The notes below the pieces were generated by a model. That model was not told the origin of the DNA and ran no database searches. It saw only the letters and a list, made by a program, of their open reading frames with translations. Made by a program: the position numbers and the translations under genes. From the NCBI RefSeq assembly GCF_004102725.1, contig NZ_LHQS01000004.1:62001-126000 (forward strand): a stretch of DNA of 64,000 nucleotides. Direction: 5' to 3'. This DNA comes from Methanoculleus taiwanensis (GTDB taxonomy: Archaea; Halobacteriota; Methanomicrobia; Methanomicrobiales; Methanoculleaceae). Positions 1 through 64,000 of this stretch are shown one piece after another. Position 1 is the stretch's first letter; every line of letters begins with the position of its first letter.

Positions 1-141
1 TTCCGGACGCCGCGTCTTCACCGGAAAATGTACATTCGCTACGCTCGTTTCCGCACCGAATCTGAGAAGACGGCCGTTCCCGAAAGGGCGAGCTTCGATC
101 ACTATATTTCGTTGCAGGAGAGAGAAATAGGAGAGCTGAAT

Positions 142-2733
142 ATGTCGCCGTCAGATCAAATACCCAAACAGTACGAATATGGTGAGGTGGAGACCCGCTG
201 GCAGAGCATCTGGCGGGACGAGGAGAATTATTTCAATCCGGACTCCTTAAAGCCGCGCTTCATCATCGATACGCCCCCGCCTTACCCTACCGGCAATTTC
301 CACATAGGGAACGCACTCAACTGGTGTTATATCGACTTTATCGCCCGGTACAAGCGGATGCAGGGGTTCAACGTCATGTTCCCCCAGGGCTGGGACTGCC
401 ACGGCCTGCCGACGGAGGTGAAGGTGGAGGAGACCTTCGGCATCACCAAAAACGACGTTCCCCGGGAAGAGTTCCGCACCATGTGCCGCGACCTGACGCT
501 CGGCAACATCGCAAAGATGCGCACCACCATGCGCCGGCTCGGGTTCTCCATCGACTGGAGCCACGAATATATCACTATGATGCCGGAGTACTTCGGCAAA
601 ACGCAGCGCTCTTTTCTCCAGATGCTCAAGGCCGGCGATATCTACCAGAGTGAACACCCGGTAAACTTCTGCACGCGCTGCGAGACGGCCATCGCCTTTG
701 CAGAGGTCTCGTACGAACCGCGCAGGACGAAACTCAACTACTTCAACCTCGACGGGATCGAGATCGCAACCACCCGTCCGGAACTGCTCGCCGCATGCGT
801 GGCGGTGGCGGTTCACCCCGAGGATGAGCGGTACCGCGGGCTGAAGGGAAAGCAGCTGAACGTGCCCTTCTTCGGGCATGCCGTTCCGATCATCGAAGAC
901 GTCGCCGTCGACCCCGGATTCGGGAGCGGGGCTGTGATGATCTGCACCTTCGGCGATAAGACAGACGTGTACTGGTGGAAACAGCACAATCTCGACCTCC
1001 GGAAGGCCATCGACCGCCAGGGGATCATGACCGATGCCGCCGGACCGTATGCAGGCTTAAACGCCGCCGAGTGCAGAGAGCGGATCCTTGCCGACATGAG
1101 AGAGTCGGGCATTCTGATCCGGCAGGAAGATCTCGAACAGCGGGTCGGTACCTGCTGGCGGTGCAAGACACCGATAGAGATCCTCTCCGAACGGCAGTGG
1201 TTCGTGAAGATCCACCAGGACGAGATCCTCGAGTCCGCACGGAAGATCAGCTGGACACCCGAGCATATGTTCACCAGGATGGAAAACTGGGCCGAGCAGA
1301 TGGAGTGGGACTGGTGCATCTCCCGGCAACGGATCTTCGCAACGCCCATCCCGGTCTGGTTCTGCCGCTCCTGCGGCGAGATGATCCTCCCGTCCGAAGA
1401 GGAACTGCCGATCGATCCCACCGTCGACAGACCCGCCGGGCCCTGCCCGCAATGCGGCGGGACGGAATTTGAAGGTGAAGAGGATGTCCTCGACACCTGG
1501 ATGGACTCCTCGATCTCGGTGCTGAACATCACCGGGTGGGACGGAACCGGCGTTCCCGCCCTCTTCCCCGCCCAGATCCGGCCTCAGGGTCACGACATCA
1601 TCAGGACGTGGGCGTTCTATACGATCCTGCGCGCAAAAGCGCTCGTCGGCAGCCACCCCTGGAACGAGATCCTCGTCAACGGCATGGTGCTCGGCGAGGA
1701 CGGGTTCAAGATGAGCAAGAGCAGGAACAATATCATCGCCCCTGAGGAGATCGTAAGCCAGTACGGCGCCGATGCTCTCCGCCAGTGGGGGGCCGGCGGT
1801 GCGGCGACCGGTTCCGATATCATGTTCAACTGGAACGACGTCGTTGCCGCGTCTCGTTTCCAGACGAAACTCTGGAATATCTTCCGGTTTGTCCTCGGAC
1901 ATATCGCCGGAGAGGAGGGAGAGGCGGGACCGGTCACCGAACTCGCCGACCGCTGGCTGCTCGTTCGCCTCTCGGAGACCATTGCCGAGGTTACTGCGGC
2001 GATGGACGGGTACCAGTTCGACCGGGCGCTTCGGGCAATCCGCGAGTTCGCCTGGAACACCGTTGCCGACGATTATATCGAACTCGTCAAAGGACGGCTC
2101 TATGCGGACGATGCCGGCAGAGCAAGCGCCGTCTCCGCACTCAGAACGACGATGGACGCCGTCTGCCGCATGCTCGCTCCGATAATCCCGCACTTTGCGG
2201 AGGAGTGCTACTCCCATCTTGCCGGGACGAGCGTGCACGGCGCCGCCTGGCCTCTGGTTACCTACTCAGACGACGCAGCCCGAAGAGAGGGCGACCTCGT
2301 TGTAGGGATGGTTGCGGAACTCCGCCGGTACAAGCACGATGCAGGGATGGCGCTGAATGCACCGCTCGGGCATGTGACAATCTATACCGCAGAGCCGATC
2401 GACGACGGCGGAGATGCGGGACGGGCACTGAACGCCGACCTGCACTGGAGCACCGAGACACCGGATCTCGAAGAGGTCGTCAGCGACGTCGAGTTCAATA
2501 TGGCGGTCATCGGCCCGGCACTCAGAAAACAGGCAAAAGCATTCATGGACGCGGTGCGGGCACTGCCGCCGGAAGAACTCGTCAACCCTCCGGCGACCAT
2601 CCCCATCGCCGGAGAGGAGATATCCGTGCCCCCGAACGCGTTCACCCCGAAGGTGACCTACCGGGTAGCAGGAGAAGATGTGGAAGTCCTGACTATCGGG
2701 GACGTGATTGTGACGATCGGGCGCACTGCCTGA
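142..2733 (+). CDS. valS: valine--tRNA ligase
   Basis: Class Ia aminoacyl-tRNA synthetase that charges tRNA-Val. The class I signatures are present: HIGN near residue 54 and KMSKS near residue 523, with the editing domain between them and CxxC pairs (CTRCETA, CWRCKTP, CRSCGE, CPQCGG) typical of zinc-ribbon insertions in archaeal ValRS. The frame is open from position 28, but the ATG at 142 is preferred because GGAGAG lies about 5 bases upstream and the 38 residues before it look unlike a synthetase N-terminus. This gives 863 residues, normal for archaeal ValRS. The 3' end overlaps the convergent thymidylate kinase gene by 41 bases. Confidence 0.97.
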
Positions 2734-3307
2734 TCTCGTCACTCACAAACCGACAGATCTCTTCTTTTTCGAGCAGTGCATCCACCAGCACAAACCGCGC
2801 TGGATCGGCAGCAGCAAGACTCAGATAGTTCTTCTGCACCTCTTCGAGGATCCGCGCATCTTCGAAGTATTCGCGCGCCTTTTCCGTCCCGACCCTTGCG
2901 AGCGCTTCATTCACCGGCAGCACGAAGAGAAACGTTCTATCGGGACGGATCGACCACCCGTCGTGAATCTGCCGAAGCCAGCCGAGCGGATCCGGCAGAG
3001 CGTCCGCGAGAACGGCCGGCTGGTAGGCGAACCGGCTGTCGGAGTAGCGATCCGAGACGACGAGACGCCCCGCCGCGAGTGCCGGTTTTACGACGGTATC
3101 GAGGTGTGCCGCGTGGTCGGCCACGAAGAGCAGCGCTTCTGCAATCGGATCCATCCGCTCCGCCACCGCACGCCGCACCGCGTCGCCGATCCAGGTGGCA
3201 CCCGGCTCGCGGGTGAAGATCGGCTCGATGTCGGCAAGCGACTCCCGGAGTGCGGCGGCAAGCGTGCTCTTCCCGCTGCCGTCTATTCCCTCGAGGGTGA
3301 TCAGCAC
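2693..3307 (-). CDS. tmk: thymidylate kinase (dTMP kinase)
   Basis: Phosphorylates dTMP to dTDP for DNA synthesis. The 204-residue product starts with [14 protein letters not shown], the Walker A loop of TMP kinases, and carries the [11 protein letters not shown] segment that matches the family's DR(Y/H) motif. The frame extends upstream to 3532 inside the neighbouring gene, but the P-loop must lie close to the N-terminus, so the GTG at 3307 is chosen. That start overlaps the stop of the upstream HisA-like gene by 7 bases (GTGCTGA), suggesting a translationally coupled pair. Confidence 0.94.
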
Positions 3308-3981
3308 GGCTTCCCGCTCCTGATCCAGGCAAGGGGAATCGAGCCCCGGTGAACAGCAGTCGCGACGATGGCGCCGTCGAACCCGAGATCGGCGAGTAGA
3401 TAGATGTCCTCGGGCCCCGCGACGCCGCCGCCGTAGAAGAGGCGGCCGGGGTAGCAGGATCGCATCTCTTCGAGATCTGCTTCGGCAAGCCCCCCCTCCG
3501 TCCCGACAGCACCGATATTGAGGAGGATGCAACCCTCAAACGGCATCGCACGCACTTCCTTAAGAAAAGCGGCAGGTTCGATCCCCCACGGGATGACGCG
3601 GCCGTCCCGGATGTCCGCGCTCAGAAACCCTCCCGGATATACGGCCAGCCCCTCGATGGTGCGAGCAGCCGTCTCGGTGCCAATGACCGACGTCACACCG
3701 CCGGGCTCGGTGCACTCGCGGGGTGACCGACACCCCCGGTCGAGGTAACAGCGTTCCACGAGCGGTGCAATCTTCCCGACCAGATCGTCGTGCGGCCTTC
3801 CGCCCCGGATACGGTCGAGATCCGCGATATAGAGGAATTTCGGGCGGATATGTGATACGTACGCCACCGGCTCTGCCGAAGGGGCAAGCCCCCAGGTCAG
3901 CGGGCGGTAGCTCTCCCGCTCCCCTTTCTTTCCGTGTACGACCTGGCCGCCGGCAAGATCGACTGCGAGAATCAGTTCCAT
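3301..3981 (-). CDS. HisA/HisF-family (beta/alpha)8-barrel protein
   Basis: A TIM-barrel protein of the group related to the histidine enzyme HisA (ProFAR isomerase) found in methanogens. The N-terminus ELILAVDLAGGQVVHGKKG and the C-terminal phosphate-binding stretch LFYGGGVAGPEDI are barrel features of HisA-like proteins. The substrate is not known from sequence; true HisA usually carries other catalytic motifs. Start ATG 3981 is preferred over 4017 because GAGG sits 3-4 bases upstream and homologues begin at MELILAVD. It is divergently transcribed from mfnB with a 44-base spacer, and tmk is its downstream coupled partner. A link to methanofuran synthesis is only a context guess. Confidence 0.85.
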   Translation of the reverse strand: MELILAVDLAGGQVVHGKKGERESYRPLTWGLAPSAEPVAYVSHIRPKFLYIADLDRIRGGRPHDDLVGKIAPLVERCYLDRGCRSPRECTEPGGVTSVIGTETAARTIEGLAVYPGGFLSADIRDGRVIPWGIEPAAFLKEVRAMPFEGCILLNIGAVGTEGGLAEADLEEMRSCYPGRLFYGGGVAGPEDIYLLADLGFDGAIVATAVHRGSIPLAWIRSGKPC

Positions 3982-4025
3982 GTCCTCAACGTAATCACTA
4001 TTAGGATGCAGGATCATTAATTTAT

Positions 4026-4715
4026 ATGCAATTACTCGTCAGTCCTAGCAGTATTGAGGAGGCACAGAGTTCCCTTTCCGCTGATATAATTGACGTTAAG
4101 AAACCGTCAGAAGGATCGCTGGGTGCAAACTTCCCCTGGGTCATCAGGGAGATCAAGCGGATAGCAGAGAACAAGCCGGTCAGTGCTGCGATCGGGGACA
4201 ATGAGTACAAACCAGGGACCGCGGCTCTTTCGGCCTACGGAGCCGCGTGTGCGGGTGCTGATTTTATCAAAGTTGGCCTGATGTTCGACGGACTCGATCG
4301 TGCCCGCGAGGTCATCGATGCGGTAACCAAAGCAGTGAAAGGTGATTTTCCCGAAAAGTATGTCGTTATTGCTGCGTACTCGGACTACGAGCGCATGGGA
4401 ACCATTTCGCCGTTCGCAATCAGTTCGCTTGTAGCGGATGCCGGCGCGGATATCGCCATGGTCGACACCGGGATAAAGGATGGAAAGAGCACTTTTTCGT
4501 TTATGGACGAAGAGGCCCTCTCCCGATTTACCCTGCAGAACCGTGACCTCGGACTGAAGACGGCTCTCGCCGGTTCGCTGAAGTTTGAAGATATCGATGC
4601 CTTAAACCGCATAGACCCGGATATCATCGGTGTCCGGGGAATGGTCTGCGGTGGAGACCGCTCCGATTCCATCAGGGCGGATCTCGTCGATAAGGCGATG
4701 AGAATGATCGGGTGA
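4026..4715 (+). CDS. mfnB: (5-formylfuran-3-yl)methyl phosphate synthase
   Basis: Condenses two molecules of glyceraldehyde 3-phosphate to the furan precursor of methanofuran, the C1 carrier of the first step of methanogenesis. The 229-residue product has the family signature LLVSPSS at the N-terminus, DIIDVKKPSEGSLGANFPWV and GADFIKVGLMFDG, closely similar to MfnB of Methanocaldococcus. The lysine in DVKKP is expected to be the Schiff-base residue by family knowledge. The start ATG is embedded in TTTATATG, so either the message is leaderless or the promoter lies further back in the short divergent spacer. guaB follows after 3 bases, so the two are likely co-transcribed. Confidence 0.95.
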   Translation: MQLLVSPSSIEEAQSSLSADIIDVKKPSEGSLGANFPWVIREIKRIAENKPVSAAIGDNEYKPGTAALSAYGAACAGADFIKVGLMFDGLDRAREVIDAVTKAVKGDFPEKYVVIAAYSDYERMGTISPFAISSLVADAGADIAMVDTGIKDGKSTFSFMDEEALSRFTLQNRDLGLKTALAGSLKFEDIDALNRIDPDIIGVRGMVCGGDRSDSIRADLVDKAMRMIG

Positions 4716-4718
4716 ACT

Positions 4719-6185
4719 ATGTACCTTAAAAAATTGAATCTCGAAACAACATTTACTTTCGACGATGTGCTCCTCGAGCCTGCAGCGTCGTATATCGAGC
4801 CAGACGAGGCAGACGTCCGCTCCAGGTTCTCGCGGAACATTCCTCTCAACATCCCGCTCGTAAGTGCCGCAATGGATACGGTGACCGAAGCGCGAATGGC
4901 GATCACCATGGCACGCGAAGGCGGCATCGGGGTCATCCACCGGAACATGCCTCCGGAGCGGGAGGTCGAAGAAGTCAGGATCGTCAAGCAGGCGGAAGAC
5001 CTGATCGAGCGCGAGGTGCTCACGGTAGGGCCGAACGCAACAGTCGCCGATGTCGAGCTGCTGATGCGGCAGTACGGGATCGGCGGTGTCCCGGTGCTCG
5101 AGGAAGGACGGATCATCGGTATCGTGAGCCGTCGTGACATCAGGGCTATTCTGCCGCGCAGCGCTGCTGCGAAGGTTACCGATTTCATGACGAAGAGCCC
5201 GATAACGGCGACCGAAACGATTACGATGGAGTCGGCACTCGAGATCATGTACGCGAACAAGGTCGAACGGCTTCCGATCGTCAATGACGACGGGAACCTG
5301 CTCGGGATCATCACCATGCGGGACGTCCTCGAGAAACGCCAGTTCCCCCGCGCGAACCGTGATGCGAACGGCAGGCTCCGGGTCGCGGCAGCGGTCGGGC
5401 CCCACGACTTCAATCGCGCCATGCTGCTCGCAGAGAGCGGTGTCGACGCCCTCGTCGTCGACTGTGCGCACGGTCACAACATGAAGGTCGTCGAGGCAGT
5501 CAAGAATATCAAGGGAAGTGTCGCAACCGATGTGGTCGCCGGCAACATTGCGACGAGGACAGCCGCAGAAGCCCTTGCGGATACGGTCGACGGCCTGAAG
5601 GTCGGTATCGGACCCGGCTCGATCTGCACCACCCGGATCGTTGCCGGGGTCGGTGTTCCCCAGGTCACGGCGATAGCAAACGTCGCCGAGATCGCGCACC
5701 CGGCGGATGTGCCGGTGATAGCCGACGGAGGGATCAGGTTCAGCGGCGATATCGCAAAGGCGATCGCGGCCGGCGCCGACAGCATCATGGCAGGAAGTCT
5801 CTTTGCCGGCACGGATGAAGCTCCCGGGAGAGTTACCACGATCAAGGGGCGGCGGTATAAGCAGTACCGCGGCATGGGATCGCTCGGCGTGATGAGCGGT
5901 GGCGAATCGAGCGACAGGTACTTCCAGAAGAAGGAGATTGGCCGGACGAAGTTCGTTCCCGAGGGTGTCGAGGGTGTTACACCGTATGTCGGCCGGGTTT
6001 CCGACGTCATCTACCAGCTGGTCGGGGGGCTGAAGTCCGCAATGGGTTACACCGGATCGGCGACGGTGGCGGATCTGAAGCGGAACGGCAGGTTCATCCG
6101 GATCACCGCAGCAGGCTACGGAGAGAGCCACCCGCACAACATCATGATCACCGATGAGGCGCCGAACTACCGCCTCTTTGAATGA
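4719..6185 (+). CDS. guaB: inosine-5'-monophosphate dehydrogenase
   Basis: NAD-dependent oxidation of IMP to XMP, the committed step of GMP synthesis. The 488-residue protein has the full architecture: N-terminal barrel start (TFDDVLLEPAASY), a tandem CBS-domain insert from about residue 95 to 215, then the catalytic loop GPGSICTTR containing the nucleophilic cysteine, and the flap segment YRGMGSLGVMSGG. Length matches the family. It begins 3 bases after mfnB, so the two may form an operon although their pathways are unrelated. A TATA-like T-rich block follows the stop and serves the next gene. Confidence 0.98.
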   Translation: MYLKKLNLETTFTFDDVLLEPAASYIEPDEADVRSRFSRNIPLNIPLVSAAMDTVTEARMAITMAREGGIGVIHRNMPPEREVEEVRIVKQAEDLIEREVLTVGPNATVADVELLMRQYGIGGVPVLEEGRIIGIVSRRDIRAILPRSAAAKVTDFMTKSPITATETITMESALEIMYANKVERLPIVNDDGNLLGIITMRDVLEKRQFPRANRDANGRLRVAAAVGPHDFNRAMLLAESGVDALVVDCAHGHNMKVVEAVKNIKGSVATDVVAGNIATRTAAEALADTVDGLKVGIGPGSICTTRIVAGVGVPQVTAIANVAEIAHPADVPVIADGGIRFSGDIAKAIAAGADSIMAGSLFAGTDEAPGRVTTIKGRRYKQYRGMGSLGVMSGGESSDRYFQKKEIGRTKFVPEGVEGVTPYVGRVSDVIYQLVGGLKSAMGYTGSATVADLKRNGRFIRITAAGYGESHPHNIMITDEAPNYRLFE

Positions 6186-6222
6186 TCTCTTTTTATATTT
6201 TTATCACTTACATTAAGTAAAG

Positions 6223-6846
6223 ATGCTTGATGGCAGCGAGGTTTCCCGTCTCCTGGACATCCTCGGGAACCGGAATAGAAGACGAATAATAGAATTATTG
6301 CGTCAGAAACCGTGTTTTGTGACTGAAATATCTGAAAGGCTCGTACTCAGTCCGAAAGCGGTAATCGAGCACCTGCAGATGATGGAGCGGGAGCAACTGC
6401 TCATCTCCTGCCAGGACGAACGCAGGCGAAAGTATTACTATCTCTCGCATAACATCAATGTCATCATAGACCTGCAGAAGCAGGACGGGGTGACGCTCTC
6501 CCTATCAGACGGGGACAAAACGGCAAAGTTCGTCGGATCCCTCCTCCTCTTCAGGCGGCTGATACGGGCACGCGATGATCTCCTCAGCAGTCTCGAAGAC
6601 CTGGAGCGGGACATCGGGGCGAAGGTCAACGAGATCATGCGAACCGGGAGTGACATCCTCACGAGTGAAAAAGAACTCGATATAATCCTCGCGCTCTCCC
6701 ACTACAACCTTACCCTGGAGGACCTTGAGGAACTGAGCGGCCTGTCCATGGATGAGCTATCAAGAATACTACGAAGCCTCATCGAGAAGGGGCTTGTTGA
6801 GCGAACCGATACAGAGTACATGATACGTGGTGCCCATGGCAAGTAA
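6223..6846 (+). CDS. ArsR-like winged helix-turn-helix regulator
   Basis: A 207-residue archaeal DNA-binding protein. Residues 1-80 form a winged helix (RLLDILGNRNRRRIIELL, then EISERLVLSPKAVIEHLQMM as the recognition region and DERRRKYYYLS as the wing). The rest is helical, and residues 155-205 (DIILALSHYNLTLEDLEELSGLS through GLVERTDTEYMIRG) look like a second helix-turn-helix. No metal-binding cysteines typical of ArsR sensors are seen. A T-rich TATA-like element (TTTTTATATTTTT) about 30 bases upstream suggests a short or absent leader. It overlaps the following Hsp20-like gene by 11 bases, a pairing that hints it may control stress-protein synthesis. Confidence 0.85.
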   Translation: MLDGSEVSRLLDILGNRNRRRIIELLRQKPCFVTEISERLVLSPKAVIEHLQMMEREQLLISCQDERRRKYYYLSHNINVIIDLQKQDGVTLSLSDGDKTAKFVGSLLLFRRLIRARDDLLSSLEDLERDIGAKVNEIMRTGSDILTSEKELDIILALSHYNLTLEDLEELSGLSMDELSRILRSLIEKGLVERTDTEYMIRGAHGK

Positions 6847-7249
6847 TCCATACGACGAAATGTTCCGCAATATTGCACGACTGATGGAGCGACTCTTAAA
6901 CGATCTCCCGACGGGAGATCCACGGGTGATCGGGTTTACCATCATCGCAGGGCCCGGCGGTATGCCGGAACCCTTCGATATCGACGACGCGGACGGAGAA
7001 GAGACAGATGTAGAGGTGATCGAAGGAGAGGACTGCATCTACATCACCGCCGAGGTGGATACTCACGCCTCAGGCAAACCGTACGTGACGTTCCAGAGCG
7101 ACTCGGTGACGCTCTGCACGGGAAGCGATGAAGAAACGGTGATCGAACTCGACTGCGAGATCGACGCTTCCCATAGCTTCTATAATGTGCAGAACGGCGT
7201 CATCGACGCAGTCTGCCAGAAGAGCAGACACATCTCCGCAACCTCGTGA
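6836..7249 (+). CDS. small Hsp20/alpha-crystallin-like protein
   Basis: A 137-residue acidic protein with an alpha-crystallin-like beta-sandwich pattern: EDCIYITAEVDTHASGKPYVTFQSDSV resembles the 'VTAELPG' strand region of small heat-shock proteins, and the C-terminal strands (ETVIELDCEID, FYNVQNGVIDAVCQ) end the fold. The classic IxI tail motif is not obvious. Start ATG 6836 is preferred; an in-frame codon at 6827 lies deeper in the regulator gene. Overlap with the ArsR-like gene implies co-translation. A strong hairpin terminator follows. The assignment rests on pattern and context, so it is moderate. Confidence 0.72.
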   Translation: MASNPYDEMFRNIARLMERLLNDLPTGDPRVIGFTIIAGPGGMPEPFDIDDADGEETDVEVIEGEDCIYITAEVDTHASGKPYVTFQSDSVTLCTGSDEETVIELDCEIDASHSFYNVQNGVIDAVCQKSRHISATS

Positions 7250-7271
7250 AGACCCGCACAGGCAGACGAGA

Positions 7272-7308
7272 TACCCTCCCGCACAGGGAGGGGTACCCGA
7301 CCTTTTTT
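7272..7308 (+). terminator. hairpin plus T-run after the Hsp20-like gene
   Basis: TACCCTCCC (7272-7280) pairs with GGGAGGGGTA (7286-7295) across a 5-base loop, and a run of six T follows at 7303-7308. It sits 23 bases after the stop codon. Archaeal termination mainly uses T-runs; the hairpin is directly visible. Confidence 0.75.
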
Positions 7309-7471
7309 CCTACCATCCCAATGACACGGCACGTTATCGGCCGCGAGCGCGGTGCCTGCCTCGACAGGTGCCTTCTCTATCAGCGATACCATCTCCGACG
7401 GTTGGGAAAGGGCAGCTGCAGAGTGAAGCAAACCTTCATCTTCTCCCGTTCCCCATGCGAAAATCGGGGCC

Positions 7472-8401
7472 ATGGAGAGGAACGTTCTACCCGGATATCT
7501 CACCCTGCACGAGAGCGGCGAACTTGCGGAGCGGGCAGAGGCAGCCTGCGAGCTCCTCGGCGACTGCACCGTATGCCCCCAGCACTGCCACGTCGATCGG
7601 ATAGGCGGCGAACACGGCTTCTGCCGCACCGGTTCCCGGGCGATGGCCGCAAGTTACGGCCCCCATTTCGGTGAAGAGCCGCCGCTTGTCGGGAGGAGCG
7701 GCTCCGGAACCATATTCTTCGCGGGTTGCAACATGCGATGCGAGTTCTGCCAGAATTTTGAGATTAGCCAGTGCCGTGCGGGATACGAGATCTCATCCGA
7801 GGAACTTGCCGGGGCGATGATGCGCCTGCAAGAGCGGGGCTGCCACAACATCAACTTCGTCTCCCCGTCACACGTCGTCCCGCAGATCATCACTGCAGTC
7901 GATAGGGCGGCCTCGCTCGGTCTCGCGGTACCACTCGTCTACAACAGCGGCGGCTACGATGAGGTGGACACCCTGCGCCTTCTGGACAGCGTCATCGACA
8001 TCTACATGCCGGACGCGAAGTACGGCCGGGACGATGTGGCGCTGGATCTCTCGCACGCCCCGGGCTACACCGGATATATGCAGGCGGCCTTGAAGGAGAT
8101 GCACCGCCAGGTCGGCGACCTCGTCGTCGACGAAGACACTATCGCTATAAGGGGAATGATCATCCGGCACCTGGTGCTCCCGGAGAATCTGGCAAACAGC
8201 GAGATAGTGATGAGGTTCATCGCGGAGGAGATATCGCGGGACTCCTACGTCAACATCATGGCACAGTACCGCCCGGCGGGGCGAGTAACAGAAGAGGAAA
8301 GGAGCCCGATGCTCACGGCACTGCAACGCCCGATCACCGGCGAGGAGTACCGGTATGCAGTCCGCTGCGCAAGAGAGAACAGGCTGCATCGGGGATTCTG
8401 A
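7472..8401 (+). CDS. radical SAM protein (PflA-like, COG1313 type)
   Basis: A 309-residue radical SAM enzyme. An N-terminal cysteine cluster (CTVCPQHCHVDR, then GFCRTG) precedes the SAM cluster motif CNMRCEFC near residue 85, which binds the 4Fe-4S cluster through three cysteines. It is followed by INFVSPSHVVPQI and IYMPDAKYG. This layout matches the family annotated as PflA-like or 'radical SAM domain' proteins in anaerobes, of unknown substrate. It stands alone, with 222 bases before it that hold only the Hsp20-like terminator and no visible gene. It is not a PqqE homologue by pattern. Confidence 0.9.
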   Translation: MERNVLPGYLTLHESGELAERAEAACELLGDCTVCPQHCHVDRIGGEHGFCRTGSRAMAASYGPHFGEEPPLVGRSGSGTIFFAGCNMRCEFCQNFEISQCRAGYEISSEELAGAMMRLQERGCHNINFVSPSHVVPQIITAVDRAASLGLAVPLVYNSGGYDEVDTLRLLDSVIDIYMPDAKYGRDDVALDLSHAPGYTGYMQAALKEMHRQVGDLVVDEDTIAIRGMIIRHLVLPENLANSEIVMRFIAEEISRDSYVNIMAQYRPAGRVTEEERSPMLTALQRPITGEEYRYAVRCARENRLHRGF

Positions 8402-8589
8402 AAGGAGCGGCATCTGAAGCAGACCGCATGTGGACATAGCCATTCATCAGCCTTTCCTGGCATCTCCCGCCCTTCCCTTCACAACCATGGGAGCATCCCG
8501 GGCGGGCGTCGGGAGGCGCCGGACAGAAATCACCTGAACGATACCGACCGCAAAACCGATACTCCCATCAGGGATTGTGATAGATAGCC

Positions 8590-9321
8590 ATGATACAGGT
8601 GATGCCGCTGTCCAAAGGAACCGTCACGTCTGTCAGCGACCAGGGGAAAAGAGCGAGAAACGAGGATGCACTCTTTACCGGCGAGGTAGGCCGATACCTG
8701 ATCTGTGCCGTTGCAGACGGGCTCGGCGGCCACGCGGCAGGCGACGTAGCGAGCACGACGGCGATCCGGATTCTCACCGAGACCCTGAAGGAGTCCCTCC
8801 CGCACCCCGACCCCGCCGCCCTGCTGACGATAGGATTTCGGCGGGCGAATGCCGGGATTTGCCGGTACAACCAGGAGAATGGGCTGAATGCAGGGACAAC
8901 GCTGACCGCCGCGCTCATCGACGAGGAGAGACTGTGCCGGATCGCCACGGTCGGCGACAGCAGAGCATATATCGCCACCGGGGATGCTATCTGGCACACG
9001 AAGGATCACAGTTACGTTCAGGAACTCGTAGATGCAGGAGTGATCAACGCGAGGGAGGCAATCGGCCACCCCAAGAAGAACATCCTGACACAGGCCCTCG
9101 GCCTCGCCGAGACCGTTTCGGTCGATACATACGAAAAAGACCTCCGAAACGCCACGCTCCTGCTCAGTACGGACGGGCTGCACGACTATATCCCGGAAGA
9201 GCGGATACGGAAGATACTGCTCTCCGGCGACCCGCGCGAGGCATGCAGGCAGCTTGTTGCAGCAGCAATAGCGGGGACAAGCAGTGATAACATCACTGCC
9301 ATCATCGCCCGGTTCTGTTAG
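8590..9321 (+). CDS. PP2C-family Ser/Thr protein phosphatase
   Basis: Metal-dependent phosphoserine/threonine phosphatase of the PP2C/Stp type, cytoplasmic. The 243-residue product shows the family motifs in order: RNEDAL (metal-binding acidic residues near the N-terminus), ICAVADGLGGHAAGDVAS, GTTLTAALI, TVGDSRAYI, TKDHSYVQELVDAG, LLLSTDGLHDYI and SSDNITAIIARF. An alternative start, ATG 8602, is 4 codons in. It would be a natural partner for the FHA/kinase pair at 45.1-47.3 kb, although they are 36 kb apart. The HEAT-repeat gene converges on it. Confidence 0.95.
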   Translation: MIQVMPLSKGTVTSVSDQGKRARNEDALFTGEVGRYLICAVADGLGGHAAGDVASTTAIRILTETLKESLPHPDPAALLTIGFRRANAGICRYNQENGLNAGTTLTAALIDEERLCRIATVGDSRAYIATGDAIWHTKDHSYVQELVDAGVINAREAIGHPKKNILTQALGLAETVSVDTYEKDLRNATLLLSTDGLHDYIPEERIRKILLSGDPREACRQLVAAAIAGTSSDNITAIIARFC

Positions 9322-9330
9322 AGAGGCACG

Positions 9331-9954
9331 CTATACGGACCCGGAACCTATCTCCAGGAGGGCGGCCGCGATCGCATCCCGCACCCCCTCACAGGGCTCC
9401 ATGTCGAGAGCACCGGAGAGTGCCCGCGCTGCCTGCTCACCGCCGATCGCGCCGAGCGATACGGCGACACTCCGCCGGACATACTCGTTCTCGTCGCTCT
9501 GCAGGGCGATCAGAAAGGGGACGGCACGCAGATCACGTAGTTTCCCAAGGCCTTTCGCTGCCATATACCTGACATGATCCTTCTCGTCGCCAAGAGCGGC
9601 TACGAGCGGGTCGAATCCCGCAGGATCGGCGATCAGCCCGAGCGCTTCCAGAGCACGATAGCGCACTCTCCAGTCCTCGTCACGGAGTGCCGGAGAGAGC
9701 GCTTCCATGGACGGAGCGCCGATCGCGACCAGCGACCGCACTGCCTGAGCCCGCACCCCCTTCTCCGGGTCGCGGAGCCCCGCAACCAGAGAGGCCACCG
9801 CTTCGCGGCAGGGGAGGCCTCCAAGGAATATCGAGGCCATCCTCCGGATCCTTTCGTCCTCGTCTGTGGTCATCGCCTCCTGCAAAGCCTGTATACCCTC
9901 CTTCTCAACCGTAAAGTCCCTGTCCGAGCGATATGGTTCCGTGCCTCTCTCCAT
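9331..9954 (-). CDS. HEAT-repeat (PBS-lyase type) protein
   Basis: A 207-residue all-helical protein made of about six tandem repeats of roughly 31 residues, for example VRAQAVRSLVAIG, VRYRALEALGLIA, VRYMAAKGLGKL and VRRSVAVSLGAIG. These are the helix pairs of E-Z/PBS-lyase HEAT repeats, which bind proteins. No enzymatic motif is seen. It converges on the PP2C gene with 9 bases between stops. A small perfect dyad, ATGTG-N4-CACAT, spans its start at 9953-9966. Confidence 0.93.
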   Translation of the reverse strand: MERGTEPYRSDRDFTVEKEGIQALQEAMTTDEDERIRRMASIFLGGLPCREAVASLVAGLRDPEKGVRAQAVRSLVAIGAPSMEALSPALRDEDWRVRYRALEALGLIADPAGFDPLVAALGDEKDHVRYMAAKGLGKLRDLRAVPFLIALQSDENEYVRRSVAVSLGAIGGEQAARALSGALDMEPCEGVRDAIAAALLEIGSGSV

Positions 9955-10126
9955 GTGGTATCACATCCTTTGTACTTCTGTGCTGTTTCTTCATACTGTA
10001 CCGGCGATAGGTAATGAACCTCCCGCATTCGTACTCAGGAGCAGGCTTCGGGCAGGGAGCGGGAAGAGATGAACGATCCTCATCAGAAGATACAGGACTC
10101 AGTGGCGCAGTTCAAAAGTAGTTAAA

Positions 10127-10148
10127 TCCTCCGGAAATGCCCGGAGGA
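10127..10148 (-). terminator. hairpin after the small membrane protein gene
   Basis: An 8-bp perfect stem (TCCTCCGG/CCGGAGGA) with a 6-base loop lies 5 bases past the stop of the 44-residue gene. On the minus strand it is followed by TTTAACTACTTTTG, a T-rich tail suited to archaeal termination. Confidence 0.6.
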
Positions 10149-10153
10149 GGAAC

Positions 10154-10288
10154 TCAGATCAGTTCAGACAACGATACGGCCATAAATACGGCCAGACTCC
10201 CAAAAGCAATGATTGCAAGGGCGATGATGATATACCCCATGCTGTTCAGGAGGGCATCCCCGGTGTGCAGGTGTACGAGACCGCGCAT
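10154..10288 (-). CDS. 44-residue single-span membrane protein, too short for usual gene calls
   Basis: A short frame on the minus strand beginning MRGLVHLHTGDALLNS and ending in a hydrophobic span, YIIIALAIIAFGSLAVFMAV, before SLSELI. It would be a one-helix membrane peptide with N-terminus about 16 residues long. Support comes from context: a near-consensus archaeal TATA box (GGTATAAATACG, 10311-10322) lies at the right distance to start transcription at about the ATG, so the mRNA would be leaderless, and a hairpin terminator follows the stop. I do not recognise a family, and function is unknown. Confidence 0.68.
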   Translation of the reverse strand: MRGLVHLHTGDALLNSMGYIIIALAIIAFGSLAVFMAVSLSELI

Positions 10289-10310
10289 AGGAGTCCATAC
10301 TCCACATACA

Positions 10311-10322
10311 CGTATTTATACC
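10311..10322 (-). promoter_or_regulatory. TATA box of the 44-residue membrane protein gene
   Basis: GGTATAAATACG on the minus strand is the best TATA match in the surrounding intergenic region. Its centre is about 28 bases upstream of the ATG at 10288, the usual archaeal TATA-to-start distance, predicting a leaderless transcript. Confidence 0.6.
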
Positions 10323-10576
10323 TTTGCCCGGCGGCGGAGGTTTCGCACAACCTCCCGGAATAAATGGCGTCAGCACGGCAGCCAGGAGCGATGCAGGCCC
10401 CGTCTCAGAAACCAGGACAATTCCTGGAGATCATCGCCGCAGTGTACGGACGCCGGAACAGAAAAGGAGCCTGACGGCACGTGCTGTTCGGCAGGCGCGT
10501 ACCCCGACGAACACAGGAGCAGACCTGCTCTTTAGGAGGGTGGAACGATACAGAAAATGCAGTGAAAAACAGAAAA

Positions 10577-10649
10577 CGCCCAGGACGGAATTCGAATCCG
10601 TGTCGACGGCGTGACAGGCCGTCATGATAGGCCACTACACTACCTGGGC
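10577..10649 (-). tRNA. tRNA-Asp (GTC), copy 1
   Basis: Cloverleaf on the minus strand: acceptor GCCCAGG/CCTGGGC with discriminator G73 (expected for Asp), anticodon stem ACGGC/GCCGT and loop CTGTCAC giving anticodon GTC, and T-loop TTCGAAT. No encoded CCA. T-rich sequence after the 3' end (GTTTTCTGTTTTTC) would stop transcription. It is identical to the copy at 10750. Confidence 0.96.
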
Positions 10650-10657
10650 TCCAATGA

Positions 10658-10705
10658 TTGAGATCCCGCTTCCGGATGCAGACCAGAGACCTCGCGGGAG
10701 CAGGC
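10658..10705 (-). pseudogene. decayed 3' fragment of tRNA-Tyr
   Basis: ATTGAGATCCCGC next to tRNA-Asp copy 1 is the same sequence that leads into the 3' end of the intact tRNA-Tyr. The following bases (TTCCGGATGCAGACCAGAGA, then CCTCGCGG) line up with the T-arm and anticodon-stem 3' strand of that gene but carry many substitutions that break both stems. No 5' half is recognisable. It is best read as a relic of a duplicated tRNA-Tyr. Confidence 0.7.
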
Positions 10706-10749
10706 CTGGTTCTTAGGAACGATACATGAAGTGCAGTGAAAATGGAAAA

Positions 10750-10822
10750 CGCCCAGGACGGAATTCGAATCCGTGTCGACGGCGTGACAGGCCGTCATGA
10801 TAGGCCACTACACTACCTGGGC
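10750..10822 (-). tRNA. tRNA-Asp (GTC), copy 2
   Basis: Same 73-base sequence as the copy at 10577: acceptor GCCCAGG/CCTGGGC, G73, anticodon GTC, no encoded CCA. It follows tRNA-Tyr in the same orientation after 14 bases, so the tRNAs are probably processed from one transcript. Confidence 0.96.
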
Positions 10823-10836
10823 TCCAATAATTGAGA

Positions 10837-10943
10837 TCCCGCCTCCCGGATTCGAACCGGGGACATCGCGGTAGCCGCGCAGTTCGCCGGAGCGGCGATT
10901 CTATACTACAGCCGCGCACTCTACCAGTCTGAGTTAAGGCGGG
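10837..10943 (-). tRNA. tRNA-Tyr (GTA) with a 33-base intron
   Basis: Minus-strand tRNA with acceptor CCCGCCT/AGGCGGG and A73; the C1-G72 pair is the archaeal tRNA-Tyr identity element. D-arm ACTC/GAGT, anticodon stem CGCGG/CCGCG, T-arm CCCGG-TTCGAAT-CCGGG. The anticodon loop reads CTGTAG then A, interrupted between positions 37 and 38 by 33 bases (10873-10905), the canonical archaeal intron site. The intron contains CGCCG-CTC-CGGCG, a hairpin that could present the bulge-helix-bulge to the splicing endonuclease. Mature length would be 74 bases. Confidence 0.93.
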
Positions 10944-11047
10944 ACACTGCGCTACTAATGTATGAAGGCGTTGTTATTAAACATATCGATTATGCTTCCC
11001 CCATCTGCGCCGGAACTGCCATCGCCATTTATATATGAGAGGATTCA

Positions 11048-11095
11048 ATGGTTATGAATGAAACGCATGAACGCCGACGCAGACGCGTACGCTGA
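11048..11095 (+). CDS. arginine-rich 15-residue leader ORF of leuA
   Basis: A mini-frame MVMNETHERRRRRVR ends in TGA whose last base is the first base of the leuA ATG (TGATG, 11093-11097). GAGAGGA (11037-11043) is a good Shine-Dalgarno for its ATG at 11048; an internal ATG is at 11054. leuA itself has no Shine-Dalgarno before its ATG, so re-initiation after this frame would explain its translation. Caution: the nearest TATA box (TTTATATA, 11028-11035) would place the transcript start near or after the leader's ATG, so another upstream promoter would be needed. Confidence 0.4.
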   Translation: MVMNETHERRRRRVR

Positions 11096-12624
11096 TGCGT
11101 ACTGTCTTCTTCGTCGCTAGCCAGGCGCACAAGAACATTACTGTTTTCGACACCACCCTCAGGGATGGTGAACAGACACCGGGCATCTCGTTCACACGGG
11201 AGCAGAAACTCGGTATTGCACAGCAGATCTCGGACATTGGAGTCCACATCATCGAAGCGGGATTCCCGGCCTCTTCCGGAGCCGAAAAGGAGATCGTCAA
11301 AGCCATCCGCGAGCTGCCGCTCTCCGCGAACGTCTGCGGACTTGCACGGTCTATCACGGCCGATGTGGACACCTGCCTCGACTGCGATGTCGACATGGTT
11401 CACGTCTTCATCCCGACATCCGACATCCAGCGCGAACATACCATCCGGAAGAGCCGCGAAGAGGTGCTCGAGATCACACGCTCGATAGTCGGCTACGTCC
11501 GCGACCACCTCGGTCAGTGCATGTTCTCGGCGATGGATGCCACGAGGACGGACTGGGACTATCTTATAGAGGTCTACCATGCAGCCGTCGAAGGCGGCGC
11601 AACCGTCATCAACGTCCCCGATACGGTCGGCGTCATTACACCGACCGCGATGAGGGAACTTGTGACCCGCATCGCCGGAGAGATCCACTGCCCCATCGAC
11701 GTCCACTGTCACAACGACTTCGGCCTCGCAGTGGCGAACACCATCGCTGCGGTAGAGGGCGGCGCCTCACAGGTGCAGGTGACGGTCAACGGCATCGGTG
11801 AACGGGCAGGGAATGCGGATCTCGCGCAGACGGTGATGACGCTTGAGTCCATCTACGGTATCGGTACCGGTATCGCCACCACGAGCCTCGTCGAGACCTC
11901 CCGCCTGGTCTCACGCTATGCCGGCATCCAGATACCGCCCACCCAGCCGATCGTCGGGGAGAATGCCTTCGCCCACGAGAGCGGCATCCACTCACACGGC
12001 GTCATCACCCGCTCGGATACCTTCGAACCCGGGATCATGACACCCGAGATGGTCGGCCACCGGAGGAGGCTGAAACTAGGAAAACATGCAGGCCGCCACG
12101 CCGTGCGGCAGATGCTCGCCGAGGTGCACCTCGAACCGGAAGATGCTCAGCTCGACGAGATCGTGCACCGAGTGAAGATTATAGCGAGTAAAGGGAAACG
12201 AGTCACCGACGCAGACCTCTACGAGATCGCCGAGAGCGTCATGAAGATCCGGGCCGATGCGAAGGTCATCGAGCTGCAGGATATCGCCATCATGACCGGG
12301 AATCACCTCATCCCGACTGCAAGCATACGAGCGACCGTGAGCGGCGTGGAGCATAGTTTCTCGAGCATAGGTAACGGCCCCGTCGACGCCGCGGTCAGGG
12401 CGATCCTCGGCATCATTCCCGCACCCATCCACCTCAAGGAGTTCCATATCGACGCGATATCAGGCGGGACGGACGCCCTCGGCCACGTCACTATCGCCGT
12501 AGAGGATGCACGAGGCAGAGTCTTTGAGGCCAGCGGCTCGAGTGACGACATCGTCCTCGCATCGGTCGAGGCGATGGTCAACGCTATCAACCTCGTCTGC
12601 CGGGTATCGGATACCAGAGAATGA
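11095..12624 (+). CDS. leuA: 2-isopropylmalate synthase family enzyme
   Basis: Condenses acetyl-CoA with a 2-oxo acid in the DRE-TIM metallolyase family. The catalytic start [13 protein letters not shown], the metal-binding [12 protein letters not shown] and [11 protein letters not shown] are intact. Residues 380-509 form the regulatory (leucine-feedback) domain, including [11 protein letters not shown] and [10 protein letters not shown], which fits 2-isopropylmalate synthase; citramalate synthase (CimA) also has such a domain and is the main alternative, while AksA-type homocitrate synthases usually lack it. The 509-residue length matches. Translation seems coupled to the small upstream frame. 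Confidence 0.88.
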
Positions 12625-12693
12625 AAGACACCAGGCGAGCGGCCGGCACCCGGCCACCTCGCCCTTCAGGGCGATTCAAAAAAAGTGAGCGAT

Positions 12694-13053
12694 TTAACTG
12701 GCGCTTTGAGGCTTTCCTTCAAGCGCACCCTTGATCTGGGTCGAGAGCTGCTCAAACCGGCTCTGAAGCATCTTCTCCTGTTTCTCAAGGGATTTGATGC
12801 GGAGGTCGAGCGTTTCGATCTTCTCGTTTAACGAGGATATGACCTTATCCCTGCTCTGCTGCATCATGACGTTGCCGACGCTCATGTAGACGTTCGCATC
12901 CTCCGGCACGTCACCGAGGTCCTCGACCGCTCTTCTAGCCTCACGTACAGTCATCTCATACTGTGCCTTCTGCGATACGATCGTCTGCAACTGCTGCTGC
13001 ATCTGCTGCAGCATGGCAAGCTGGTTCTGGACTTTTGGCGGAATATTATCCAT
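12694..13053 (-). CDS. pfdB: prefoldin subunit beta
   Basis: Coiled-coil chaperone subunit that with prefoldin alpha makes the hexameric jellyfish-shaped holdase delivering unfolded proteins to the thermosome. The 119-residue product has two long heptad helices (QNQLAMLQQMQQQLQTIVSQ and SLNEKIETLDLRIKSLEKQE) joined by the beta-hairpin segment VPEDANVYMSVGNVMMQQ. ATG 13053 is chosen; GTG 13059 is two codons earlier, and GGAGATCGGTGA covers both as Shine-Dalgarno. It lies at the distal end of the superoperon, where prefoldin beta is also found in other Euryarchaeota. Confidence 0.95.
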   Translation of the reverse strand: MDNIPPKVQNQLAMLQQMQQQLQTIVSQKAQYEMTVREARRAVEDLGDVPEDANVYMSVGNVMMQQSRDKVISSLNEKIETLDLRIKSLEKQEKMLQSRFEQLSTQIKGALEGKPQSAS

Positions 13054-13203
13054 GTTCACCGATCTCCTCTATTATACAATAGTATTTCTTCGTGCGTGCG
13101 ATAGGAACGGAGAGGGATCTACGCTGAATGCGCACCCCACCCTTTGCCTACATGATAAGAATCTCCATACATTAAAAGATGAGGATTGATCACCGCTCTC
13201 CGG

Positions 13204-13977
13204 CTATAGAATCTCATAGCGCCCGACGCCGGTCGTCATCGACCCCTCCGCCGGCTGCCACCCACGGCTCTCTCCCGTGAGCGTGAGCACGGCACGGTCG
13301 CGGAACTCATTGCCCGACCAGCCGAAGACGAACCACGAATTCGATCCGGTCAGACTGACGGAAACGGTCACCTCGGTATCAGGAGCCGCCCCGTACTCAG
13401 CGAAAAACGACGTCTCGTAGTCGTAACAGGCAGGCGGTTCCTGCAGCTCATGTGGAAAATCGCAGCGACCCTCTGTCAGATTAACCTTCGGCAGAAGAAC
13501 CGTGCTGTTCCCGACAGGGCAGCGGGTATCGATGAGCTCGTCCGCCTCCGCCTCAACGATGAGCCTGACAGGCACAGGGACGGGCAAAACCCCGGCAGCA
13601 GGCGTCGGGCCCTCCTCCGGATCTGCGGGAACGGGAGCAGGCCGATACCCCGGTTCAATCCGTCCGGCAGTAATCTTCAGAAAAGTCGCTTTCCCGGTGC
13701 CGTACACCCCGGTCTGCCAGCCATTCGGAAGGCCGTAGACATCCCCCCTCCCGAGATCTGTGACGACCGGCGAACGCCCGCCGTTGTCGGGCAGCGGAAG
13801 AAACAGCGTCACGTTCGAGAGCGAGGCGTCGGTCTCAACGGTGACCTCGTATGTATATGTGCTTGAAAGCGTTCGCTCGTACATGACCCCTGCGTAGCCA
13901 AAGAGTCCGATGAACCCTCCGGCCAGTACGAGGGCGATACCGAGTATCAGGATGAGATTCTGAAGTGCCCGATCCAT
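13204..13977 (-). CDS. membrane-anchored extracytoplasmic protein of unknown function
   Basis: A 257-residue protein with one N-terminal hydrophobic span (about residues 8-32, LILILGIALVLAGGFIGLFG) and a beta-rich exterior part. Features are TYTYEVTVETDASLSNVTLFLPLPDNGG, a proline-rich linker near residue 115-135, and a few N-glycosylation sequons (NVT, NST, NLT). I do not recognise a family. It lies between pcc1 and pfdB in the superoperon, all on one strand, where Euryarchaeota often carry a small DUF3194-type gene instead. A spacer of 84 bases separates it from pcc1. Confidence 0.75.
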   Translation of the reverse strand: MDRALQNLILILGIALVLAGGFIGLFGYAGVMYERTLSSTYTYEVTVETDASLSNVTLFLPLPDNGGRSPVVTDLGRGDVYGLPNGWQTGVYGTGKATFLKITAGRIEPGYRPAPVPADPEEGPTPAAGVLPVPVPVRLIVEAEADELIDTRCPVGNSTVLLPKVNLTEGRCDFPHELQEPPACYDYETSFFAEYGAAPDTEVTVSVSLTGSNSWFVFGWSGNEFRDRAVLTLTGESRGWQPAEGSMTTGVGRYEIL

Positions 13978-14061
13978 GCCATCACCAGAGAAGAACGCTC
14001 GCCGGGAACGTATCAGTCAATGTTGGACGGAGAAGCGAAAAAATGAACGATCCGATACAGT

Positions 14062-14310
14062 TCAGGACTTTTCGCCCTGCACGAGATCCAAGACCTCGTC
14101 CGCAACATTGATGAGCCGGAGCCAGCTGTTCAGGGCGGCTCGCAGCGCGGCCGTATCCGCGGCGGTGATCAGAAGCACGAGAGTCGTATCGTCTTCGAGC
14201 CATACCCGGGCAGTCGAACGGCCGGCGACATCCCCCTGCTCCTGGCATATCGAACGGTAGAGTGAATCCGCGCCGGTGCCGGTAAACCTGAAGGTTGCCG
14301 AAGAGCTCAT
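14062..14310 (-). CDS. pcc1: KEOPS complex subunit Pcc1
   Basis: Small dimerisation subunit of KEOPS, which makes the universal t6A37 modification of tRNAs reading ANN codons. The 82-residue length fits, as does the pattern of two strands followed by the helix DTAALRAALNSWLRLINVADEVL, the CTAG/Pcc1 C-terminal helix. Its ATG overlaps the stop of the Brix gene by 4 bases (ATGA), so they are translationally coupled. The pairing rpoP-brix-pcc1 is typical of euryarchaeal superoperons and supports the call. Confidence 0.85.
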   Translation of the reverse strand: MSSSATFRFTGTGADSLYRSICQEQGDVAGRSTARVWLEDDTTLVLLITAADTAALRAALNSWLRLINVADEVLDLVQGEKS

Positions 14311-14711
14311 GGCTCCGTCAGAGTGAGGATATAGTGTTTCCGCTGCGTCCCATCAAACTCTATCGTATGCTCCGGGAGGTCTTCGGCGTGGGAGACCGCG
14401 ATGTGATCCTTCAGGTCATCGAAGACCGGGCGGTCGGCCACGTACAGACCTCGCCGGATCGTCCCCTCGCGGTATTCGACGGAGAACCCACTCAAGGAGA
14501 CAGTGGCAACAGGCGTATCGTCACCGTATACCTGTAAAAGAAAGATGCGGCCTTGCTTGGAGATGACGAGCGCCGTCCGATCCTCTGCGAGGAGCTCGCT
14601 CATCCCCATCTTGCCGCGGGTAAAATACCTTCCCCCGAGGGCAAAAGCCATATCCCGCGCTAACGACCGCACTTCGGGGAGCGGTTTGCGTGAAGTGGTG
14701 ACGACCGTCAT
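14307..14711 (-). CDS. Brix/Imp4-like ribosome biogenesis protein
   Basis: Archaeal minimal Brix-domain protein (134 residues), predicted to bind rRNA during ribosome assembly. Visible family features are the N-terminal [25 protein letters not shown] and the segments GKMGMSELL and [13 protein letters not shown]. It starts with an ATG overlapping the rpoP stop (ATGA) and its stop overlaps pcc1 the same way, so three genes are coupled in series. Confidence 0.9.
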
Positions 14712-14839
14712 CTGGCCTTTAAATCTTTAATTCCGGCTCCATGCTCTTTAAAGAGGATACGATGCCCACAGTAGGGACAACGGATATTTATATCGATATC
14801 CACTTTCTGCTTGCACCGTGCGCATTTGTAGGCTGCCAA
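14708..14839 (-). CDS. rpoP: DNA-directed RNA polymerase subunit P (Rpo12)
   Basis: A 43-residue zinc-ribbon subunit of archaeal RNA polymerase, homologous to eukaryotic Rpb12. The sequence [17 protein letters not shown] followed by [12 protein letters not shown] shows the four zinc-binding cysteines and the family's CxxCGxRIL signature. It begins with TTG at 14839, which is why it is easily missed; GGAGG lies 11 bases upstream inside the end of rpl37ae. It sits 5 bases after rpl37ae and overlaps the Brix gene by 4 bases. Confidence 0.95.
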
Positions 14840-14844
14840 ACCGA

Positions 14845-15144
14845 TTATGCCTCCTTCTGCATCGCACGTTCAATGCTCCGGGTGGCGACACGCATCGTCG
14901 GGGTCTCCGGCACATAGGTGCCACCTGCGAACTTAAACCCGCACTTGCGGCATTCCCAGATACCGGTTCCCTGCCGGCGCACAGCGACCTGATCGCAGCG
15001 CGGACAGCCGTGAAGGGCACGCGAGACCTTCTCGATCTCGTTGACTCTCTTCCGGATGAATCTCCCATACCGCGGTCCGAAACGACCCGAACTTCCGACA
15101 ACCCTTCCTTTTGCTCTCTGTTTGCGTTTTGCCATTCCGCACAC
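14845..15144 (-). CDS. rpl37ae: 50S ribosomal protein L37Ae (eL43)
   Basis: A zinc-ribbon ribosomal protein of 99 residues. The basic N-terminus ([18 protein letters not shown]) and the four cysteines [12 protein letters not shown] / [11 protein letters not shown] are diagnostic. It is the first gene after a short spacer that carries T/A-rich promoter-like sequence (AACTATATTAATCG and AATATAAAAGG on the minus strand), so it may head its own transcription unit: rpl37ae-rpoP-brix-pcc1. Confidence 0.96.
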
Positions 15145-15197
15145 CTCTGATATGTCCTTTTATATTTGTGTTTTCGATTAATATAGTTAATCACGAT

Positions 15198-15911
15198 TCA
15201 ACGATCCAGAAGTTTGACCTCGGCATCCCCCTTCGATAAGCGGTTTGCCAGGTCGAAGAACTCCTCCTGGATCCCGGCAGGGATTCTGACGACGCAGATC
15301 CACGACCCGTCCTTCTGCCATTCGTTCTGCTCGATAGTAGCAGCCGACTGAATCTCCCCGAACGCACGTGCCGCATAGTCCGGCGGAAACCTCACCGCGA
15401 TGCGGATCTCCTCGAACCGTATCGGGAGGATAGGCCTGAGTGCCTTAACCGTCTCCTTGACAAGCTCGTCGAGGTGCTTGAACGGGTCGATGTTGACCTT
15501 TACCTGTTCCATCGCAAGTTCGATCCGCTGCGGGGGGTGGGGGAGATTAGTCTGGGGATTTATTGCATTCCGCGCGATGAACGTGACGACCTGACGGCGC
15601 TTCTCGACGATCATCTGACGCCGCTGTTCGGCGGTGAGGTGGATATCACCTTTCTGGATAATCCGGCGGGCGATCGGCTCGAAATCCGTCGTGGCGAATA
15701 CCTTCAAAAGCGCCTCGGCGGAGGCCTTCTCCGCATGAGCGGCGTTTGAGAAGACGTAGTCCGCGGCGACCACGTCCTCAAGGTCGACCGGCTCGCCGTG
15801 TCTGACCGGCACCGCCATATCGGGGTCGACGAGCACCTCGAACCGCTCTCCGTGGCTCTCAAGCCGTGCCACAACTGCCTTGTCGAGGGGGATCATACAG
15901 GACCGACTCAC
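15198..15911 (-). CDS. SBDS-family ribosome maturation protein
   Basis: Archaeal SBDS/Sdo1 orthologue, which helps release eIF6 from nascent 60S-type subunits. The 237 residues cover the FYSH domain ([56 protein letters not shown]), the three-helix middle and the C-terminal ferredoxin-like domain. Start is GTG 15911, which overlaps the psmA stop (GTGA). In many Euryarchaeota rrp4, rrp41 and rrp42 follow SBDS; here only 53 bases separate it from rpl37ae. Confidence 0.96.
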
Positions 15912-16630
15912 TGCTCGTACTTGTCGACGAACGCTTTTACCTCATCGCGCTCGAGCTTCCGGAAGGATTTCTCCTCCAGGGAGACGATGCCGATCTCGAC
16001 GGTGTTAACATCGAACTTCCCCTCGGTCGCGGCATGGAGAGCCTTGAGGCCGAGCTGAACGGCATCCTCGGTGGTCAGATCTTCCCGGTACTCGTCTTCA
16101 AAGACCTTCATGACCGCAGGGCGGCCGGTTCCGATCCCCGTCGCTTTATACTCAAGCAGCGTACCGCTCGGGTCGGTCTCGAAGAGACGCGCTTCGTCTT
16201 CACTGATACCGGCGATGAGAAGAGCGGTACCGTAGGGACGGGCGCCCCCGAACTGCGTGTAGACCTGCATGTGATCGCAGAGCTTCTTTGCGAGAACCTC
16301 AACATCGATCGGCTCGTCGAAGGAGACCCGGTTGATCTGAGCCTCGACACGCGCCCTGTCCACGAGAGAACGTGCATCTCCGACGAGGCCGGAGGATGCC
16401 ACACCGATATGTGCATCGATCTTGAAGATCTTCTCGATGGAAACCGGCTCGAGGAGGCGGGAACTTACCCTCTTGTCGACGATCAGCACGACACCGTTAC
16501 TGCACTTGATACCGACAGCGGTGGTGCCGCGTTTAACTGCCTCCCGTGCATACTCGACCTGGTAAAGCCGTCCGTCCGGGCTGAATACGGTGATTGCCCG
16601 GTCATACCCCATTTGATATTGTGGCTGCAT
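15908..16630 (-). CDS. psmA: proteasome subunit alpha
   Basis: Forms the heptameric outer rings of the archaeal 20S proteasome and gates substrate entry. The alpha signature is plain: [20 protein letters not shown], then [12 protein letters not shown] and the conserved lysine loop [12 protein letters not shown]. The 240-residue length is normal. Its ATG overlaps the rnp2 stop (TAATG) and its end overlaps SBDS, so it is embedded in a coupled run of genes. The N-terminal [11 protein letters not shown] carries the HbYX-docking and gate region expected for alpha. Confidence 0.97.
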
Positions 16631-17112
16631 TATCTCTCCTCCAAATCCGTTTCGGTGAAAAACAATAACTTCTGGTCTTTAATACTTTTTTCAACCAAAT
16701 CAACCTTTTGACGGGGATAGCGGTACACGGTAAAATATTTTTCCCCGATTGTGCACTCCCCCGTCTCCGATACCGGACGGACGAGCCTGATCTGCCGCTT
16801 CAGTGCATGGACGGTGCCGGAGACGGCAACCGCCCTCATAACGGCGGGGCGATCCCCGACAGAAATGACCGTGGCGAGGGCGGTGATGATCTCGTGCTCC
16901 GAACCCCGGCGGCACCGGACGATCACGAACTGATCGTCACAGTAGATGATCGCCGGCTGCGCAAGCCCCGTCACTACGTCACCGAGGAGTGCGGTTGCCG
17001 CGTCGATCATGGACAGGTAGATCTGTTTCTGATCCCGGCAGACTCCAACGGGAGCGATCCGGACGAGAATGTATCGCCGCTTCTGTCGCATCACCGGCGG
17101 CCGCGGCCTCAT
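16630..17112 (-). CDS. rnp2: RNase P protein component 2 (Pop5)
   Basis: Protein subunit of archaeal RNase P, which with Rnp3 forms a heterotetramer that activates the catalytic RNA for tRNA 5' maturation. The 160-residue product has the Pop5 ferredoxin-like fold pattern: [13 protein letters not shown], then [19 protein letters not shown] and [18 protein letters not shown]. The start at 17112 overlaps the end of rnp3 by 4 bases (ATGA); a second in-frame ATG lies at 17091. The C-terminal tail after residue 125 is longer than in some homologues. Confidence 0.92.
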
Positions 17113-17750
17113 TCAATCACCTTCACCGGGCGTTCCGGTTCGAGGAGCCGCGAGACGGATCCAAGAGCGGCGCGCACCTCCTCATCGGTCATGCCGAAGA
17201 GCGAGCAGAGCAGGTGCATCTCCCGGACAGAGCGCTGATCGAGGATCGACCGTGCGTTACTCGAGAGAGTCAGCGGAAAGCCATAGCGGCGGTGCAGCAT
17301 CAGGAGGTCGGCATACCGGTGGAGCACCTTCTGCCTTCCGACGCCCCGGTAGTGGACGATCGGGTACAGATTGATGTCGACCGCCACACCCTTCTCCGCC
17401 GCGGACCGTGCCGTCACATGGTCGAAGGAGTTCTTAGGCGTTTTGTAGATGTTCCGGAGCACCGAAACCTCCCTGACAGTGACGACCGCCCGGTTAAAGG
17501 CGAGGTCGCCCGCGTTGACGAAGACAAGATCGGCCGCCTCCCCTGCCCGTTTTGTCTGCCTGAGCACCTCTTTGACGGACGATGCACTGATGATGCTGCC
17601 GCGCAGAACCGAAAGGGCATCCGAGTCGGCATAGTTCCCGTCGATGGAGACGAGACTGTCAAACCCGAGTTCTGCCGCTTCAATCGCCATGCGCCGGATC
17701 GAAGAATCACCGGCAGGATAGGGGCATACACTTGCGTCAGTGGCGTTCAT
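17109..17750 (-). CDS. rnp3: RNase P protein component 3 (Rpp30)
   Basis: TIM-barrel-like RNase P subunit (213 residues). The features AIEAAELGFDSLVSIDGNY, LVFVNAGDLAFNRAVV and HVTARSAAEKGVAVDINLYP match the archaeal Rpp30 fold, and the PHP-like end SNARSILDQRSVREM is typical. The frame extends to 17795 inside rpl15e, but ATG 17750 is preferred because the 15 extra residues would overlap the ribosomal gene and look unlike the family. It forms a complex with the neighbouring rnp2 product. Confidence 0.92.
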   Translation of the reverse strand: MNATDASVCPYPAGDSSIRRMAIEAAELGFDSLVSIDGNYADSDALSVLRGSIISASSVKEVLRQTKRAGEAADLVFVNAGDLAFNRAVVTVREVSVLRNIYKTPKNSFDHVTARSAAEKGVAVDINLYPIVHYRGVGRQKVLHRYADLLMLHRRYGFPLTLSSNARSILDQRSVREMHLLCSLFGMTDEEVRAALGSVSRLLEPERPVKVIE

Positions 17751-17775
17751 CGGATCTGTTCGAAAAAAAGGGTAA

Positions 17776-18366
17776 TTATTTACCGCGGTTTGCATTGGAG
17801 CGGATGCTCGGGCGCGTCTTCTCCGTGCCCCTGCCCCGTGTGCTCATGCCGCGTCCTTTCATACCTGCGGAGGTCTTTCCACGCTCCGCACGGCCGCGGT
17901 GAACGGGATCTGTAATCCAGGAGAGCCTTCTGTCGCTCCGGATCGAGGGGTGGCTGCCGTCGACGAGGATAACCTCGTACCACTTCTGCCGTCCGTCCTG
18001 ACCAACCCAGTAGGAGTTTAAGACCTCCATATTCGGGAACTTACGGGATGCACGCTCTTCGGCAATCCGCTGCAGGCTCTTGCCCGGCGTGATCCGGCGC
18101 ATACCCATGCGGGCGGTTCTGCGTCCGCGGACGTACCGGGACTTCCTCCGACCTCCACGGCGGACTTTGACTCGTGCAACGACGATTCCCTGTTTTGCCT
18201 TGTATCCGAGCGTTCGTGCACGGTCGATACGGGTGGGACGCTCAACGCGTACGATGCTTCCTTCGCGCCGCCAGACCTGCATCCGCTCCCAGAGGAGGCC
18301 GCCGACCTCGGACTCATCGGGGCGTTTCCATGCCTCACGTACGTAGGCATACATTGATTTTGCCAT
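17776..18366 (-). CDS. rpl15e: 50S ribosomal protein L15e
   Basis: Highly basic 196-residue large-subunit protein. Diagnostic segments are [19 protein letters not shown], the [21 protein letters not shown] block and the C-terminal LTD-like stretch rich in [21 protein letters not shown]. Start is ATG 18366, and the upstream region to the window of moaC holds a short A/T-rich spacer. A run of seven T (CCCTTTTTTTCG) just after its stop may terminate or attenuate transcription into rnp3. Its position at the 5' end of the rnp3-rnp2-psmA-SBDS run is the normal euryarchaeal order. Confidence 0.97.
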
Positions 18367-18495
18367 TGTTTCTTCACCTCAGGTTCAGCGTTTCCGCCAC
18401 ATTCCTTTCCCGGGACGAATCCCGTGGTTCCTAACAGGTCGACAGGAGACGATATAAATGCTCGTATCTATTCGAACAGGGAGAGGAGGGGCGCC

Positions 18496-18963
18496 CTACT
18501 GCCCCTTTCTCTTCTCAACCACGCGGATCTCTTCGATCCTCGTGACCGGATACTGCCCGTCTTCATCCTTCTCGGCGGACTTGACCATGTCCCAGATCGT
18601 CAGGAGGGCGACGGAGACCCCGGTGAGCGCTTCCATCTCGACACCGGTCTTCCCGTATGATTTTACTCCGGCAATCGCCTCGATGTACCCGTCCCCCTCC
18701 TCAAAATCAACAGTGATACTCCCGAGGAAGATCGGGTGGCACATAGGAATGATCCGTGACGTATCTTTCACCGCAAGGGTGGCGGCCACCTGTGCCGTCG
18801 CGAGCACGTTTCCTTTCAGAGCCTTCCCTTCACGGATAGCCGTAAGCGTCTCCGGCCGGAGGTAGATCTTGCCCTTCGCGATGGCCTCCCTCGTTACATC
18901 CGCCTTTCCGGTGATATCGACCATATGAGCGCGGTCACCCCTGATATGCGTAAACTCAACCAT
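18496..18963 (-). CDS. moaC: cyclic pyranopterin monophosphate synthase
   Basis: Makes cyclic pyranopterin monophosphate in molybdopterin (here probably tungsto/molybdopterin) synthesis, needed for formylmethanofuran dehydrogenase. The 155-residue product shows the family active-site stretch [14 protein letters not shown] and [31 protein letters not shown], with the catalytic lysine in KSYGKTG. Its start overlaps the end of nnr by 8 bases, giving a coupled nnr-moaC pair. No other moa genes are in the window. Confidence 0.96.
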
Positions 18964-20359
18964 AGTTCTTCCTTACGAATAATTCGCCGGGGATATATTC
19001 AACAAGATCGGTCGCGAGCATACCATTGCCCCGGTGCCCGGCAGCCGCCGTTCCGGCGCGCCCGTTGACGTATGCCGCAAGAGAAGCAGCCTCGAATGCC
19101 GGAAGCGTGCAGAAGAGCGCACCCGCCAGACCTGCAAGGACGTCACCCGTCCCGCCGACGGTCATTGCCGGCGTCCCGGTGCGATTGAACCGCACCCGGG
19201 TGCCGTCGGATATGATGTCGACAGCACCTTTGAGGAGAATGGTGCCATTTGCTGCGGCTGAACGCACCGTGCGGGCACGGGAAGCGAGATCTCCGGGGAT
19301 ATCGCCCCCCGTCATCCGTGCAAACTCCCCGGCATGCGGCGTGTAGATAGTCTCGTCCGCCACCGGCAGAGGGTGCCGGAGGGCGTCCGCATCAAAGACC
19401 GCCCGTGCGGCATTTTCGGCGATCACCTGGACGACGGCGTGACTCTCCGTGCCAAGACCCATCCCGCAGACGACCACATCGGCACGATCGACGAGCCTCA
19501 TGATGGTCTCGAGGTGATCTTCCGTGATATGCGTCCCTTCGAGCCGCTCGTAGATGAGATCGGGCATCGGGATGAAGGCGGGAGAGGCGACCCGCACGAT
19601 ATCGGCTCCACCCCGGAGAGCGGCGAGAGCGGCGAGGTACGGCGCCCCCTGGTACGGCCCGCCGCCCACAACCAGCACCTCGCCTCCGGCACCCTTGTGA
19701 GCCGACGATGCACGTTCCGGGAGAAGCGTCAGGTCACCGGGTCCGACATAGCACTCCGCCTCGAGCGGAATGCCGATATCCACAATCTCCGCCCCTTCCT
19801 GCTTCGGCCGGTGGAAGGAGCAGATCCGCGTCGCCCGGATACCGGGCGTGGGGAGATCCGCGGCAACGATCGGTACACCGCTCCCGTTTGCGAGTTCGAC
19901 GCAGGCACCGAGCGGTTCACGAAGCGTGCCACCGGCCCCTGTGCCGAGGAGTGCATCGACGATGATATCCGCTCTCTCGAAGAGGCGACGGAGTGCCAGG
20001 ACGTCCGGCGTGCACCGGATCGGGTGCAGGGTAACGGCGCTATGCCGGAGCAGCAGGAGTTCTGCAGCAGTCTCGGGCGCCATCTCCCCGGATTCCAGGT
20101 AGATAACGTGCACCTCGGCGACCGACCGGAGATACCGGGCGGCGACCATCCCGTCGCCCCCGTTCTTCCCTTTTCCACAGAGGATCAGGACATTATCCGG
20201 CCGGTATGCAAGCACTGCCCCGGCAAGCGCCCGTCCCGCGCTCTCCATCATCCGGGAGGAGGAGAGACCGAACGCCATGGCATTCTCCTCTATCGCCCGC
20301 ATCCGGGACGCACCGACCACACCGCCCTCGCAAAACTCACGCAGATCTTCAGATTTCAC
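18956..20359 (-). CDS. nnr: bifunctional NAD(P)HX epimerase / ADP-dependent dehydratase
   Basis: Repairs hydrated NADH/NADPH. The 467 residues fuse the YjeF_N epimerase domain (residues 20-210, with [18 protein letters not shown] and [17 protein letters not shown]) to the C-terminal dehydratase domain ([52 protein letters not shown]), the usual archaeal arrangement. Start GTG 20359; a shorter start at the internal MRAIEENAM would also keep the fold. It is divergent from the RecJ-like gene. Confidence 0.95.
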
Positions 20360-20500
20360 GTTTCGACCACACCCCGGCAGCTATAGAGGGTGCTATGAGC
20401 GGCATGCCATAGAAACCTTGTGAATCCGAAATACACCGTCTTGCCAACCCACGGGGTGATACCAGAATTTATTGGCAGACAGGACCCATACTCTAAGGAG

Positions 20501-21898
20501 ATGGGACTCGGCGACGATATCAGGAGAGGCGCAGCGACCATACGCGATGCGGATGAGGTGACGATAATCTCCCATATCGACGCCGACGGTATCAGTACCG
20601 AATCGATTCTTGCACAGGCGATCTCACGGGAGGGTATCCCCGTCAGATCCGTCTTCGTCCGCCAGCTCGAGCCGATGGCGATGCGGCACGTTCCGAAGGA
20701 TGCGTCGCTCAAGTTATTCACCGATCTCGGAGCAGGTCAGCAGAACCTCCTCGAAGCGCACGGCCTTACTGCCGAAGAGGTGCTGATCGTCGACCACCAC
20801 GTCAGCCAGCCCTGCGAGACGGAGTATACGCAGGTCAACTGCCTCGACCACGGGTACCAGAAGATGAGCGCCGCCGGGCTTGCATACATGCTCGCCAGGG
20901 AACTCGACAACGGCAACATCGACCTTGCCAAACTCGCCGTGGTGGGAAATGTCGGGGATATGATGGCCAGGGAGGGGTGCGGCCTCGTCGGACCCGCACG
21001 CGAGATCGCGCTCGACGGGGCGGCCTATGGCAACGTCGTTATCCGGAGACATGATCTCAACTGTTACGGCACCTCGACCCGTCCCGTCCACGTCTGTCTC
21101 GGCTACAGCGACGACCCCTACATCGCCGGGATCAGCGGCAGCACCAACGCCGCCCTTCGCTTTCTCCAGAAGCTGAACGTAACGCTAAAGGCGGACGAAG
21201 GGCGCTGGCTCGTCTGGGAGGAACTCTCCTTCGAGGACAAGAAGACGATCATCAGTGCGCTGACCCAGCAGCTCGTTGCCCACGGGAAAGAGACCGGTCG
21301 GCTCATCGGAGAGATCTACCTCTTCCCCGACGAACCGGAGCGGACGCCGCTGCGGAACGCCTCCGAGTATGCCACCCTCTTAAATGCCTGCGGCCGCTGG
21401 ACGCAGCCACGGATCGGCAGCAGCGTCTGCCGGGGAGACCGCGGCACCGCCTACCAGGACGCAGAGAGGATGCTCACCAATCACCGTGCCATCATACGGG
21501 AACTTCTCCAGTACATCCTCGATACGGGCGTTACGGAACTCACGCACCTTCAGTATGTCCATACCGGCGATCGGTTCCCCGACACGATCGTCGGGATAGG
21601 AGCGGGCATGGCCCTCTCGAAACTCGACTGGCATAAGCCCATCCTGATCATGAGCGTCATGATCGACGATCCCGAAGTGACCAAAGTATCCGCACGGACG
21701 AACGAGTGGGCGCTCTCCCGGGGCGTCGACCTCCAGGATGCGATGGTGCGGGCGTCGGAGGAGGTCGGCGGTGCCGGCGGAGGGCACCGGATAGCGGCAG
21801 GTGCGTATATACCAAAAGAGAAGGAACAGGAGTTTATCAATCGTGTCAATCGAGTGCTCGAAGAACAGTTTACTTCGCAGAGTTCGCACCATTGCTGA
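20501..21898 (+). CDS. DHH-family phosphoesterase, RecJ/GAN-like nuclease
   Basis: A 465-residue protein with DHH and DHHA1 domains, related to bacterial RecJ and the archaeal GINS-associated nuclease GAN. The metal-binding motifs are visible: ISHIDADGIST, LFTDLGAGQ, VDHHVSQ and the C-terminal GAGGGHRIAAGAY. These indicate single-strand-specific exonuclease or related phosphodiesterase activity. The frame is open from GTG 20420, but I chose ATG 20501 because an AATTTATTG TATA-like element lies about 30 bases upstream and the 27 extra residues look non-conserved; 20420 remains possible. Confidence 0.9.
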   Translation: MGLGDDIRRGAATIRDADEVTIISHIDADGISTESILAQAISREGIPVRSVFVRQLEPMAMRHVPKDASLKLFTDLGAGQQNLLEAHGLTAEEVLIVDHHVSQPCETEYTQVNCLDHGYQKMSAAGLAYMLARELDNGNIDLAKLAVVGNVGDMMAREGCGLVGPAREIALDGAAYGNVVIRRHDLNCYGTSTRPVHVCLGYSDDPYIAGISGSTNAALRFLQKLNVTLKADEGRWLVWEELSFEDKKTIISALTQQLVAHGKETGRLIGEIYLFPDEPERTPLRNASEYATLLNACGRWTQPRIGSSVCRGDRGTAYQDAERMLTNHRAIIRELLQYILDTGVTELTHLQYVHTGDRFPDTIVGIGAGMALSKLDWHKPILIMSVMIDDPEVTKVSARTNEWALSRGVDLQDAMVRASEEVGGAGGGHRIAAGAYIPKEKEQEFINRVNRVLEEQFTSQSSHHC

Positions 21899-22337
21899 TT
21901 TTCAGTTCGGCAACGGTGCAGGTGCAGCCGTCTTTCCCGACGAGTGTGAGTTTCAGCTCTCCACCACAGGGAGGATCCGCCAGATACTCCTCGGCAAAAC
22001 CCGCCTTGCTACCGTCCGTGCACAGGACGGAAGGCTGACCCTCGGGTATGCCGGAGCATCGCGCCTCATGCCCGCATGCCGGGCACCTGCATACCGCGTG
22101 ACGATCCGGGAGGATGTAACGCCTTTTGTCGCGGCAGGAAAGAACGCGATGGCAAAGCACATCGTCGGGGCAGATCCCGGCATCCGGGCGGGAGATGAAG
22201 TACTCGTCGTCGGAGACGGCGATACGCTCGTTGCCACCGGTGTCGCCCTCCTCGGCGGGGCGGAGATGCTGGCATTTAATTATGGTGTAGCGGTAAAAGT
22301 ACGACAGGGAAGGGATTTCGAATGTTTCCAAACATAA
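21843..22337 (+). CDS. PUA-domain protein (archaeosine transglycosylase-like RNA-binding)
   Basis: A 164-residue RNA-binding protein. The C-terminal half (KNAMAKHIVGADPGIRAGDEVLVVG, then DTLVATGVALLGGAEMLAFNYGVAVKVR) is a PUA domain. The N-terminal half (VRTIADFQFGNGAGAAVFP) resembles the region before PUA in archaeal TGT-like proteins, so a tRNA-modification or binding role is likely. Start is GTG 21843, which overlaps the RecJ-like gene by 56 bases; an in-frame ATG at 21801 would add 14 residues of little PUA character. Its 3' end overlaps nac by 16 bases. Confidence 0.85.
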   Translation: MSIECSKNSLLRRVRTIADFQFGNGAGAAVFPDECEFQLSTTGRIRQILLGKTRLATVRAQDGRLTLGYAGASRLMPACRAPAYRVTIREDVTPFVAAGKNAMAKHIVGADPGIRAGDEVLVVGDGDTLVATGVALLGGAEMLAFNYGVAVKVRQGRDFECFQT

Positions 22338-22660
22338 ATCCAAAGAAAATGAAGCAGATGATGAAGCAGATGGGCATGGAGATGGAGCAGATAGAGGACG
22401 TCGAGAAGGTCGTCATCTATACTCCAAACGGCAACTACGTCTTCGACAACGCCGAAGTGGTGGCGACGAAGATGCAGGGTGTGACCACCTATCAGCTCAC
22501 CGGCGACGCACGGTTCGAAGAGGCCGCGCCGGAGATTCCTGCCGAAGACGTAGCTCTCGTCGCCTCCCAGACGGGCGTCACCGAGGAGGCTGCACGCGCC
22601 GCGCTCACCGAGACCAGGGGCGATATCGCCGAAGCCATTCTGAAACTTGCGCAGCAATGA
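22322..22660 (+). CDS. nac: nascent polypeptide-associated complex protein (archaeal NAC)
   Basis: Ribosome-associated homodimeric chaperone of nascent chains. The 112-residue product has the NAC domain (EDVEKVVIYTPNGNYVFDNAEVVATKMQG split by its beta barrel) and the C-terminal UBA domain (VALVASQTGVTEEAARAALTE, GDIAEAILKL), the complete archaeal alpha-NAC architecture. It starts inside the PUA gene (16-base overlap) and ends overlapping trmI by 4 bases, so recJ-like, PUA, nac and trmI form one coupled operon. Confidence 0.97.
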   Translation: MFPNINPKKMKQMMKQMGMEMEQIEDVEKVVIYTPNGNYVFDNAEVVATKMQGVTTYQLTGDARFEEAAPEIPAEDVALVASQTGVTEEAARAALTETRGDIAEAILKLAQQ

Positions 22661-23382
22661 TCGAGGAAGGCGAACGCCTCCTCCTTGTCGGGGAGAAGCG
22701 GGAGTATTATGTAAAGGCAGGGGCTGGAGAACTCGGCACGGACCTCGGGACGCTGGATCTCTCGACACTCGTCGGTGCGTCACCCGGCGACGTCATCAGA
22801 ACGCACAAGGATGTGGCATTTACCATCCTCCGCCCGCGGCCGACGGACTTTTTCACCCATGCCAGGAGGAGCGGTGCGCCGATGCTCCCGAAAGATATCG
22901 GCATGGTGATCGCCTATACCGGCATGAACCGCCGGGACGAGGTGCTCGATGCAGGAACAGGGAGCGGCATTGCAGCCATATACTTCGGGAACATCGCCCG
23001 CAAGGTGGTCACCTGCGAAGTGCGGCCTGAGTTCGCAGCGCTTGCAAGAAAGAACGTCGAAAGCGCCGGTCTTGAAAACGTCGAGGTGCGCGCCTGCGAC
23101 GTCTTAGAGGCAGGCGGCCAGTACGATGTCGTCCATCTCGATATGGGTCTTTCGGCGGCGCACGTCGAGCACGCGTACACCCTGCTCAAACCGGGCGGCT
23201 ACCTCGCGAGTTACACGCCGTTCCTCGAACATACGTTCATCGTCCTCGATGCGGCACAGTCCCTCTTCCGGGACGTGCACGCCTACGAGTGCATGGAGCG
23301 GGAACTCGTCCGCTCAGGGCGGGGGACGCGGCCGTCCACCAGGGTCGGCCACAGCGGATACATCACAGTCGCCCGAAAATAG
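22657..23382 (+). CDS. trmI: tRNA (adenine-N1)-methyltransferase TrmI family
   Basis: SAM-dependent enzyme making m1A57/58 in the tRNA T-loop. The 241 residues begin with the small beta-barrel N-domain (GEKREYYVKAGAGELGT, THARRSGAPMLPKDIGMV) and continue with the Rossmann methyltransferase: VLDAGTGSGIAAIYF (motif I), TCEVRPEFAALARKN and VVHLDMGLS. Length and motifs match archaeal TrmI. It is the last gene of the recJ-like/PUA/nac operon (4-base overlap with nac). Confidence 0.95.
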   Translation: MIEEGERLLLVGEKREYYVKAGAGELGTDLGTLDLSTLVGASPGDVIRTHKDVAFTILRPRPTDFFTHARRSGAPMLPKDIGMVIAYTGMNRRDEVLDAGTGSGIAAIYFGNIARKVVTCEVRPEFAALARKNVESAGLENVEVRACDVLEAGGQYDVVHLDMGLSAAHVEHAYTLLKPGGYLASYTPFLEHTFIVLDAAQSLFRDVHAYECMERELVRSGRGTRPSTRVGHSGYITVARK

Positions 23383-23384
23383 TT

Positions 23385-23588
23385 TCAGCACCGTCTCCCT
23401 TTTTCTTCGCGCAGGGGATGCTCCCATCCGGTATAGCCGCAGTAGATGCAGCAGTCTCCCCCGCAGTGCGAGCATTTCCGTGACGGTTGCAATACCATGA
23501 CAACGCCCTTTTTATTGCAGTAGAGGCACCCGAGCCCCTCGCAGTGGCAACAGGTCTCGGGTGCGTACTCGCCTTCGATCTCCGGCAT
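23385..23588 (-). CDS. small cysteine-rich zinc-binding protein
   Basis: A 67-residue protein with two similar cysteine blocks: CCHCEGLGCLYCNKKG (residues 13-28) and CSHCGGDCCIYCGYTGWE (residues 39-56). The CxxCxGxxC pattern resembles the DnaJ-type zinc finger, so it probably binds two zinc ions and may bind protein or nucleic acid. The function is unknown. It converges on trmI with 2 bases between stops, and its start is separated from pyrB by a divergent 186-base spacer. The spacer holds CGTTATAGAGG, a plausible TATA element for pyrB. Confidence 0.75.
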   Translation of the reverse strand: MPEIEGEYAPETCCHCEGLGCLYCNKKGVVMVLQPSRKCSHCGGDCCIYCGYTGWEHPLREEKGRRC

Positions 23589-23774
23589 TTCACATATCTC
23601 CGTTCAGGTAGGTTGTTTCGGTATCTGACAAAGGTTGCGATCGGAGTGTGTGGATGTGCCATCACTCTATTATGGGGGAGGGCGATACGTTATAGAGGAC
23701 ATATTCCGTGAGAGAGAATGGAAGAAAACGCCGATCCTCTCACCTGCTGCCCACGACTCCCCGGAAGATAAGGC

Positions 23775-24674
23775 ATGACGAACCATATCATCTCGATCAG
23801 AGATTATACACGGAGGGATATCGACTATCTGCTTGAGAGGGCAGGCGAGTTCGATACCCGCACATACGACCGGCACGCTCTCGAAGAGAAGCTGCTCGCC
23901 CTCCTTTTCTTTGAGCCCAGTACGCGTACCAGGATGTCGTTCGAGACGGCCATGGCACGGCTCGGCGGCAAGTCGATCAGCGTCGACAGTGTCGAAGCAA
24001 GTTCCATCGTGAAGGGAGAGACACTTGCCGATACCATTCGGGTGGTGAGCGGCTATGCCGACGCCATCGTCCTCCGGCACCCGAAAGAGGGAGCGGCCAG
24101 GCTCGCGAGCGAGTTTGCAACCGTTCCGGTCATCAACGCCGGCGATGGTGCAGGCCAGCACCCGTCCCAGACCCTCCTCGACCTCTACACGATACGCCAG
24201 TCGATGCCGATCGACGGGATAAACGTCGGGATGCTCGGCGACCTCCGCTACGGCAGGACGGCGCACTCACTCGCCTACGCCCTCTCCCTCTACGGGGCGA
24301 CCATACATACCATCGCGCCGGGAGGACTCGAACTCCCGGCGAATATCCTCCACGAACTGCGCGAGCGGGGGATGGAGGTCATCCAACACGACGATGTCAG
24401 CGATATCGTCGCAGAACTCGACGTTCTCTACGTCACCCGCATCCAGCGGGAGCGCTTCCCCGATTCAGCATCGTACTACAACGTTGCATCGAGTTACCGG
24501 ATCACGCCGGATCTCCTTGAGGACGTGCAGGAGCATCTGATGGTACTGCATCCGCTGCCGCGGGCGGGCGAGATCGATTCCGGGGTGGACGGCCTTCCAT
24601 ATGCACGTTACTTCGAACAGTCACGAAACGGGGTGCCGGTCAGAATGGCACTCCTCCACGAGGTGATGAAATGA
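23775..24674 (+). CDS. pyrB: aspartate carbamoyltransferase catalytic subunit
   Basis: Joins carbamoyl phosphate and aspartate in de novo pyrimidine synthesis. The 299-residue product has the carbamoyl-phosphate motif PSTRTRMSFETAM near residue 55, then NAGDGAGQHPSQTLLDLYTI and the C-terminal HPLPRAGEID, all diagnostic of ATCase. The next gene pyrI starts 4 bases before its stop, giving the standard pyrBI operon of Euryarchaeota. Confidence 0.98.
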   Translation: MTNHIISIRDYTRRDIDYLLERAGEFDTRTYDRHALEEKLLALLFFEPSTRTRMSFETAMARLGGKSISVDSVEASSIVKGETLADTIRVVSGYADAIVLRHPKEGAARLASEFATVPVINAGDGAGQHPSQTLLDLYTIRQSMPIDGINVGMLGDLRYGRTAHSLAYALSLYGATIHTIAPGGLELPANILHELRERGMEVIQHDDVSDIVAELDVLYVTRIQRERFPDSASYYNVASSYRITPDLLEDVQEHLMVLHPLPRAGEIDSGVDGLPYARYFEQSRNGVPVRMALLHEVMK

Positions 24675-25141
24675 ACGACGAAGCGAGTCCCGTGAAAGGC
24701 CTGCTCATCAGCCCCATCCGGAGCGGCACCGTGATCGACCATATCACTGCAGGCGAGGCGCTCAATGTGCTGAAGATCCTCGGGATCACGGGGTCGACGA
24801 CGGAGTCGCTGAGCGTCGCGACCAACGTGGCAAGCCACCGGATGGAGAAGAAAGATATCGTCAAAATCGAGAACCGCGAGCTTCGTAAAGAGGAGGTCGA
24901 CCGGATCGCTCTGATCGCTCCGCAGGCGAAGATCAACATCATCCGGGAGTATCTGGTCGTCGAGAAGAAAGGCGTCGAGATCCCGAAGATCCTCCGGGGT
25001 GTCGTCCGCTGCCCGAACCCCGGTTGTATCACCAACACGAACGAGCCGGTGGAGAGCACTTTTGAGGTGCTCGAAAAAGGCCTGCACTGCCTCTACTGCG
25101 ACTGGTGGATCAAGACCGATATCGCAGGCCACATCATCTGA
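24671..25141 (+). CDS. pyrI: aspartate carbamoyltransferase regulatory subunit
   Basis: Binds CTP and ATP and confers allosteric control on PyrB. The 156 residues contain the allosteric N-domain (RSGTVIDHITAGEALNVLKIL, the nucleotide-binding start) and the zinc domain with four cysteines (CPNPGC and LHCLYC) that contacts the catalytic chains. Overlaps pyrB by 4 bases and converges with coaD, sharing 8 bases at the 3' ends. Confidence 0.98.
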   Translation: MNDEASPVKGLLISPIRSGTVIDHITAGEALNVLKILGITGSTTESLSVATNVASHRMEKKDIVKIENRELRKEEVDRIALIAPQAKINIIREYLVVEKKGVEIPKILRGVVRCPNPGCITNTNEPVESTFEVLEKGLHCLYCDWWIKTDIAGHII

Positions 25142-25592
25142 CGAGCTGACCGCACGAGTCGATCTCGCCCCGGTAGATCCGCGTGCTCGAGATCCTTCTA
25201 CCGTCTTCGGCGAGCACGCAGCTGATCTCGTGAATATCCACCTTTTTTCGCCCCCGGTTCCTACGGAGTTCGTTTATCTCGACGGCGACGGGGAACGTCT
25301 CCTCCGAGACGACGAGAGCGTCGAAATCCGCCTCGAGTGCAGAGCCGTAGCGGTCGGAGAGCGGCTCGATCATCCATCCGGCCGCAAAATCGTTCTCCCG
25401 GATGAACTCCTCGACGTCACGTCTCCGTTCCTCGAACGGCCGGACGGGATGGATCTTGCTTCCTGCAAACTCGTCGGTCGTTATACCGATCGTCACAAGG
25501 CCGTCCTGCCCTGCAACCTGGAATGAACGGGTGAGCAGCTTACGGTGCCCGGCGTGCAGGGGATCGAACGTCCCTCCGACCATCACTCTCAT
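25134..25592 (-). CDS. coaD: phosphopantetheine adenylyltransferase, archaeal type
   Basis: Transfers AMP to 4'-phosphopantetheine in coenzyme A synthesis. The archaeal-type nucleotidyltransferase signature VGGTFDPLHAGHRKLL (HxGH-like) is at residues 5-20, and ISSTRIYRGEID near the end is the ISSTxI motif of the cytidylyltransferase fold. ATG 25592 is chosen because the annotated frame continues upstream into sequence with no family character. Length 152 residues is normal. Its last 8 bases overlap pyrI. Confidence 0.95.
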   Translation of the reverse strand: MRVMVGGTFDPLHAGHRKLLTRSFQVAGQDGLVTIGITTDEFAGSKIHPVRPFEERRRDVEEFIRENDFAAGWMIEPLSDRYGSALEADFDALVVSEETFPVAVEINELRRNRGRKKVDIHEISCVLAEDGRRISSTRIYRGEIDSCGQLVR

Positions 25593-25749
25593 GATGCAGA
25601 ATGGTTGTCCTTGGTGAGCCTTATGGGTAGTGATCCGGAAAGGCTCGTCGGCCACCCCGGGCGGCGGACACCACGGAGAACTGCATCCGGCCTTCCACCC
25701 TCCGGAATGGAGAGCATTTTGTATGACCGCATCGAATAGTAGACGTACT

Positions 25750-26241
25750 ATGGAGAGCGGCATTGTTGCAGGTTCACGGGTCTTCATCGCCGAGAATGCA
25801 ACGGTCATCGGAGACGTCACGCTCGGCGACGATGCGAACGTCTGGTTCGGTGCAGTCGTCCGTGCCGATAAAGACCGTATCGCCATCGGGGCGGAGTCGA
25901 ATATTCAGGATAACGCCGTCGTCCACACGACGACCGGATACCCGGTCACCATCGGCTCGCAGGTCTCGGTCGGCCACGGCGCCATCCTGCACGGCTGCAC
26001 GATCCGGGATCGCGTCCTCGTCGGGATGGGGGCGATTGTGCTGAACGGTGCGCTTGTCGGTGAAGGCTCCGTCATCGGCGCCGGGGCGGTCATCACCGAG
26101 GGCAAGGAGATCCCCCCCGGATCCCTCGTCCTCGGCGTCCCGGGTAAAGTGGTGAAGGAGACGACCGACGAGCAGCGGCAGGGCATCGTCGCGAATGCGC
26201 GATCGTATGTCGACCTTGCAGGGAGGTACCGGCATGGCTGA
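25750..26241 (+). CDS. gamma-carbonic anhydrase-like hexapeptide protein
   Basis: A 163-residue left-handed beta-helix protein with hexapeptide repeats (SRVFIAENATVIGDVTLGDD, GSQVSVGHGAILHGCTI, VLVGMGAIVLNGALVGEGS). The expected metal-binding histidines are visible in AVVHTT, SVGHGAIL and LHGC, matching the YrdA/gamma-CA family. Zinc or iron binding is likely, while CO2 hydration is not certain for this subgroup. Start ATG 25750 is preferred; the frame continues 40 residues upstream without family character. It ends overlapping the HdrA-like gene by 8 bases. Confidence 0.92.
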   Translation: MESGIVAGSRVFIAENATVIGDVTLGDDANVWFGAVVRADKDRIAIGAESNIQDNAVVHTTTGYPVTIGSQVSVGHGAILHGCTIRDRVLVGMGAIVLNGALVGEGSVIGAGAVITEGKEIPPGSLVLGVPGKVVKETTDEQRQGIVANARSYVDLAGRYRHG

Positions 26242-27508
26242 GATAGCGGTTATCGGGGCGGGCGTCGCAGGCATCCAGGCGGCTCTCGACCTTGCGGATC
26301 ACAATATCCGTGTCCACCTGATCGAGCGCGAACCGACGATCGGCGGCCACATGGCTCAGCTCGACAAGACCTTTCCGACGAACGACTGCTCAATGTGCAT
26401 CCTCTCGCCAAAGATGGTGGACGTTGCACGCCACCCGAATATCACCATTCACACCTGTGCCGAAGTCGAATCGGTCGTGGGAGAAGTGGGGCGGTTCACG
26501 GTCACGATCCGCAAGCACCCCCGCTACGTCGACGAGGCGGAGTGCAACGGCTGCGGAGATTGCGTCCGGGTCTGCCCCGTGGAGGTCTACAACCGGTTCG
26601 ATGCAGGGATAGGCGTCCGGAAAGCCATCTATAAGCCCCACCCCCAGGCAGTCCCCGACATCGTCATCAAGGATAACGAGCACTGCATCGAATGCGGACT
26701 CTGTTACGATGTCTGCGGGCGAGAAGCGGTGCTCCGCGAGGATACGGAGAAGACGATCGAGATCGGCGTCGCCTCGATAGTAGTAGCGACGGGATATGCA
26801 ACCTTCGACGCCCGGAAGAAAGAGCAACTGCGCTACCTCTCAGGCCCGGACGTCATCACGAGCCTTGAGTTCGAGCGGATGATCAATGCAAGCGGCCCGA
26901 CGGGAGGAAAACTCAAGAAACTCTCCGACGGGACGGCGCCCGGAAGCATCGCATTCGTGCAGTGCGTCGGGTCACGCGACATCTCGGTCGACCGCCCGTA
27001 CTGCTCGGGCGTCTGCTGCATGTATGCCATGAAGAACGCAATGCTCGTCAAAGAGAAGCATCCTGCAATGGATGTCCGGATATTCTACAACGATATCCGC
27101 GCATATGGAAAGGGGTACGAGGAGTACTACAACCGTGCGCAGCAGATGGGCATCCTGTTCGTCCGCGGATTCCCGGGGGAGGTGGTCGTGGGCGACGGAA
27201 ACATGCTCCTCCAGGCCGAGAATACCGAGACCGGCGAGGTTGAGCGGTTCTCCCCCGATCTCGTCGTGCTCTCGGTTGGCATCGAACCCGCTGCCGGTGC
27301 GGACGAGATCGCGGAGAAACTCGGCATATCCCGGGCAGAAACCGGATTTTTCGCCGCTGAAGACGAGAAGACCGCTCCCGTCAGAACCATCAGGCCGGGC
27401 ATCTACATCGCCGGGACGGCTGCGGCACCCCGCGACATTCCCGACTCCGTGGCGATGGGCGGTGCGGCGGCGATGCGGGCATACCTCGACGCGCTCCGGG
27501 CGGACTGA
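26234..27508 (+). CDS. short HdrA-like FAD/iron-sulfur protein
   Basis: A 424-residue homologue of heterodisulfide reductase subunit A. It has the dinucleotide-binding start IGAGVAGIQAALDLAD, HdrA's CSMCILSPKM and YCSGVCCMYAMKNA segments, a first ferredoxin site (CNGCGDCVRVCP), and a second (CIECGLCYDVCG) in which the usual proline is glycine. The thioredoxin-reductase-like C-terminal part ends after GIYIAGTAAAPRDIPDSVAMGG. True HdrA is about 650 residues with an N-terminal domain and further ferredoxin domains; both are absent here. Likely a cytoplasmic electron carrier or bifurcation-related enzyme with unknown partner. Confidence 0.85.
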   Translation: MAEIAVIGAGVAGIQAALDLADHNIRVHLIEREPTIGGHMAQLDKTFPTNDCSMCILSPKMVDVARHPNITIHTCAEVESVVGEVGRFTVTIRKHPRYVDEAECNGCGDCVRVCPVEVYNRFDAGIGVRKAIYKPHPQAVPDIVIKDNEHCIECGLCYDVCGREAVLREDTEKTIEIGVASIVVATGYATFDARKKEQLRYLSGPDVITSLEFERMINASGPTGGKLKKLSDGTAPGSIAFVQCVGSRDISVDRPYCSGVCCMYAMKNAMLVKEKHPAMDVRIFYNDIRAYGKGYEEYYNRAQQMGILFVRGFPGEVVVGDGNMLLQAENTETGEVERFSPDLVVLSVGIEPAAGADEIAEKLGISRAETGFFAAEDEKTAPVRTIRPGIYIAGTAAAPRDIPDSVAMGGAAAMRAYLDALRAD

Positions 27509-27512
27509 GACT

Positions 27513-28559
27513 ATGAGCGAGACGGTATATACGGTCGCGTGGGACAGGGAGACAAACAGCATCCTCTATATCGACCAGACGGCGCTCCCCGGCCGTTACG
27601 AGGTCGTCCGATGCACGACCGTCGACCTGCTCGCCGATGCCATCAGGCGGCTTGCGATCAGGGGGGCGCCGGCACTCGGTGTTGCCGGTGCCATGGGTGT
27701 CGCCGTCGCGGCGGCACAGAGCAGGGAGACCGATTTCAACCGGTTCAGGGACGAGGTCGAGGAGGCTGCCGAAATGCTCCGGAGCACCCGGCCGACGGCG
27801 GTGAACCTCGCCTGGGGGATCGACAGGGTGCTTGCAGAGATCCGAAACGCCGCCTCCGTCGGGGAGGCGCGAAGTCGTGCCGTTGCCGAGGCGCTGGCCG
27901 TCGCCGACGAGGACGAGGCGACCTGCAGAACCCTCGGCAGATTCGGGGCGGAACTGATTCCCGACGGAGCGACGGTGCTCACACACTGCAATGCAGGTGC
28001 TCTCGCATGCCGGGCATGGGGAACCGCGCTCGGCGTGATCCGGTCGGCCGTCGCCGCAGGAAAGTCGGTGCGGGTGATCGCCTGCGAGACAAGGCCGCTC
28101 AACCAGGGCTCCCGCCTGACCTGCTGGGAGCTCGCGCACGAGGGGTTCGACGTCACCCTGATCACCGATTCGTCCGCGGCATACCTGATGCAGACGGGGG
28201 CGATCGACCTCGTCATCGTCGGGGCGGACCGGATCACCCGCGATGCGGTCTTCAACAAGATCGGCACCTATATGCATGCCGTCTCCGCCCGCCACCACGG
28301 CATTCCCTTCTACGTAGCAGCACCGCTCTCAACTTTCGATCTCATTCACGAGGCAAAAGATATAATAATAGAAGAACGAAGCCGTGACGAACTCGCATAC
28401 TGCGGAGAGCAGCAGCTCGTCCCTGCGAACGTTAAGGTATTGAATTACGCATTCGACGCCACGCCCCTCGAGCTCGTCACTGCCGTCGTCACCGAGATCG
28501 GGGTTCTGCGACCGCCCTATACCGATTCGTTTGCCTCTCTCCAGGCGAGGAGGTATTAA
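27513..28559 (+). CDS. mtnA: aldose-1-phosphate isomerase, MtnA/eIF2B family
   Basis: Isomerises an aldose 1-phosphate such as 5-methylthioribose 1-phosphate. Family features in order: IRGAPALGVAGAMGVA, RPTAVNLAWGIDR, THCNAGALAC (catalytic cysteine), CETRPLNQGSRLTCWEL and the catalytic-aspartate block VIVGADRITRDAVFNKIG. The 348-residue length fits MtnA. Ribose-1,5-bisphosphate isomerase (e2b2) is a close homologue and the alternative. In methanogens the enzyme takes part in a MTA or 5'-deoxyadenosine salvage route. It begins 4 bases after the HdrA-like gene, and DUF116 follows after 6 bases. Confidence 0.9.
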   Translation: MSETVYTVAWDRETNSILYIDQTALPGRYEVVRCTTVDLLADAIRRLAIRGAPALGVAGAMGVAVAAAQSRETDFNRFRDEVEEAAEMLRSTRPTAVNLAWGIDRVLAEIRNAASVGEARSRAVAEALAVADEDEATCRTLGRFGAELIPDGATVLTHCNAGALACRAWGTALGVIRSAVAAGKSVRVIACETRPLNQGSRLTCWELAHEGFDVTLITDSSAAYLMQTGAIDLVIVGADRITRDAVFNKIGTYMHAVSARHHGIPFYVAAPLSTFDLIHEAKDIIIEERSRDELAYCGEQQLVPANVKVLNYAFDATPLELVTAVVTEIGVLRPPYTDSFASLQARRY

Positions 28560-28565
28560 GAAGAT

Positions 28566-29267
28566 ATGATCGTTAATTCCGACGTATGGACATCGCTGAT
28601 GGCCGTCATCGGCGAGGTCACGATCCTGATCCTCGTGGGTCTGCTCCTCACCGGTTTAGGGCTTGCCATCATCGCATTCTCCTCAATTACAAACGGGAAA
28701 TTCTACTTTCCGCGGATCCTGAAACCCGGCATGGTGCTCATGGAGGGGCTGGTTCGAGCGATCTGCAAACTCCTCGGGATCGACGACAAAGATCTGCTGA
28801 CGTTCTTTGTCAAACTCCATAACGCAATGAATACCAAAGCTTTCGCTGCAGTTCCTCTCGACAAGAGGGCAGTCTTCCTCCCGCAGTGCCTGCGGTCGAG
28901 CCGGTGCCCGGCGAACCTGACGCCGGAGGGGCTGCGGTGCATGCGATGCGGAAGATGCGGCATCGGCGAACTGAACCGGCGCCTCGAGGAGGCGGGATAC
29001 CAGGTCTTCATCGTTCCCGGGTCGACCTTCATCAAGCGGATGGTCAAAAAGTACCACCCGGAGGGTATCATCGGCGTCGGATGCCTGATGGAGATAAAAG
29101 AGGGGCTTGAGATGTGCGATCGGATGGGGATTCCGGCTCTCGGCGTCGTTAATTTAAAGGACGGGTGCGTGGAGACACTGGTAAACTGGAACGAGGTCTT
29201 CGAGGCGGCAATGCTCGGCCTCGACCTGCCGTCAGGTTCCGTACACCTTTACAGCTCTGCCGACTAG
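28566..29267 (+). CDS. DUF116 family membrane-anchored cysteine protein
   Basis: A 233-residue protein with one or two N-terminal transmembrane spans (residues 14-38, VTILILVGLLLTGLGLAIIAF) and a DUF116 domain. It shows the conserved cysteines LPQCLRSSRCP, LRCMRCGRCGI, GVGCLMEIKEGLEMC and LKDGCVETL, a pattern that suggests an iron-sulfur cluster. Function is unknown; DUF116 proteins occur in anaerobes near lipoate- and radical-SAM-type genes. The 3' end overlaps the convergent bactofilin-like gene by 36 bases. Confidence 0.9.
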   Translation: MIVNSDVWTSLMAVIGEVTILILVGLLLTGLGLAIIAFSSITNGKFYFPRILKPGMVLMEGLVRAICKLLGIDDKDLLTFFVKLHNAMNTKAFAAVPLDKRAVFLPQCLRSSRCPANLTPEGLRCMRCGRCGIGELNRRLEEAGYQVFIVPGSTFIKRMVKKYHPEGIIGVGCLMEIKEGLEMCDRMGIPALGVVNLKDGCVETLVNWNEVFEAAMLGLDLPSGSVHLYSSAD

Positions 29268-29642
29268 GCGTTCACTCGCTATCTTTCCGTAGACATAGAT
29301 CGTCTCGTCGCTGCTGACGTCACCAACGACGATCCCGGGGCGGAGGATGATATTACCCCCGGCACGTATGGCGGAAAGCCGTGCGTTGTCGCAGACGGTC
29401 GCATCCTCCGCCACGACGACGGCTCCTTTTATCTTCGTATCGTGGCCGATAACAACCCTTTTGCTCTCCACCCGCCCTCCGACCGTCGAGAGGGGCCCGA
29501 GCTCGAGACTGCCCGTAACAATAAGGTTGCCCCAGAAGTGGGTCTCCGGGGGAACGATGAAGTTGCCGTCGATCCTGACATTGCCGTCGAAGAACGAGCC
29601 CTTCGGTGCGATGTATGTATCCCCGTGCCGGTAAATTTTCAT
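29232..29642 (-). CDS. polymer-forming/bactofilin-like beta-helix protein
   Basis: A 136-residue right-handed beta-helix protein. Repeating hydrophobic strand triplets (APKGSFFDGNVRIDGNFIVP, ETHFWGNLIVTGSLELG, GRVESKRVVIGHDTKIKGAV, NIILRPGIVVGDVSSDE) match the bactofilin/polymer-forming cytoskeletal fold and acyltransferase-like left-handed helices. No signal peptide or membrane span is seen. A scaffold role is inferred from the fold only. It converges with DUF116. Confidence 0.85.
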   Translation of the reverse strand: MKIYRHGDTYIAPKGSFFDGNVRIDGNFIVPPETHFWGNLIVTGSLELGPLSTVGGRVESKRVVIGHDTKIKGAVVVAEDATVCDNARLSAIRAGGNIILRPGIVVGDVSSDETIYVYGKIASERLVGRAVKVYGT

Positions 29643-29762
29643 GAAAATCTCCTAGTAACCTCATCCCGGGAACATAATAAATTTTCATTCCCGGGCTTTG
29701 GAGGAAAAATGCATTCGCGACCACGACTCCATAGGCCTTGCATCCGGATCATGCGCCCGTCA

Positions 29763-30602
29763 TCAGGTCAGTGCGGCGATGGTGAAGACCAGCAGGGCGG
29801 AGAACATGCCAATGCGGAGGAGCGACGTCGCCTTTGAGCTCCGGACGCAGGCAGGGGTCCTGCAAAGCAACCCCTTCCCCGCGCCGGCGAGAATGATGAG
29901 GTCCACAACGCCGATACCGATCAGGTACAGAAAACCCCACCAGTTCCCGACCGGAAGGTAGCTTGCTATCACTGCCCCGCACGCACAGGCGAATGCTACA
30001 ATTGCCGTCTTCCGGACGCCGACGATCATGGGGAGGGTACGAGCTCCGCCCGCCGCATCGCCGTCCACATCCTCGGCATCTTTTAAGAGTTCGCGGGCAA
30101 CGGTAGCAAGGAACGTAATCGCCGCCAGCGGGAGGTTCTGGACGATTCCGTCGATACCGGCGAAAGCGCCGCCGAAGAGGAAGACACTCGCAGCGAGGTA
30201 CGCGACGGCGATGTTCCCGAAGAGCGGGGTTTTTTTGAGCCGGACTGCATAGGCGATGAGGATGAGGGTGTTGACGACCGCGAACCCGAGGCAGAGCAGA
30301 TTGGTGAAGAACGAAGTGGTGACCCCCACCAGAAAGAGAACAACGGCGAATAGCCGCGCGCCGCCGAGGGTCATCGCACCGGACGGAATCGGCCGGTCAG
30401 GCCGGTTAATCCGGTCAATATCTATATCAAAGACGTCATTGAGGACGTTGCCGCCGGCGGTAATGCATGCAACGATCACTACCAGCAGGAGGACCCCGGG
30501 AACGAGGCTCCCGGTGGCGATCAGGTAGCCGAGGGCGGCGGCGAGGCCGGCAACGACGGCGTTATGAGGGCGCGTAATGCGGAAATGTGCAGACAGGCTC
30601 AT
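29763..30602 (-). CDS. UbiA-type prenyltransferase, (S)-2,3-di-O-geranylgeranylglyceryl phosphate synthase
   Basis: Adds the second geranylgeranyl chain in archaeal membrane lipid synthesis. The 279-residue, seven-to-nine-span protein has the UbiA metal motif NDVFDIDIDRINRPDRPIPSG near residue 54 and the second aspartate block ELLKDAEDVDGD near residue 165. Together these match archaeal DGGGP synthases. The gene is single, with tRNA-Arg upstream, and no polycistronic partners. Confidence 0.95.
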   Translation of the reverse strand: MSLSAHFRITRPHNAVVAGLAAALGYLIATGSLVPGVLLLVVIVACITAGGNVLNDVFDIDIDRINRPDRPIPSGAMTLGGARLFAVVLFLVGVTTSFFTNLLCLGFAVVNTLILIAYAVRLKKTPLFGNIAVAYLAASVFLFGGAFAGIDGIVQNLPLAAITFLATVARELLKDAEDVDGDAAGGARTLPMIVGVRKTAIVAFACACGAVIASYLPVGNWWGFLYLIGIGVVDLIILAGAGKGLLCRTPACVRSSKATSLLRIGMFSALLVFTIAALT

Positions 30603-30741
30603 TATTCGATAGAGAGGGTTCTACGGCGGGGGATAAATACGTGGGGGGTTTGCACCCGATGCTACAGACCGATTCCAGGAGGCGACGAGCGGGAAAGGTG
30701 CCGGCTCAGGTTATGTTAATGCAAAAGCAGCGAAGAAAGAG

Positions 30742-30816
30742 CGGGCTTGGGGGGATTTGAACCCCCGGCATTCAGCTTAGGAGGCTGACGCCATGTCCTG
30801 GCTAGGCCACAAGCCC
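30742..30816 (-). tRNA. tRNA-Arg (CCT)
   Basis: Minus-strand cloverleaf: acceptor GGGCTTG/CAAGCCC with G73, anticodon stem TCAGC/GCTGA and loop CTCCTAA giving anticodon CCT, T-arm GGGGG-TTCAAAT-CCCCC. No encoded CCA and no intron seen. It reads away from trm1, with a short A/T-rich divergent spacer. Confidence 0.95.
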
Positions 30817-30885
30817 AGGGATGCGAGTATAATAGTTTCTCACAAAAAGGTATAAGCGTATCGAACATCCACATGTGTTGACCAT

Positions 30886-32001
30886 ATGGATTTTGTTGAG
30901 GTAACGGAGGGGAGTACACGGTTTCTTGTGCCCAGGCAGGATCCTCACCATACATTCCCACCCGGCAGCGGACCGGTCTTTTTTAATTCCCGGATGGAAC
31001 TGAACCGGGACGCGACGGTGCTGTTCCTTTCTGATATGCAGCCCTCGGACTATCTGGACGCCATGGGCGCCTCGGGAGCGCGGGGTCTTCGCGTCTCCAG
31101 CGAGTGCGGCATTCCGGTGACGATCAACGACCGTGATGCACGGGCGGTCGAACTCATCCGCCTGAACGCCTCAAAACATGCTGGATCGATCGAGGTCACC
31201 CACCGAGATATCAACGCGCTCATGAGCGAGAGGAGTTTCGACGCCGTCGATCTCGATCCGTTCGGGACACCGGCACCCTTCATCGATGCAGCGGCAAGGA
31301 GCGCACGGCGGTACCTCTTCGTCACCGCAACCGATACCGCGCCCCTCTGCGGGGCACACCTGAAAGCCGGCATGCGGCGCTACTTCGCCCGCCCCATGAA
31401 TACGGAGTACCACGGCGAGGTCGCTCTCCGGGTACTCCTCGGGTTCGCCGTCAGGGAGGTGATCAAGTACGACAGGGGGGTTGAACCGATCTTCTGCTTC
31501 TCCCGGGAGCACTTTATCCGCCTCCACCTCCGGCTCCTGCGCGGAGCAGGTGCGGCGGACCGGACCCTTGCGAGAATAGGATACGTCATGCAGTGTCCCA
31601 ACTGCTTCGAGCGGACGGAGCGGGCAGGACTTCTCCCGGAACCGGAAGAGTGCAGCTGCTGCTCCGCGAAGATGATACCGATAGGCCCGCTCTGGCTCGG
31701 ACGGATCAACGACCCCGCCACCCTCGCCGCGCTCCGGGAGAGACTTTCAGGCATGGCACTCGGATCGGCAGCCCCGCTCGGACGGCTCATCGACCTCTGC
31801 ATCTCCGAGCTCGATACCTCGAGCCACTACGATTACCACGTGATCGCAAAAGCAGCGAAGATATCGCCGACCGGGATCGAGACGGTCGTCGAGCGACTCT
31901 CTGCACTTGGCTACCGGGCAAGCAGGGCGCACTATGCGGGGACGGCGCTGAAGACGGATGCGCCGCTCCCGGTGATTAAAAGCGTTATCAGCAGCGAGTG
32001 A
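30886..32001 (+). CDS. trm1: tRNA (guanine(26)-N2)-dimethyltransferase
   Basis: Makes m2,2G at position 26 of tRNA with SAM. The 371 residues carry the Trm1 start VTEGSTRFLVP, the SAM site MGASGARGLRVSSE, the catalytic DLDPFGTPAPF motif, and the zinc-binding CPNCFERT/CSCCSAK region in the C-terminal part. A TATA-like element (AAGGTATAAG, about 30850-30858) is about 30 bases before the ATG, suggesting a short leader. It overlaps the convergent GTPase gene by 14 bases. Confidence 0.97.
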   Translation: MDFVEVTEGSTRFLVPRQDPHHTFPPGSGPVFFNSRMELNRDATVLFLSDMQPSDYLDAMGASGARGLRVSSECGIPVTINDRDARAVELIRLNASKHAGSIEVTHRDINALMSERSFDAVDLDPFGTPAPFIDAAARSARRYLFVTATDTAPLCGAHLKAGMRRYFARPMNTEYHGEVALRVLLGFAVREVIKYDRGVEPIFCFSREHFIRLHLRLLRGAGAADRTLARIGYVMQCPNCFERTERAGLLPEPEECSCCSAKMIPIGPLWLGRINDPATLAALRERLSGMALGSAAPLGRLIDLCISELDTSSHYDYHVIAKAAKISPTGIETVVERLSALGYRASRAHYAGTALKTDAPLPVIKSVISSE

Positions 32002-33100
32002 CGACCGTCAGGACGTCGCCATCGTTCAGCGTATGAGCAAGGCCGACCCGCTGCGCGTCGTGCTTGACCGAACTTCCCCAGACTTTTGCGTACCTGAACT
32101 TGTCTACGAAGTCACGATGGAGCCGGTTACAGACATCCTCCACCGTTGCCGGGCTCCGGATGATGAGCGGCTCCTCCATATCGGCAGGCCCGCCGACGGG
32201 TTTTAAGAAGACCCGCATGAACCCGAGGTTGTCGTAGATCGCATCCTTGAGTTCCTCGATATGGTAACCGCTGTACGCCGAGAGCATAATCGGAGGCTGC
32301 CCGAAACGGTTCTCCATATCCTCTTCGATCTCCTTTCGGGACTCTTGGTCGACGAGATCGACTTTGTTGACCGCGATGAACGCAGGAACGTAGACACGGT
32401 TCCCGAACATGGCATCAATGAAGTCGTCCTGCGACACTTCGCCGCGGATTAGGACATCCGCATTGACGATCTTACTCTCCGCGAGGATGGACCGAATATC
32501 CTCGATATCGAGCTCCGCCGTACCGACGGTGTTCAACCGGATACCGCCGCACCCCGCCTTCTTGATGGTGATGTCGGGCTTCGGATGGTTGATCCGTATC
32601 CCGGCGTCGTAGAGCTCGCGGAGCAGCACGTCCACGTGCTTTTCATTGAAGACATCCACCAGAACCAGGATGAGATCCGCGCCCCTCACGACGGCGATGA
32701 CCTCCTTCCCACGGCCCTTGCCTATCGCCGCGCCGGCAATAAGCCCGGGAATGTCGAGGATCTGGATCCTCGCACCTTTGTGTTCGAGGGCGCCCGGGAT
32801 AACCGTCAGGGTCGTGAAGGCGTACGATGCCGTCTCGCTCTTCGTTCCGGTGAGTGTATTGAGCAGCGTACTCTTTCCGACCGACGGGAATCCGACCAGG
32901 ACGACCGTCGCGTCTCCTGATTTTTTAACCGAATAGCCCTCGCCGCCGCCGCTCGATGCCATGGCGCGGGCTACGGCTTCATCGCGAATCCTGGCGAGTT
33001 TTGCCTTCAGCCTCCCGATATGCTTCGAGGTTGCTTTGTTGTACGGGGTCTTCTTCAGTTCGTCTTCAATTTCCCGTATCTGCTCTTCAACACTGCTCAT
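31988..33100 (-). CDS. Drg/Obg-type GTP-binding protein with TGS domain
   Basis: Archaeal DRG GTPase, probably acting on ribosomes. The 370-residue protein has an N-terminal helical segment (EDELKKTPYNKATSKHIGRLK), G1 VLVGFPSVGKSTLLN, G3 DIPGLIAGAAIGKGRG, G4 AVNKVDL and a C-terminal TGS domain (VKHDAQRVGLAHTLNDGDVLTVV). The frame extends upstream to 33409 through a tRNA-Glu gene and promoter, so ATG 33100 is chosen. A TATA-like segment lies in the spacer before tRNA-Glu. Confidence 0.97.
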   Translation of the reverse strand: MSSVEEQIREIEDELKKTPYNKATSKHIGRLKAKLARIRDEAVARAMASSGGGEGYSVKKSGDATVVLVGFPSVGKSTLLNTLTGTKSETASYAFTTLTVIPGALEHKGARIQILDIPGLIAGAAIGKGRGKEVIAVVRGADLILVLVDVFNEKHVDVLLRELYDAGIRINHPKPDITIKKAGCGGIRLNTVGTAELDIEDIRSILAESKIVNADVLIRGEVSQDDFIDAMFGNRVYVPAFIAVNKVDLVDQESRKEIEEDMENRFGQPPIMLSAYSGYHIEELKDAIYDNLGFMRVFLKPVGGPADMEEPLIIRSPATVEDVCNRLHRDFVDKFRYAKVWGSSVKHDAQRVGLAHTLNDGDVLTVVTRC

Positions 33101-33284
33101 TGTAGGTTCATATACGTATGATCGGGAGCTACTTATTGGTGACTGTGGTAGGGTACAGGCGAGCCAAGGCCGTTCCGGCGCTGCTTCTCTTCCGAACGCC
33201 GTATTCCCGCCGAGATTGCATATCGCACCAAAATGAATAGATTTAAGTACTCGAGTGCCCAACAATATAGAGCACAACACTTGT

Positions 33285-33359
33285 GCTGCTATAGTGTAGT
33301 CCGGCCAATCATGAGGGACTCTCACTCCCTCGACTGGGGTTCGAATCCCCATAGCAGCA
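33285..33359 (+). tRNA. tRNA-Glu (CTC)
   Basis: Plus-strand cloverleaf: acceptor GCTGCTA/TAGCAGC with A73, anticodon stem AGGGA/TCCCT, loop CTCTCAC giving anticodon CTC, T-arm TGGGG-TTCGAAT-CCCCA. No encoded CCA. A TATA-like element, TTTAAGTA (33243-33250), lies 35-42 bases upstream, matching the archaeal tRNA promoter position. Confidence 0.96.
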
Positions 33360-33594
33360 TTCCGTTTTTCTGCAGTTTTCAAAGTCCCGGAACGACAGTT
33401 CTCCATCATCGCACTCTTCGACTGCTGCTATCCAGCTATACTATCGATTACCGGGTTTCTCCCCGCTCTGCTGCCATTCTCCCGCCGGTAGAGAGCATGA
33501 CGATGACGTTTGGATACAGAGACCGGCAGAGCAGGCAGCCAGACCGAAAAGAGAGGGCAGGATGGAAAAAGCATCCATACCGGCAGCAGGGCGT

Positions 33595-36500
33595 CTATAA
33601 ACTCATACCCGCGAGCTCCCCGCTCCCGGTCACGTAGAGCCAGTACCCCCGGCAGGGCTGCAGGGTGCGGGAATCGGCGAAGATGCCGCTGCCGCCGTTG
33701 ATGACGGCGGTGTCGTACTGCTGCACCGATGCGTTCCAGCCGATGAGGTTCGTCCAGGCGTTCTGCACCGAGGAGAATGCGTCCCGCGCCGAAGCCGGAA
33801 CCGTGCAGGGATGGCCGACTGCGTTCCAGCCCTGCGAGAGGCCCTTGACCGCCGGGGCGGAGACGCTGCCTGAAGCATAGTAGAGCGGAACCGTCATGGA
33901 AACATTCGCATAGATCCAGATGCCGTCGAGCGGCCGGATCACCGAACCGCTCTGCAGTGTGTGCCACCGGCGTTCGCTGGCGTTGTAGAGGAATATCGAC
34001 CGACCGCCGGTATCCACCCCTGCAAAGATCGCCGCGGTGTCGTTCCCGGCAGAGAGAGCCCTTGGAACCGAGACGAAGTTCCAGCCGGGTGTCAGGTTGA
34101 TCGTGCCGTCGGAAACGGGGGTCGGCGGCGGGGCGGGAACGAACTCCCGGAAGATCGTGAAGGTTGCATTCTCCACGGGTGCGTGACCGGCGTCAAGGAT
34201 CCGCGTGCGGAACAGTGTTCTGTTCTCGCTCGCCCCTACGCCGGGAACCGTCCCATGCAGGCGGATGGTGAGATCGATGGGGCGGGAGTAAGATAGTTCG
34301 AATGCGGTGATCTCAATCCGGTTTCCTCCGCGGGTCTGCGAGGATACCAGGATATCGTCACGGTAGAGATAGAAATTCCAGCAGGGCTCCGTAAGATCGG
34401 TATACACCTCAAACGAAGCGCTTTCATTGAATTTCTGCATGAACCCCACCCTGACGGTGGCCGTGACATCATCCCCGGCGAACATACGGGCATCCGGCGG
34501 ACTGACCGCCGCAGAACGTATCGCATACCCGGTGCTGTCGGGGTAAACCGGGTCCGGCGTGGGGATAGGGTAAGGGCCGTCCCCGAGCGTAAAGGCCGTG
34601 CTCTCCCATACGCCGGTCTCTACGCTCTCGACAAAGACGTTATACCTGTCGGAGAGGAATTGGGAGGCATCGACGTCGAACGACCAGGTATTATTAGGTA
34701 CGCCCTGCCGGACGGCTATCGTGCCGGAGGCACCGCTATACCCATAATATTGAGTCGTCTCGGAAGGCTTGAAGGATGCGCTGGTCACGCCGATCAGGAG
34801 TTCGTCGCCGGGAGCCAGGTTCGTGGTGCCGGTAATGGAAAAAGTGCTGCCGAGACTCTGGTGGCCTATGGCGTCTATCCGGATCCAGGGCTCCTCCACA
34901 AAAAAGGTCAATGTGGCGTAGGTGTCGTCCACGTAACGCGAACTCAAAGCATTCACGAGGACTATCGCCGCATCAGACGCCGGGAGGTTCGCGATGTTTA
35001 CGGAAGGTGTATCGGGGCCGGTGATATTCGTCGTAGTTCCCGGAGCGATTCGGACATCCTGCTCTCCGTCCGTCATCGGGTGCTGGACGACGACGAAGTA
35101 CTGGCCGGCGCGGAGGTTTTCGGTTTCGCCGTTCTCGAGGTTGTACTCGAACGAATCGTCGGATGCAACGTTCACGGGCGTGCCGAGCAGGTGGTAGTTC
35201 TTGCCGAAGATCCAGATATAGACATTGTCCGGGTTACCGGTCGCAGTTCCGGAAACCGTCAGATCGTCGCCCTTGGCGAGGGTGTGTGAACTCGCAATTG
35301 TCATGACCGAGGGACTCTTCAGGACGAAGGATGCGGTGGCGTACTGCACCCCGGAGAGGTGAGCCTTATCGCGCGGTGCGGAAACGGCGTAGATAGTGTA
35401 GTATCCCGAGTCTATGACCCCGCCAACAGCCGATGTATCCCACCGGTACTCCCAGGTATCATCGGTTCTGACACCGATCCGGGTGAAGGTGGCGGGTGCA
35501 CCATCCATGGTGGCAATGGTCCAGTTATCAGGTTTGACCCCGTTGATAGCGAGATTCGGGCCGCACAGGAAGAGATAGGTGGTCATGGAGTCGGTGTTGG
35601 TGCCGGAGAGCACAAGCTCCTCGCCGATGTAATAGACACCGGTGCCGGATGCTGTCAGGCTAACCGATCCCGGCGTAACCGCTACCGTAACCCTTTCGGA
35701 GGTGGCGAGGTTTATCGGGTCGACGACCCTGATCGTGAAGCCCTGGTTCGCCGTGGCAGCGGTCGTATTGAACTGGACAGTCCGGGTACCGGCGGCGTTG
35801 GTGATCACGGCTGCCTTGGTGTAGGTATAATCAGAAAGGTCGGTGACGCCAGGCATGTTGACGCCGGGCGTGACAGAGGGCTGTCCGGGTGCGATTAGAG
35901 GGTACTGGTTGCCAGCGAGTCCCGCGTCCCTGACGTAGAGCCAGTAGGTCTTCTTCGACTCGCCGGAAATGGTCACGGCGAAGTTGTGGTTGCGGATAAC
36001 GCTCTCCTTGTCGACCGCCAGAGAGAGAGCCGGGACGACAACCTCGAAGCAGATGGTGTTTGAGTCGTAGCCCTTCTCCGCAAGACCTGTCTGATCGTTC
36101 CACCGTGCCTGAGCGGTGTAAGTGCCCGCCTCGGTATCCTCGAGGGTTATACCGCCGACGTAGACTTTTGATCTATTGATCGGGATATGTGCGGTGCTGA
36201 TGCCGCCGAACTGGGTCACCCTCCCGCCGACGGGGGTCGTGACCTCGATATCCATCAGGGCGGCCGCCGGCGTGGCATACAGCCCGCCGAGATTGTTCTG
36301 GAGCTCGAATGCGAGCGGCGTGCCGCGGGAGACGGATTTGCCGTTCACCGAGTCGGTCCGGGAATCGTTCAGGACGACATCGAGGGTCGCAACCGGAATT
36401 TTGACGATAACGAACGGGTTACCGGCGATCAGGCCGGCGTTGTCCCACGCATAGTAAGTGCCGGTGGTCCCGCCGACAGACTCCGCAGAGAGGTCAAAAT

Positions 36501-36741
36501 CATTCGCGTTCGCCACATCAATGATGCTGTCGGCGGAACCGGCAGTAAAGTCACTATAGTGGACGAGACGGGTGATGCCGGGAGCGACGCCGGTGAGATC
36601 CAGATCGTCCTCGCCTACATAGATCGCATCGCCTACGGAGACTCCTTTGAGTCCGTCCCGGGCTGCGGCCGGGGAGGCCAGGAGCGCGATCGCGAGCAGG
36701 CCGATAAGGAGCAGGGCAGATTGTTGTTCATGGTTTCGCAT
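33595..36741 (-). CDS. secreted S-layer-type surface protein (DUF3821-like)
   Basis: A 1048-residue envelope protein. The signal peptide is clear (about residues 1-29, with LLLIGLLAIALLASPAAA before the cut). The N-terminal region (GVSVGDAIYVGEDDLDLTGVAPG, YAWDNAGLIAGNPFVIVK) matches the DUF3821 domain found on surface proteins of Methanomicrobiales. Many Ig-like beta repeats follow. The C-terminus has a W/GY-rich region (GWNFVSVPRALSAG, GWNAVGHPCTVP, CRGYWLYVTGSG) and no PGF-CTERM sorting tail or membrane span, so anchoring is unclear. The frame runs on to 36873, but ATG 36741 precedes the signal peptide. Confidence 0.88.
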   Translation of the reverse strand: MRNHEQQSALLLIGLLAIALLASPAAARDGLKGVSVGDAIYVGEDDLDLTGVAPGITRLVHYSDFTAGSADSIIDVANANDFDLSAESVGGTTGTYYAWDNAGLIAGNPFVIVKIPVATLDVVLNDSRTDSVNGKSVSRGTPLAFELQNNLGGLYATPAAALMDIEVTTPVGGRVTQFGGISTAHIPINRSKVYVGGITLEDTEAGTYTAQARWNDQTGLAEKGYDSNTICFEVVVPALSLAVDKESVIRNHNFAVTISGESKKTYWLYVRDAGLAGNQYPLIAPGQPSVTPGVNMPGVTDLSDYTYTKAAVITNAAGTRTVQFNTTAATANQGFTIRVVDPINLATSERVTVAVTPGSVSLTASGTGVYYIGEELVLSGTNTDSMTTYLFLCGPNLAINGVKPDNWTIATMDGAPATFTRIGVRTDDTWEYRWDTSAVGGVIDSGYYTIYAVSAPRDKAHLSGVQYATASFVLKSPSVMTIASSHTLAKGDDLTVSGTATGNPDNVYIWIFGKNYHLLGTPVNVASDDSFEYNLENGETENLRAGQYFVVVQHPMTDGEQDVRIAPGTTTNITGPDTPSVNIANLPASDAAIVLVNALSSRYVDDTYATLTFFVEEPWIRIDAIGHQSLGSTFSITGTTNLAPGDELLIGVTSASFKPSETTQYYGYSGASGTIAVRQGVPNNTWSFDVDASQFLSDRYNVFVESVETGVWESTAFTLGDGPYPIPTPDPVYPDSTGYAIRSAAVSPPDARMFAGDDVTATVRVGFMQKFNESASFEVYTDLTEPCWNFYLYRDDILVSSQTRGGNRIEITAFELSYSRPIDLTIRLHGTVPGVGASENRTLFRTRILDAGHAPVENATFTIFREFVPAPPPTPVSDGTINLTPGWNFVSVPRALSAGNDTAAIFAGVDTGGRSIFLYNASERRWHTLQSGSVIRPLDGIWIYANVSMTVPLYYASGSVSAPAVKGLSQGWNAVGHPCTVPASARDAFSSVQNAWTNLIGWNASVQQYDTAVINGGSGIFADSRTLQPCRGYWLYVTGSGELAGMSL

Positions 36742-37080
36742 AGTATCACGTACGCATAGCATAGCGGCGCACACCGCATCCCAGACGGCAATGGTATCGA
36801 TTGCAGCCACCTGAAGGCTCAGAACAGTGCAGATGTCCGGTATCGGAGATTTACAGAAGCGAATACTTAACATTTGTGAAAAGTGCAGGCAATATCATTG
36901 TACAGATCCAGGGAAGCTGTACAAATCCAGCGGTATTGAATCTCTTTCACGCTCCGGGTACCGCCAGAGACCCCGCAGACCTTTACCTCCCGCATTGTCA
37001 CCCGGATCTTCCGTCGCACCGATACGCTAATAGTTCCGAAGCACTCTCTCCACACTATCGAACCATGAGGTGATACAAAA
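36742..37080. promoter_or_regulatory. divergent intergenic region between surface protein and superoxide dismutase
   Basis: A 339-base region with no gene I can support. It must hold both promoters. It contains an 8-bp inverted repeat (36898-36924, listed separately) near its middle. GAGGTGAT at 37067-37074 is the dismutase Shine-Dalgarno. I cannot point to a convincing TATA box for either gene; AATGTTAAGTATTC on the minus strand (about 36863-36876) is a candidate for the surface protein. Confidence 0.5.
36898..36924. promoter_or_regulatory. inverted repeat TTGTACAG-N11-CTGTACAA
   Basis: A perfect 8-bp dyad with an 11-base spacer (36898-36905 and 36917-36924). A weak direct repeat (ACAGATCCAG, ACAAATCCAG) overlaps it. 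The symmetric halves and spacing suit a dimeric regulator, but no regulator or target is known. It is about 157 bases from each gene start. Confidence 0.5.
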
Positions 37081-37707
37081 ATGGCACAGGAACAGATACA
37101 GATGCAGAAGAAGTACGAACTGCCGCCGCTCCCCTATGAGGCAAACGCCCTCGAACCGTATATATCGCAGGAGCAGCTCTCCCTGCACCACGACAAACAC
37201 CACCAGGCCTACGTGAAAGGTGCCAATGCGGATCTCGAGAAGATCGAGCAGGCACGGCGGGATAACGCCAGTATCGATGAGAAGGCGATTCTCAAAGAAC
37301 TCTCGTTCAACATCGGCGGGCATATCCTCCACTCGCTCTTCTGGCCAACGATGGCGCCGGCAGGCAAAGGAGGCGGAACGCCGGGCGGGGCTCTCGCAGA
37401 CGCGCTCGACCGGGAGTTCGGCAGCTTCGAACGATTTAAATCAGAGTTTTCGCAGGCAGCATCCAGCGTCGAAGGCTCGGGATGGGCAGCACTCGCGATC
37501 GACGAGATAACCGGTCGGCCGATGGTCATGCAGATCGAAAAACACAGCAACAACGTCTACCCCTCAGCCCCGATCATCATGGTGCTGGACATGTGGGAGC
37601 ATGCCTACTACGTCGACTACCGGAACAGCCGGGCAGACTTTATCGATGCATTCTGGAACGTCGTCAACTGGGACGAAGTGAACCGCCGCATCGAGCAGCG
37701 GGTATAG
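37081..37707 (+). CDS. sod: iron/manganese superoxide dismutase
   Basis: Disproportionates superoxide in the cytoplasm. The 208-residue protein has the metal ligands in their usual places: His in [11 protein letters not shown] (residue 40s), His in [10 protein letters not shown], and Asp and His in [11 protein letters not shown], typical of Fe/Mn-SOD. A short N-terminal extension ([15 protein letters not shown]) precedes the fold. GAGGTGAT is a strong Shine-Dalgarno with 6-base spacing. Its presence suggests that this presumed anaerobe meets oxygen intermittently. A divergent surface-protein gene faces it. Confidence 0.97.
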
Positions 37708-37928
37708 CCGGATCGGCCCCTCACCGGGAGGCGGGTCAGGGAAGCCCACCCTCTTTTTTCAGAATACGAAAGTGCCTCTCACGTATAGGTGTCGCCCGAA
37801 ATCCAGAACGTTTAATGCGCTTCCCGTCGCATATGTATGATTCATTCAGAGGCTTGATATTGTTCTTTTCTGAATGGAACGGGCAGTAATGCCGGAAACT
37901 GACACGCTCATACTCCGAGGTACATACC

Positions 37929-39971
37929 ATGTCACACTACATGTTGAGTGAATACGAATCATACGATCTACTGCAGCAGTACGGAATTCCGGTACCGGGT
38001 TACAGCATTGTTGAGTCAGCCGCAGAGGCAGGCCAGGCGGCGGAGAAGATCGGCTACCCCGTCGTTATGAAGATCTACTCGCCGGAAATTATTCATAAGA
38101 GCGATGCCGGCGGCGTGATCATCGGTATAGGTTCGAAGGCGGCAGCCTGCAGCGCATTCGATCAGATCATCGCAAACGCAAGGGAATACAACCCCGATGC
38201 CGAGATCAAAGGAGTCATCGTCGAGCAGCAGGCCGCGCCCGGGCTCGAGCTGATCATCGGCGGGAAGACCGACCCGGCCTTCGGGAAAGTATTGACGTTC
38301 GGAATGGGCGGAACGCTCGTCGAACTGATGAAAGACGTCACGCTGCGGATCCTCCCCATCGATGAGGCCTCGATCCGTCAGATGATCCGGGAGATCAACG
38401 GCTACCCCATCATCAAAGGATACCGGGGGATGAAACCAAAGGACGAGGAGACCCTCGTGCAGATCATCTCCGCGGTTCACCGGTTCTTTGCGGAGAATAC
38501 CCATATCGTGGAGTTCGACATCAACCCGCTTCGCCTCTACGAGTCCGGCGCCTGCATCGTCGATGCCCGGATATTCGTCGACGACGAGGCCGAGGAACGG
38601 AAGGCAAAGGAGCGACCCCTGGTTCCGCTCGAGTACTTCTCCCCCCGGTCAATCGCCGTCGTCGGCGCCTCCTCGGATTCGAAGAAGATGGGGTATGCCG
38701 TGCTGCACAACCTCCTTCACTTCCCGGGACAGCTCTACCCCGTGAACAACAAACGCGCGGAGATCCAGGGTCTGAAAGCCTACCCTTCCGTCGCTGCCAT
38801 TCCAAATCCGGTCGATATGGCGGTCATCACCGTTCCTGCAAACCACGTCCCCGCGGTGATCGAGGAGTGCGGGCAGAAAGGGGTCGCCATCGCCGTCATC
38901 ATTACGGCCGGGTTCAAAGAGATGGGCGAGACCGGAAAAGCGCTCGAGGATCGTATTGTCCAGATAGCAGAACGGTACGGCACCCGGATCGTCGGGCCGA
39001 ACTGTCTTGGCCTGATCATCCCCCCGCGGGGGATCGATACGACTTACGTGCACGAATCTCCGAAACCCGGCAATATTGCCTTCATCTCCCAGAGCGGTGC
39101 GATCATCAACACGGTTGTGGACTGGAGCATCGCCCACGACATCGGCTTTTCGGCGGTCGTCTCGGTAGGCAACCAGGCCGACCTCAACTTCATAGACTAC
39201 CTCCGGTTCGTGGAGCGCGACCCGAAGACAAAGGGGATCATCCTCTACATCGAGGAGATCCAGGACGGCAAGACCTTCACGAAGGTGGTCAGCGAAGTCT
39301 CGAAGAGCAAACCGGTCGTTGCAATCAAGTCGGGCTCCTCGCAGAAGGGACAGGCGGCCGCCTCCTCGCATACGGGTTCGCTCTCCGGATCGTATGAGGT
39401 CTACATGGAAGCATTCCGGAATGCGGGCGTCATCCCGGTTCACACCCTGACCGGTGCTTTCCAGGTCGCCGAGATGCTGGCGTCCCCGAAGGGGTATCCA
39501 CGCGGCAAGCGGGCGGTTGTCGTGACGAACGCAGGCGGATTCTCGGTTCTCTCCTCCGACTATGCTGAGCGGTACGGTATCGACCTCATCGATCTCTCAC
39601 CCGAGATCCTCGAAGAGCTCAACGAGTTCCTACCCGAGTTCTGGAATAAAGGAAACCCGCTCGATCTCCTCGGGGATGCCGGTGAGAAGCGGTTCGAGAA
39701 GGTCTTCGATGCACTGATCCGCCACCAGGATGCATGGGATATTGCATTTGTCATCGGGTTCCCGAACCTGGTGATGAAGTCCGACCAGCTGGCAAACCAG
39801 ATCGTTCAGTTTGCAGGGAAGACCGAGAACATGGTCGTCGGAGCACTCCTCGGCGGAGACTCGATGCAGCGCGGCCGTGACATCCTGAAAGAGAACGGCA
39901 TCCCGAGTTTCGAGGAACTGGACTTCACCTTCCGGGTGATGGGGAGAATCCTCTGGCAGCGGTTCCGTTGA
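37929..39971 (+). CDS. acd: ADP-forming acetate/acyl-CoA synthetase, fused subunits
   Basis: Interconverts acyl-CoA plus ADP plus phosphate with acid plus CoA plus ATP, giving substrate-level ATP or activating acids. The 680-residue chain has an N-terminal ATP-grasp domain (residues 1-235: YPVVMKIYSPEIIHKSDAGGV, GLELIIGGKTDPAFGKVLTFG) and then the CoA-binding and succinyl-CoA-ligase-like domains (FSPRSIAVVGASSDSKKMG, GPNCLGLI, GNIAFISQSGA, ASSHTGSLSG). The His in SHTGS is the expected phosphohistidine. The beta-alpha order is opposite to the common alpha-beta fusion. Preferred acid is unknown. A hairpin terminator follows. Confidence 0.95.
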   Translation: MSHYMLSEYESYDLLQQYGIPVPGYSIVESAAEAGQAAEKIGYPVVMKIYSPEIIHKSDAGGVIIGIGSKAAACSAFDQIIANAREYNPDAEIKGVIVEQQAAPGLELIIGGKTDPAFGKVLTFGMGGTLVELMKDVTLRILPIDEASIRQMIREINGYPIIKGYRGMKPKDEETLVQIISAVHRFFAENTHIVEFDINPLRLYESGACIVDARIFVDDEAEERKAKERPLVPLEYFSPRSIAVVGASSDSKKMGYAVLHNLLHFPGQLYPVNNKRAEIQGLKAYPSVAAIPNPVDMAVITVPANHVPAVIEECGQKGVAIAVIITAGFKEMGETGKALEDRIVQIAERYGTRIVGPNCLGLIIPPRGIDTTYVHESPKPGNIAFISQSGAIINTVVDWSIAHDIGFSAVVSVGNQADLNFIDYLRFVERDPKTKGIILYIEEIQDGKTFTKVVSEVSKSKPVVAIKSGSSQKGQAAASSHTGSLSGSYEVYMEAFRNAGVIPVHTLTGAFQVAEMLASPKGYPRGKRAVVVTNAGGFSVLSSDYAERYGIDLIDLSPEILEELNEFLPEFWNKGNPLDLLGDAGEKRFEKVFDALIRHQDAWDIAFVIGFPNLVMKSDQLANQIVQFAGKTENMVVGALLGGDSMQRGRDILKENGIPSFEELDFTFRVMGRILWQRFR

Positions 39972-40007
39972 GACCAACCCGGGCAGTTACAGAAGATAAG
40001 CGACAAA

Positions 40008-40044
40008 GGCAGGGAGAGAAAGAGATCTCCTGCCACCGTTTTTT
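40008..40044 (+). terminator. hairpin plus T-run after acd
   Basis: GGCAGGGAGA (40008-40017) pairs with TCTCCTGCC (40026-40034) with one bulge, and TTTTTT follows at 40039-40044. The structure starts 37 bases after the acd stop. Confidence 0.75.
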
Positions 40045-40483
40045 GGGTAGAAAGCAGCGGTATCCACTACAGGGAGACCGATAACCCCGATCATGCACCG
40101 GACTTCCAATCACCCCCACGACAAGAAACGCGTCTGTCGGTTCACCCGCCTCCTTATCGCAGGGACAGGCCTTCTCTGCATCCGCAGCAGTCTTGTAGCC
40201 CCGGGGATCTTGAGAAGGGGGAGACACTCCTGCACCGGTAAGCCACCCGGGCAGGTACGGTGTCGGGTCGAGCGAGCGATGAAAAGGGTAGAAGATACGA
40301 TACGACCGGCATAATCAACCCGGATCTCCCAATAGGGGTTCCTTAACCGATGTCACCCTGCCCATCCCGGCCGGACGCCCCGGCATCCTCCACACCCGGG
40401 TGGCCGGTTAGAGCCTTTTGGTGTGGGATCCGGCAGGAAAACCCCGATTTTAAGGGATAATTACTTTAAACGCGCCATCAAAA

Positions 40484-40516
40484 TTTATTTATAATTTGGT
40501 CCCCCCTCGGGGGGGC
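40484..40516 (+). promoter_or_regulatory. FKBP promoter and GC-rich hairpin
   Basis: The A/T-rich block TTATTTATAATTTGG (about 40486-40500) is a strong TATA candidate. It is followed at 40501-40515 by CCCCCCTCGGGGGGG, which can form a 6-bp G/C stem with a 3-base loop. GGTGA Shine-Dalgarno and ATG 40527 follow. Depending on the start site, the hairpin lies in the initiation region or the 5' leader. Confidence 0.55.
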
Positions 40517-40526
40517 GGTGAGTAAC

Positions 40527-40976
40527 ATGGCTCAGGCAAAAGAAGGAGACACCGTAAAGGTGCATTACACGGGAAAACTGCAGGATGGAACGGTTTTTGA
40601 CAGCTCAGACGAAAGAGCGCCGATTGAATTCACAATCGGCGAAGGTCAGGTTATATCCGGCTTCGAGCAGGCAGTCGTCGGAATGGAGCCCGGAGAGACA
40701 AAGACCACCACCGTCCCGGCGGAAGAGGCATACGGCCCTCACCGTGACGAGATGCTGCTTGAAGTAGATCGCGAACAGTTTCCGGAGGATGTCCAGCCGG
40801 AGACCGGTCAGCAACTGCAGATCAGCCAGCCCGACGGCAGAACCTTCTTCGTCACCGTTAGCGATATCTCGGAATCGAGTGTGGTGCTGGATGCCAATCA
40901 CCCGCTTGCAGGCAAAGATCTGACGTTCGAGATCCGGCTCGTCGAAGTGAACCCACCCGAGAGCATCACGGCATAA
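40527..40976 (+). CDS. FKBP-type peptidyl-prolyl cis-trans isomerase
   Basis: Catalyses proline isomerisation and acts as a folding helper. The 149-residue archaeal SlyD-like FKBP has [43 protein letters not shown] and [10 protein letters not shown], with the insert-in-flap domain following at about residues 75-130. The frame begins at GTG 40518, but ATG 40527 has GGTGA at a 5-base distance and gives the usual MAQAKEGD start. The gene sits alone. A T-run (CATCTTTTTTACAGG) about 60 bases downstream may end transcription. Confidence 0.96.
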
Positions 40977-41203
40977 CTGCATCCCGGATCCGGTGTATTC
41001 CAGGGTTTGTGTCCCGCCGGTGCAGATCCGATTCACATCTTTTTTACAGGCACCCACTCCTCGCAACAAAGCATTCACCGACCTGCGAGTGAATGCCGGC
41101 CATTTCACCCCCTTCAGGTCCCGGGCACGGGCAGACGACACCCGTGCCACACCGATCGGTAAGGCACAATGCTTATATTCCGTGCCAACGCCCATTCGGC
41201 AAC

Positions 41204-43570
41204 ATGTATAAAAATGCACAGATACTAATTTTCATCGCCTTAATGGCGATGATCGTCCCGCTGGGCGCTTCCGCTCAGGAAAACGAAACAACGAACGCCA
41301 CCGGGAGCATTCCTCCTGAGGTTCTCGAGTACGGAGGGGACTGGCCGCTGCCGAATTATGACTATGCCAACACGCGAGCGACAACAAACGCATCGATAGA
41401 TGCCGGTAACGTCAACGATCTCGGGGTCGCCTGGGCGTTCGCCATTCCGGCCACGGGGGCGTTTGGTGCTGCCTCAAGTAACCCGATCGTGATGGGCGAC
41501 ACCGTCTACTTCCAGGATCTCAACGCCAGTGTCTTTGCCCTCGACCTTGAGAATGGGTCGGAGATCTGGGCGCAGCGGTACGACAACGCATCGGTTCTCG
41601 GCCCGAACGGCCCTGCTGTCGGGTGGGGGAAGGTCTTCGTCGCAAAGGATCCGTTCAATATGGCAGCCCTGAACGCAACGACCGGTGAAGAGATCTGGGC
41701 GACCAGAATCGTATTCAAGGTCAACGAGACCGGCACGCTCATCGGCGAAGGGATCGATATCCAGCCGTCCGTCTACGGCGGTCAGGTGCTCACCTCGACG
41801 GTGCCCGGAACCGGCGATGTCTTCTACCAGCCGGGAAGTATCGGCGTCATCTACGCCCTCGACCAGGAAACCGGCGAGGTTGCCTGGAACTTCAGCACCG
41901 TCGACTCGCCTGACCTCTGGGGCAATCCCGACGTGAACAGCGGCGGCGGTGCCTGGTACTCGCCCGCCGTCGATACCGAACGGAACGTAACCTACTGGGG
42001 CGTCGGCAACCCGGCACCGTGGCCGGGCACAGAAGAGTGGCCGAACGGAACGAGCAGACCAGGGCCGAACCTCTACACCAACAGCATCGTAGCCCTCGGC
42101 ACCGATAACGGAAGCCTGGAGTGGTACGCTCAAGCCCTTCCGCATGACCTCTTCGATTACGATCTCCAGATCCCGCCGATCCTCGCGACCGCGAACATCA
42201 CCGGCGAAGAGCAGGATATCGTCATCGGCGCCGGAAAGATGGGACGCGTCTATGCCTTCAACCGCGACAGCGGAGAACGGCTCTGGGTCGCCGTGGTCGG
42301 CGAGCACCAGAACGACCAGCTCGCGGGCATTCCGCCGAACGAGACGGTGACCGTCTACCCCGGATACTTCGGCGGGGTCGAGACGCCCATGGCCTATGCC
42401 GACGGGAGCGCCTATGTACCGAGCCTCGACCTCTCCTCAAACTACACCTCCACCCAGGCAACCGGCCAGGAATCGTTCAACGAATCCGTCGGCAGGCTAA
42501 CCGCTCTCGAGGTGGATACGGGTAAGGTGCTCTGGGATAAGGAGTTCGACTCCCCGAACTTCGGCGGTGCTACGATCGTCAACGATCTCGTATTCACGGC
42601 GACGTACGACGGCGTCATCTACGCCTTCGACCGGATGAGCGGTGAGGAGGTCTGGAACTGGACGGCACCCGCAGGCATCAACGCCTGGCCCGCCGTCGTG
42701 AACGACACTATCGTCTGGCCGGCAGGTTCCGGTGAACAGCCCGTGCTCGTCGCGCTTCGGCTGGGGGCGGAAGGTGGCAACGTTACGATGCCGGGGAACA
42801 TAACCGGTAGCCAGACCGGAAACATGACCGCTGGCAATCAGACGATGGATAACGTAACCGGGAACCAGACTACGAACAACATGACCGGGGTGCCGAACGT
42901 GACCATCACCATGCCGGAGAACGGATCAACCGTCTCCGCCGGCAATGTGACGGTTGACGTCAACATCACGAACTTCAGCCTAGTCGACAACCTCGGAGGG
43001 GCACCCGTCGCCGGTGAAGGACACATCCACTATTACCTCGACGTCGCCCCGCCGACCGAGCAGGGCAAACCCGCCGTCCCGGAGAACGGCTCCTACGCCG
43101 TGAGCACGAACACCTCCTACACCTGGGAGAACGTCACGCCAGGGATGCACAACCTCTCCGTCCAGCTCGTCAACAACGATCATACGCCGCTCGATCCACC
43201 GGTCACGGCCATGGTCAACGTGACTGCCGAAGGAGAGGCAGGGAATGCCACACCCACAGAGACAGCGGCGCCGGAGCAGCCGGAGACCGCGACAGTCGAT
43301 CTGGTGGCTGAAAACATTGCCTTCGATATGAATACCATCACCGTACCCGCCGGTGCGAACGTGACGGTAAACTTCACAAACCTCGACACCGCTCCGCATA
43401 ATCTGGCGGTATATACCACTTCAGCCGCAGACGACCCGCTCTTCGTCGGCGAGATCATCAACCAGGGGAACATAACCTACACATTCACCGCGCCGGAGGA
43501 ACCGGGAACCTACTTCTTCCGCTGCGATGTACACCCCGTCGCCATGACCGGCGATTTCATCGTGCAGTGA
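41204..43570 (+). CDS. secreted PQQ-dehydrogenase-like propeller with cupredoxin domain
   Basis: A 788-residue exported protein. Residues 1-25 are a signal peptide (ILIFIALMAMIVPLGASA). Residues 45-520 form an eight-blade beta-propeller with the quinoprotein signatures GVGNPAPW (N269, the usual metal ligand) and HDLFDYD (D318 catalytic; D320 two residues on). A linker near 524-565 is packed with N-glycosylation sequons. Then comes a GEGHIHYYLD domain resembling DUF4399, and a C-terminal cupredoxin domain with apparent blue-copper ligands H732, C774, H777 and M781. TATA CTTATATT lies about 28 bases upstream, so translation is probably leaderless. It is likely a PQQ-dependent oxidoreductase at the cell surface, substrate unknown. 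Confidence 0.87.
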   Translation: MYKNAQILIFIALMAMIVPLGASAQENETTNATGSIPPEVLEYGGDWPLPNYDYANTRATTNASIDAGNVNDLGVAWAFAIPATGAFGAASSNPIVMGDTVYFQDLNASVFALDLENGSEIWAQRYDNASVLGPNGPAVGWGKVFVAKDPFNMAALNATTGEEIWATRIVFKVNETGTLIGEGIDIQPSVYGGQVLTSTVPGTGDVFYQPGSIGVIYALDQETGEVAWNFSTVDSPDLWGNPDVNSGGGAWYSPAVDTERNVTYWGVGNPAPWPGTEEWPNGTSRPGPNLYTNSIVALGTDNGSLEWYAQALPHDLFDYDLQIPPILATANITGEEQDIVIGAGKMGRVYAFNRDSGERLWVAVVGEHQNDQLAGIPPNETVTVYPGYFGGVETPMAYADGSAYVPSLDLSSNYTSTQATGQESFNESVGRLTALEVDTGKVLWDKEFDSPNFGGATIVNDLVFTATYDGVIYAFDRMSGEEVWNWTAPAGINAWPAVVNDTIVWPAGSGEQPVLVALRLGAEGGNVTMPGNITGSQTGNMTAGNQTMDNVTGNQTTNNMTGVPNVTITMPENGSTVSAGNVTVDVNITNFSLVDNLGGAPVAGEGHIHYYLDVAPPTEQGKPAVPENGSYAVSTNTSYTWENVTPGMHNLSVQLVNNDHTPLDPPVTAMVNVTAEGEAGNATPTETAAPEQPETATVDLVAENIAFDMNTITVPAGANVTVNFTNLDTAPHNLAVYTTSAADDPLFVGEIINQGNITYTFTAPEEPGTYFFRCDVHPVAMTGDFIVQ

Positions 43571-43653
43571 CACCGATATCGATAAGAGACCCCATTTTTT
43601 TTATTCCGCCGGAGAAAGTACATAAGGAAACTTGTATAAGACGAACACACGCC

Positions 43654-44220
43654 ATGAAAGAACGCAACCGCCGGTCGATCGTCGGGATTACTCTCTCCCG
43701 CATCATCGGCCTCATCATATTCCTGATCGTCCTCGGCATCCTGAACATCGTTGCTGAATCGCTTCAGGCTCCCATCTACCAACAGATCGTTCTCTTCCTG
43801 AACGCCAGTCTCGGACTGATCGTTATTATAACGGTGTTCTTCCTCATCGGGGAGATCTTCGGAGCGCTGCGGTTTCCTGCAAATCTTCCCGCACCGCTCT
43901 TCAACGCCATCGGCGCCGTCTTTCTGGCAGTGTTTCTGATCCGCCTCTTCGGGCTGGTCGCCGCAATCTCGGGCGTCGGCGTATTCCTCCTCTTCGAGGA
44001 GTTTGCTTTCCTGATCTATCCGGCAGTATTTCTCATCGTCCTGATCGGAGGGTTCATCGGAATCTTCACATCAGCCGGCGATACCGGTGATGGAGAGGGA
44101 AAAAACGACGAAAAGAAGTCAGACGGCACGGACAGGACATGGGATGATATAGGCGATGATATCCGGAGGATAGGTGAAGATATAATCCGGAAGATCCGCG
44201 AAGAGTTCAGGAAGGGGTAG
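43654..44220 (+). CDS. multi-span membrane protein of unknown function
   Basis: A 188-residue protein with four to five hydrophobic spans (GLIIFLIVLGILNIVA, LGLIVIITVFFLIGEIFG, IGAVFLAVFLIRLFGLVA, AISGVGVFLLFEE-AFLIYPA, FLIVLIGGFIGIF) and a charged cytosolic tail (GEGKNDEKKSDGTDRTWDD, then IRRIGEDIIRKIREEFRKG) that forms an amphipathic helix. ATG 43654 is chosen; the frame opens at 43567 in the spacer. It follows the propeller gene by 83 bases and converges on a pair of small paralogous genes. I do not recognise the family. Confidence 0.8.
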   Translation: MKERNRRSIVGITLSRIIGLIIFLIVLGILNIVAESLQAPIYQQIVLFLNASLGLIVIITVFFLIGEIFGALRFPANLPAPLFNAIGAVFLAVFLIRLFGLVAAISGVGVFLLFEEFAFLIYPAVFLIVLIGGFIGIFTSAGDTGDGEGKNDEKKSDGTDRTWDDIGDDIRRIGEDIIRKIREEFRKG

Positions 44221-44232
44221 CCGTCGCAGAGA

Positions 44233-44508
44233 CTATCGGGGGAACGCCTCCGTCTCCGGGTCACCGGACGCAAAGACCCTCGCTTCGGTTACGGCCTGCG
44301 TCTCCGGATCCGTCCTGACCAGAACGACGAGTTCGTACTCGCGGCTCTCCCATCGCGCAGATCCGGGCAGATCCTCCACAGCGCGGAAACTAAAATTGTG
44401 CAGTTCTTCACGAAGGCCGGGATAGGTCGGCGTGTCGCGGATCGCTGCCTCGACGAACTCCTTCGTCCCCTGCTGCCGACCTCGCTCAATACGGTCTATC
44501 CGGGTCAT
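44233..44508 (-). CDS. small hypothetical protein, paralogue of the next gene
   Basis: A 91-residue soluble protein. Residues 30-80 (PTYPGLREELHNFSF, then ARWESREYELVVLVRTD) align with the neighbouring small protein at 44660-44917: P-Y-G-hydrophobic-basic-x-EL, then an aromatic position and a strand V-x-LV-x-x-R. No signal peptide. GGGGGT precedes the start. Function unknown; it converges on the membrane protein gene. Confidence 0.72.
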   Translation of the reverse strand: MTRIDRIERGRQQGTKEFVEAAIRDTPTYPGLREELHNFSFRAVEDLPGSARWESREYELVVLVRTDPETQAVTEARVFASGDPETEAFPR

Positions 44509-44659
44509 GACCCCCTATCAAGCATCAGTCTGCATAAAAATGATCCGGCAGGCAGCGGCATCTCCGTCACACAGCCCGGTGCGGCCTTGCATAGTCGGTT
44601 CAGGAACCGGATAAGGAGTGTTGCGAGGTGATGAGCGGCAGCCCGGGCTCGTAACGCAC

Positions 44660-44917
44660 TCAACGCCTGATCGGCGCTACTTCATCAAACGATGCGACGC
44701 GATACCCCGAATATCCCCCGCCGAGGTTTATTCGGAGGAAGACAAGGATCTGGAGATCCGGCTGAACCCAGACGGCATACTCCGGCCTGTCGGTCTGCGG
44801 AATGAAATTGAGCGATTCAAGTTCAGATTTCACGCCAGTATAATCGGGATTCGACTGGATCATCTCCTCGATCTGTGCCATTACCTGCCTCTGCTGCAGG
44901 GATGCCATACCGTTCAT
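44660..44917 (-). CDS. small hypothetical protein, tandem paralogue
   Basis: An 85-residue protein: MNGMASLQQRQVMAQIEEM, then PDYTGVKSELESLNF and PEYAVWVQPDLQILVFLRIN. It starts in GGGGGAGTATGATG, where GGAG lies 5 bases before the chosen ATG 44917. The longer frame to 45247 includes the promoter of the FHA gene and is not believable. It shares its core pattern with the 91-residue neighbour, so the two are tandem paralogues separated by 151 bases. No domain is recognised. Confidence 0.72.
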   Translation of the reverse strand: MNGMASLQQRQVMAQIEEMIQSNPDYTGVKSELESLNFIPQTDRPEYAVWVQPDLQILVFLRINLGGGYSGYRVASFDEVAPIRR

Positions 44918-45110
44918 CATACTCCCCCGAAGAGACCATCGATCGTAATAAGCATGATCCCGAGCGAACGGGTCACAGCGGAGAAGCCGGAACCCGGGGA
45001 TCGAAGAGACTCGCGGACGGATCGGGGAGAATGCTCCCGTCATTGCAGGTTTAACTGATGAGCCGGATAGTTTCGCAATCTTATTGGGAACGACCCGCCC
45101 ATAGGAGTAC

Positions 45111-45932
45111 ATGGGCGGGAGGCCTCTAGGCGGAGACGAGGAAGGAGCAACAATAGTTCTCCTGGAAGATACGGATTCACTGCAGGAACTCTCCGAATAT
45201 CTCGACGTCCTCTCAAGCACGACCCGGCTTAAGATCCTCAAGCTCATCGAGCAGAAACCAAAAGATATCCGCCGGATCGCATCGGAGATCCAGTCGAGTT
45301 ACGAAAACACCAAAAAGCACATGGATAAACTCCTCAGCATCGGTGTCGTCCGCAAGGAGGCGGGACTTTCGCGGGAAACCTCGAGGGGCATTCACCCGGT
45401 CTGGAAGTACTCGCTCGTGCCCGGAACGATGGAGGCGATCGTGAGGAACCTCGGCCTCTTCTCCAACATGAAACTTACCGTCACCGATGCCGATCTCACC
45501 GTCAGGCTCGCCGCCGTACGCGGCAAGGTCTCGGAGGAACTCACAAACCCCTCACCGACCATCACGCTCCTCGGCGGGCCTGACGACGGAATGTCCTTCC
45601 TCCTTGAAGGCAGCCGGATGCCGGTCGGCAGGGGCGAGAGGGGCGCACCGACGGCATACGTTCCCGGCTCCGCCATCACGCTCTCCGAGGAGTACGGTGC
45701 CGTGACCCGCATCTCAAAACCGCATGCCGTCTTCATTCTGCGGGACAGAATCTGGCACCTCGAGGACTGCGGGAGTACCGGCGGTACATTTATCAACGGT
45801 ACCGCACTCGTTCCTCACCGCAGATACATACTCAAAGACGGCGATCTCATAGAGTGTGCAAAAGGCGTCCACGGAGCATCCTTCGTCTTCGTCGGCGGAA
45901 CCGAATCGGGACAGGGGGAGGAGAGAACCTGA
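45111..45932 (+). CDS. winged-helix/FHA-domain protein
   Basis: A 273-residue protein joining an N-terminal winged helix (YLDVLSSTTRLKILKLIEQK, IASEIQSSYENTKKHMDKLL) to a C-terminal FHA domain (MPVGRGERG, VTRISKPHAVFILRD, LEDCGSTGGTFINGT). FHA domains bind phosphothreonine, so it could be a DNA-binding regulator controlled by phosphorylation. AGGAG sits 5 bases upstream of the ATG. Its stop overlaps the CTG of the kinase gene in CTGA, which suggests they are made together. Confidence 0.9.
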   Translation: MGGRPLGGDEEGATIVLLEDTDSLQELSEYLDVLSSTTRLKILKLIEQKPKDIRRIASEIQSSYENTKKHMDKLLSIGVVRKEAGLSRETSRGIHPVWKYSLVPGTMEAIVRNLGLFSNMKLTVTDADLTVRLAAVRGKVSEELTNPSPTITLLGGPDDGMSFLLEGSRMPVGRGERGAPTAYVPGSAITLSEEYGAVTRISKPHAVFILRDRIWHLEDCGSTGGTFINGTALVPHRRYILKDGDLIECAKGVHGASFVFVGGTESGQGEERT

Positions 45933-47263
45933 CCCGCAGCGGCGGCAACCCGGCACGCACCCAGGCATGCCGGTGCGTCCTTGCGCTTCTCCTTCTCCTG
46001 GCGCTCCTTGCCGCGCCCTGCACCGCCGATGCGCCGGGCACGGACGCAGAGTCACTCCGTACTGCCGACGACGATACCGTTCAGGTCGAGGAGAGCGCGA
46101 CCCCGGCAAAGGGCAACTCCAAACTGAAGGATACACCCGGTAGCAACGGGGCAGGGAATGGAAAGGGAGTAACTCCGGATAGCCCGGCATCCAGGCAGTC
46201 CGAGACCCCCACACCGGGCAGCCCGACGGTGCAGCCTGCAGGCGGTACCGTGTCGGTTTTTGCAGCAGAACAGAACCGGGGTACACCGGAGCGGGGAAGC
46301 GCGGTCGATGCACCCCTCCTCCTGCTTGCAGGCATAGCTCTCCTCGCGGCCCTTGCCGTCTTCGTATGGTATTCCCGACAGGAACAGAACAGGGAGCTGC
46401 CGGAAACGGGCACCGCGGCCACCATACTGGCCGAACCCGGGGTGCCGGAGACTCCGGCCGGGCTGCAGAACAGATACAGCCGTATGGAATCTGTCGGGAG
46501 AGGCGGCCTCGGCAGGGTCTTTCGGGCAGAGCGGAAAAGCGACGGTGCGATCGTCGCCGTGAAGATACCCATCGCCTTTGACGAGGCCACGGGGAGATCG
46601 TTCCTGAAAGAGATGCGATTCTGGGAAGAGCTCACCCACCCGAATATCGTCGAGGTCTATTCGGTCAACATCCTTCCCGTTCCGTACGTCGAGATGGAGT
46701 ACGTCGCAGGAACCCTTGAAGCGCTGAGAAAACCAATCTCCCCGGAAGCATGCCGATCTATAGCCATGGGGATTGCAGAAGGGCTTTCATACGCTCACGG
46801 CAGGGGGGTCATCCACCGGGATATCAAGCCTCATAACATTCTGATCGGAGACGACGGGGCGGCGAAGATCACCGACTGGGGGATGGGAACCGCCCTTGCC
46901 GGGAGCCGTGCCACGAGCAGCCCCGGGTTCTCTCTCGTCTATGCCGCCCCGGAACAGATCGCTCCGGGGCGTTTTGGCAGAACCGACGAGCGGACGGACA
47001 TCTATCAGCTCGGGGTCGTCCTGTACGAACTCCTGACCGGCACGGTTCCCTTCCCGGGAGAGGATATCGCCGCGTTCAGCACTGCCCTTCTCGAGACCGA
47101 ACCGGTGCCGCCGTCGGTGATCCGTCCCGGTATCGAGCCCTTCGATCCAATCATCCGGCGATGCCTCGCAAAAAACCCCGACCACAGGTATCAGACCGCC
47201 GCCGATCTGGCAGCCGATCTTGCCGCCCTCCCTCTCGGGGAGCAGGGCGAGGAGAGAGCATAA
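45929..47263 (+). CDS. transmembrane Ser/Thr protein kinase, apparent CTG start
   Basis: A 444-residue kinase. Residues 15-31 look like an exported signal or first span (CVLALLLLLALLAAP), residues 35-125 a Pro/Thr/Ser-rich linker, and residues 128-149 a membrane span. The kinase domain runs from about 185: GRGGLGRVF (P-loop), VAVKIP (lysine), HRDIKPHN (296-303) and DWG (316-318, in place of DFG), then APEQ. No ATG/GTG/TTG lies between 45854 and the domain except 45854 itself; CTG 45929 has GGGGGAGGAGAG just upstream and overlaps the FHA stop as CTGA, so I prefer it. ATG 45854 would overlap FHA by 79 bases and adds an arginine-rich tail. A partner of the FHA protein. Confidence 0.82.
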   Translation: MTRSGGNPARTQACRCVLALLLLLALLAAPCTADAPGTDAESLRTADDDTVQVEESATPAKGNSKLKDTPGSNGAGNGKGVTPDSPASRQSETPTPGSPTVQPAGGTVSVFAAEQNRGTPERGSAVDAPLLLLAGIALLAALAVFVWYSRQEQNRELPETGTAATILAEPGVPETPAGLQNRYSRMESVGRGGLGRVFRAERKSDGAIVAVKIPIAFDEATGRSFLKEMRFWEELTHPNIVEVYSVNILPVPYVEMEYVAGTLEALRKPISPEACRSIAMGIAEGLSYAHGRGVIHRDIKPHNILIGDDGAAKITDWGMGTALAGSRATSSPGFSLVYAAPEQIAPGRFGRTDERTDIYQLGVVLYELLTGTVPFPGEDIAAFSTALLETEPVPPSVIRPGIEPFDPIIRRCLAKNPDHRYQTAADLAADLAALPLGEQGEERA

Positions 47264-47486
47264 CCCGGCGGGGCGGGCGGCAAGAGTTTTGTAGTGGGAG
47301 GAACGAGGTTGTCACCGGGAGGGGGCGACGACGGACAGTACGACCAATACGCTGCGGGCGAGGCTGAGCACGATCCGCCGCGAAGGCGTCCGCCGCAAAT
47401 TTCTCGTCCTTCTGGCATCGCTCATCCTGCTGCTGGTACTCTACCCCTACGTAGGCCCGGAAAGCGGCGGGGAAATCTTCTTTAAG

Positions 47487-48056
47487 GTGCTTACCTCCAT
47501 CGTGCTCATCGCCGGAGTCCATGCCGTCAGCGACAGCAGAAGGGCACTTATCGTGGCCGCCCTCTTTGCGTCGGCGGCGCTGCTCTCCGGGTGGCTGTAC
47601 GTCGTTACCGACATCCCCGCTCTCAACGTCGCTGAAAACGCCATTTCTCTCATCTTCTACACACATACCACCATCATAATCCTTACCGTCGTCCTGCGGT
47701 CGCGGGCGATCACCACCGATACCATCTACGGAGCGATCTGCGTCTACCTCCTCATCGGGCTGACCTATGCCAACGGATACACCTTCATCGAGACCATGAA
47801 CCCCGGTTCATTCTATGCCAGTGCCGTACACGAACCGGGCGGCAGGTTAGCGTTCCCGGATCTCCTCTACTACAGTTTCGTTACTATGACGACGCTCGGG
47901 TACGGCGACATCACGCCGATCACCAACCAGGCCCGGTCGCTCGCCATGCTCGAAGCGGTGAGCGGAGTCCTCTACGTCGCCGTCCTCATCTCACGGCTCA
48001 TCGGGTCGCTCGGCAGGTCATCGGGCTCTGATGGCGACGAAGAGCAAAAAAAGTGA
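47487..48056 (+). CDS. potassium-channel-like protein (minimum extent)
   Basis: At least 189 residues with hydrophobic spans and a pore loop carrying TMTTLGYGDIT, the K+ selectivity filter. The nearest in-frame start is GTG 47487, yet the same frame is open back to about 47295 and adds a strong span (RRKFLVLLASLILLLVLYPYV), so the real N-terminus is upstream, giving a six-span channel. No in-frame ATG/GTG/TTG exists there. A TTG at 47309 with GGGAGG upstream is one frame off, so an indel in the G-run near 47319-47325, or a CTG start, is possible. It follows the kinase gene and ends next to the SIMPL gene. Confidence 0.85.
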   Translation: MLTSIVLIAGVHAVSDSRRALIVAALFASAALLSGWLYVVTDIPALNVAENAISLIFYTHTTIIILTVVLRSRAITTDTIYGAICVYLLIGLTYANGYTFIETMNPGSFYASAVHEPGGRLAFPDLLYYSFVTMTTLGYGDITPITNQARSLAMLEAVSGVLYVAVLISRLIGSLGRSSGSDGDEEQKK

Positions 48057-48157
48057 AATGACGGATATTTTTGAAAACAAACGAAGAATAACTCCGAATA
48101 TTCTCGAAGTTAAAGGAAGATATTTATTTTTCCGAAAGCAACATCTGATCGATACCT

Positions 48158-48901
48158 ATGCGGGTAAAACTTGCGCTACTGGCAACAGCTCTTCTGGTGC
48201 TCTCCGCTGCAGTCATCGGCAATGTTGCAGCACAGCCCGAAGATCCAAACGAGAAGTACATCTACACATCAGGCACCGGGAAAGTGACCACGACCCCGAA
48301 CCAGGCGACCGTCTCCCTCGCTGTCGAGACCGAGAACGCCGACGTCGCGACGGCACAGCAGGAGAACGCACGACAGATGGACGCAGTCATCGCCGCCCTG
48401 AAGGCAGCAGGCATTCCGGCCGAGAAGATCAAGACGACCGGGTATACCATCACCCCGGTGACCGAGGATACCACGAGCGCCACCTGGATGAGTTCGAAGG
48501 TCAAGTTCTATCGGGTGACGAACACGGTGCGGGTAACACTGGATGAGGTGAACCGGGTAGGGGAGATCATCGATATCGCCATCGCGAACGGTGCGAACCG
48601 GGTTAACCATATCGAGTTCACCGTCAGTGACGACCGGCAGCAGGAGCTCCGCTCCCAGGCGCTGACCGCCGCCGTGCAGCAGGCACGGGGCGATGCCGAC
48701 GCCGTTGCGGCAGCACTCGGCAAGACGATCATCGATGTGAAAGAGGTCAACGTCGGCGGCAGTTACATTCCCGTCATGTATGACGCAGCCAGATCGTACT
48801 ACAGCGGTGCCGCCGAGAAGGCAATGGGCGTGCCCACCCCGATCGAGGTCGGCGAGATGGATGTGACGGCAACGGTCTCGGTCACCTATATCATCGTCTG
48901 A
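48158..48901 (+). CDS. secreted SIMPL-domain protein
   Basis: A 247-residue exported protein with a signal peptide (about residues 1-25, VKLALLATALLVLSAAVIGNVAAQ) followed by a SIMPL (DUF541) domain. Features are YIYTSGTGKVTTTPNQA, VETENADVATAQQENARQMDAV and INTVRVTLDEVNRVG-like strands, ending DVTATVSVTYIIV. Such proteins are periplasmic or extracellular and of unknown biochemical role. A TATA-like block, GATATTTATTTTTC, lies 30-40 bases upstream, giving a short leader. Confidence 0.92.
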   Translation: MRVKLALLATALLVLSAAVIGNVAAQPEDPNEKYIYTSGTGKVTTTPNQATVSLAVETENADVATAQQENARQMDAVIAALKAAGIPAEKIKTTGYTITPVTEDTTSATWMSSKVKFYRVTNTVRVTLDEVNRVGEIIDIAIANGANRVNHIEFTVSDDRQQELRSQALTAAVQQARGDADAVAAALGKTIIDVKEVNVGGSYIPVMYDAARSYYSGAAEKAMGVPTPIEVGEMDVTATVSVTYIIV

Positions 48902-48981
48902 TATCCACCCCCTCCTTTTTCTTTCCTCTCCCGGAGACGCCGGAGCAACTATTTATCGCTGTCGGGATGAAACCAGAACGC

Positions 48982-49647
48982 ATGGTTACTATTGTCGAGG
49001 TCTACAACAACATCGGCTATGATCCGGGCCTTGTTACAGCCAAAGGGTTCTCCTGCTATCTGCAGGAGGCGGGCCTACTCTTTGATACCGGAGGCCAGGG
49101 GGACGTGCTGCTCGAGAATATGCAGCGCCTCGGGATCGATCCCGGATCCGTCAGGCGACTGGTTCTCTCGCACGATCACTGGGATCACACCGGTGGGGCG
49201 GCTGCCGTCCTCCGTGCAAACCCGGAGATAGAAGTCTTTGTACCTGCAGGATTCTCGAATAAGACTCTCGATCTGATCGAAGCCCGGACACCGCCACGGA
49301 TCGTCGAAGAGTGGAGTCCCCTTGCAGAAGGGATCTTCTCGACAGGCCCTCTCGGCGGCGAGATTCCGGAACAGGCGCTCGCCATCGAAGGAACCGACGG
49401 ATATCTCATCGTCACGGGGTGTGCCCACCCACATATCGCGAGGATCATTCATAAGGTTGCAGAAAGGGGGGCGGTATGGGGAGTTATCGGCGGGCTTCAC
49501 ACCGTATCAGAGGAAGATACGGATGCCCTCGAAGCAGTTTCCTACCTCTCCGCCTCGCACTGCACCGACCGCATAGGGGAGCTGGAGGCGCGATATCCGG
49601 ATGCTTTCTCTCCCGGCGGAGCAGGATTCGTACACCGGTACCACTAA
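48982..49647 (+). CDS. metallo-beta-lactamase-fold hydrolase
   Basis: A 221-residue MBL-fold enzyme with the zinc motif SHDHWDHTGG near residue 62 and later metal ligands GCAHPH and GGLHTV. It resembles the methanogen group annotated as 7,8-dihydropterin-6-methyl-4-(beta-D-ribofuranosyl)aminobenzene phosphate synthase-like, part of methanopterin synthesis, but a general hydrolase remains possible. ATG 48982 is favoured because TATA CTATTTATC lies about 28 bases upstream; ATG 48967 in frame adds five residues. Confidence 0.85.
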   Translation: MVTIVEVYNNIGYDPGLVTAKGFSCYLQEAGLLFDTGGQGDVLLENMQRLGIDPGSVRRLVLSHDHWDHTGGAAAVLRANPEIEVFVPAGFSNKTLDLIEARTPPRIVEEWSPLAEGIFSTGPLGGEIPEQALAIEGTDGYLIVTGCAHPHIARIIHKVAERGAVWGVIGGLHTVSEEDTDALEAVSYLSASHCTDRIGELEARYPDAFSPGGAGFVHRYH

Positions 49648-49659
49648 AGAAGGCGGAGC

Positions 49660-50517
49660 TTAGCTCCCGCCGTCCCTCCCCGATACATCCCCTTTCAGAT
49701 CGTTCGCAAACCAGAGCGTCCTCTGCGGGAACGGGATCTCGATGCCGTTCTGTTCGAGTTCGATCTTTATCTTCCAGAGAAGATCCGTCTTGACGTCCCA
49801 CCACTCCCGCGACGGCGCCCAGATCTTGACACTGATATTGACGCTGTTGTCACCGAGCGAGTCGACGTAGACCGACGGTGCAGGGCTTTTCAGGGCAAAG
49901 GGGTGGTTCCAGATGACCTCTTTTATGATCCTGACCGCCCTGTCGGCATCGTCCTGGTAGCGGATCCCCACCGTATACTCAAACCGCCGGGCAACATTCT
50001 GCACGTAGTTCGTGATATTCGAAGTGAAGACCTTCTCGTTCGGGATCCGGACATAAATCCCGTCATAGGTCTTGACGACGGTCGAGAGGATCCGAATGTC
50101 CTCGATGTTGCCCGATATCCCCTCGACACCGATATTATCTCCTATTTTTATCGGACGTTCTACCATCAGGAACAGACCGGAGATAAGATTCGAGACAACG
50201 CTCTGACTCGCAAAACCGATCACGAGACCCGCGATACCCCCGGCGACGAGAAGGCCGGAGAGATCGATACTGAGGTAGGGCAGCGCGATGATAACCGCCC
50301 AGGCGACAATGACGTAGTAGATGATCTTTGTGAGGATCTCAAGATCGTTCTTCGGGACTCTCTCATGGAGCGCCCTCCTGACGTTCATCGCCACTATCTT
50401 TGCGATCACTATCCCGACGATGAGGATAATGATGACCGAGAGGATGCTTCCGACCGTCAGAGTGCCGTAGCCGACCGGAGTCTCCAGGACCGATGTTACG
50501 TTCACGCCAATCCCCAC
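49660..50517 (-). CDS. small-conductance mechanosensitive channel (MscS family)
   Basis: A 285-residue channel with an N-terminal span, the MscS pore helix (GGIAGLVIGFASQSVVSNLISGLFLMVERP) and the cytosolic cage (KIGDNIGVEGISGNIEDI, VRIPNEKVFTSNITNYV). It releases solutes on hypo-osmotic shock. The upstream DUF432 gene ends 16 bases inside its start (50502-50517), so the two are coupled. Length and motifs are typical of archaeal MscS-like proteins. Confidence 0.96.
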   Translation of the reverse strand: MGIGVNVTSVLETPVGYGTLTVGSILSVIIILIVGIVIAKIVAMNVRRALHERVPKNDLEILTKIIYYVIVAWAVIIALPYLSIDLSGLLVAGGIAGLVIGFASQSVVSNLISGLFLMVERPIKIGDNIGVEGISGNIEDIRILSTVVKTYDGIYVRIPNEKVFTSNITNYVQNVARRFEYTVGIRYQDDADRAVRIIKEVIWNHPFALKSPAPSVYVDSLGDNSVNISVKIWAPSREWWDVKTDLLWKIKIELEQNGIEIPFPQRTLWFANDLKGDVSGRDGGS

Positions 50518-51206
50518 TCCATGAGAAATCCTTTCTTTATCGACGGGATACCGCGGGCGGTATAGAGTTCGATCGACTTCTTCATCCCGGGTTTGAGCGG
50601 CGTGTCGAGAAAATCTGTTTCAGCCTGGTTTTTAGTGATGATCCGCATCTGGGCGGTCATCGAGACGATATCGTTGTAGTAGAGCTTCATATCGTAACTC
50701 TCAAAGACCGCCTGCGATACCGTAACCCATTCACGATAGGTGTTCCGGATGGTGAGTTCCATTACCCCCTCCATCAGAGGATGAACCTCCGGGATATCCG
50801 GGTAGATCTTGCTCTTGTACCATCGGGCGATGACACCGCCACTCGCCGGCCCGTAGAGGGTGTACTTCTGGTGGTCGAGGCCAATGATATCAAGCACCTC
50901 GATATCACGCTTCGATTCGACGAAGACCCCGATCTCAACCGGAAACGTCAGGTAGAACCGGTTGACCGATCCCGGTTCGACGAGTACCGGATCGAATTCG
51001 ATCAACAGGAAGTTCGTGATCTCTTTCGGGAGGTTGACCGGTTCGACCGGGTTGACGATAATCCCACCCGACTCGGACGCCAGAAGCCTTTCGAACCTTT
51101 TTTCGCCACACGTCCTCCGATAGCAATAGAGGCCGTCTCTCCGCTCAATTCCGGCTTTAATGCCCCCGTCGTCGATCTGAAACGTATAGTCGTACCGCCC
51201 GAACAT
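50502..51206 (-). CDS. DUF432 family protein
   Basis: A 234-residue soluble beta-rich protein of the DUF432 family. Visible are GKYDYTF-like start (MFGRYDYTFQIDDGGIKAG), ESGGIIVNPVEPVNLPKE, FYLTFPVEIGVFVES and YTLYGPASGGVIARWYKS, and no signal or membrane span. The gene lies upstream of mscS and overlaps it by 16 bases, so the products probably work together on the channel or osmotic response; function is otherwise unknown. Confidence 0.9.
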   Translation of the reverse strand: MFGRYDYTFQIDDGGIKAGIERRDGLYCYRRTCGEKRFERLLASESGGIIVNPVEPVNLPKEITNFLLIEFDPVLVEPGSVNRFYLTFPVEIGVFVESKRDIEVLDIIGLDHQKYTLYGPASGGVIARWYKSKIYPDIPEVHPLMEGVMELTIRNTYREWVTVSQAVFESYDMKLYYNDIVSMTAQMRIITKNQAETDFLDTPLKPGMKKSIELYTARGIPSIKKGFLMEWGLA

Positions 51207-51906
51207 TACTAGAGTACTGATGATGCTCCATATTAAAGTTCCCGCCTGGAAAGATACCGCAATTACAGGATTTTAGCGGATTCAAAGGCAATATAACGCT
51301 TCTGCCTCCACCGGGAAGCCTGCAGGTTCACGGATGCGCCCGGTACGGGACGAACCTCGCCTCGGCCCTTCCGGAGGGGACGCGATACCCCGTACATCGG
51401 CCGATGCAGCTGGATCGGCACCGGTTCACATCTCCACACCCGACTGCCCCCGCCACCCCTGGCCTCTCCCGCTCGCGTTCCGCCGGAGATCTCATCGCCG
51501 GATATGTCTTCGGCTAAATCAGCCGGAGGAGGGATTACTCAGGAGAAAAGATATTCACGTTCCTCTCTGCCGAGAGTATGAATGAAAAAGGATAAGTAGG
51601 GCATACGATCCCTGATATATTTCAAGACAGATAAATAGATACAGTTTTAACCGTCGCTTAACGACATTTGATTGCACAATTACCGCGCAGAACACGCCGG
51701 AAGCAATTGGACATATGCACAAATAGGGGGTTTGGCATCATTCCCGGGGAGCAGGCAGCCGGATGCGCCGCCATCCGCTCCACCCCGGCACTCAGGTACC
51801 CCGAACCGATACACTAATCATACCCTGCCAGGTACACCGGAACATCACCGCCAACGGAAGTCAGGTTACAGGCAGTGAAGAGAGCATCTCATGGGGTGAG
51901 GAGAGC
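51207..51906. other. intergenic region before the PAS sensor gene
   Basis: A 700-base region with no gene I can support. It separates the divergent DUF432 and sensor genes. A/T-rich segments (GATATATTTCAAG, AGATAAATAGATAC at about 51616-51645) are likely promoter elements for the sensor. Short frames here have biased composition and no Shine-Dalgarno I trust. Confidence 0.55.
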
Positions 51907-53382
51907 GTGAGAACGAATCAACAGAGAAGCAGGGAGATTATGACGAACGACAGCAGGGATATGGATATCATCAACCAGATCCCCCAAGCGGCATTCGCGC
52001 TTGATACAGCCGGAACGATTCGTGTCTGGAACCACAACATGGAGGAACTCACCGGCATCAGGGCCGAGGAGATCGTCGGCAGAGGAGGGTTCGAGCACAG
52101 CCGGATCCTCTTCGGCGAGCGGCGCCCGACGCTCATAAACGACATACTCGGCCAGGGAAATCCGGGCGACGGGCTGTATCGAAACCTCATCAGAAACAAA
52201 GACCAGATCTATGCCGAATCATGTGTTCCCTTAACGAACGGGAAGCAAGTTGCGTGCACCGCAGCTCCGCTCTACAACACCGCCGGAATACGCATCGGGG
52301 CGATCGAGGCGCTCTACGACATAACCGAGAAACGAGCGGCAGAAAACTCCCTCCAGCGGTCGGAGGAACAGATCCGGACGCTGACGCATGCTCTCCCCGA
52401 CATGTTCTTCACGATAGACCATAACGGAATCTTTCTGGAGTTTTCGTGGAACGAGGCGCAGAAGTACGGCATCGACCCCGGCAGTCTTGTCGGAAGAGGC
52501 CCGGACGCCCTGTTTCCAGAGGAGGAGGCCGGGTTCATTGCAGCCACTGCGAGAGCGGTGATCGATACCGGACAGAACACCTCACAGGAGAGGAGATTTA
52601 TGTGGCACGGCGAGGAGCGGGCATTCCGGACAGACCTCCATCCGCTCCACGATACCTCAGGAAGGATCGTCGCGGCAAGCGGTATCAGCCGCGACATCTC
52701 AAACAGGATCCGCTCTGAAAGGACGGTACAGGAGACTACCCGGGTCACCGATCTGTACCTCGACCTCTTAAGCAACGACATCTACAACACGAGCATGGTT
52801 GCCGCCACCATCATCGAGATGCTCCGGGAACGGCTCGAAGGCGAGGAGGAAGAACTTGCACAGCGTGTCAAGGCCACCATCGAGCAGAACATCAACATCA
52901 TCAAGAACGTCGAGCTGCTCAATACCCTCAGCCAGCACCGGACGACGCTTGGCCCTGTCGATCTCGATGCGCTCGTCCGGGAACAGATCAGACGCTACAG
53001 CGGAATCCGCATACGCTACAGCGGTTGCCACTGCACCGTCTGGGCAAACCCCCTCCTCGAGCATATCATCTCAAACCTCATCAGCAACAGCATCAAGTAC
53101 GGCGGAATGAGGGTCGAGATCGATATCTCCGCTCTCGAGACCGAGGAGGTCGTAACCCTCACCGTTGCGGACAACGGCATAGGGATTCCCGATCCCCTGA
53201 AACCAAATATCTTCGACCGGTTCACGCGCGGAGGAAAGAAGATGCCGGGAAGCCGCGGCCTCGGCCTGCATATCGTCAAGACACTGGTCAACCAGTACGG
53301 CGGCAGGGTCTGGGCTGCAGATCGCGTTCCCGGGAAGCCGGGAGAAGGGGCGGCGATCAAGATCATCCTTCAGAAATGCTGA
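51907..53382 (+). CDS. PAS-domain sensor kinase-like protein lacking the H-box histidine
   Basis: A 491-residue cytoplasmic sensor with two PAS domains (about residues 20-140 from INQIPQAAFALDTAGTIRVWN, and 150-280 from HALPDMFFTIDHNGIFLEF), a helical dimerisation part and an HATPase domain with N-box NLISNSIKYGG, DNGIGIPD and RGLGLHIVKTL. Where related kinases have S-H-D-I-N-N, this one has LLSNDIYNTS, with Asn at residue 290 (52774-52776). GTG 51907 has GGTGAGGAG upstream; ATG 51940 is an alternative. No partner receiver is seen nearby. Confidence 0.9.
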   Translation: MRTNQQRSREIMTNDSRDMDIINQIPQAAFALDTAGTIRVWNHNMEELTGIRAEEIVGRGGFEHSRILFGERRPTLINDILGQGNPGDGLYRNLIRNKDQIYAESCVPLTNGKQVACTAAPLYNTAGIRIGAIEALYDITEKRAAENSLQRSEEQIRTLTHALPDMFFTIDHNGIFLEFSWNEAQKYGIDPGSLVGRGPDALFPEEEAGFIAATARAVIDTGQNTSQERRFMWHGEERAFRTDLHPLHDTSGRIVAASGISRDISNRIRSERTVQETTRVTDLYLDLLSNDIYNTSMVAATIIEMLRERLEGEEEELAQRVKATIEQNINIIKNVELLNTLSQHRTTLGPVDLDALVREQIRRYSGIRIRYSGCHCTVWANPLLEHIISNLISNSIKYGGMRVEIDISALETEEVVTLTVADNGIGIPDPLKPNIFDRFTRGGKKMPGSRGLGLHIVKTLVNQYGGRVWAADRVPGKPGEGAAIKIILQKC

Positions 53383-53479
53383 AGGAGGTCTTCCCGGCCA
53401 GAATTTTATATCGTACTTACTCTATATATCATCCCAGCGACCATATGATATCACATCATGCCCATTGGGGATTAATTCA

Positions 53480-53926
53480 ATGAATCGAACGATATGCTTT
53501 AAAGAAAGACGATATATCGAAGAGCTCCGGATTCTCACAAAAGCTACGGCTGTTGATTGTATCATCGACGAACGCTTCGACCGCATCATCTACGTCATCA
53601 GGGAAGGTGACATGGGACTTGCGATCGGCAGAAAGGGCGCAAATATCAAGAAGATGCAGAAAGTTCTCGGCCGCCGCGTTGAGATGGTAGAGTTCGCCCA
53701 GGAACCCACAGCATTCGTACAAAACATATTCAAACCGGCTGATATTCTGGAGGTGCAATCCGCCGCCGAGGGACGCACCGACGTATTTGTCAGGAAGAGC
53801 GATCTCGGCATCGCCATCGGAAAAGGGGGATGCATGATAGAGAAGGCACGGCTCCTCATAGCACGGTTCCTTGGGCGGGAGCTCGGCGAGATACAGGTAA
53901 GGGAGGAGGAGAATGCAGACGCATGA
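53480..53926 (+). CDS. nusA: NusA-like KH-domain protein
   Basis: Archaeal NusA homologue of two KH domains (148 residues). The GXXG loops are visible in AIGRKGANIKKMQ (residues 50-62) and AIGKGGCMIEKA (113-124). It binds RNA in elongation or antitermination. ATG 53480 is chosen over 53465 since homologues begin MNRTICFKERRYIEEL. In many archaea nusA lies in the rpo operon; here it overlaps hisE by 14 bases, an unusual place. Confidence 0.85.
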   Translation: MNRTICFKERRYIEELRILTKATAVDCIIDERFDRIIYVIREGDMGLAIGRKGANIKKMQKVLGRRVEMVEFAQEPTAFVQNIFKPADILEVQSAAEGRTDVFVRKSDLGIAIGKGGCMIEKARLLIARFLGRELGEIQVREEENADA

Positions 53927-54206
53927 TGTGCTCGACGAGCTCTGGGCAGTTATCTGCGAGCGTGCAGAGAACCCATCCGAAAACTCGTATGTCAGCAGTA
54001 TTCTGACGCACCGCAAGGGCGTCGATAAGGCGCTTGAAAAAGTAGGCGAAGAGGCGGTGGAGTTCATCCTCGCCGCGAAGAATCAGGTCAGGGAGCGCAC
54101 CGTATCCGAAGGCGCCGACCTCTTATTCCATTTCCTCGTTGCCCTGCGGGCATCGGATATCGATATCGACGAAGTCCTCTCGGAGCTTGCCGGGCGGCGC
54201 AGATAA
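53913..54206 (+). CDS. hisE: phosphoribosyl-ATP pyrophosphatase
   Basis: Hydrolyses PR-ATP to PR-AMP in histidine synthesis. The 97-residue MazG-like helical protein has DELWAVICERAENPSENSYVSS, KALEKVGEEAVEF and GADLLFHFLVAL, the metal-binding EExx...D pattern of HisE. It starts inside nusA. The other his genes are not in the window. Confidence 0.96.
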   Translation: MQTHDVLDELWAVICERAENPSENSYVSSILTHRKGVDKALEKVGEEAVEFILAAKNQVRERTVSEGADLLFHFLVALRASDIDIDEVLSELAGRRR

Positions 54207-54254
54207 TCATCCACTTTTTCAGGCACCGAAACCTGCCTTTTGGAGTAGCGCGGA

Positions 54255-54701
54255 TCAGAGATACTCCTTCAGATCGACCATCTTCGGAAGTTCCTCCTTC
54301 TTCACCGACGCCGTCTGGATGACATCCGGATCGATCAGAATGGGAGCGCCGTATCGAAGGGCAATGGCTATCCCGTCGCTCGGCCGGCAGTCCATCACCT
54401 CGGTCCGGCTCTCCTGCTTCAGAACGAGCTTTGCATAGAAGACCCCTTCCTCGAGCGAGTCGATGTGAAGGGCATCAAGCGAGATTCCGAAACGTCTGAG
54501 CATCTCGATGATGAGGTCGTGCGTGATGGGACGGGGCAGCATCTCCATATTCAGCGCGTTGCTGATGGAGATAGCCTCCCAGAGCCCGACGTAGATCGGG
54601 ATGGTGCCTTTCCCGTCAGCATCGAGCACAACCGTCGGGGCGGCCCCCATCTCACTGACGGACATGAAAACCCCCTGTACGTGGCAACTCTGAGAAGACA
54701 T
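54255..54701 (-). CDS. DUF151 bifunctional nuclease-family protein
   Basis: A 148-residue protein of the DUF151 (bifunctional nuclease) family. Key features: TVVLDADGKGTIPIYVGLWEA, ALNMEMLPRPITHDLIIEML and the active-site stretch CRPSDGIAIALRYGAPI. Nuclease activity is inferred from the plant homologue only. ATG 54701 is preferred because AGGTGATC, a full Shine-Dalgarno match, ends 2 bases upstream; the frame's first ATG 54716 lacks one. A TATA-like AAGTATTAAAG lies further upstream. Confidence 0.9.
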   Translation of the reverse strand: MSSQSCHVQGVFMSVSEMGAAPTVVLDADGKGTIPIYVGLWEAISISNALNMEMLPRPITHDLIIEMLRRFGISLDALHIDSLEEGVFYAKLVLKQESRTEVMDCRPSDGIAIALRYGAPILIDPDVIQTASVKKEELPKMVDLKEYL

Positions 54702-54747
54702 GTGATCACCTGACATGCTCCTTATCGGCTTTAATACTTGGGGTGAA

Positions 54748-55779
54748 CTATCGTGTCTTCTCGGTTCTCACGACAATCTCACGCCGGACGATCGAGAGGC
54801 TTGCAAGAAGGCCGATAGCGATATTGAAGTAGTACAGGATAAGCCTCCAGAGGAGGACGAAGACCCCGACGATGGACGAGTTCACGAAGAGCCCGTACAG
54901 CGACGTGGCGCTGAGTTCTGCGATCCCCGAACCGCCCGGCGTGAGCGGGAGCATCATGATAATCGCAATAATGAGCTGCACGACGAACGACTCGATGAAG
55001 AACGGGGGTTGGCCGAGTCCGATGAGGAGCAGGGATGCGATGAAGAACTCCGAAAACCAGAAGAGGCAGGTGAAGAAGAAACCCCAGAGGAGACCGACCT
55101 TACCGTGGTTGACGAAGCGCACGAGGCTTTCGTGGAAGTTATCGACCTCCCGGTCGACCGTCGCGAGGATACTCTCGATCCGCTTCATCTTCCACTTCTT
55201 CCCGATCCATGCGGAGATCCGCCGCAAAAACCGCTTGAGGTGGTCGGGGTTCTTTACGGAGAAGACGAAGACGAGAACGAAGAGCGTGATGAAGACCCAG
55301 GCCGCGTACATGATAATACTGACACCTGCGGCAAGGCTGCTCCAGTAACTCCCGAGAAAGAGCATCGCGAATGCACCGGCCGCGCCGAGGACGATACCGT
55401 CGAGCACGCGTTCCATGATAACGACGGCGGTTGCATCACCGAGTTTCACATCGGCACGGTACAGTTCGTGAATCCGCACCGGCTCGCCGCCCGCCTGCGA
55501 CGGGGTGATCGACGCAACCAGCATATTGGCAAAGACCAGGTTGAGGCAATGCCTGAACCGGACGCGATAGCCGAGCGAACCGGTCATCTTCTGGATGCGG
55601 AGCGCCCAGAAACCAAGGGCGACGACGTGCAGCAGCAGCGCGAGGACGAGGTAGTAGGGGTTGATCTGCTGCAGGTACTCAATGGTCGTTTCGTCGATGG
55701 TAAAGTAGAGGACCGCAATCAGTACGAGCGTGCTGAAACTGACCGAGACTAAAAGCCACTTCCACTGAGATTTTTTCAT
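54748..55779 (-). CDS. flippase-like integral membrane protein (UPF0104/LPG-synthase TM family)
   Basis: A 343-residue protein with about eight hydrophobic spans. The family segments PSQAGGEPVRIHELYRA, VVIMERVLDGIVLGAAG and the C-terminal LTPGGSGIAELSATSLYG are present; they are shared with MprF-type lysylphosphatidylglycerol synthase TM domains. It is probably a lipid or glycan-lipid flippase. It stands alone, 46 bases from the DUF151 gene. Confidence 0.93.
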   Translation of the reverse strand: MKKSQWKWLLVSVSFSTLVLIAVLYFTIDETTIEYLQQINPYYLVLALLLHVVALGFWALRIQKMTGSLGYRVRFRHCLNLVFANMLVASITPSQAGGEPVRIHELYRADVKLGDATAVVIMERVLDGIVLGAAGAFAMLFLGSYWSSLAAGVSIIMYAAWVFITLFVLVFVFSVKNPDHLKRFLRRISAWIGKKWKMKRIESILATVDREVDNFHESLVRFVNHGKVGLLWGFFFTCLFWFSEFFIASLLLIGLGQPPFFIESFVVQLIIAIIMMLPLTPGGSGIAELSATSLYGLFVNSSIVGVFVLLWRLILYYFNIAIGLLASLSIVRREIVVRTEKTR

Positions 55780-55957
55780 GCATTACGCTCCAGAACACCG
55801 CCGGCCGAAGTCTGACTCCCGGGATCGGGATCAGGGAACCGCTTGCGCCGGGTGATACAACCAAAAATATCAGAGGCTGAACTATTATCGTATCTTCCGG
55901 ATACTATATAACGCTGTTTTCACGACCTTCCCCCGGGACAGGCCGCTTCATCTTCTC

Positions 55958-56533
55958 CTATACCGTGAAGAGATCCCGCCGCCCCGTGACCCGGAGCAGG
56001 CCGGCACGAACGCCGGCGTCAAGCCAGCCATACCCGTAACTGAAGAGGGAAAGCGCGGCCGCGTACTCCTGATTCCGGAGATGCAGACTTCCGTCCAGAT
56101 GCCCCCGCCTCGCTTCGGCGACAACCATCTCCGCCGCTTCGGAGAGCAGGCTTGCCCGGTCAGGCCCGGTCTCGACGGCAGTGATCGCTTCCGAGAGCAT
56201 CCGTTCGTAGCGGGTCGTCTTCTCGTGGAGGCGGTCAGCCAGCGCCTCCGGGATCGGATCGGCGATGGCGGCGGGATGCAGTCGTTCGCCACCGGCAGTC
56301 CGGACGAGCCCGAGAACGCATCCGGCATCGAGCCACCCGAGCCCGTAGGTGAAACTTGCCAGCGCATTCACCCGGTCACCGGTGCGAAGGAACGTGCACC
56401 CGTCGCTCCGGTAAGCGGCAGCCATCTCGAGAACCTCCCCGGCTATCCTTCCGAGCACGCTCGCTTCAGGAGGGATCGGGCGCGCCGCCTCCACCCGGCT
56501 GCCGTACACCTCCCCGAACGTCGATAGTCTCAT
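55958..56533 (-). CDS. duplicated DUF357-like protein
   Basis: A 191-residue all-helical protein made of two related halves. First copy: [20 protein letters not shown] then [14 protein letters not shown]. Second: [20 protein letters not shown] then [14 protein letters not shown]. The motif W-L-D-A-G and the helix pattern match DUF357. The copies are about 100 residues apart. It overlaps the start of dphB's 3' end by 4 bases, so the pair is coupled. Confidence 0.85.
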
Positions 56534-57282
56534 AGTCCCGCGAACGTCCGGAGGTACTCGTGCTCCACCGGGTGGAGATCGGCCGGCACGACCAGGATGT
56601 GGAGCGGCGGCCCGAAGTCTACCGATTTGAGCAGTTCGCCCGTTCCCGCGGCCACATGCGGGTGCTCGGAGCCCGCCCGTGCGATCCCGACGTACAGCGA
56701 CGGAGCAGGTGTTTCCAGGATCTCCGCCATCCGCTCGATGATCGCTATCGCTTCTCCGACCCGCATATACCGGTCAGGCTGAATATCGAGGTAGACCAGC
56801 GTATGCAGGTTGAGAGCGAGGTTCTGGCGGATCGTCTCGAGCGGGGTCGTCGGAAACCAGCTCTTCGCCGGGAACGGGACAGAACAGGATTTCCCGAACC
56901 GGTAATTCTGCAGTCCGGCAAGCCCACAGACAGCGCTTGCAATGGACGAGGCGTGGATGATCGACGTCGCGACACCCATCCCGGCAGCGCGGATCCTGAG
57001 ATCCGCGTGGGTCGTCGAGACCATCGGATCGCCGCCGGTGAGGAAGACCACGTCGCCGTCCCGCGCACGCCGGATCACCTCATCCGGGTGCTGCTCAACA
57101 TCCTCCCGCCCGAGAAGGACGATCTCTTTTCCAAAGACCGCTTCCATCTCCGAAACACTCGAACCCATCATCCGGGAGGTGTACGATTCAAGGTAGACAT
57201 ACTCCGCTCTCCGAACGGCATCGAGTCCCTTTACGGATATGTCCTTAAGATCAAAGAGTCCAAGGCCTACAAACGTCAGCAT
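56530..57282 (-). CDS. dphB: diphthine synthase
   Basis: SAM-dependent methyltransferase making diphthine on elongation factor 2. The 250 residues begin [20 protein letters not shown] and have [28 protein letters not shown] (GGDP motif) and [26 protein letters not shown]. The match to the archaeal DphB family is strong. It shares 4 bases with the downstream DUF357-like gene and is separated by a 32-base spacer from the RecA-like gene. Confidence 0.97.
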
Positions 57283-57314
57283 CTATTCACCTTCATGTAT
57301 TCTCGCAGGGATCG

Positions 57315-58031
57315 CTATACAACGATGAGCTGCCCGTCGACGATGTGGTACTGAATCCACTGCGTGGTCGTCCCGTTGATCCCGATGATCCTGAAGTACC
57401 ACTGGTGTGTCATCCCGACATCGACGGCCTTCACCTCAAGGATCAGGGTCATCAGCTGCTTGATGGTGGAGAGCGTCTTGTCGTCGAAGGACTCGTTATT
57501 CAGGAGATATATCCCGAGCCCCTCGAGTTTTTTCACGCGGTTTGTAATGACGTGCAGAAACCGGTAGGCCACATCAAGCCTGGAGTACATGAGGAGGGTC
57601 GAGACCGAGTTGATGCAGAACCGGATCGGCGGGGGAAGAGGGCCCGGAGGCTCCATGGTCACGCTCTCTTTCCACATATCCTCGGCCATCCTGGAGAACT
57701 TTATCCCCATCCCGGTGAGATCCATGGGGCTTGTGACGAACTTCACCCGGGCGGATTCTGAGATGGTCGGAACCGAGCACTTCGTGATGGCATCGATGAC
57801 ACCGATCCGGTTTTTATCCGCTCCCTGCCGCTTTAACGCCGTGACGACATCGCTTGCCCGCTCATCGGTCGACATCACGATCGTCCATTCTCCTTCCGCC
57901 GGGCATGCAAGCCGGTAGGCTATCTGCTCGGCATAGGAGAGCGGAGGAGCCAGAATGAGGATGTTGCCGGTTGCCTTGAGTCCCCGGAAGTGGTCGTCCA
58001 CCACCGGGATGCCCGTCGTATAGCGGTACAT
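57315..58031 (-). CDS. RecA/KaiC-superfamily ATPase-like protein
   Basis: A 238-residue protein of the RecA/RAD55/KaiC fold: TGIPVVDDHFRGLKATGNILILAPPLSYAEQIAYRLA, where the normally Gly-rich Walker A is APPLSYAEQ and lacks the GKT lysine, then CINSVSTLLMYSRLDVAYRFL. It may bind nucleotide weakly or not at all. It follows feoB after 16 bases in the same direction, so it may share its transcript. Function unknown. Confidence 0.78.
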   Translation of the reverse strand: MYRYTTGIPVVDDHFRGLKATGNILILAPPLSYAEQIAYRLACPAEGEWTIVMSTDERASDVVTALKRQGADKNRIGVIDAITKCSVPTISESARVKFVTSPMDLTGMGIKFSRMAEDMWKESVTMEPPGPLPPPIRFCINSVSTLLMYSRLDVAYRFLHVITNRVKKLEGLGIYLLNNESFDDKTLSTIKQLMTLILEVKAVDVGMTHQWYFRIIGINGTTTQWIQYHIVDGQLIVV

Positions 58032-58047
58032 TGATACTGTACTGATC

Positions 58048-59901
58048 TTACGTGAGGACCAGATTTATAAGTGCGCCGATGACAAGCCCGAGCGAGACCG
58101 TGTACAGGCTCACGGCAAGGGTTATCCTCGACCCGACCTCCCGGTTGAGGACGGTGATCGTGGAGAGGCAGGGGACGAAGAGCACCGTAACGATGGCAAA
58201 GACGTAGAGCTGCAGGGCAGAGAGCACCGCGCCGAGGTCGGCAGTCCCGGCAAGGATCGCCAGGGTCTCGAATGCCATCTCCTTTCGGAGGATGCCGAAG
58301 ATGAGTGCCGTCGCGGTATACCCGGGAAGGCCGAGGAGTCCCTCCATAACAGGGGCGGCAAACGCCGCGAAAGCGTTCATCAGACCGAAGAACTCGAACA
58401 GGCCGAGGAAGACGCTCCCGAGGAGCAAGAGCGGCATGGCGATGAAGAGAAACTCGGAGAGGCGCGACCAGGACTTCTTCAGCACCAGGTTCGGGTCGGG
58501 TCGGCGGAGCGGAGCCATCTCCATGATCATCCCGAACCGCTCACCCGGCGTCACCCGGGAAAGCATCAGGCCGGTCGCAAGAATAAGCGCAAATACGATG
58601 ATGTAGATGCTGAGTGCGGCCGCTATCCCGATGAAACTCGAGACGATTCCGGCAATAATGACCGTTCGTGCCGAGCAGGGCACCATGGTGACGAGAAACG
58701 CCGCGATCATCCGCTCACGCCTGCTCCGGAGCGTCCGTATACCCATGATGGCGGGCACGGTGCACCCGAAAGCGAGCGTCATCGGGATGATCGCTCCTCC
58801 GTGCATCCCGACCCGATGCATCGCTTTATCGGCGAGGAACGCCGCCCGGGTCATGTACCCGGAGTCCTCGAGGATCGAGATGAATATGTAGAAGAGGAGG
58901 ATATACGGGAACGCTATCCCGAGCCCTGCCTGGAGTGCGAGCAGGATTGAGATCCCGATCGTCTCGATGAGCGGCGGGAGGCCAAGGCTCATGAAGGGAG
59001 CTATCGCCCAGGTATCAAAGAGGGTGACAATAAACTCTTCAATCCAGCTGCCGACGATGAAGACCGTGACGAGCATGGTGAGCAGAACCCCGATCAGTAC
59101 GGGGATGCCCGGGATGACCCGGGTGAAGATTCGATCGAGGTCGAAGGGCGGTGCGGGCTCTTCGATCCGGACGGTGATGGCGTCGGCGATCTGCCGGGCG
59201 AAGTTATGCCGGTTGGCCGCGATGATCTGGGAGATAGTCATCCGGTGGCGGCTCTCGATCTCATCAGCAATCGTCTTTGCCGCCTCCAGAAGATCAGGGT
59301 CGTCACCGATCCCTTCGAGCGCCTGCATGCTCTCGACCCGCTCCGCGCCGAGCATCTTGTCCAGACTCCGGACGGCCGCTTCTATATGGTGGTCGTAGGG
59401 AACCTCCACAGTCGAAGGCCGTGCGTCGGCGAGCGCCAAGGGGATGATCCGGTCGATGTTCTTTCCCTCGAGAGCGGACGTGAGCAGCACCTCGACCCCG
59501 AGGATATCCCGAAGTGCCGCTGCGTCGACCTCAAAACCACGGTCAGCCGCCTCGTCGATCATATTCAGGACGACGATCATCGGCAGGCCGTACTCGGCAA
59601 CCTGCAGGAGCAGGTACAGATTTCTCTCAAGCCTGGTGACGTTCAGCACGGCGATGAGCGCGTCGGCTCCCTGCTGGCCGAGGAACCGCTGCACCAGGAG
59701 TTCTTCGTCGGAGGTGCCGTCGAGCGAGTATACTCCCGGGAGGTCGACGAGTTCGACGATCTCGCGCCGGTAGCAGGTATTGCCCCGCTGGAGTTCCACG
59801 GTCGTTCCCGGGTAGTTGCTCACCTCTACGCCGAGCCCCGTCAGCTGGTTGAAGATCAGGGATTTCCCCACGCCCGGGTTTCCTATCAGGGCAGTCTTCA
59901 T
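58048..59901 (-). CDS. feoB: ferrous iron transport protein B
   Basis: Fe(II) transporter with an N-terminal G-domain (GNPGVGKS G1 at residues 7-14, VEVSNYPGTTVE G2, DLPGVY G3, LNMIDEA G4) and membrane gates (VPCSARTVIIAGI and the second gate region FVPCLSTITV). The 617-residue chain contains 8-10 spans. ATG 59901 is chosen over the longer frame to 59958 because the G1 loop must be near the N-terminus. It overlaps the DtxR-FeoA gene by 4 bases (ATGA), forming one operon. Confidence 0.97.
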   Translation of the reverse strand: MKTALIGNPGVGKSLIFNQLTGLGVEVSNYPGTTVELQRGNTCYRREIVELVDLPGVYSLDGTSDEELLVQRFLGQQGADALIAVLNVTRLERNLYLLLQVAEYGLPMIVVLNMIDEAADRGFEVDAAALRDILGVEVLLTSALEGKNIDRIIPLALADARPSTVEVPYDHHIEAAVRSLDKMLGAERVESMQALEGIGDDPDLLEAAKTIADEIESRHRMTISQIIAANRHNFARQIADAITVRIEEPAPPFDLDRIFTRVIPGIPVLIGVLLTMLVTVFIVGSWIEEFIVTLFDTWAIAPFMSLGLPPLIETIGISILLALQAGLGIAFPYILLFYIFISILEDSGYMTRAAFLADKAMHRVGMHGGAIIPMTLAFGCTVPAIMGIRTLRSRRERMIAAFLVTMVPCSARTVIIAGIVSSFIGIAAALSIYIIVFALILATGLMLSRVTPGERFGMIMEMAPLRRPDPNLVLKKSWSRLSEFLFIAMPLLLLGSVFLGLFEFFGLMNAFAAFAAPVMEGLLGLPGYTATALIFGILRKEMAFETLAILAGTADLGAVLSALQLYVFAIVTVLFVPCLSTITVLNREVGSRITLAVSLYTVSLGLVIGALINLVLT

Positions 59902-60527
59902 CGGGACGGCTCCACGAAGATCGATTCGGCGATCTCGGGGCTGATCGCGATATCGCACCCCTTTACCCGTACCATAACCGACCGATTCGGGAGCTTTCTC
60001 CGGAGCTCGACCACCTCACCGGGAAGGATGCCAAGATCCATAAGCCGCCGGTTGCACCCGGGTCGTTTGAGCATGGTAACCCGGAGAGTATCCCCTTCGT
60101 CGAAGTCGAGAAGCGATGCCGCCGCCCGCCCGCACCGCCGCCGGGGTGCATGACCCGGTTTTCGGCAATCGAGATACGATGAGAGGCGATCGATCGTCTC
60201 GTCGGAGATCTCGTGCTCGAGCGTACACGCTTCGCGTGAGGCGGCATCGGTATCGATCCCGAGCATCTCGGTCAGGAAACATTGCAGGACGCTGTGTTTC
60301 CGGACCACCTTCGCTGCACGCTCTCTGCCCTTCTCGGTCAGCAGGACACTGCCGTCCCCGTGCAGGGTCAGGTATCCTTCCTGTGCGAGTGCCGGAACCG
60401 TTGCCTCGACGGCTGCCGGATCGACCCCGAGCGCCTCCGCTATCTCGGCGAACGTAACCGGGCGCTGGTTCCCCGGAACAGTATTGTGAATCGCCTCAAG
60501 GTAGTCTTCGCAGGTCGAAGGATGCAT
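59898..60527 (-). CDS. DtxR-family regulator fused to FeoA domain
   Basis: A 209-residue protein with an iron-responsive DtxR-type winged helix (residues 1-65: STCEDYLEAIHNTVPGNQRP, EIAEALGVDPAAVEATV), a metal-binding dimerisation part (CTLEHEISDETIDRL) and a C-terminal FeoA/SH3 domain (GDTLRVTMLKRPGCNRRLMDLGILPGEV, VKGCDIAISPEIAES). It could sense iron and control the feo operon. The frame also offers TTG 60548. It overlaps feoB by 4 bases. Confidence 0.92.
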   Translation of the reverse strand: MHPSTCEDYLEAIHNTVPGNQRPVTFAEIAEALGVDPAAVEATVPALAQEGYLTLHGDGSVLLTEKGRERAAKVVRKHSVLQCFLTEMLGIDTDAASREACTLEHEISDETIDRLSSYLDCRKPGHAPRRRCGRAAASLLDFDEGDTLRVTMLKRPGCNRRLMDLGILPGEVVELRRKLPNRSVMVRVKGCDIAISPEIAESIFVEPSR

Positions 60528-60641
60528 TCTCTCTTTTTTCGTCGTCAACGATGTTATGGATTTTGATGCAGGCAGATGTTCCAGAGGCGCACCCCGTCTC
60601 CGCCGTGAACTACTATATACACCCTCGGATGATTGTTATGC

Positions 60642-62342
60642 ATGGAGCGCTCTGATCCGCAGCAGGTCACGAACAGGCAGGTCGCCGGAGTGCTCACCTT
60701 CATGGGTCAGCTCCTCGAGATCTCCGGGGACGACCCGTTCAAGATCAGGCCGTATTACCGGGCGGCGCAGGAGGTCGAGCGGCAGAGCGAACCCGTGGCA
60801 GGCAGAGGCGAAGAAGAACTCGTCGCGCTCCGGGGTATCGGCCGCCAGATCGCCCGGAAGATAGGCGAGATCGAAGAGACCGGAACGTTTCGCGAACTCG
60901 ACGAACTCCGGGCGGAGATACCGGATTCCCTCATCGAGCTCCTGGCGCTCGACAGCGTCGGCCCGAAGACCATCAATCTCCTCTGGAAGAAACTCGGGAT
61001 TCTGAGCGTCGGCGACCTGGATAAAGCGGCCAGGAACCACCGGATTCGGGCGGTGAAGGGGTTCGGAGCGAAGAAAGAGGAGAATATACTCCGGGCGATC
61101 GACCGTTTCCAGCAGAAGAACGGCCGCATGACCAGAGCGGAGGCCGACGCGATCGTCAACGCCGCGACAGGCGTCCTTCTCCCGGGCACCTTCACCGTCG
61201 CCGGGAGTTATCGCCGCGGCCTTTCCACCGTCGGCGATATCGACATCGTGACGCTTGAAGAACGGGATGCCGTCAGACCCCGGCTTACGGCCGTCGCCGA
61301 CGAGGTGATCGACGACGGCAGCAGAAAGACATCACTTCGCATCGGAGGCAGACGGGTGGATATCCGGTATGCCACTCCTGAGATATACGGGGCGATGCTC
61401 ATGTACCTGACCGGATCCAAGGCTTTCAATATCAGGATACGGGCGGTTGCCAATTCGGGCGGATATACCCTGAACGAGTACGGTCTTGAGGAGAGGAGTT
61501 CGGGAAGACTGCAGACCTTCGCAGATGAAGAAGGACTCTTCCGGGAACTCAAGATGGATTACGTCCCCCCCGAGCTCCGCGAGGATAGAGGCGAGGTCGA
61601 GCTGGCTCTCGCAGGAGCACTTCCCTCCCTCGTCGATCTCCCGGATGTGCGGGGCGATCTGCACTCCCATACGAGATGGAGCGACGGGCGCCAGACGCTC
61701 GAGGAGATCGCGGTGCGGGGCGATGAACTCGGCTACGAGTATATCCTCATCACCGATCACTCGTCGAGCCTCGGCGTCGCCCGAGGGCTCGATACCGATG
61801 CCCTGCAACGGCAGCAGAGCGAGATCGAGCATACCAACCGGAGGCACACCTGCACACTCCTCTCCGGCGTCGAGGTCGATATCAAAAGCGACGGAGCCCT
61901 CGGCCTTCCCGGCAAGATGCTCGCCGATCTCGATCTCGTGATAGCCTCCGTCCACTCGGGTTTCCAGCAGGAGGAGGATCAGATCACCCGGCGTATCCTC
62001 TCGGCGGTCGAGAACGAGCATGTCGATATCGTCGGTCACCCGACCGGCAGGCTCCTTGGCCGACGGCCGCCTTACGCGGTCGACCTTGCGCGGGTGATCG
62101 AACGGGCGGCGGAGGTGGGGACGGCACTCGAGATAAACGCCTCCCCGCACCGGCTCGATCTGGATGATATTTATATCAGACAGGCCAAGGAAAAAGGAGT
62201 GAAACTGACAATAGGGACAGACAGCCACAGAACGTCAGAGTTTTCCAATATGCGCTACGGCATCACACTCGCACGGCGCGGATGGTGCACGGCTCCCGAC
62301 ATTCTCAATACCTCTACGCTTGCCGGGCTGCTGGAGTGGTGA
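60642..62342 (+). CDS. polX: family X DNA polymerase / PHP 3'-5' exonuclease
   Basis: Base-excision-repair polymerase. The 566-residue chain has an N-terminal HhH/8-kDa domain (GIGRQIARKIGEIEETGTF), a Pol beta palm (AGSYRRGLSTVGDIDIVT, with the catalytic GDIDI carboxylates) and a C-terminal PHP domain (GDLHSHTRWSDGRQTLEEI, ITDHSS, GVEVDI, HPTGRL, GTDSHRT), the normal PolX architecture. ATG 60642 is preferred over TTG 60633; TATA CTATATAC (about 60613) lies 25-30 bases upstream, so the message is leaderless. Confidence 0.97.
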   Translation: MERSDPQQVTNRQVAGVLTFMGQLLEISGDDPFKIRPYYRAAQEVERQSEPVAGRGEEELVALRGIGRQIARKIGEIEETGTFRELDELRAEIPDSLIELLALDSVGPKTINLLWKKLGILSVGDLDKAARNHRIRAVKGFGAKKEENILRAIDRFQQKNGRMTRAEADAIVNAATGVLLPGTFTVAGSYRRGLSTVGDIDIVTLEERDAVRPRLTAVADEVIDDGSRKTSLRIGGRRVDIRYATPEIYGAMLMYLTGSKAFNIRIRAVANSGGYTLNEYGLEERSSGRLQTFADEEGLFRELKMDYVPPELREDRGEVELALAGALPSLVDLPDVRGDLHSHTRWSDGRQTLEEIAVRGDELGYEYILITDHSSSLGVARGLDTDALQRQQSEIEHTNRRHTCTLLSGVEVDIKSDGALGLPGKMLADLDLVIASVHSGFQQEEDQITRRILSAVENEHVDIVGHPTGRLLGRRPPYAVDLARVIERAAEVGTALEINASPHRLDLDDIYIRQAKEKGVKLTIGTDSHRTSEFSNMRYGITLARRGWCTAPDILNTSTLAGLLEW

Positions 62343-62345
62343 CTC

Positions 62346-62936
62346 GTGATCTACTGGCTGTATGAGAAGATCCTTCAGAGGAACCTCTCCTCCCTCCCCG
62401 GACGGGTCTGCTTCATGATTACCGAAGAGGATCTTGTCGGGGCGCCGGAGAACCTGTATACGATAACCGAATGGTGCATCGAACTCGGTATCGAACATGT
62501 CATGTTCCATATCAGCACGGAGAACCCGGAACGGCTCATCGGGCACCTCCCCGGGATTCGTTCTATCGGTGGGATAGCCCGCCTGACCATACACTACGGC
62601 GAACAGGAGGAGGTTACCGGCAGCGGAATCGATGTGACGGTGGCGATCGGAAAGAGCGGCCGGGAGGAGATCACGAACTGCATCCGGAAGATGGCGGAGA
62701 GCGGGGTGAATCCCGAGGATGTCGACGAGGAACTGATCGAGTCGTGCCTCACCTTTCCGTACGAGCCCGATCTCGTTATCAAGACCGGCGGCGACCACCT
62801 GACCGATTTTCTCATCTGGCAGTCGGTCTACTCGGAACTCTTCTTCCTCGACGTCAACTGGGCGCTGCTTCGAAAAGTCGACTTTTTGCGGGCGTTGCGC
62901 GACTATCAGTCACGAGCCCGCCGTTTCGGAACGTAA
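62346..62936 (+). CDS. cis-prenyltransferase-like protein lacking the catalytic Asp region
   Basis: A 196-residue homologue of undecaprenyl diphosphate synthases. It keeps YSELFFLDVNW and VIKTGGDHLTDFLIWQ, like the UPPS end of the fold, and HVMFHISTENPERL resembles the FSTEN segment. The N-terminal DGNRRF motif with the catalytic aspartate is missing. It may be an inactive regulator, like the Nus1/NgBR partners of eukaryotic enzymes, or a divergent enzyme. It starts 3 bases after polX and converges on the true uppS. Confidence 0.85.
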   Translation: MIYWLYEKILQRNLSSLPGRVCFMITEEDLVGAPENLYTITEWCIELGIEHVMFHISTENPERLIGHLPGIRSIGGIARLTIHYGEQEEVTGSGIDVTVAIGKSGREEITNCIRKMAESGVNPEDVDEELIESCLTFPYEPDLVIKTGGDHLTDFLIWQSVYSELFFLDVNWALLRKVDFLRALRDYQSRARRFGT

Positions 62937-62954
62937 CCGGCGCCGGAAAAGAGA

Positions 62955-63725
62955 TTATTCGGCGTTCCGGTTCTGTAACCGTTCCTTTAGCCGCATCCTC
63001 TGGTCGTAGACCCGCATCGCCCGCAGGAGATCGATCTTCCTAAACGACGGCCAGTAGGGTGCGCAGAAGTAGACCGCGGACTCGTGCCCGTTCGCGAGCC
63101 ACGGCAGGAAGTTCGAGGTCCGGCAGTCGTTCCCGGTCCGGACGATCAGGTCGACGGGAGGGATGTGCATTCCGCGGTTGAGATGCCCTTCCACGAGATC
63201 CGCGTCGATATCCCCCGCCGTCAGGAGGCCGTCCTTCACCTCCCGGAGGATCGAGCGGGCGGCGTGGACGATCTCGTTCCTGCCGCCGTACGCAAGGGCA
63301 ATATTTACATAGTAGCCGGTATACTCCCGGGTGGTCTCCTCGGCCTCTTTTACCGTCTGCAGGAGATCGGCCGGGAGGAGGGAGCGGTCGCCGATCATCT
63401 GCACCCGGATCTTGTTCCGGTGAACCCGCTCGTCGGCCATGACGGCACGGAACTTCTCCTTGAAGAGCGAGAAGAGGGCGTCGAGTTCGTCCGTCTCACG
63501 CCGGAAGTTCTCGGTCGAGAAGGCGTAGAGCGTGATGTACTTGATCCCGAGCTCCGACGCCCAGTCGAGGACCTTCTCGGTGGTGTCGGCACCGAGCTTG
63601 TGCCCTTCGGCGTTCTGCATACCGTGGGTCTTCGCGAACCGGCGGTTCCCGTCCTGGATCACCGCGATGTGCCGGGGCACGTACCTGATCTGCAGCCGCA
63701 GGAGACGCTCGTACAGCGCCTCCAT
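62955..63725 (-). CDS. uppS: cis-prenyltransferase (undecaprenyl/polyprenyl diphosphate synthase type)
   Basis: Makes the long-chain polyprenyl diphosphate carrier for glycans. The 256-residue enzyme has the catalytic HIAVIQDGNRRFAKTHGM near residue 20, YAFSTENFRR, VNIALAYGGRNEI, and VDLIVRTGNDCRTSNFLPW. In the last motif, ND replaces GE in the usual RTGGE, as in other archaeal homologues. ATG 63725 is chosen over the long frame to 63842. It faces the degenerate homologue with 18 bases between stops. Confidence 0.94.
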   Translation of the reverse strand: MEALYERLLRLQIRYVPRHIAVIQDGNRRFAKTHGMQNAEGHKLGADTTEKVLDWASELGIKYITLYAFSTENFRRETDELDALFSLFKEKFRAVMADERVHRNKIRVQMIGDRSLLPADLLQTVKEAEETTREYTGYYVNIALAYGGRNEIVHAARSILREVKDGLLTAGDIDADLVEGHLNRGMHIPPVDLIVRTGNDCRTSNFLPWLANGHESAVYFCAPYWPSFRKIDLLRAMRVYDQRMRLKERLQNRNAE

Positions 63726-63739
63726 GCCCTTGCGCGCCT

Positions 63740-64000
63740 TCAGACCGGGGTCACCTCCACAATCATTCCTCCGTTCGGGTAGCGTTCGACGATCTCCTTC
63801 TTTCCGGGAAGATCGGCCGCGTGTTCGACGAGCAGCCACCATGCCGTCTCGATCCGGTCGCCGAGACGCTCGTAGCCTTCCTCCTCGAGAAGCGGGAGGA
63901 AGTCGCCCGGTAGCTGGGCGGATTCCAGCACGCCGTAGACGATCGTCCCGTCGTCGGTGATCTCGTCGAACGGTCGGGCAGTATTGCCAGCAATACGTTT
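63740..64000 (-). CDS. C-terminal fragment of an unrecognised protein (cut by the window edge)
   Basis: The frame is open to the window end: 86 residues with KRIAGNTARPFDE, then GDFLPLLEEEGYERLGDRIE and TAWWLLVEHAADLPGKKEIVERYPNGGMIVEVTPV. It reads in the same direction as uppS, whose ATG follows after 14 bases, so they form an operon. I do not recognise the family. The visible GTG 63931 is internal, and the true start is outside. Confidence 0.7.
   Translation of the reverse strand, partial: KRIAGNTARPFDEITDDGTIVYGVLESAQLPGDFLPLLEEEGYERLGDRIETAWWLLVEHAADLPGKKEIVERYPNGGMIVEVTPV

Follow-up and report, generated by a model that had tools for sequence, protein, structure and literature searches.

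A propeller related to PQQ alcohol dehydrogenases and fused to a predicted type-1 copper domain in the methanogen Methanoculleus taiwanensis

The PQQ alcohol dehydrogenases (TIGR03075, PF01011), which include MxaF, XoxF, PedH and the quinohaemoprotein alcohol dehydrogenases, are eight-bladed propellers. In the bacterial enzymes, an Asn and a Glu serve as metal ligands and an Asp is catalytic, while a Cys pair and an Arg are located at the PQQ pocket. The 788-residue protein described here is encoded in a 64,000-nucleotide stretch of the genome of Methanoculleus taiwanensis (the window, in what follows, is this whole stretch). It has eight blades and equivalents of the metal-binding Asn, the catalytic Asp, a Lys and the stacking Trp, and shares a second Asp with XoxF and PedH. 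Unlike these enzymes, it lacks the Glu ligand, the vicinal Cys pair, the Arg and accompanying pqqC and pqqE genes, scores far under the family cut-off and carries a copper domain where they have a cytochrome c. Another PQQ-dehydrogenase-like family, Acido-empty-quinoprotein group A (TIGR04528), is cofactor-less by its name; the methanogen protein is not a member, since its 167.8 bits fall short of the cut-off of 650.

By analogy, the nearest experimental precedent for electron transfer out of a PQQ domain within one polypeptide is the quinohaemoprotein pyranose dehydrogenase of Coprinopsis cinerea, CcPDH, in which haem b in a fused domain receives electrons from the PQQ domain (PMC4332668). 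In CcPDH as in cellobiose dehydrogenase, an extracellular dehydrogenase is wired to a fused electron-transfer domain, an arrangement that the 788-residue protein resembles, and the DOMON domain of its Methanothrix relatives is a further likeness to both. However, the PQQ domain of CcPDH belongs to another family (AA12) and its haem-b domain is N-terminal, whereas the copper domain considered here is C-terminal.

In archaea, a study of heterotrophic marine Thaumarchaeota describes PQQ-type dehydrogenases without the Cys pair, some of them with a D-X-D motif, for which blue-copper acceptors have been proposed (PMC7300363). To judge from these members, the Cys pair is not universal in the family. 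The likeness to the methanogen protein (archaeal origin, no Cys pair, D-X-D in some) has a limit, as the Thaumarchaeota are aerobes for which a PQQ synthase is reported, unlike the present host, and no copper fusion appears in the accessible part of that source. Closer to this host, two other methanogens, Methanosarcina and Methanothrix, are reported to have surface "quinoproteins" (PMC6315138, PMC10470525). SqpA (Mthe_0878) and the copper-domain surface proteins of Methanothrix, likened here by their descriptions, combine a methanogen surface location with PQQ-type propellers or copper domains, but they are reported as separate proteins (PMC10470525). A role of methanogen surface "quinoproteins" and copper proteins in interspecies electron transfer has already been proposed; what is new here is the fusion. 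No published PQQ-cupredoxin fusion from a methanogen was found in the literature covered, which mostly excludes subscription papers.

Gene boundaries, domain order and the copper domain

The host is a methanogen and its genome (G000) contains mcrA. The frame encoding the protein is open from its ATG to its stop codon, and the domains and residues that a first-pass annotation had read from the DNA are all in place (Table 1). A longer in-frame ORF begins at 41093, but the orthologue in the sister Methanoculleus sp. FWC-SCC1 (L004 in G001; same genus, 79% identity across its full length) aligns from the Met encoded by the ATG at 41204. Compared with this orthologue, the gene is under purifying selection, as dN/dS is about 0.13 for the propeller and about 0.17 for the cupredoxin. 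Pfam matches have E-values of 2.1e-48 (PQQ propeller, PF01011), 1.2e-26 (PQQ_2) and 1.7e-11 (Cupredoxin_1), while that of DUF4399 (5e-4) is under its cut-off. The linker described earlier as rich in sequons contains seven of them in 41 residues, versus 1.8 after shuffling, and the whole protein has 39. Read from the sequence, the N terminus resembles a signal peptide and the protein is probably exported and glycosylated.

Table 1. Features of the 788-residue protein, flanking genes and related loci (plain numbers are window positions; L-numbered loci carry their own coordinates)
Feature	Position	Strand	Basis or remark
Whole gene: exported propeller - DUF4399 - cupredoxin protein (predicted), 788 aa	41204..43570	+	ORF, Pfam, full-length FWC-SCC1 orthologue
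Signal-peptide-like N terminus, residues 1-25, without lipobox Cys	41204..41278	+	sequence; model helix 2-20
Eight-bladed PQQ-dehydrogenase-type propeller, residues 36-522	41309..42769	+	Pfam, model, fold match
Segment 196-212 (STVPGTGDVFYQPG) in place of the GGEYG/GGEFG Glu-ligand motif	41789..41839	+	alignments
N269 (GVGNPAP), metal-ligand Asn equivalent	42008..42010	+	invariant 28/28
D318-Y319-D320 (D-X-D, in FDYD), catalytic-Asp equivalent and second Asp	42155..42163	+	both Asp invariant 28/28
Sequon-rich linker, residues 523-563	42770..42892	+	sequon count
DUF4399-type domain, residues 564-675, motifs GEGHIHYYLD and NNDHTPL	42893..43228	+	Pfam, model
Type-1 cupredoxin domain, residues 693-788	43280..43567	+	Pfam, model, fold match
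H732, predicted copper ligand	43397..43399	+	48/48 cupredoxins; aligns with plastocyanin ligand
C774, H777, M781 (CDVHPVAM), predicted copper ligands	43523..43546	+	48/48 cupredoxins; align with plastocyanin ligands
DUF3821 protein, 1092 aa	33595-36873	-	probably a surface protein
Fe/Mn superoxide dismutase gene	37081-37707	+
FHA-domain protein gene overlapping Ser/Thr protein-kinase gene	45111-47263	+
Separate cupredoxin with lipobox-like leader	L037:9270-9788 (G000 contig C2, near 613,900)	+	64% identity to the cupredoxin domain
GSDH (glucose/sorbosone dehydrogenase-type)-cupredoxin fusion	L031:5181-7355	-
GSDH-cupredoxin fusion	L032:10540-12636	+
GSDH-cupredoxin fusion	L042:4680-7136	-
Second-family PQQ propeller fused to cupredoxin	L091:1-2007	+

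The C-terminal domain, modelled with a deeper alignment, reached a pLDDT of 93 and was matched best by auracyanin A (Z 14.6, rmsd 1.4 over 94 residues), followed by azurins. The four proposed ligands are invariant in all 48 cupredoxins gathered and stand in register with those of plastocyanin; the Cys among them is the sole Cys of the protein. By sequence and by predicted fold, this domain is an ordinary type-1 cupredoxin that would bind copper, as had been suggested from its His-Cys-His-Met ligands. It shares fold and ligands with auracyanin, azurin, plastocyanin and amicyanin; unlike them, it sits behind a propeller and a DUF4399-type domain, and its ligand loop is C-x2-H-x3-M. The same genome encodes a stand-alone cupredoxin, 64% identical to this domain, whose leader is lipobox-like and which is a possible membrane-anchored partner.

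The cofactor pocket and the supply of PQQ

Structural modelling and a search for homologues had been suggested at the outset. The AlphaFold2 model of the propeller (mean pLDDT 80) is closest to the quinohaemoprotein alcohol dehydrogenase 1yiq (Z 41.2, rmsd 2.5, 481 residues aligned) and to XoxF (6dam, Z 41.1); across the PQQ alcohol dehydrogenases (these two, 1kv9 and PedH), Z values are mostly 39-41. The cofactor-free propellers BamB and YxaL score 33-37 (BamB about 35), and the matches to PQQ enzymes cover more residues than theirs. A viral fold library returned weak propeller matches only.

Residue equivalences were taken from sequence alignment, with haloarchaeal-type proteins (L063-L066) and bacterial ones from Alloyangia and Paraburkholderia as the canonical comparison set. 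None of N269, D318, D320, K345, W251 and R285 varies among the 21 close relatives, and all except R285 are unchanged in seven more distant ones too (28/28 in total). N269 and D318/D320 align with the canonical relatives, and the D-X-D motif with PedH and the haloarchaeal proteins. An Asp two residues after the catalytic one, here D320, had been noted as a mark of lanthanide-using XoxF that sugar dehydrogenases can share. The second Asp is indeed there, but by itself it is not a lanthanide marker, since D-X-D is found throughout the clade and in every one of the 30 sequences in the comparison, which include bacterial and haloarchaeal ones.

Other canonical features are missing. The Glu metal ligand (GGEYG/GGEFG), which the first-pass annotation had rightly found not obvious, is absent across the methanogen propeller clade in the alignment and replaced by a longer VPGxGDxFY segment, while haloarchaeal-type and bacterial relatives keep it. 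Within this segment, D205 is conserved in 20 of 21 close relatives and, from the alignment, could substitute for the lost Glu; the model is of low confidence in the loops around 203-206 and 286-288, with pLDDT below 50 at 203-206. Aligned with canonical relatives, the clade also lacks the vicinal pair of Cys residues and the subsequent Arg, at whose position stands an invariant Asn (N135). Cys pair and Arg are kept in the haloarchaeal and most bacterial relatives, the Arg position being His in the Paraburkholderia protein. E393, in place of a PQQ-pocket Asn, was considered as a further clade-specific change and dropped because the canonical-looking Alloyangia protein also has Glu there (GGVEW). 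In the tree, the methanogen propellers form a clade well apart from the canonical sequences, a placement to be read with caution given the long branches.

The TIGR03075 score of the protein is 179.8 bits, under the cut-off of 480. It may work like a PQQ alcohol dehydrogenase but does not qualify as a member of that family: it lacks the Glu ligand as well as the Cys pair and Arg, and it falls far short of the curated score. On the best reading, the propeller arose within the PQQ alcohol-dehydrogenase family and its cofactor pocket was remodelled into a candidate site that is possibly non-PQQ. Of the earlier description as PQQ-dehydrogenase-like, the fold, the Asn and the D-X-D motif hold; the Glu, the vicinal disulfide, the Arg and PQQ synthesis do not accompany them.

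The absence of PQQ synthesis genes, noted earlier, extends to the whole genome as far as pqqC (TIGR02111) and pqqE (TIGR02109, at cut-off) are concerned: neither was found in the genomes of the host, FWC-SCC1 or Methanothrix harundinacea 6Ac, while the positive control, Sinorhizobium meliloti pSymB, scored 428 and 610 bits. PqqE-like radical SAM matches near some propeller loci were set aside, as all lie under the pqqE cut-off. Uptake of PQQ from outside is possible and compatible with this absence. Methanosarcina barkeri is likewise without PQQ synthesis, and it has been suggested that its "PQQ proteins" carry another cofactor (PMC6315138). Canonical-looking PQQ dehydrogenases with Cys pair, Arg, Glu and D-X-D occur in other archaeal genomes (L063-L066, in G211, G357, G194 and G415), in which pqqC had no match in a search whose control was silent.

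Distribution and exchange of partner domains

The survey covered the phylum of the host, plus plasmids. The propeller was found in 13 of 61 order-level genomes; across the phylum, 15 of 393 genomes carry it with an identity of at least 53%, five of them from one further family. Methanothrix harundinacea 6Ac, of the Methanotrichaceae, is one of these five (G250). The homologue search yielded relatives in two methanogen orders, among them fusions to a cupredoxin or to a DOMON domain. An oxidoreductase of this kind had been called unusual for a strict anaerobe, which is too strong, since the propeller is present in many Methanomicrobiales and Methanothrix genomes and surface quinoproteins are reported in Methanosarcina and Methanothrix.

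In the Methanomicrobiales, the C-terminal module of the propeller is a cupredoxin, while in three Methanothrix-family genomes a DOMON domain is fused instead. Other relatives end in a fasciclin domain and a cupredoxin (L030) or in DUF4399 alone (L060), or lack a fused module and have a separate gene for a DUF4399-cupredoxin or a cupredoxin adjoining (L057-L059). Cupredoxin, DOMON, DUF4399 alone and the unfused state all occur on a single propeller clade (tree support 100/99). A PDB search with the Methanothrix DOMON domain gave no meaningful match, so that haem binding, suggested by a conserved Met/His and by the family name, is putative. The swap of a copper for a haem-type partner, fused or adjacent, nevertheless suggests electron transfer and is the best evidence for it.

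In Methanoculleus, the same cupredoxin is also joined to GSDH-type six-bladed propellers that keep their catalytic-His and Arg-Asn motifs, and in one locus (L040) such a propeller is partnered by a fasciclin domain rather than a cupredoxin. A second PQQ-type propeller family of methanogens (L091, L061, L062, L067; about 30% identity) has an Asp at the Glu-ligand position; one member, from Methanoculleus, carries that cupredoxin as a fusion (L091) and a cupredoxin gene adjoins another (L067).

Electron transfer and its alternatives

We give an even chance to the reading in which the 788-residue protein is an exported modular oxidoreductase whose remodelled propeller site is wired to copper. The site would hold either PQQ that is scavenged and differently coordinated or some other redox group, and electrons would pass between it and the built-in type-1 copper. 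The cupredoxin would then hand electrons to, or take them from, other surface copper proteins, the next carrier being, for example, the lipobox-like cupredoxin of the same genome or a similar protein. In its favour, the closest folds are PQQ alcohol dehydrogenases and six residues (N269, D318, D320, K345, W251 and R285) are invariant among close relatives; the well-modelled cupredoxin with its invariant ligands, the module exchange, the fusions of other propellers to the same cupredoxin, the CcPDH precedent and the lipobox-like cupredoxin of the host count for it as well. Against it stand the missing Glu ligand, vicinal disulfide, Arg and PQQ synthesis genes in the sequences searched. In addition, the fusion looks specific but may be less so, given how common DUF4399, cupredoxin and fasciclin domains are as surface modules in these genomes; DOMON domains can bind sugars rather than haem; and for the metabolism of a methanogen, the potentials of known cupredoxins (150 to 680 mV, as cited in PMC6315138) are high. 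The first-pass annotation had the propeller pass electrons to its own copper domain. Domain exchange supports that part; the missing pocket features and PQQ synthesis genes do not support a strict identity as a PQQ alcohol dehydrogenase.

The main rival, which we regard as somewhat unlikely, is a cofactor-free surface protein whose propeller would act as a scaffold, for binding or for structure, like those of BamB and YxaL, and whose cupredoxin copper would serve sequestration or defence against copper or oxidative stress. The clade-wide loss of Glu, Cys pair and Arg, the absent PQQ synthesis, the fold shared with BamB and YxaL, the recurrence of cupredoxin, DUF4399 and fasciclin domains as surface modules and a superoxide dismutase gene 3.5 kb upstream would all fit it. 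Yet a plain scaffold needs no invariant N269, D318, D320, K345, W251 and R285, and both the exchange with DOMON and the GSDH-cupredoxin fusions indicate redox coupling. Alternatively, the retained D-X-D, Asn and Lys, together with nearest fold matches that are PQQ enzymes of both calcium and lanthanide types, could reflect a genuine PQQ dehydrogenase, with calcium or a lanthanide, that scavenges PQQ from neighbouring bacteria and oxidizes alcohols or sugars outside the cell. The marine Thaumarchaeota enzymes without Cys pair and with D-X-D (PMC7300363) are in line with it, and haloarchaeal-type genomes with canonical enzymes also gave no pqqC match, although the control was silent there. This remains quite improbable, as an insertion replaces the Glu ligand, the Arg is lost, neither pqqC nor pqqE was found in the genome and the family score is far under its cut-off.

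Electrons could also flow inwards, with copper and propeller accepting them from syntrophic partners or minerals, a role already proposed for the surface quinoproteins of Methanosarcina and Methanothrix. Genes for PQQ-domain and cupredoxin proteins are upregulated in Methanosarcina barkeri during direct interspecies electron transfer (PMC6315138), Methanothrix expresses SqpA and copper-domain proteins (PMC10470525), and the propeller itself is present in Methanothrix harundinacea 6Ac. Even so, known cupredoxin potentials are too positive and there is no known entry route into a Methanomicrobiales cell, which makes electron uptake a very remote prospect.

Returning to the modular oxidoreductase, the relatives in two methanogen orders that swap copper for a haem-type part suggest an unstudied extracellular electron-handling protein. 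This family, with one conserved propeller and a copper or haem-type partner domain, is a concrete candidate for the way in which methanogens lacking surface multihaem cytochromes exchange electrons with their surroundings. With three canonical pocket features and the PQQ genes missing, PQQ binding is questionable, and it becomes testable whether the "PQQ proteins" invoked for electron transfer in methanogens contain PQQ in the first place. A bolder proposal, which we consider rather doubtful, is a methanogen family of extracellular oxidoreductases that kept the PQQ-dehydrogenase fold but gave up PQQ for another redox group or metal centre at the Asn and Asp-X-Asp, with swappable copper or haem modules. 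If true, it would provide a cytochrome-c-independent electron route outside methanogen cells.

Beyond the adjacent genes, neighbourhoods were read with a simple ORF heuristic. In the window, the Fe/Mn superoxide dismutase gene found in this methanogen lies about 3.5 kb upstream of the 788-residue gene, with the DUF3821 gene on the opposite strand; downstream is the overlapping FHA and kinase pair. The Methanoculleus propeller/cupredoxin cluster adjoins a 640-residue Prismane/CO-dehydrogenase family gene and a DUF488 gene (L028:13406-15316, L031:10371-10715).
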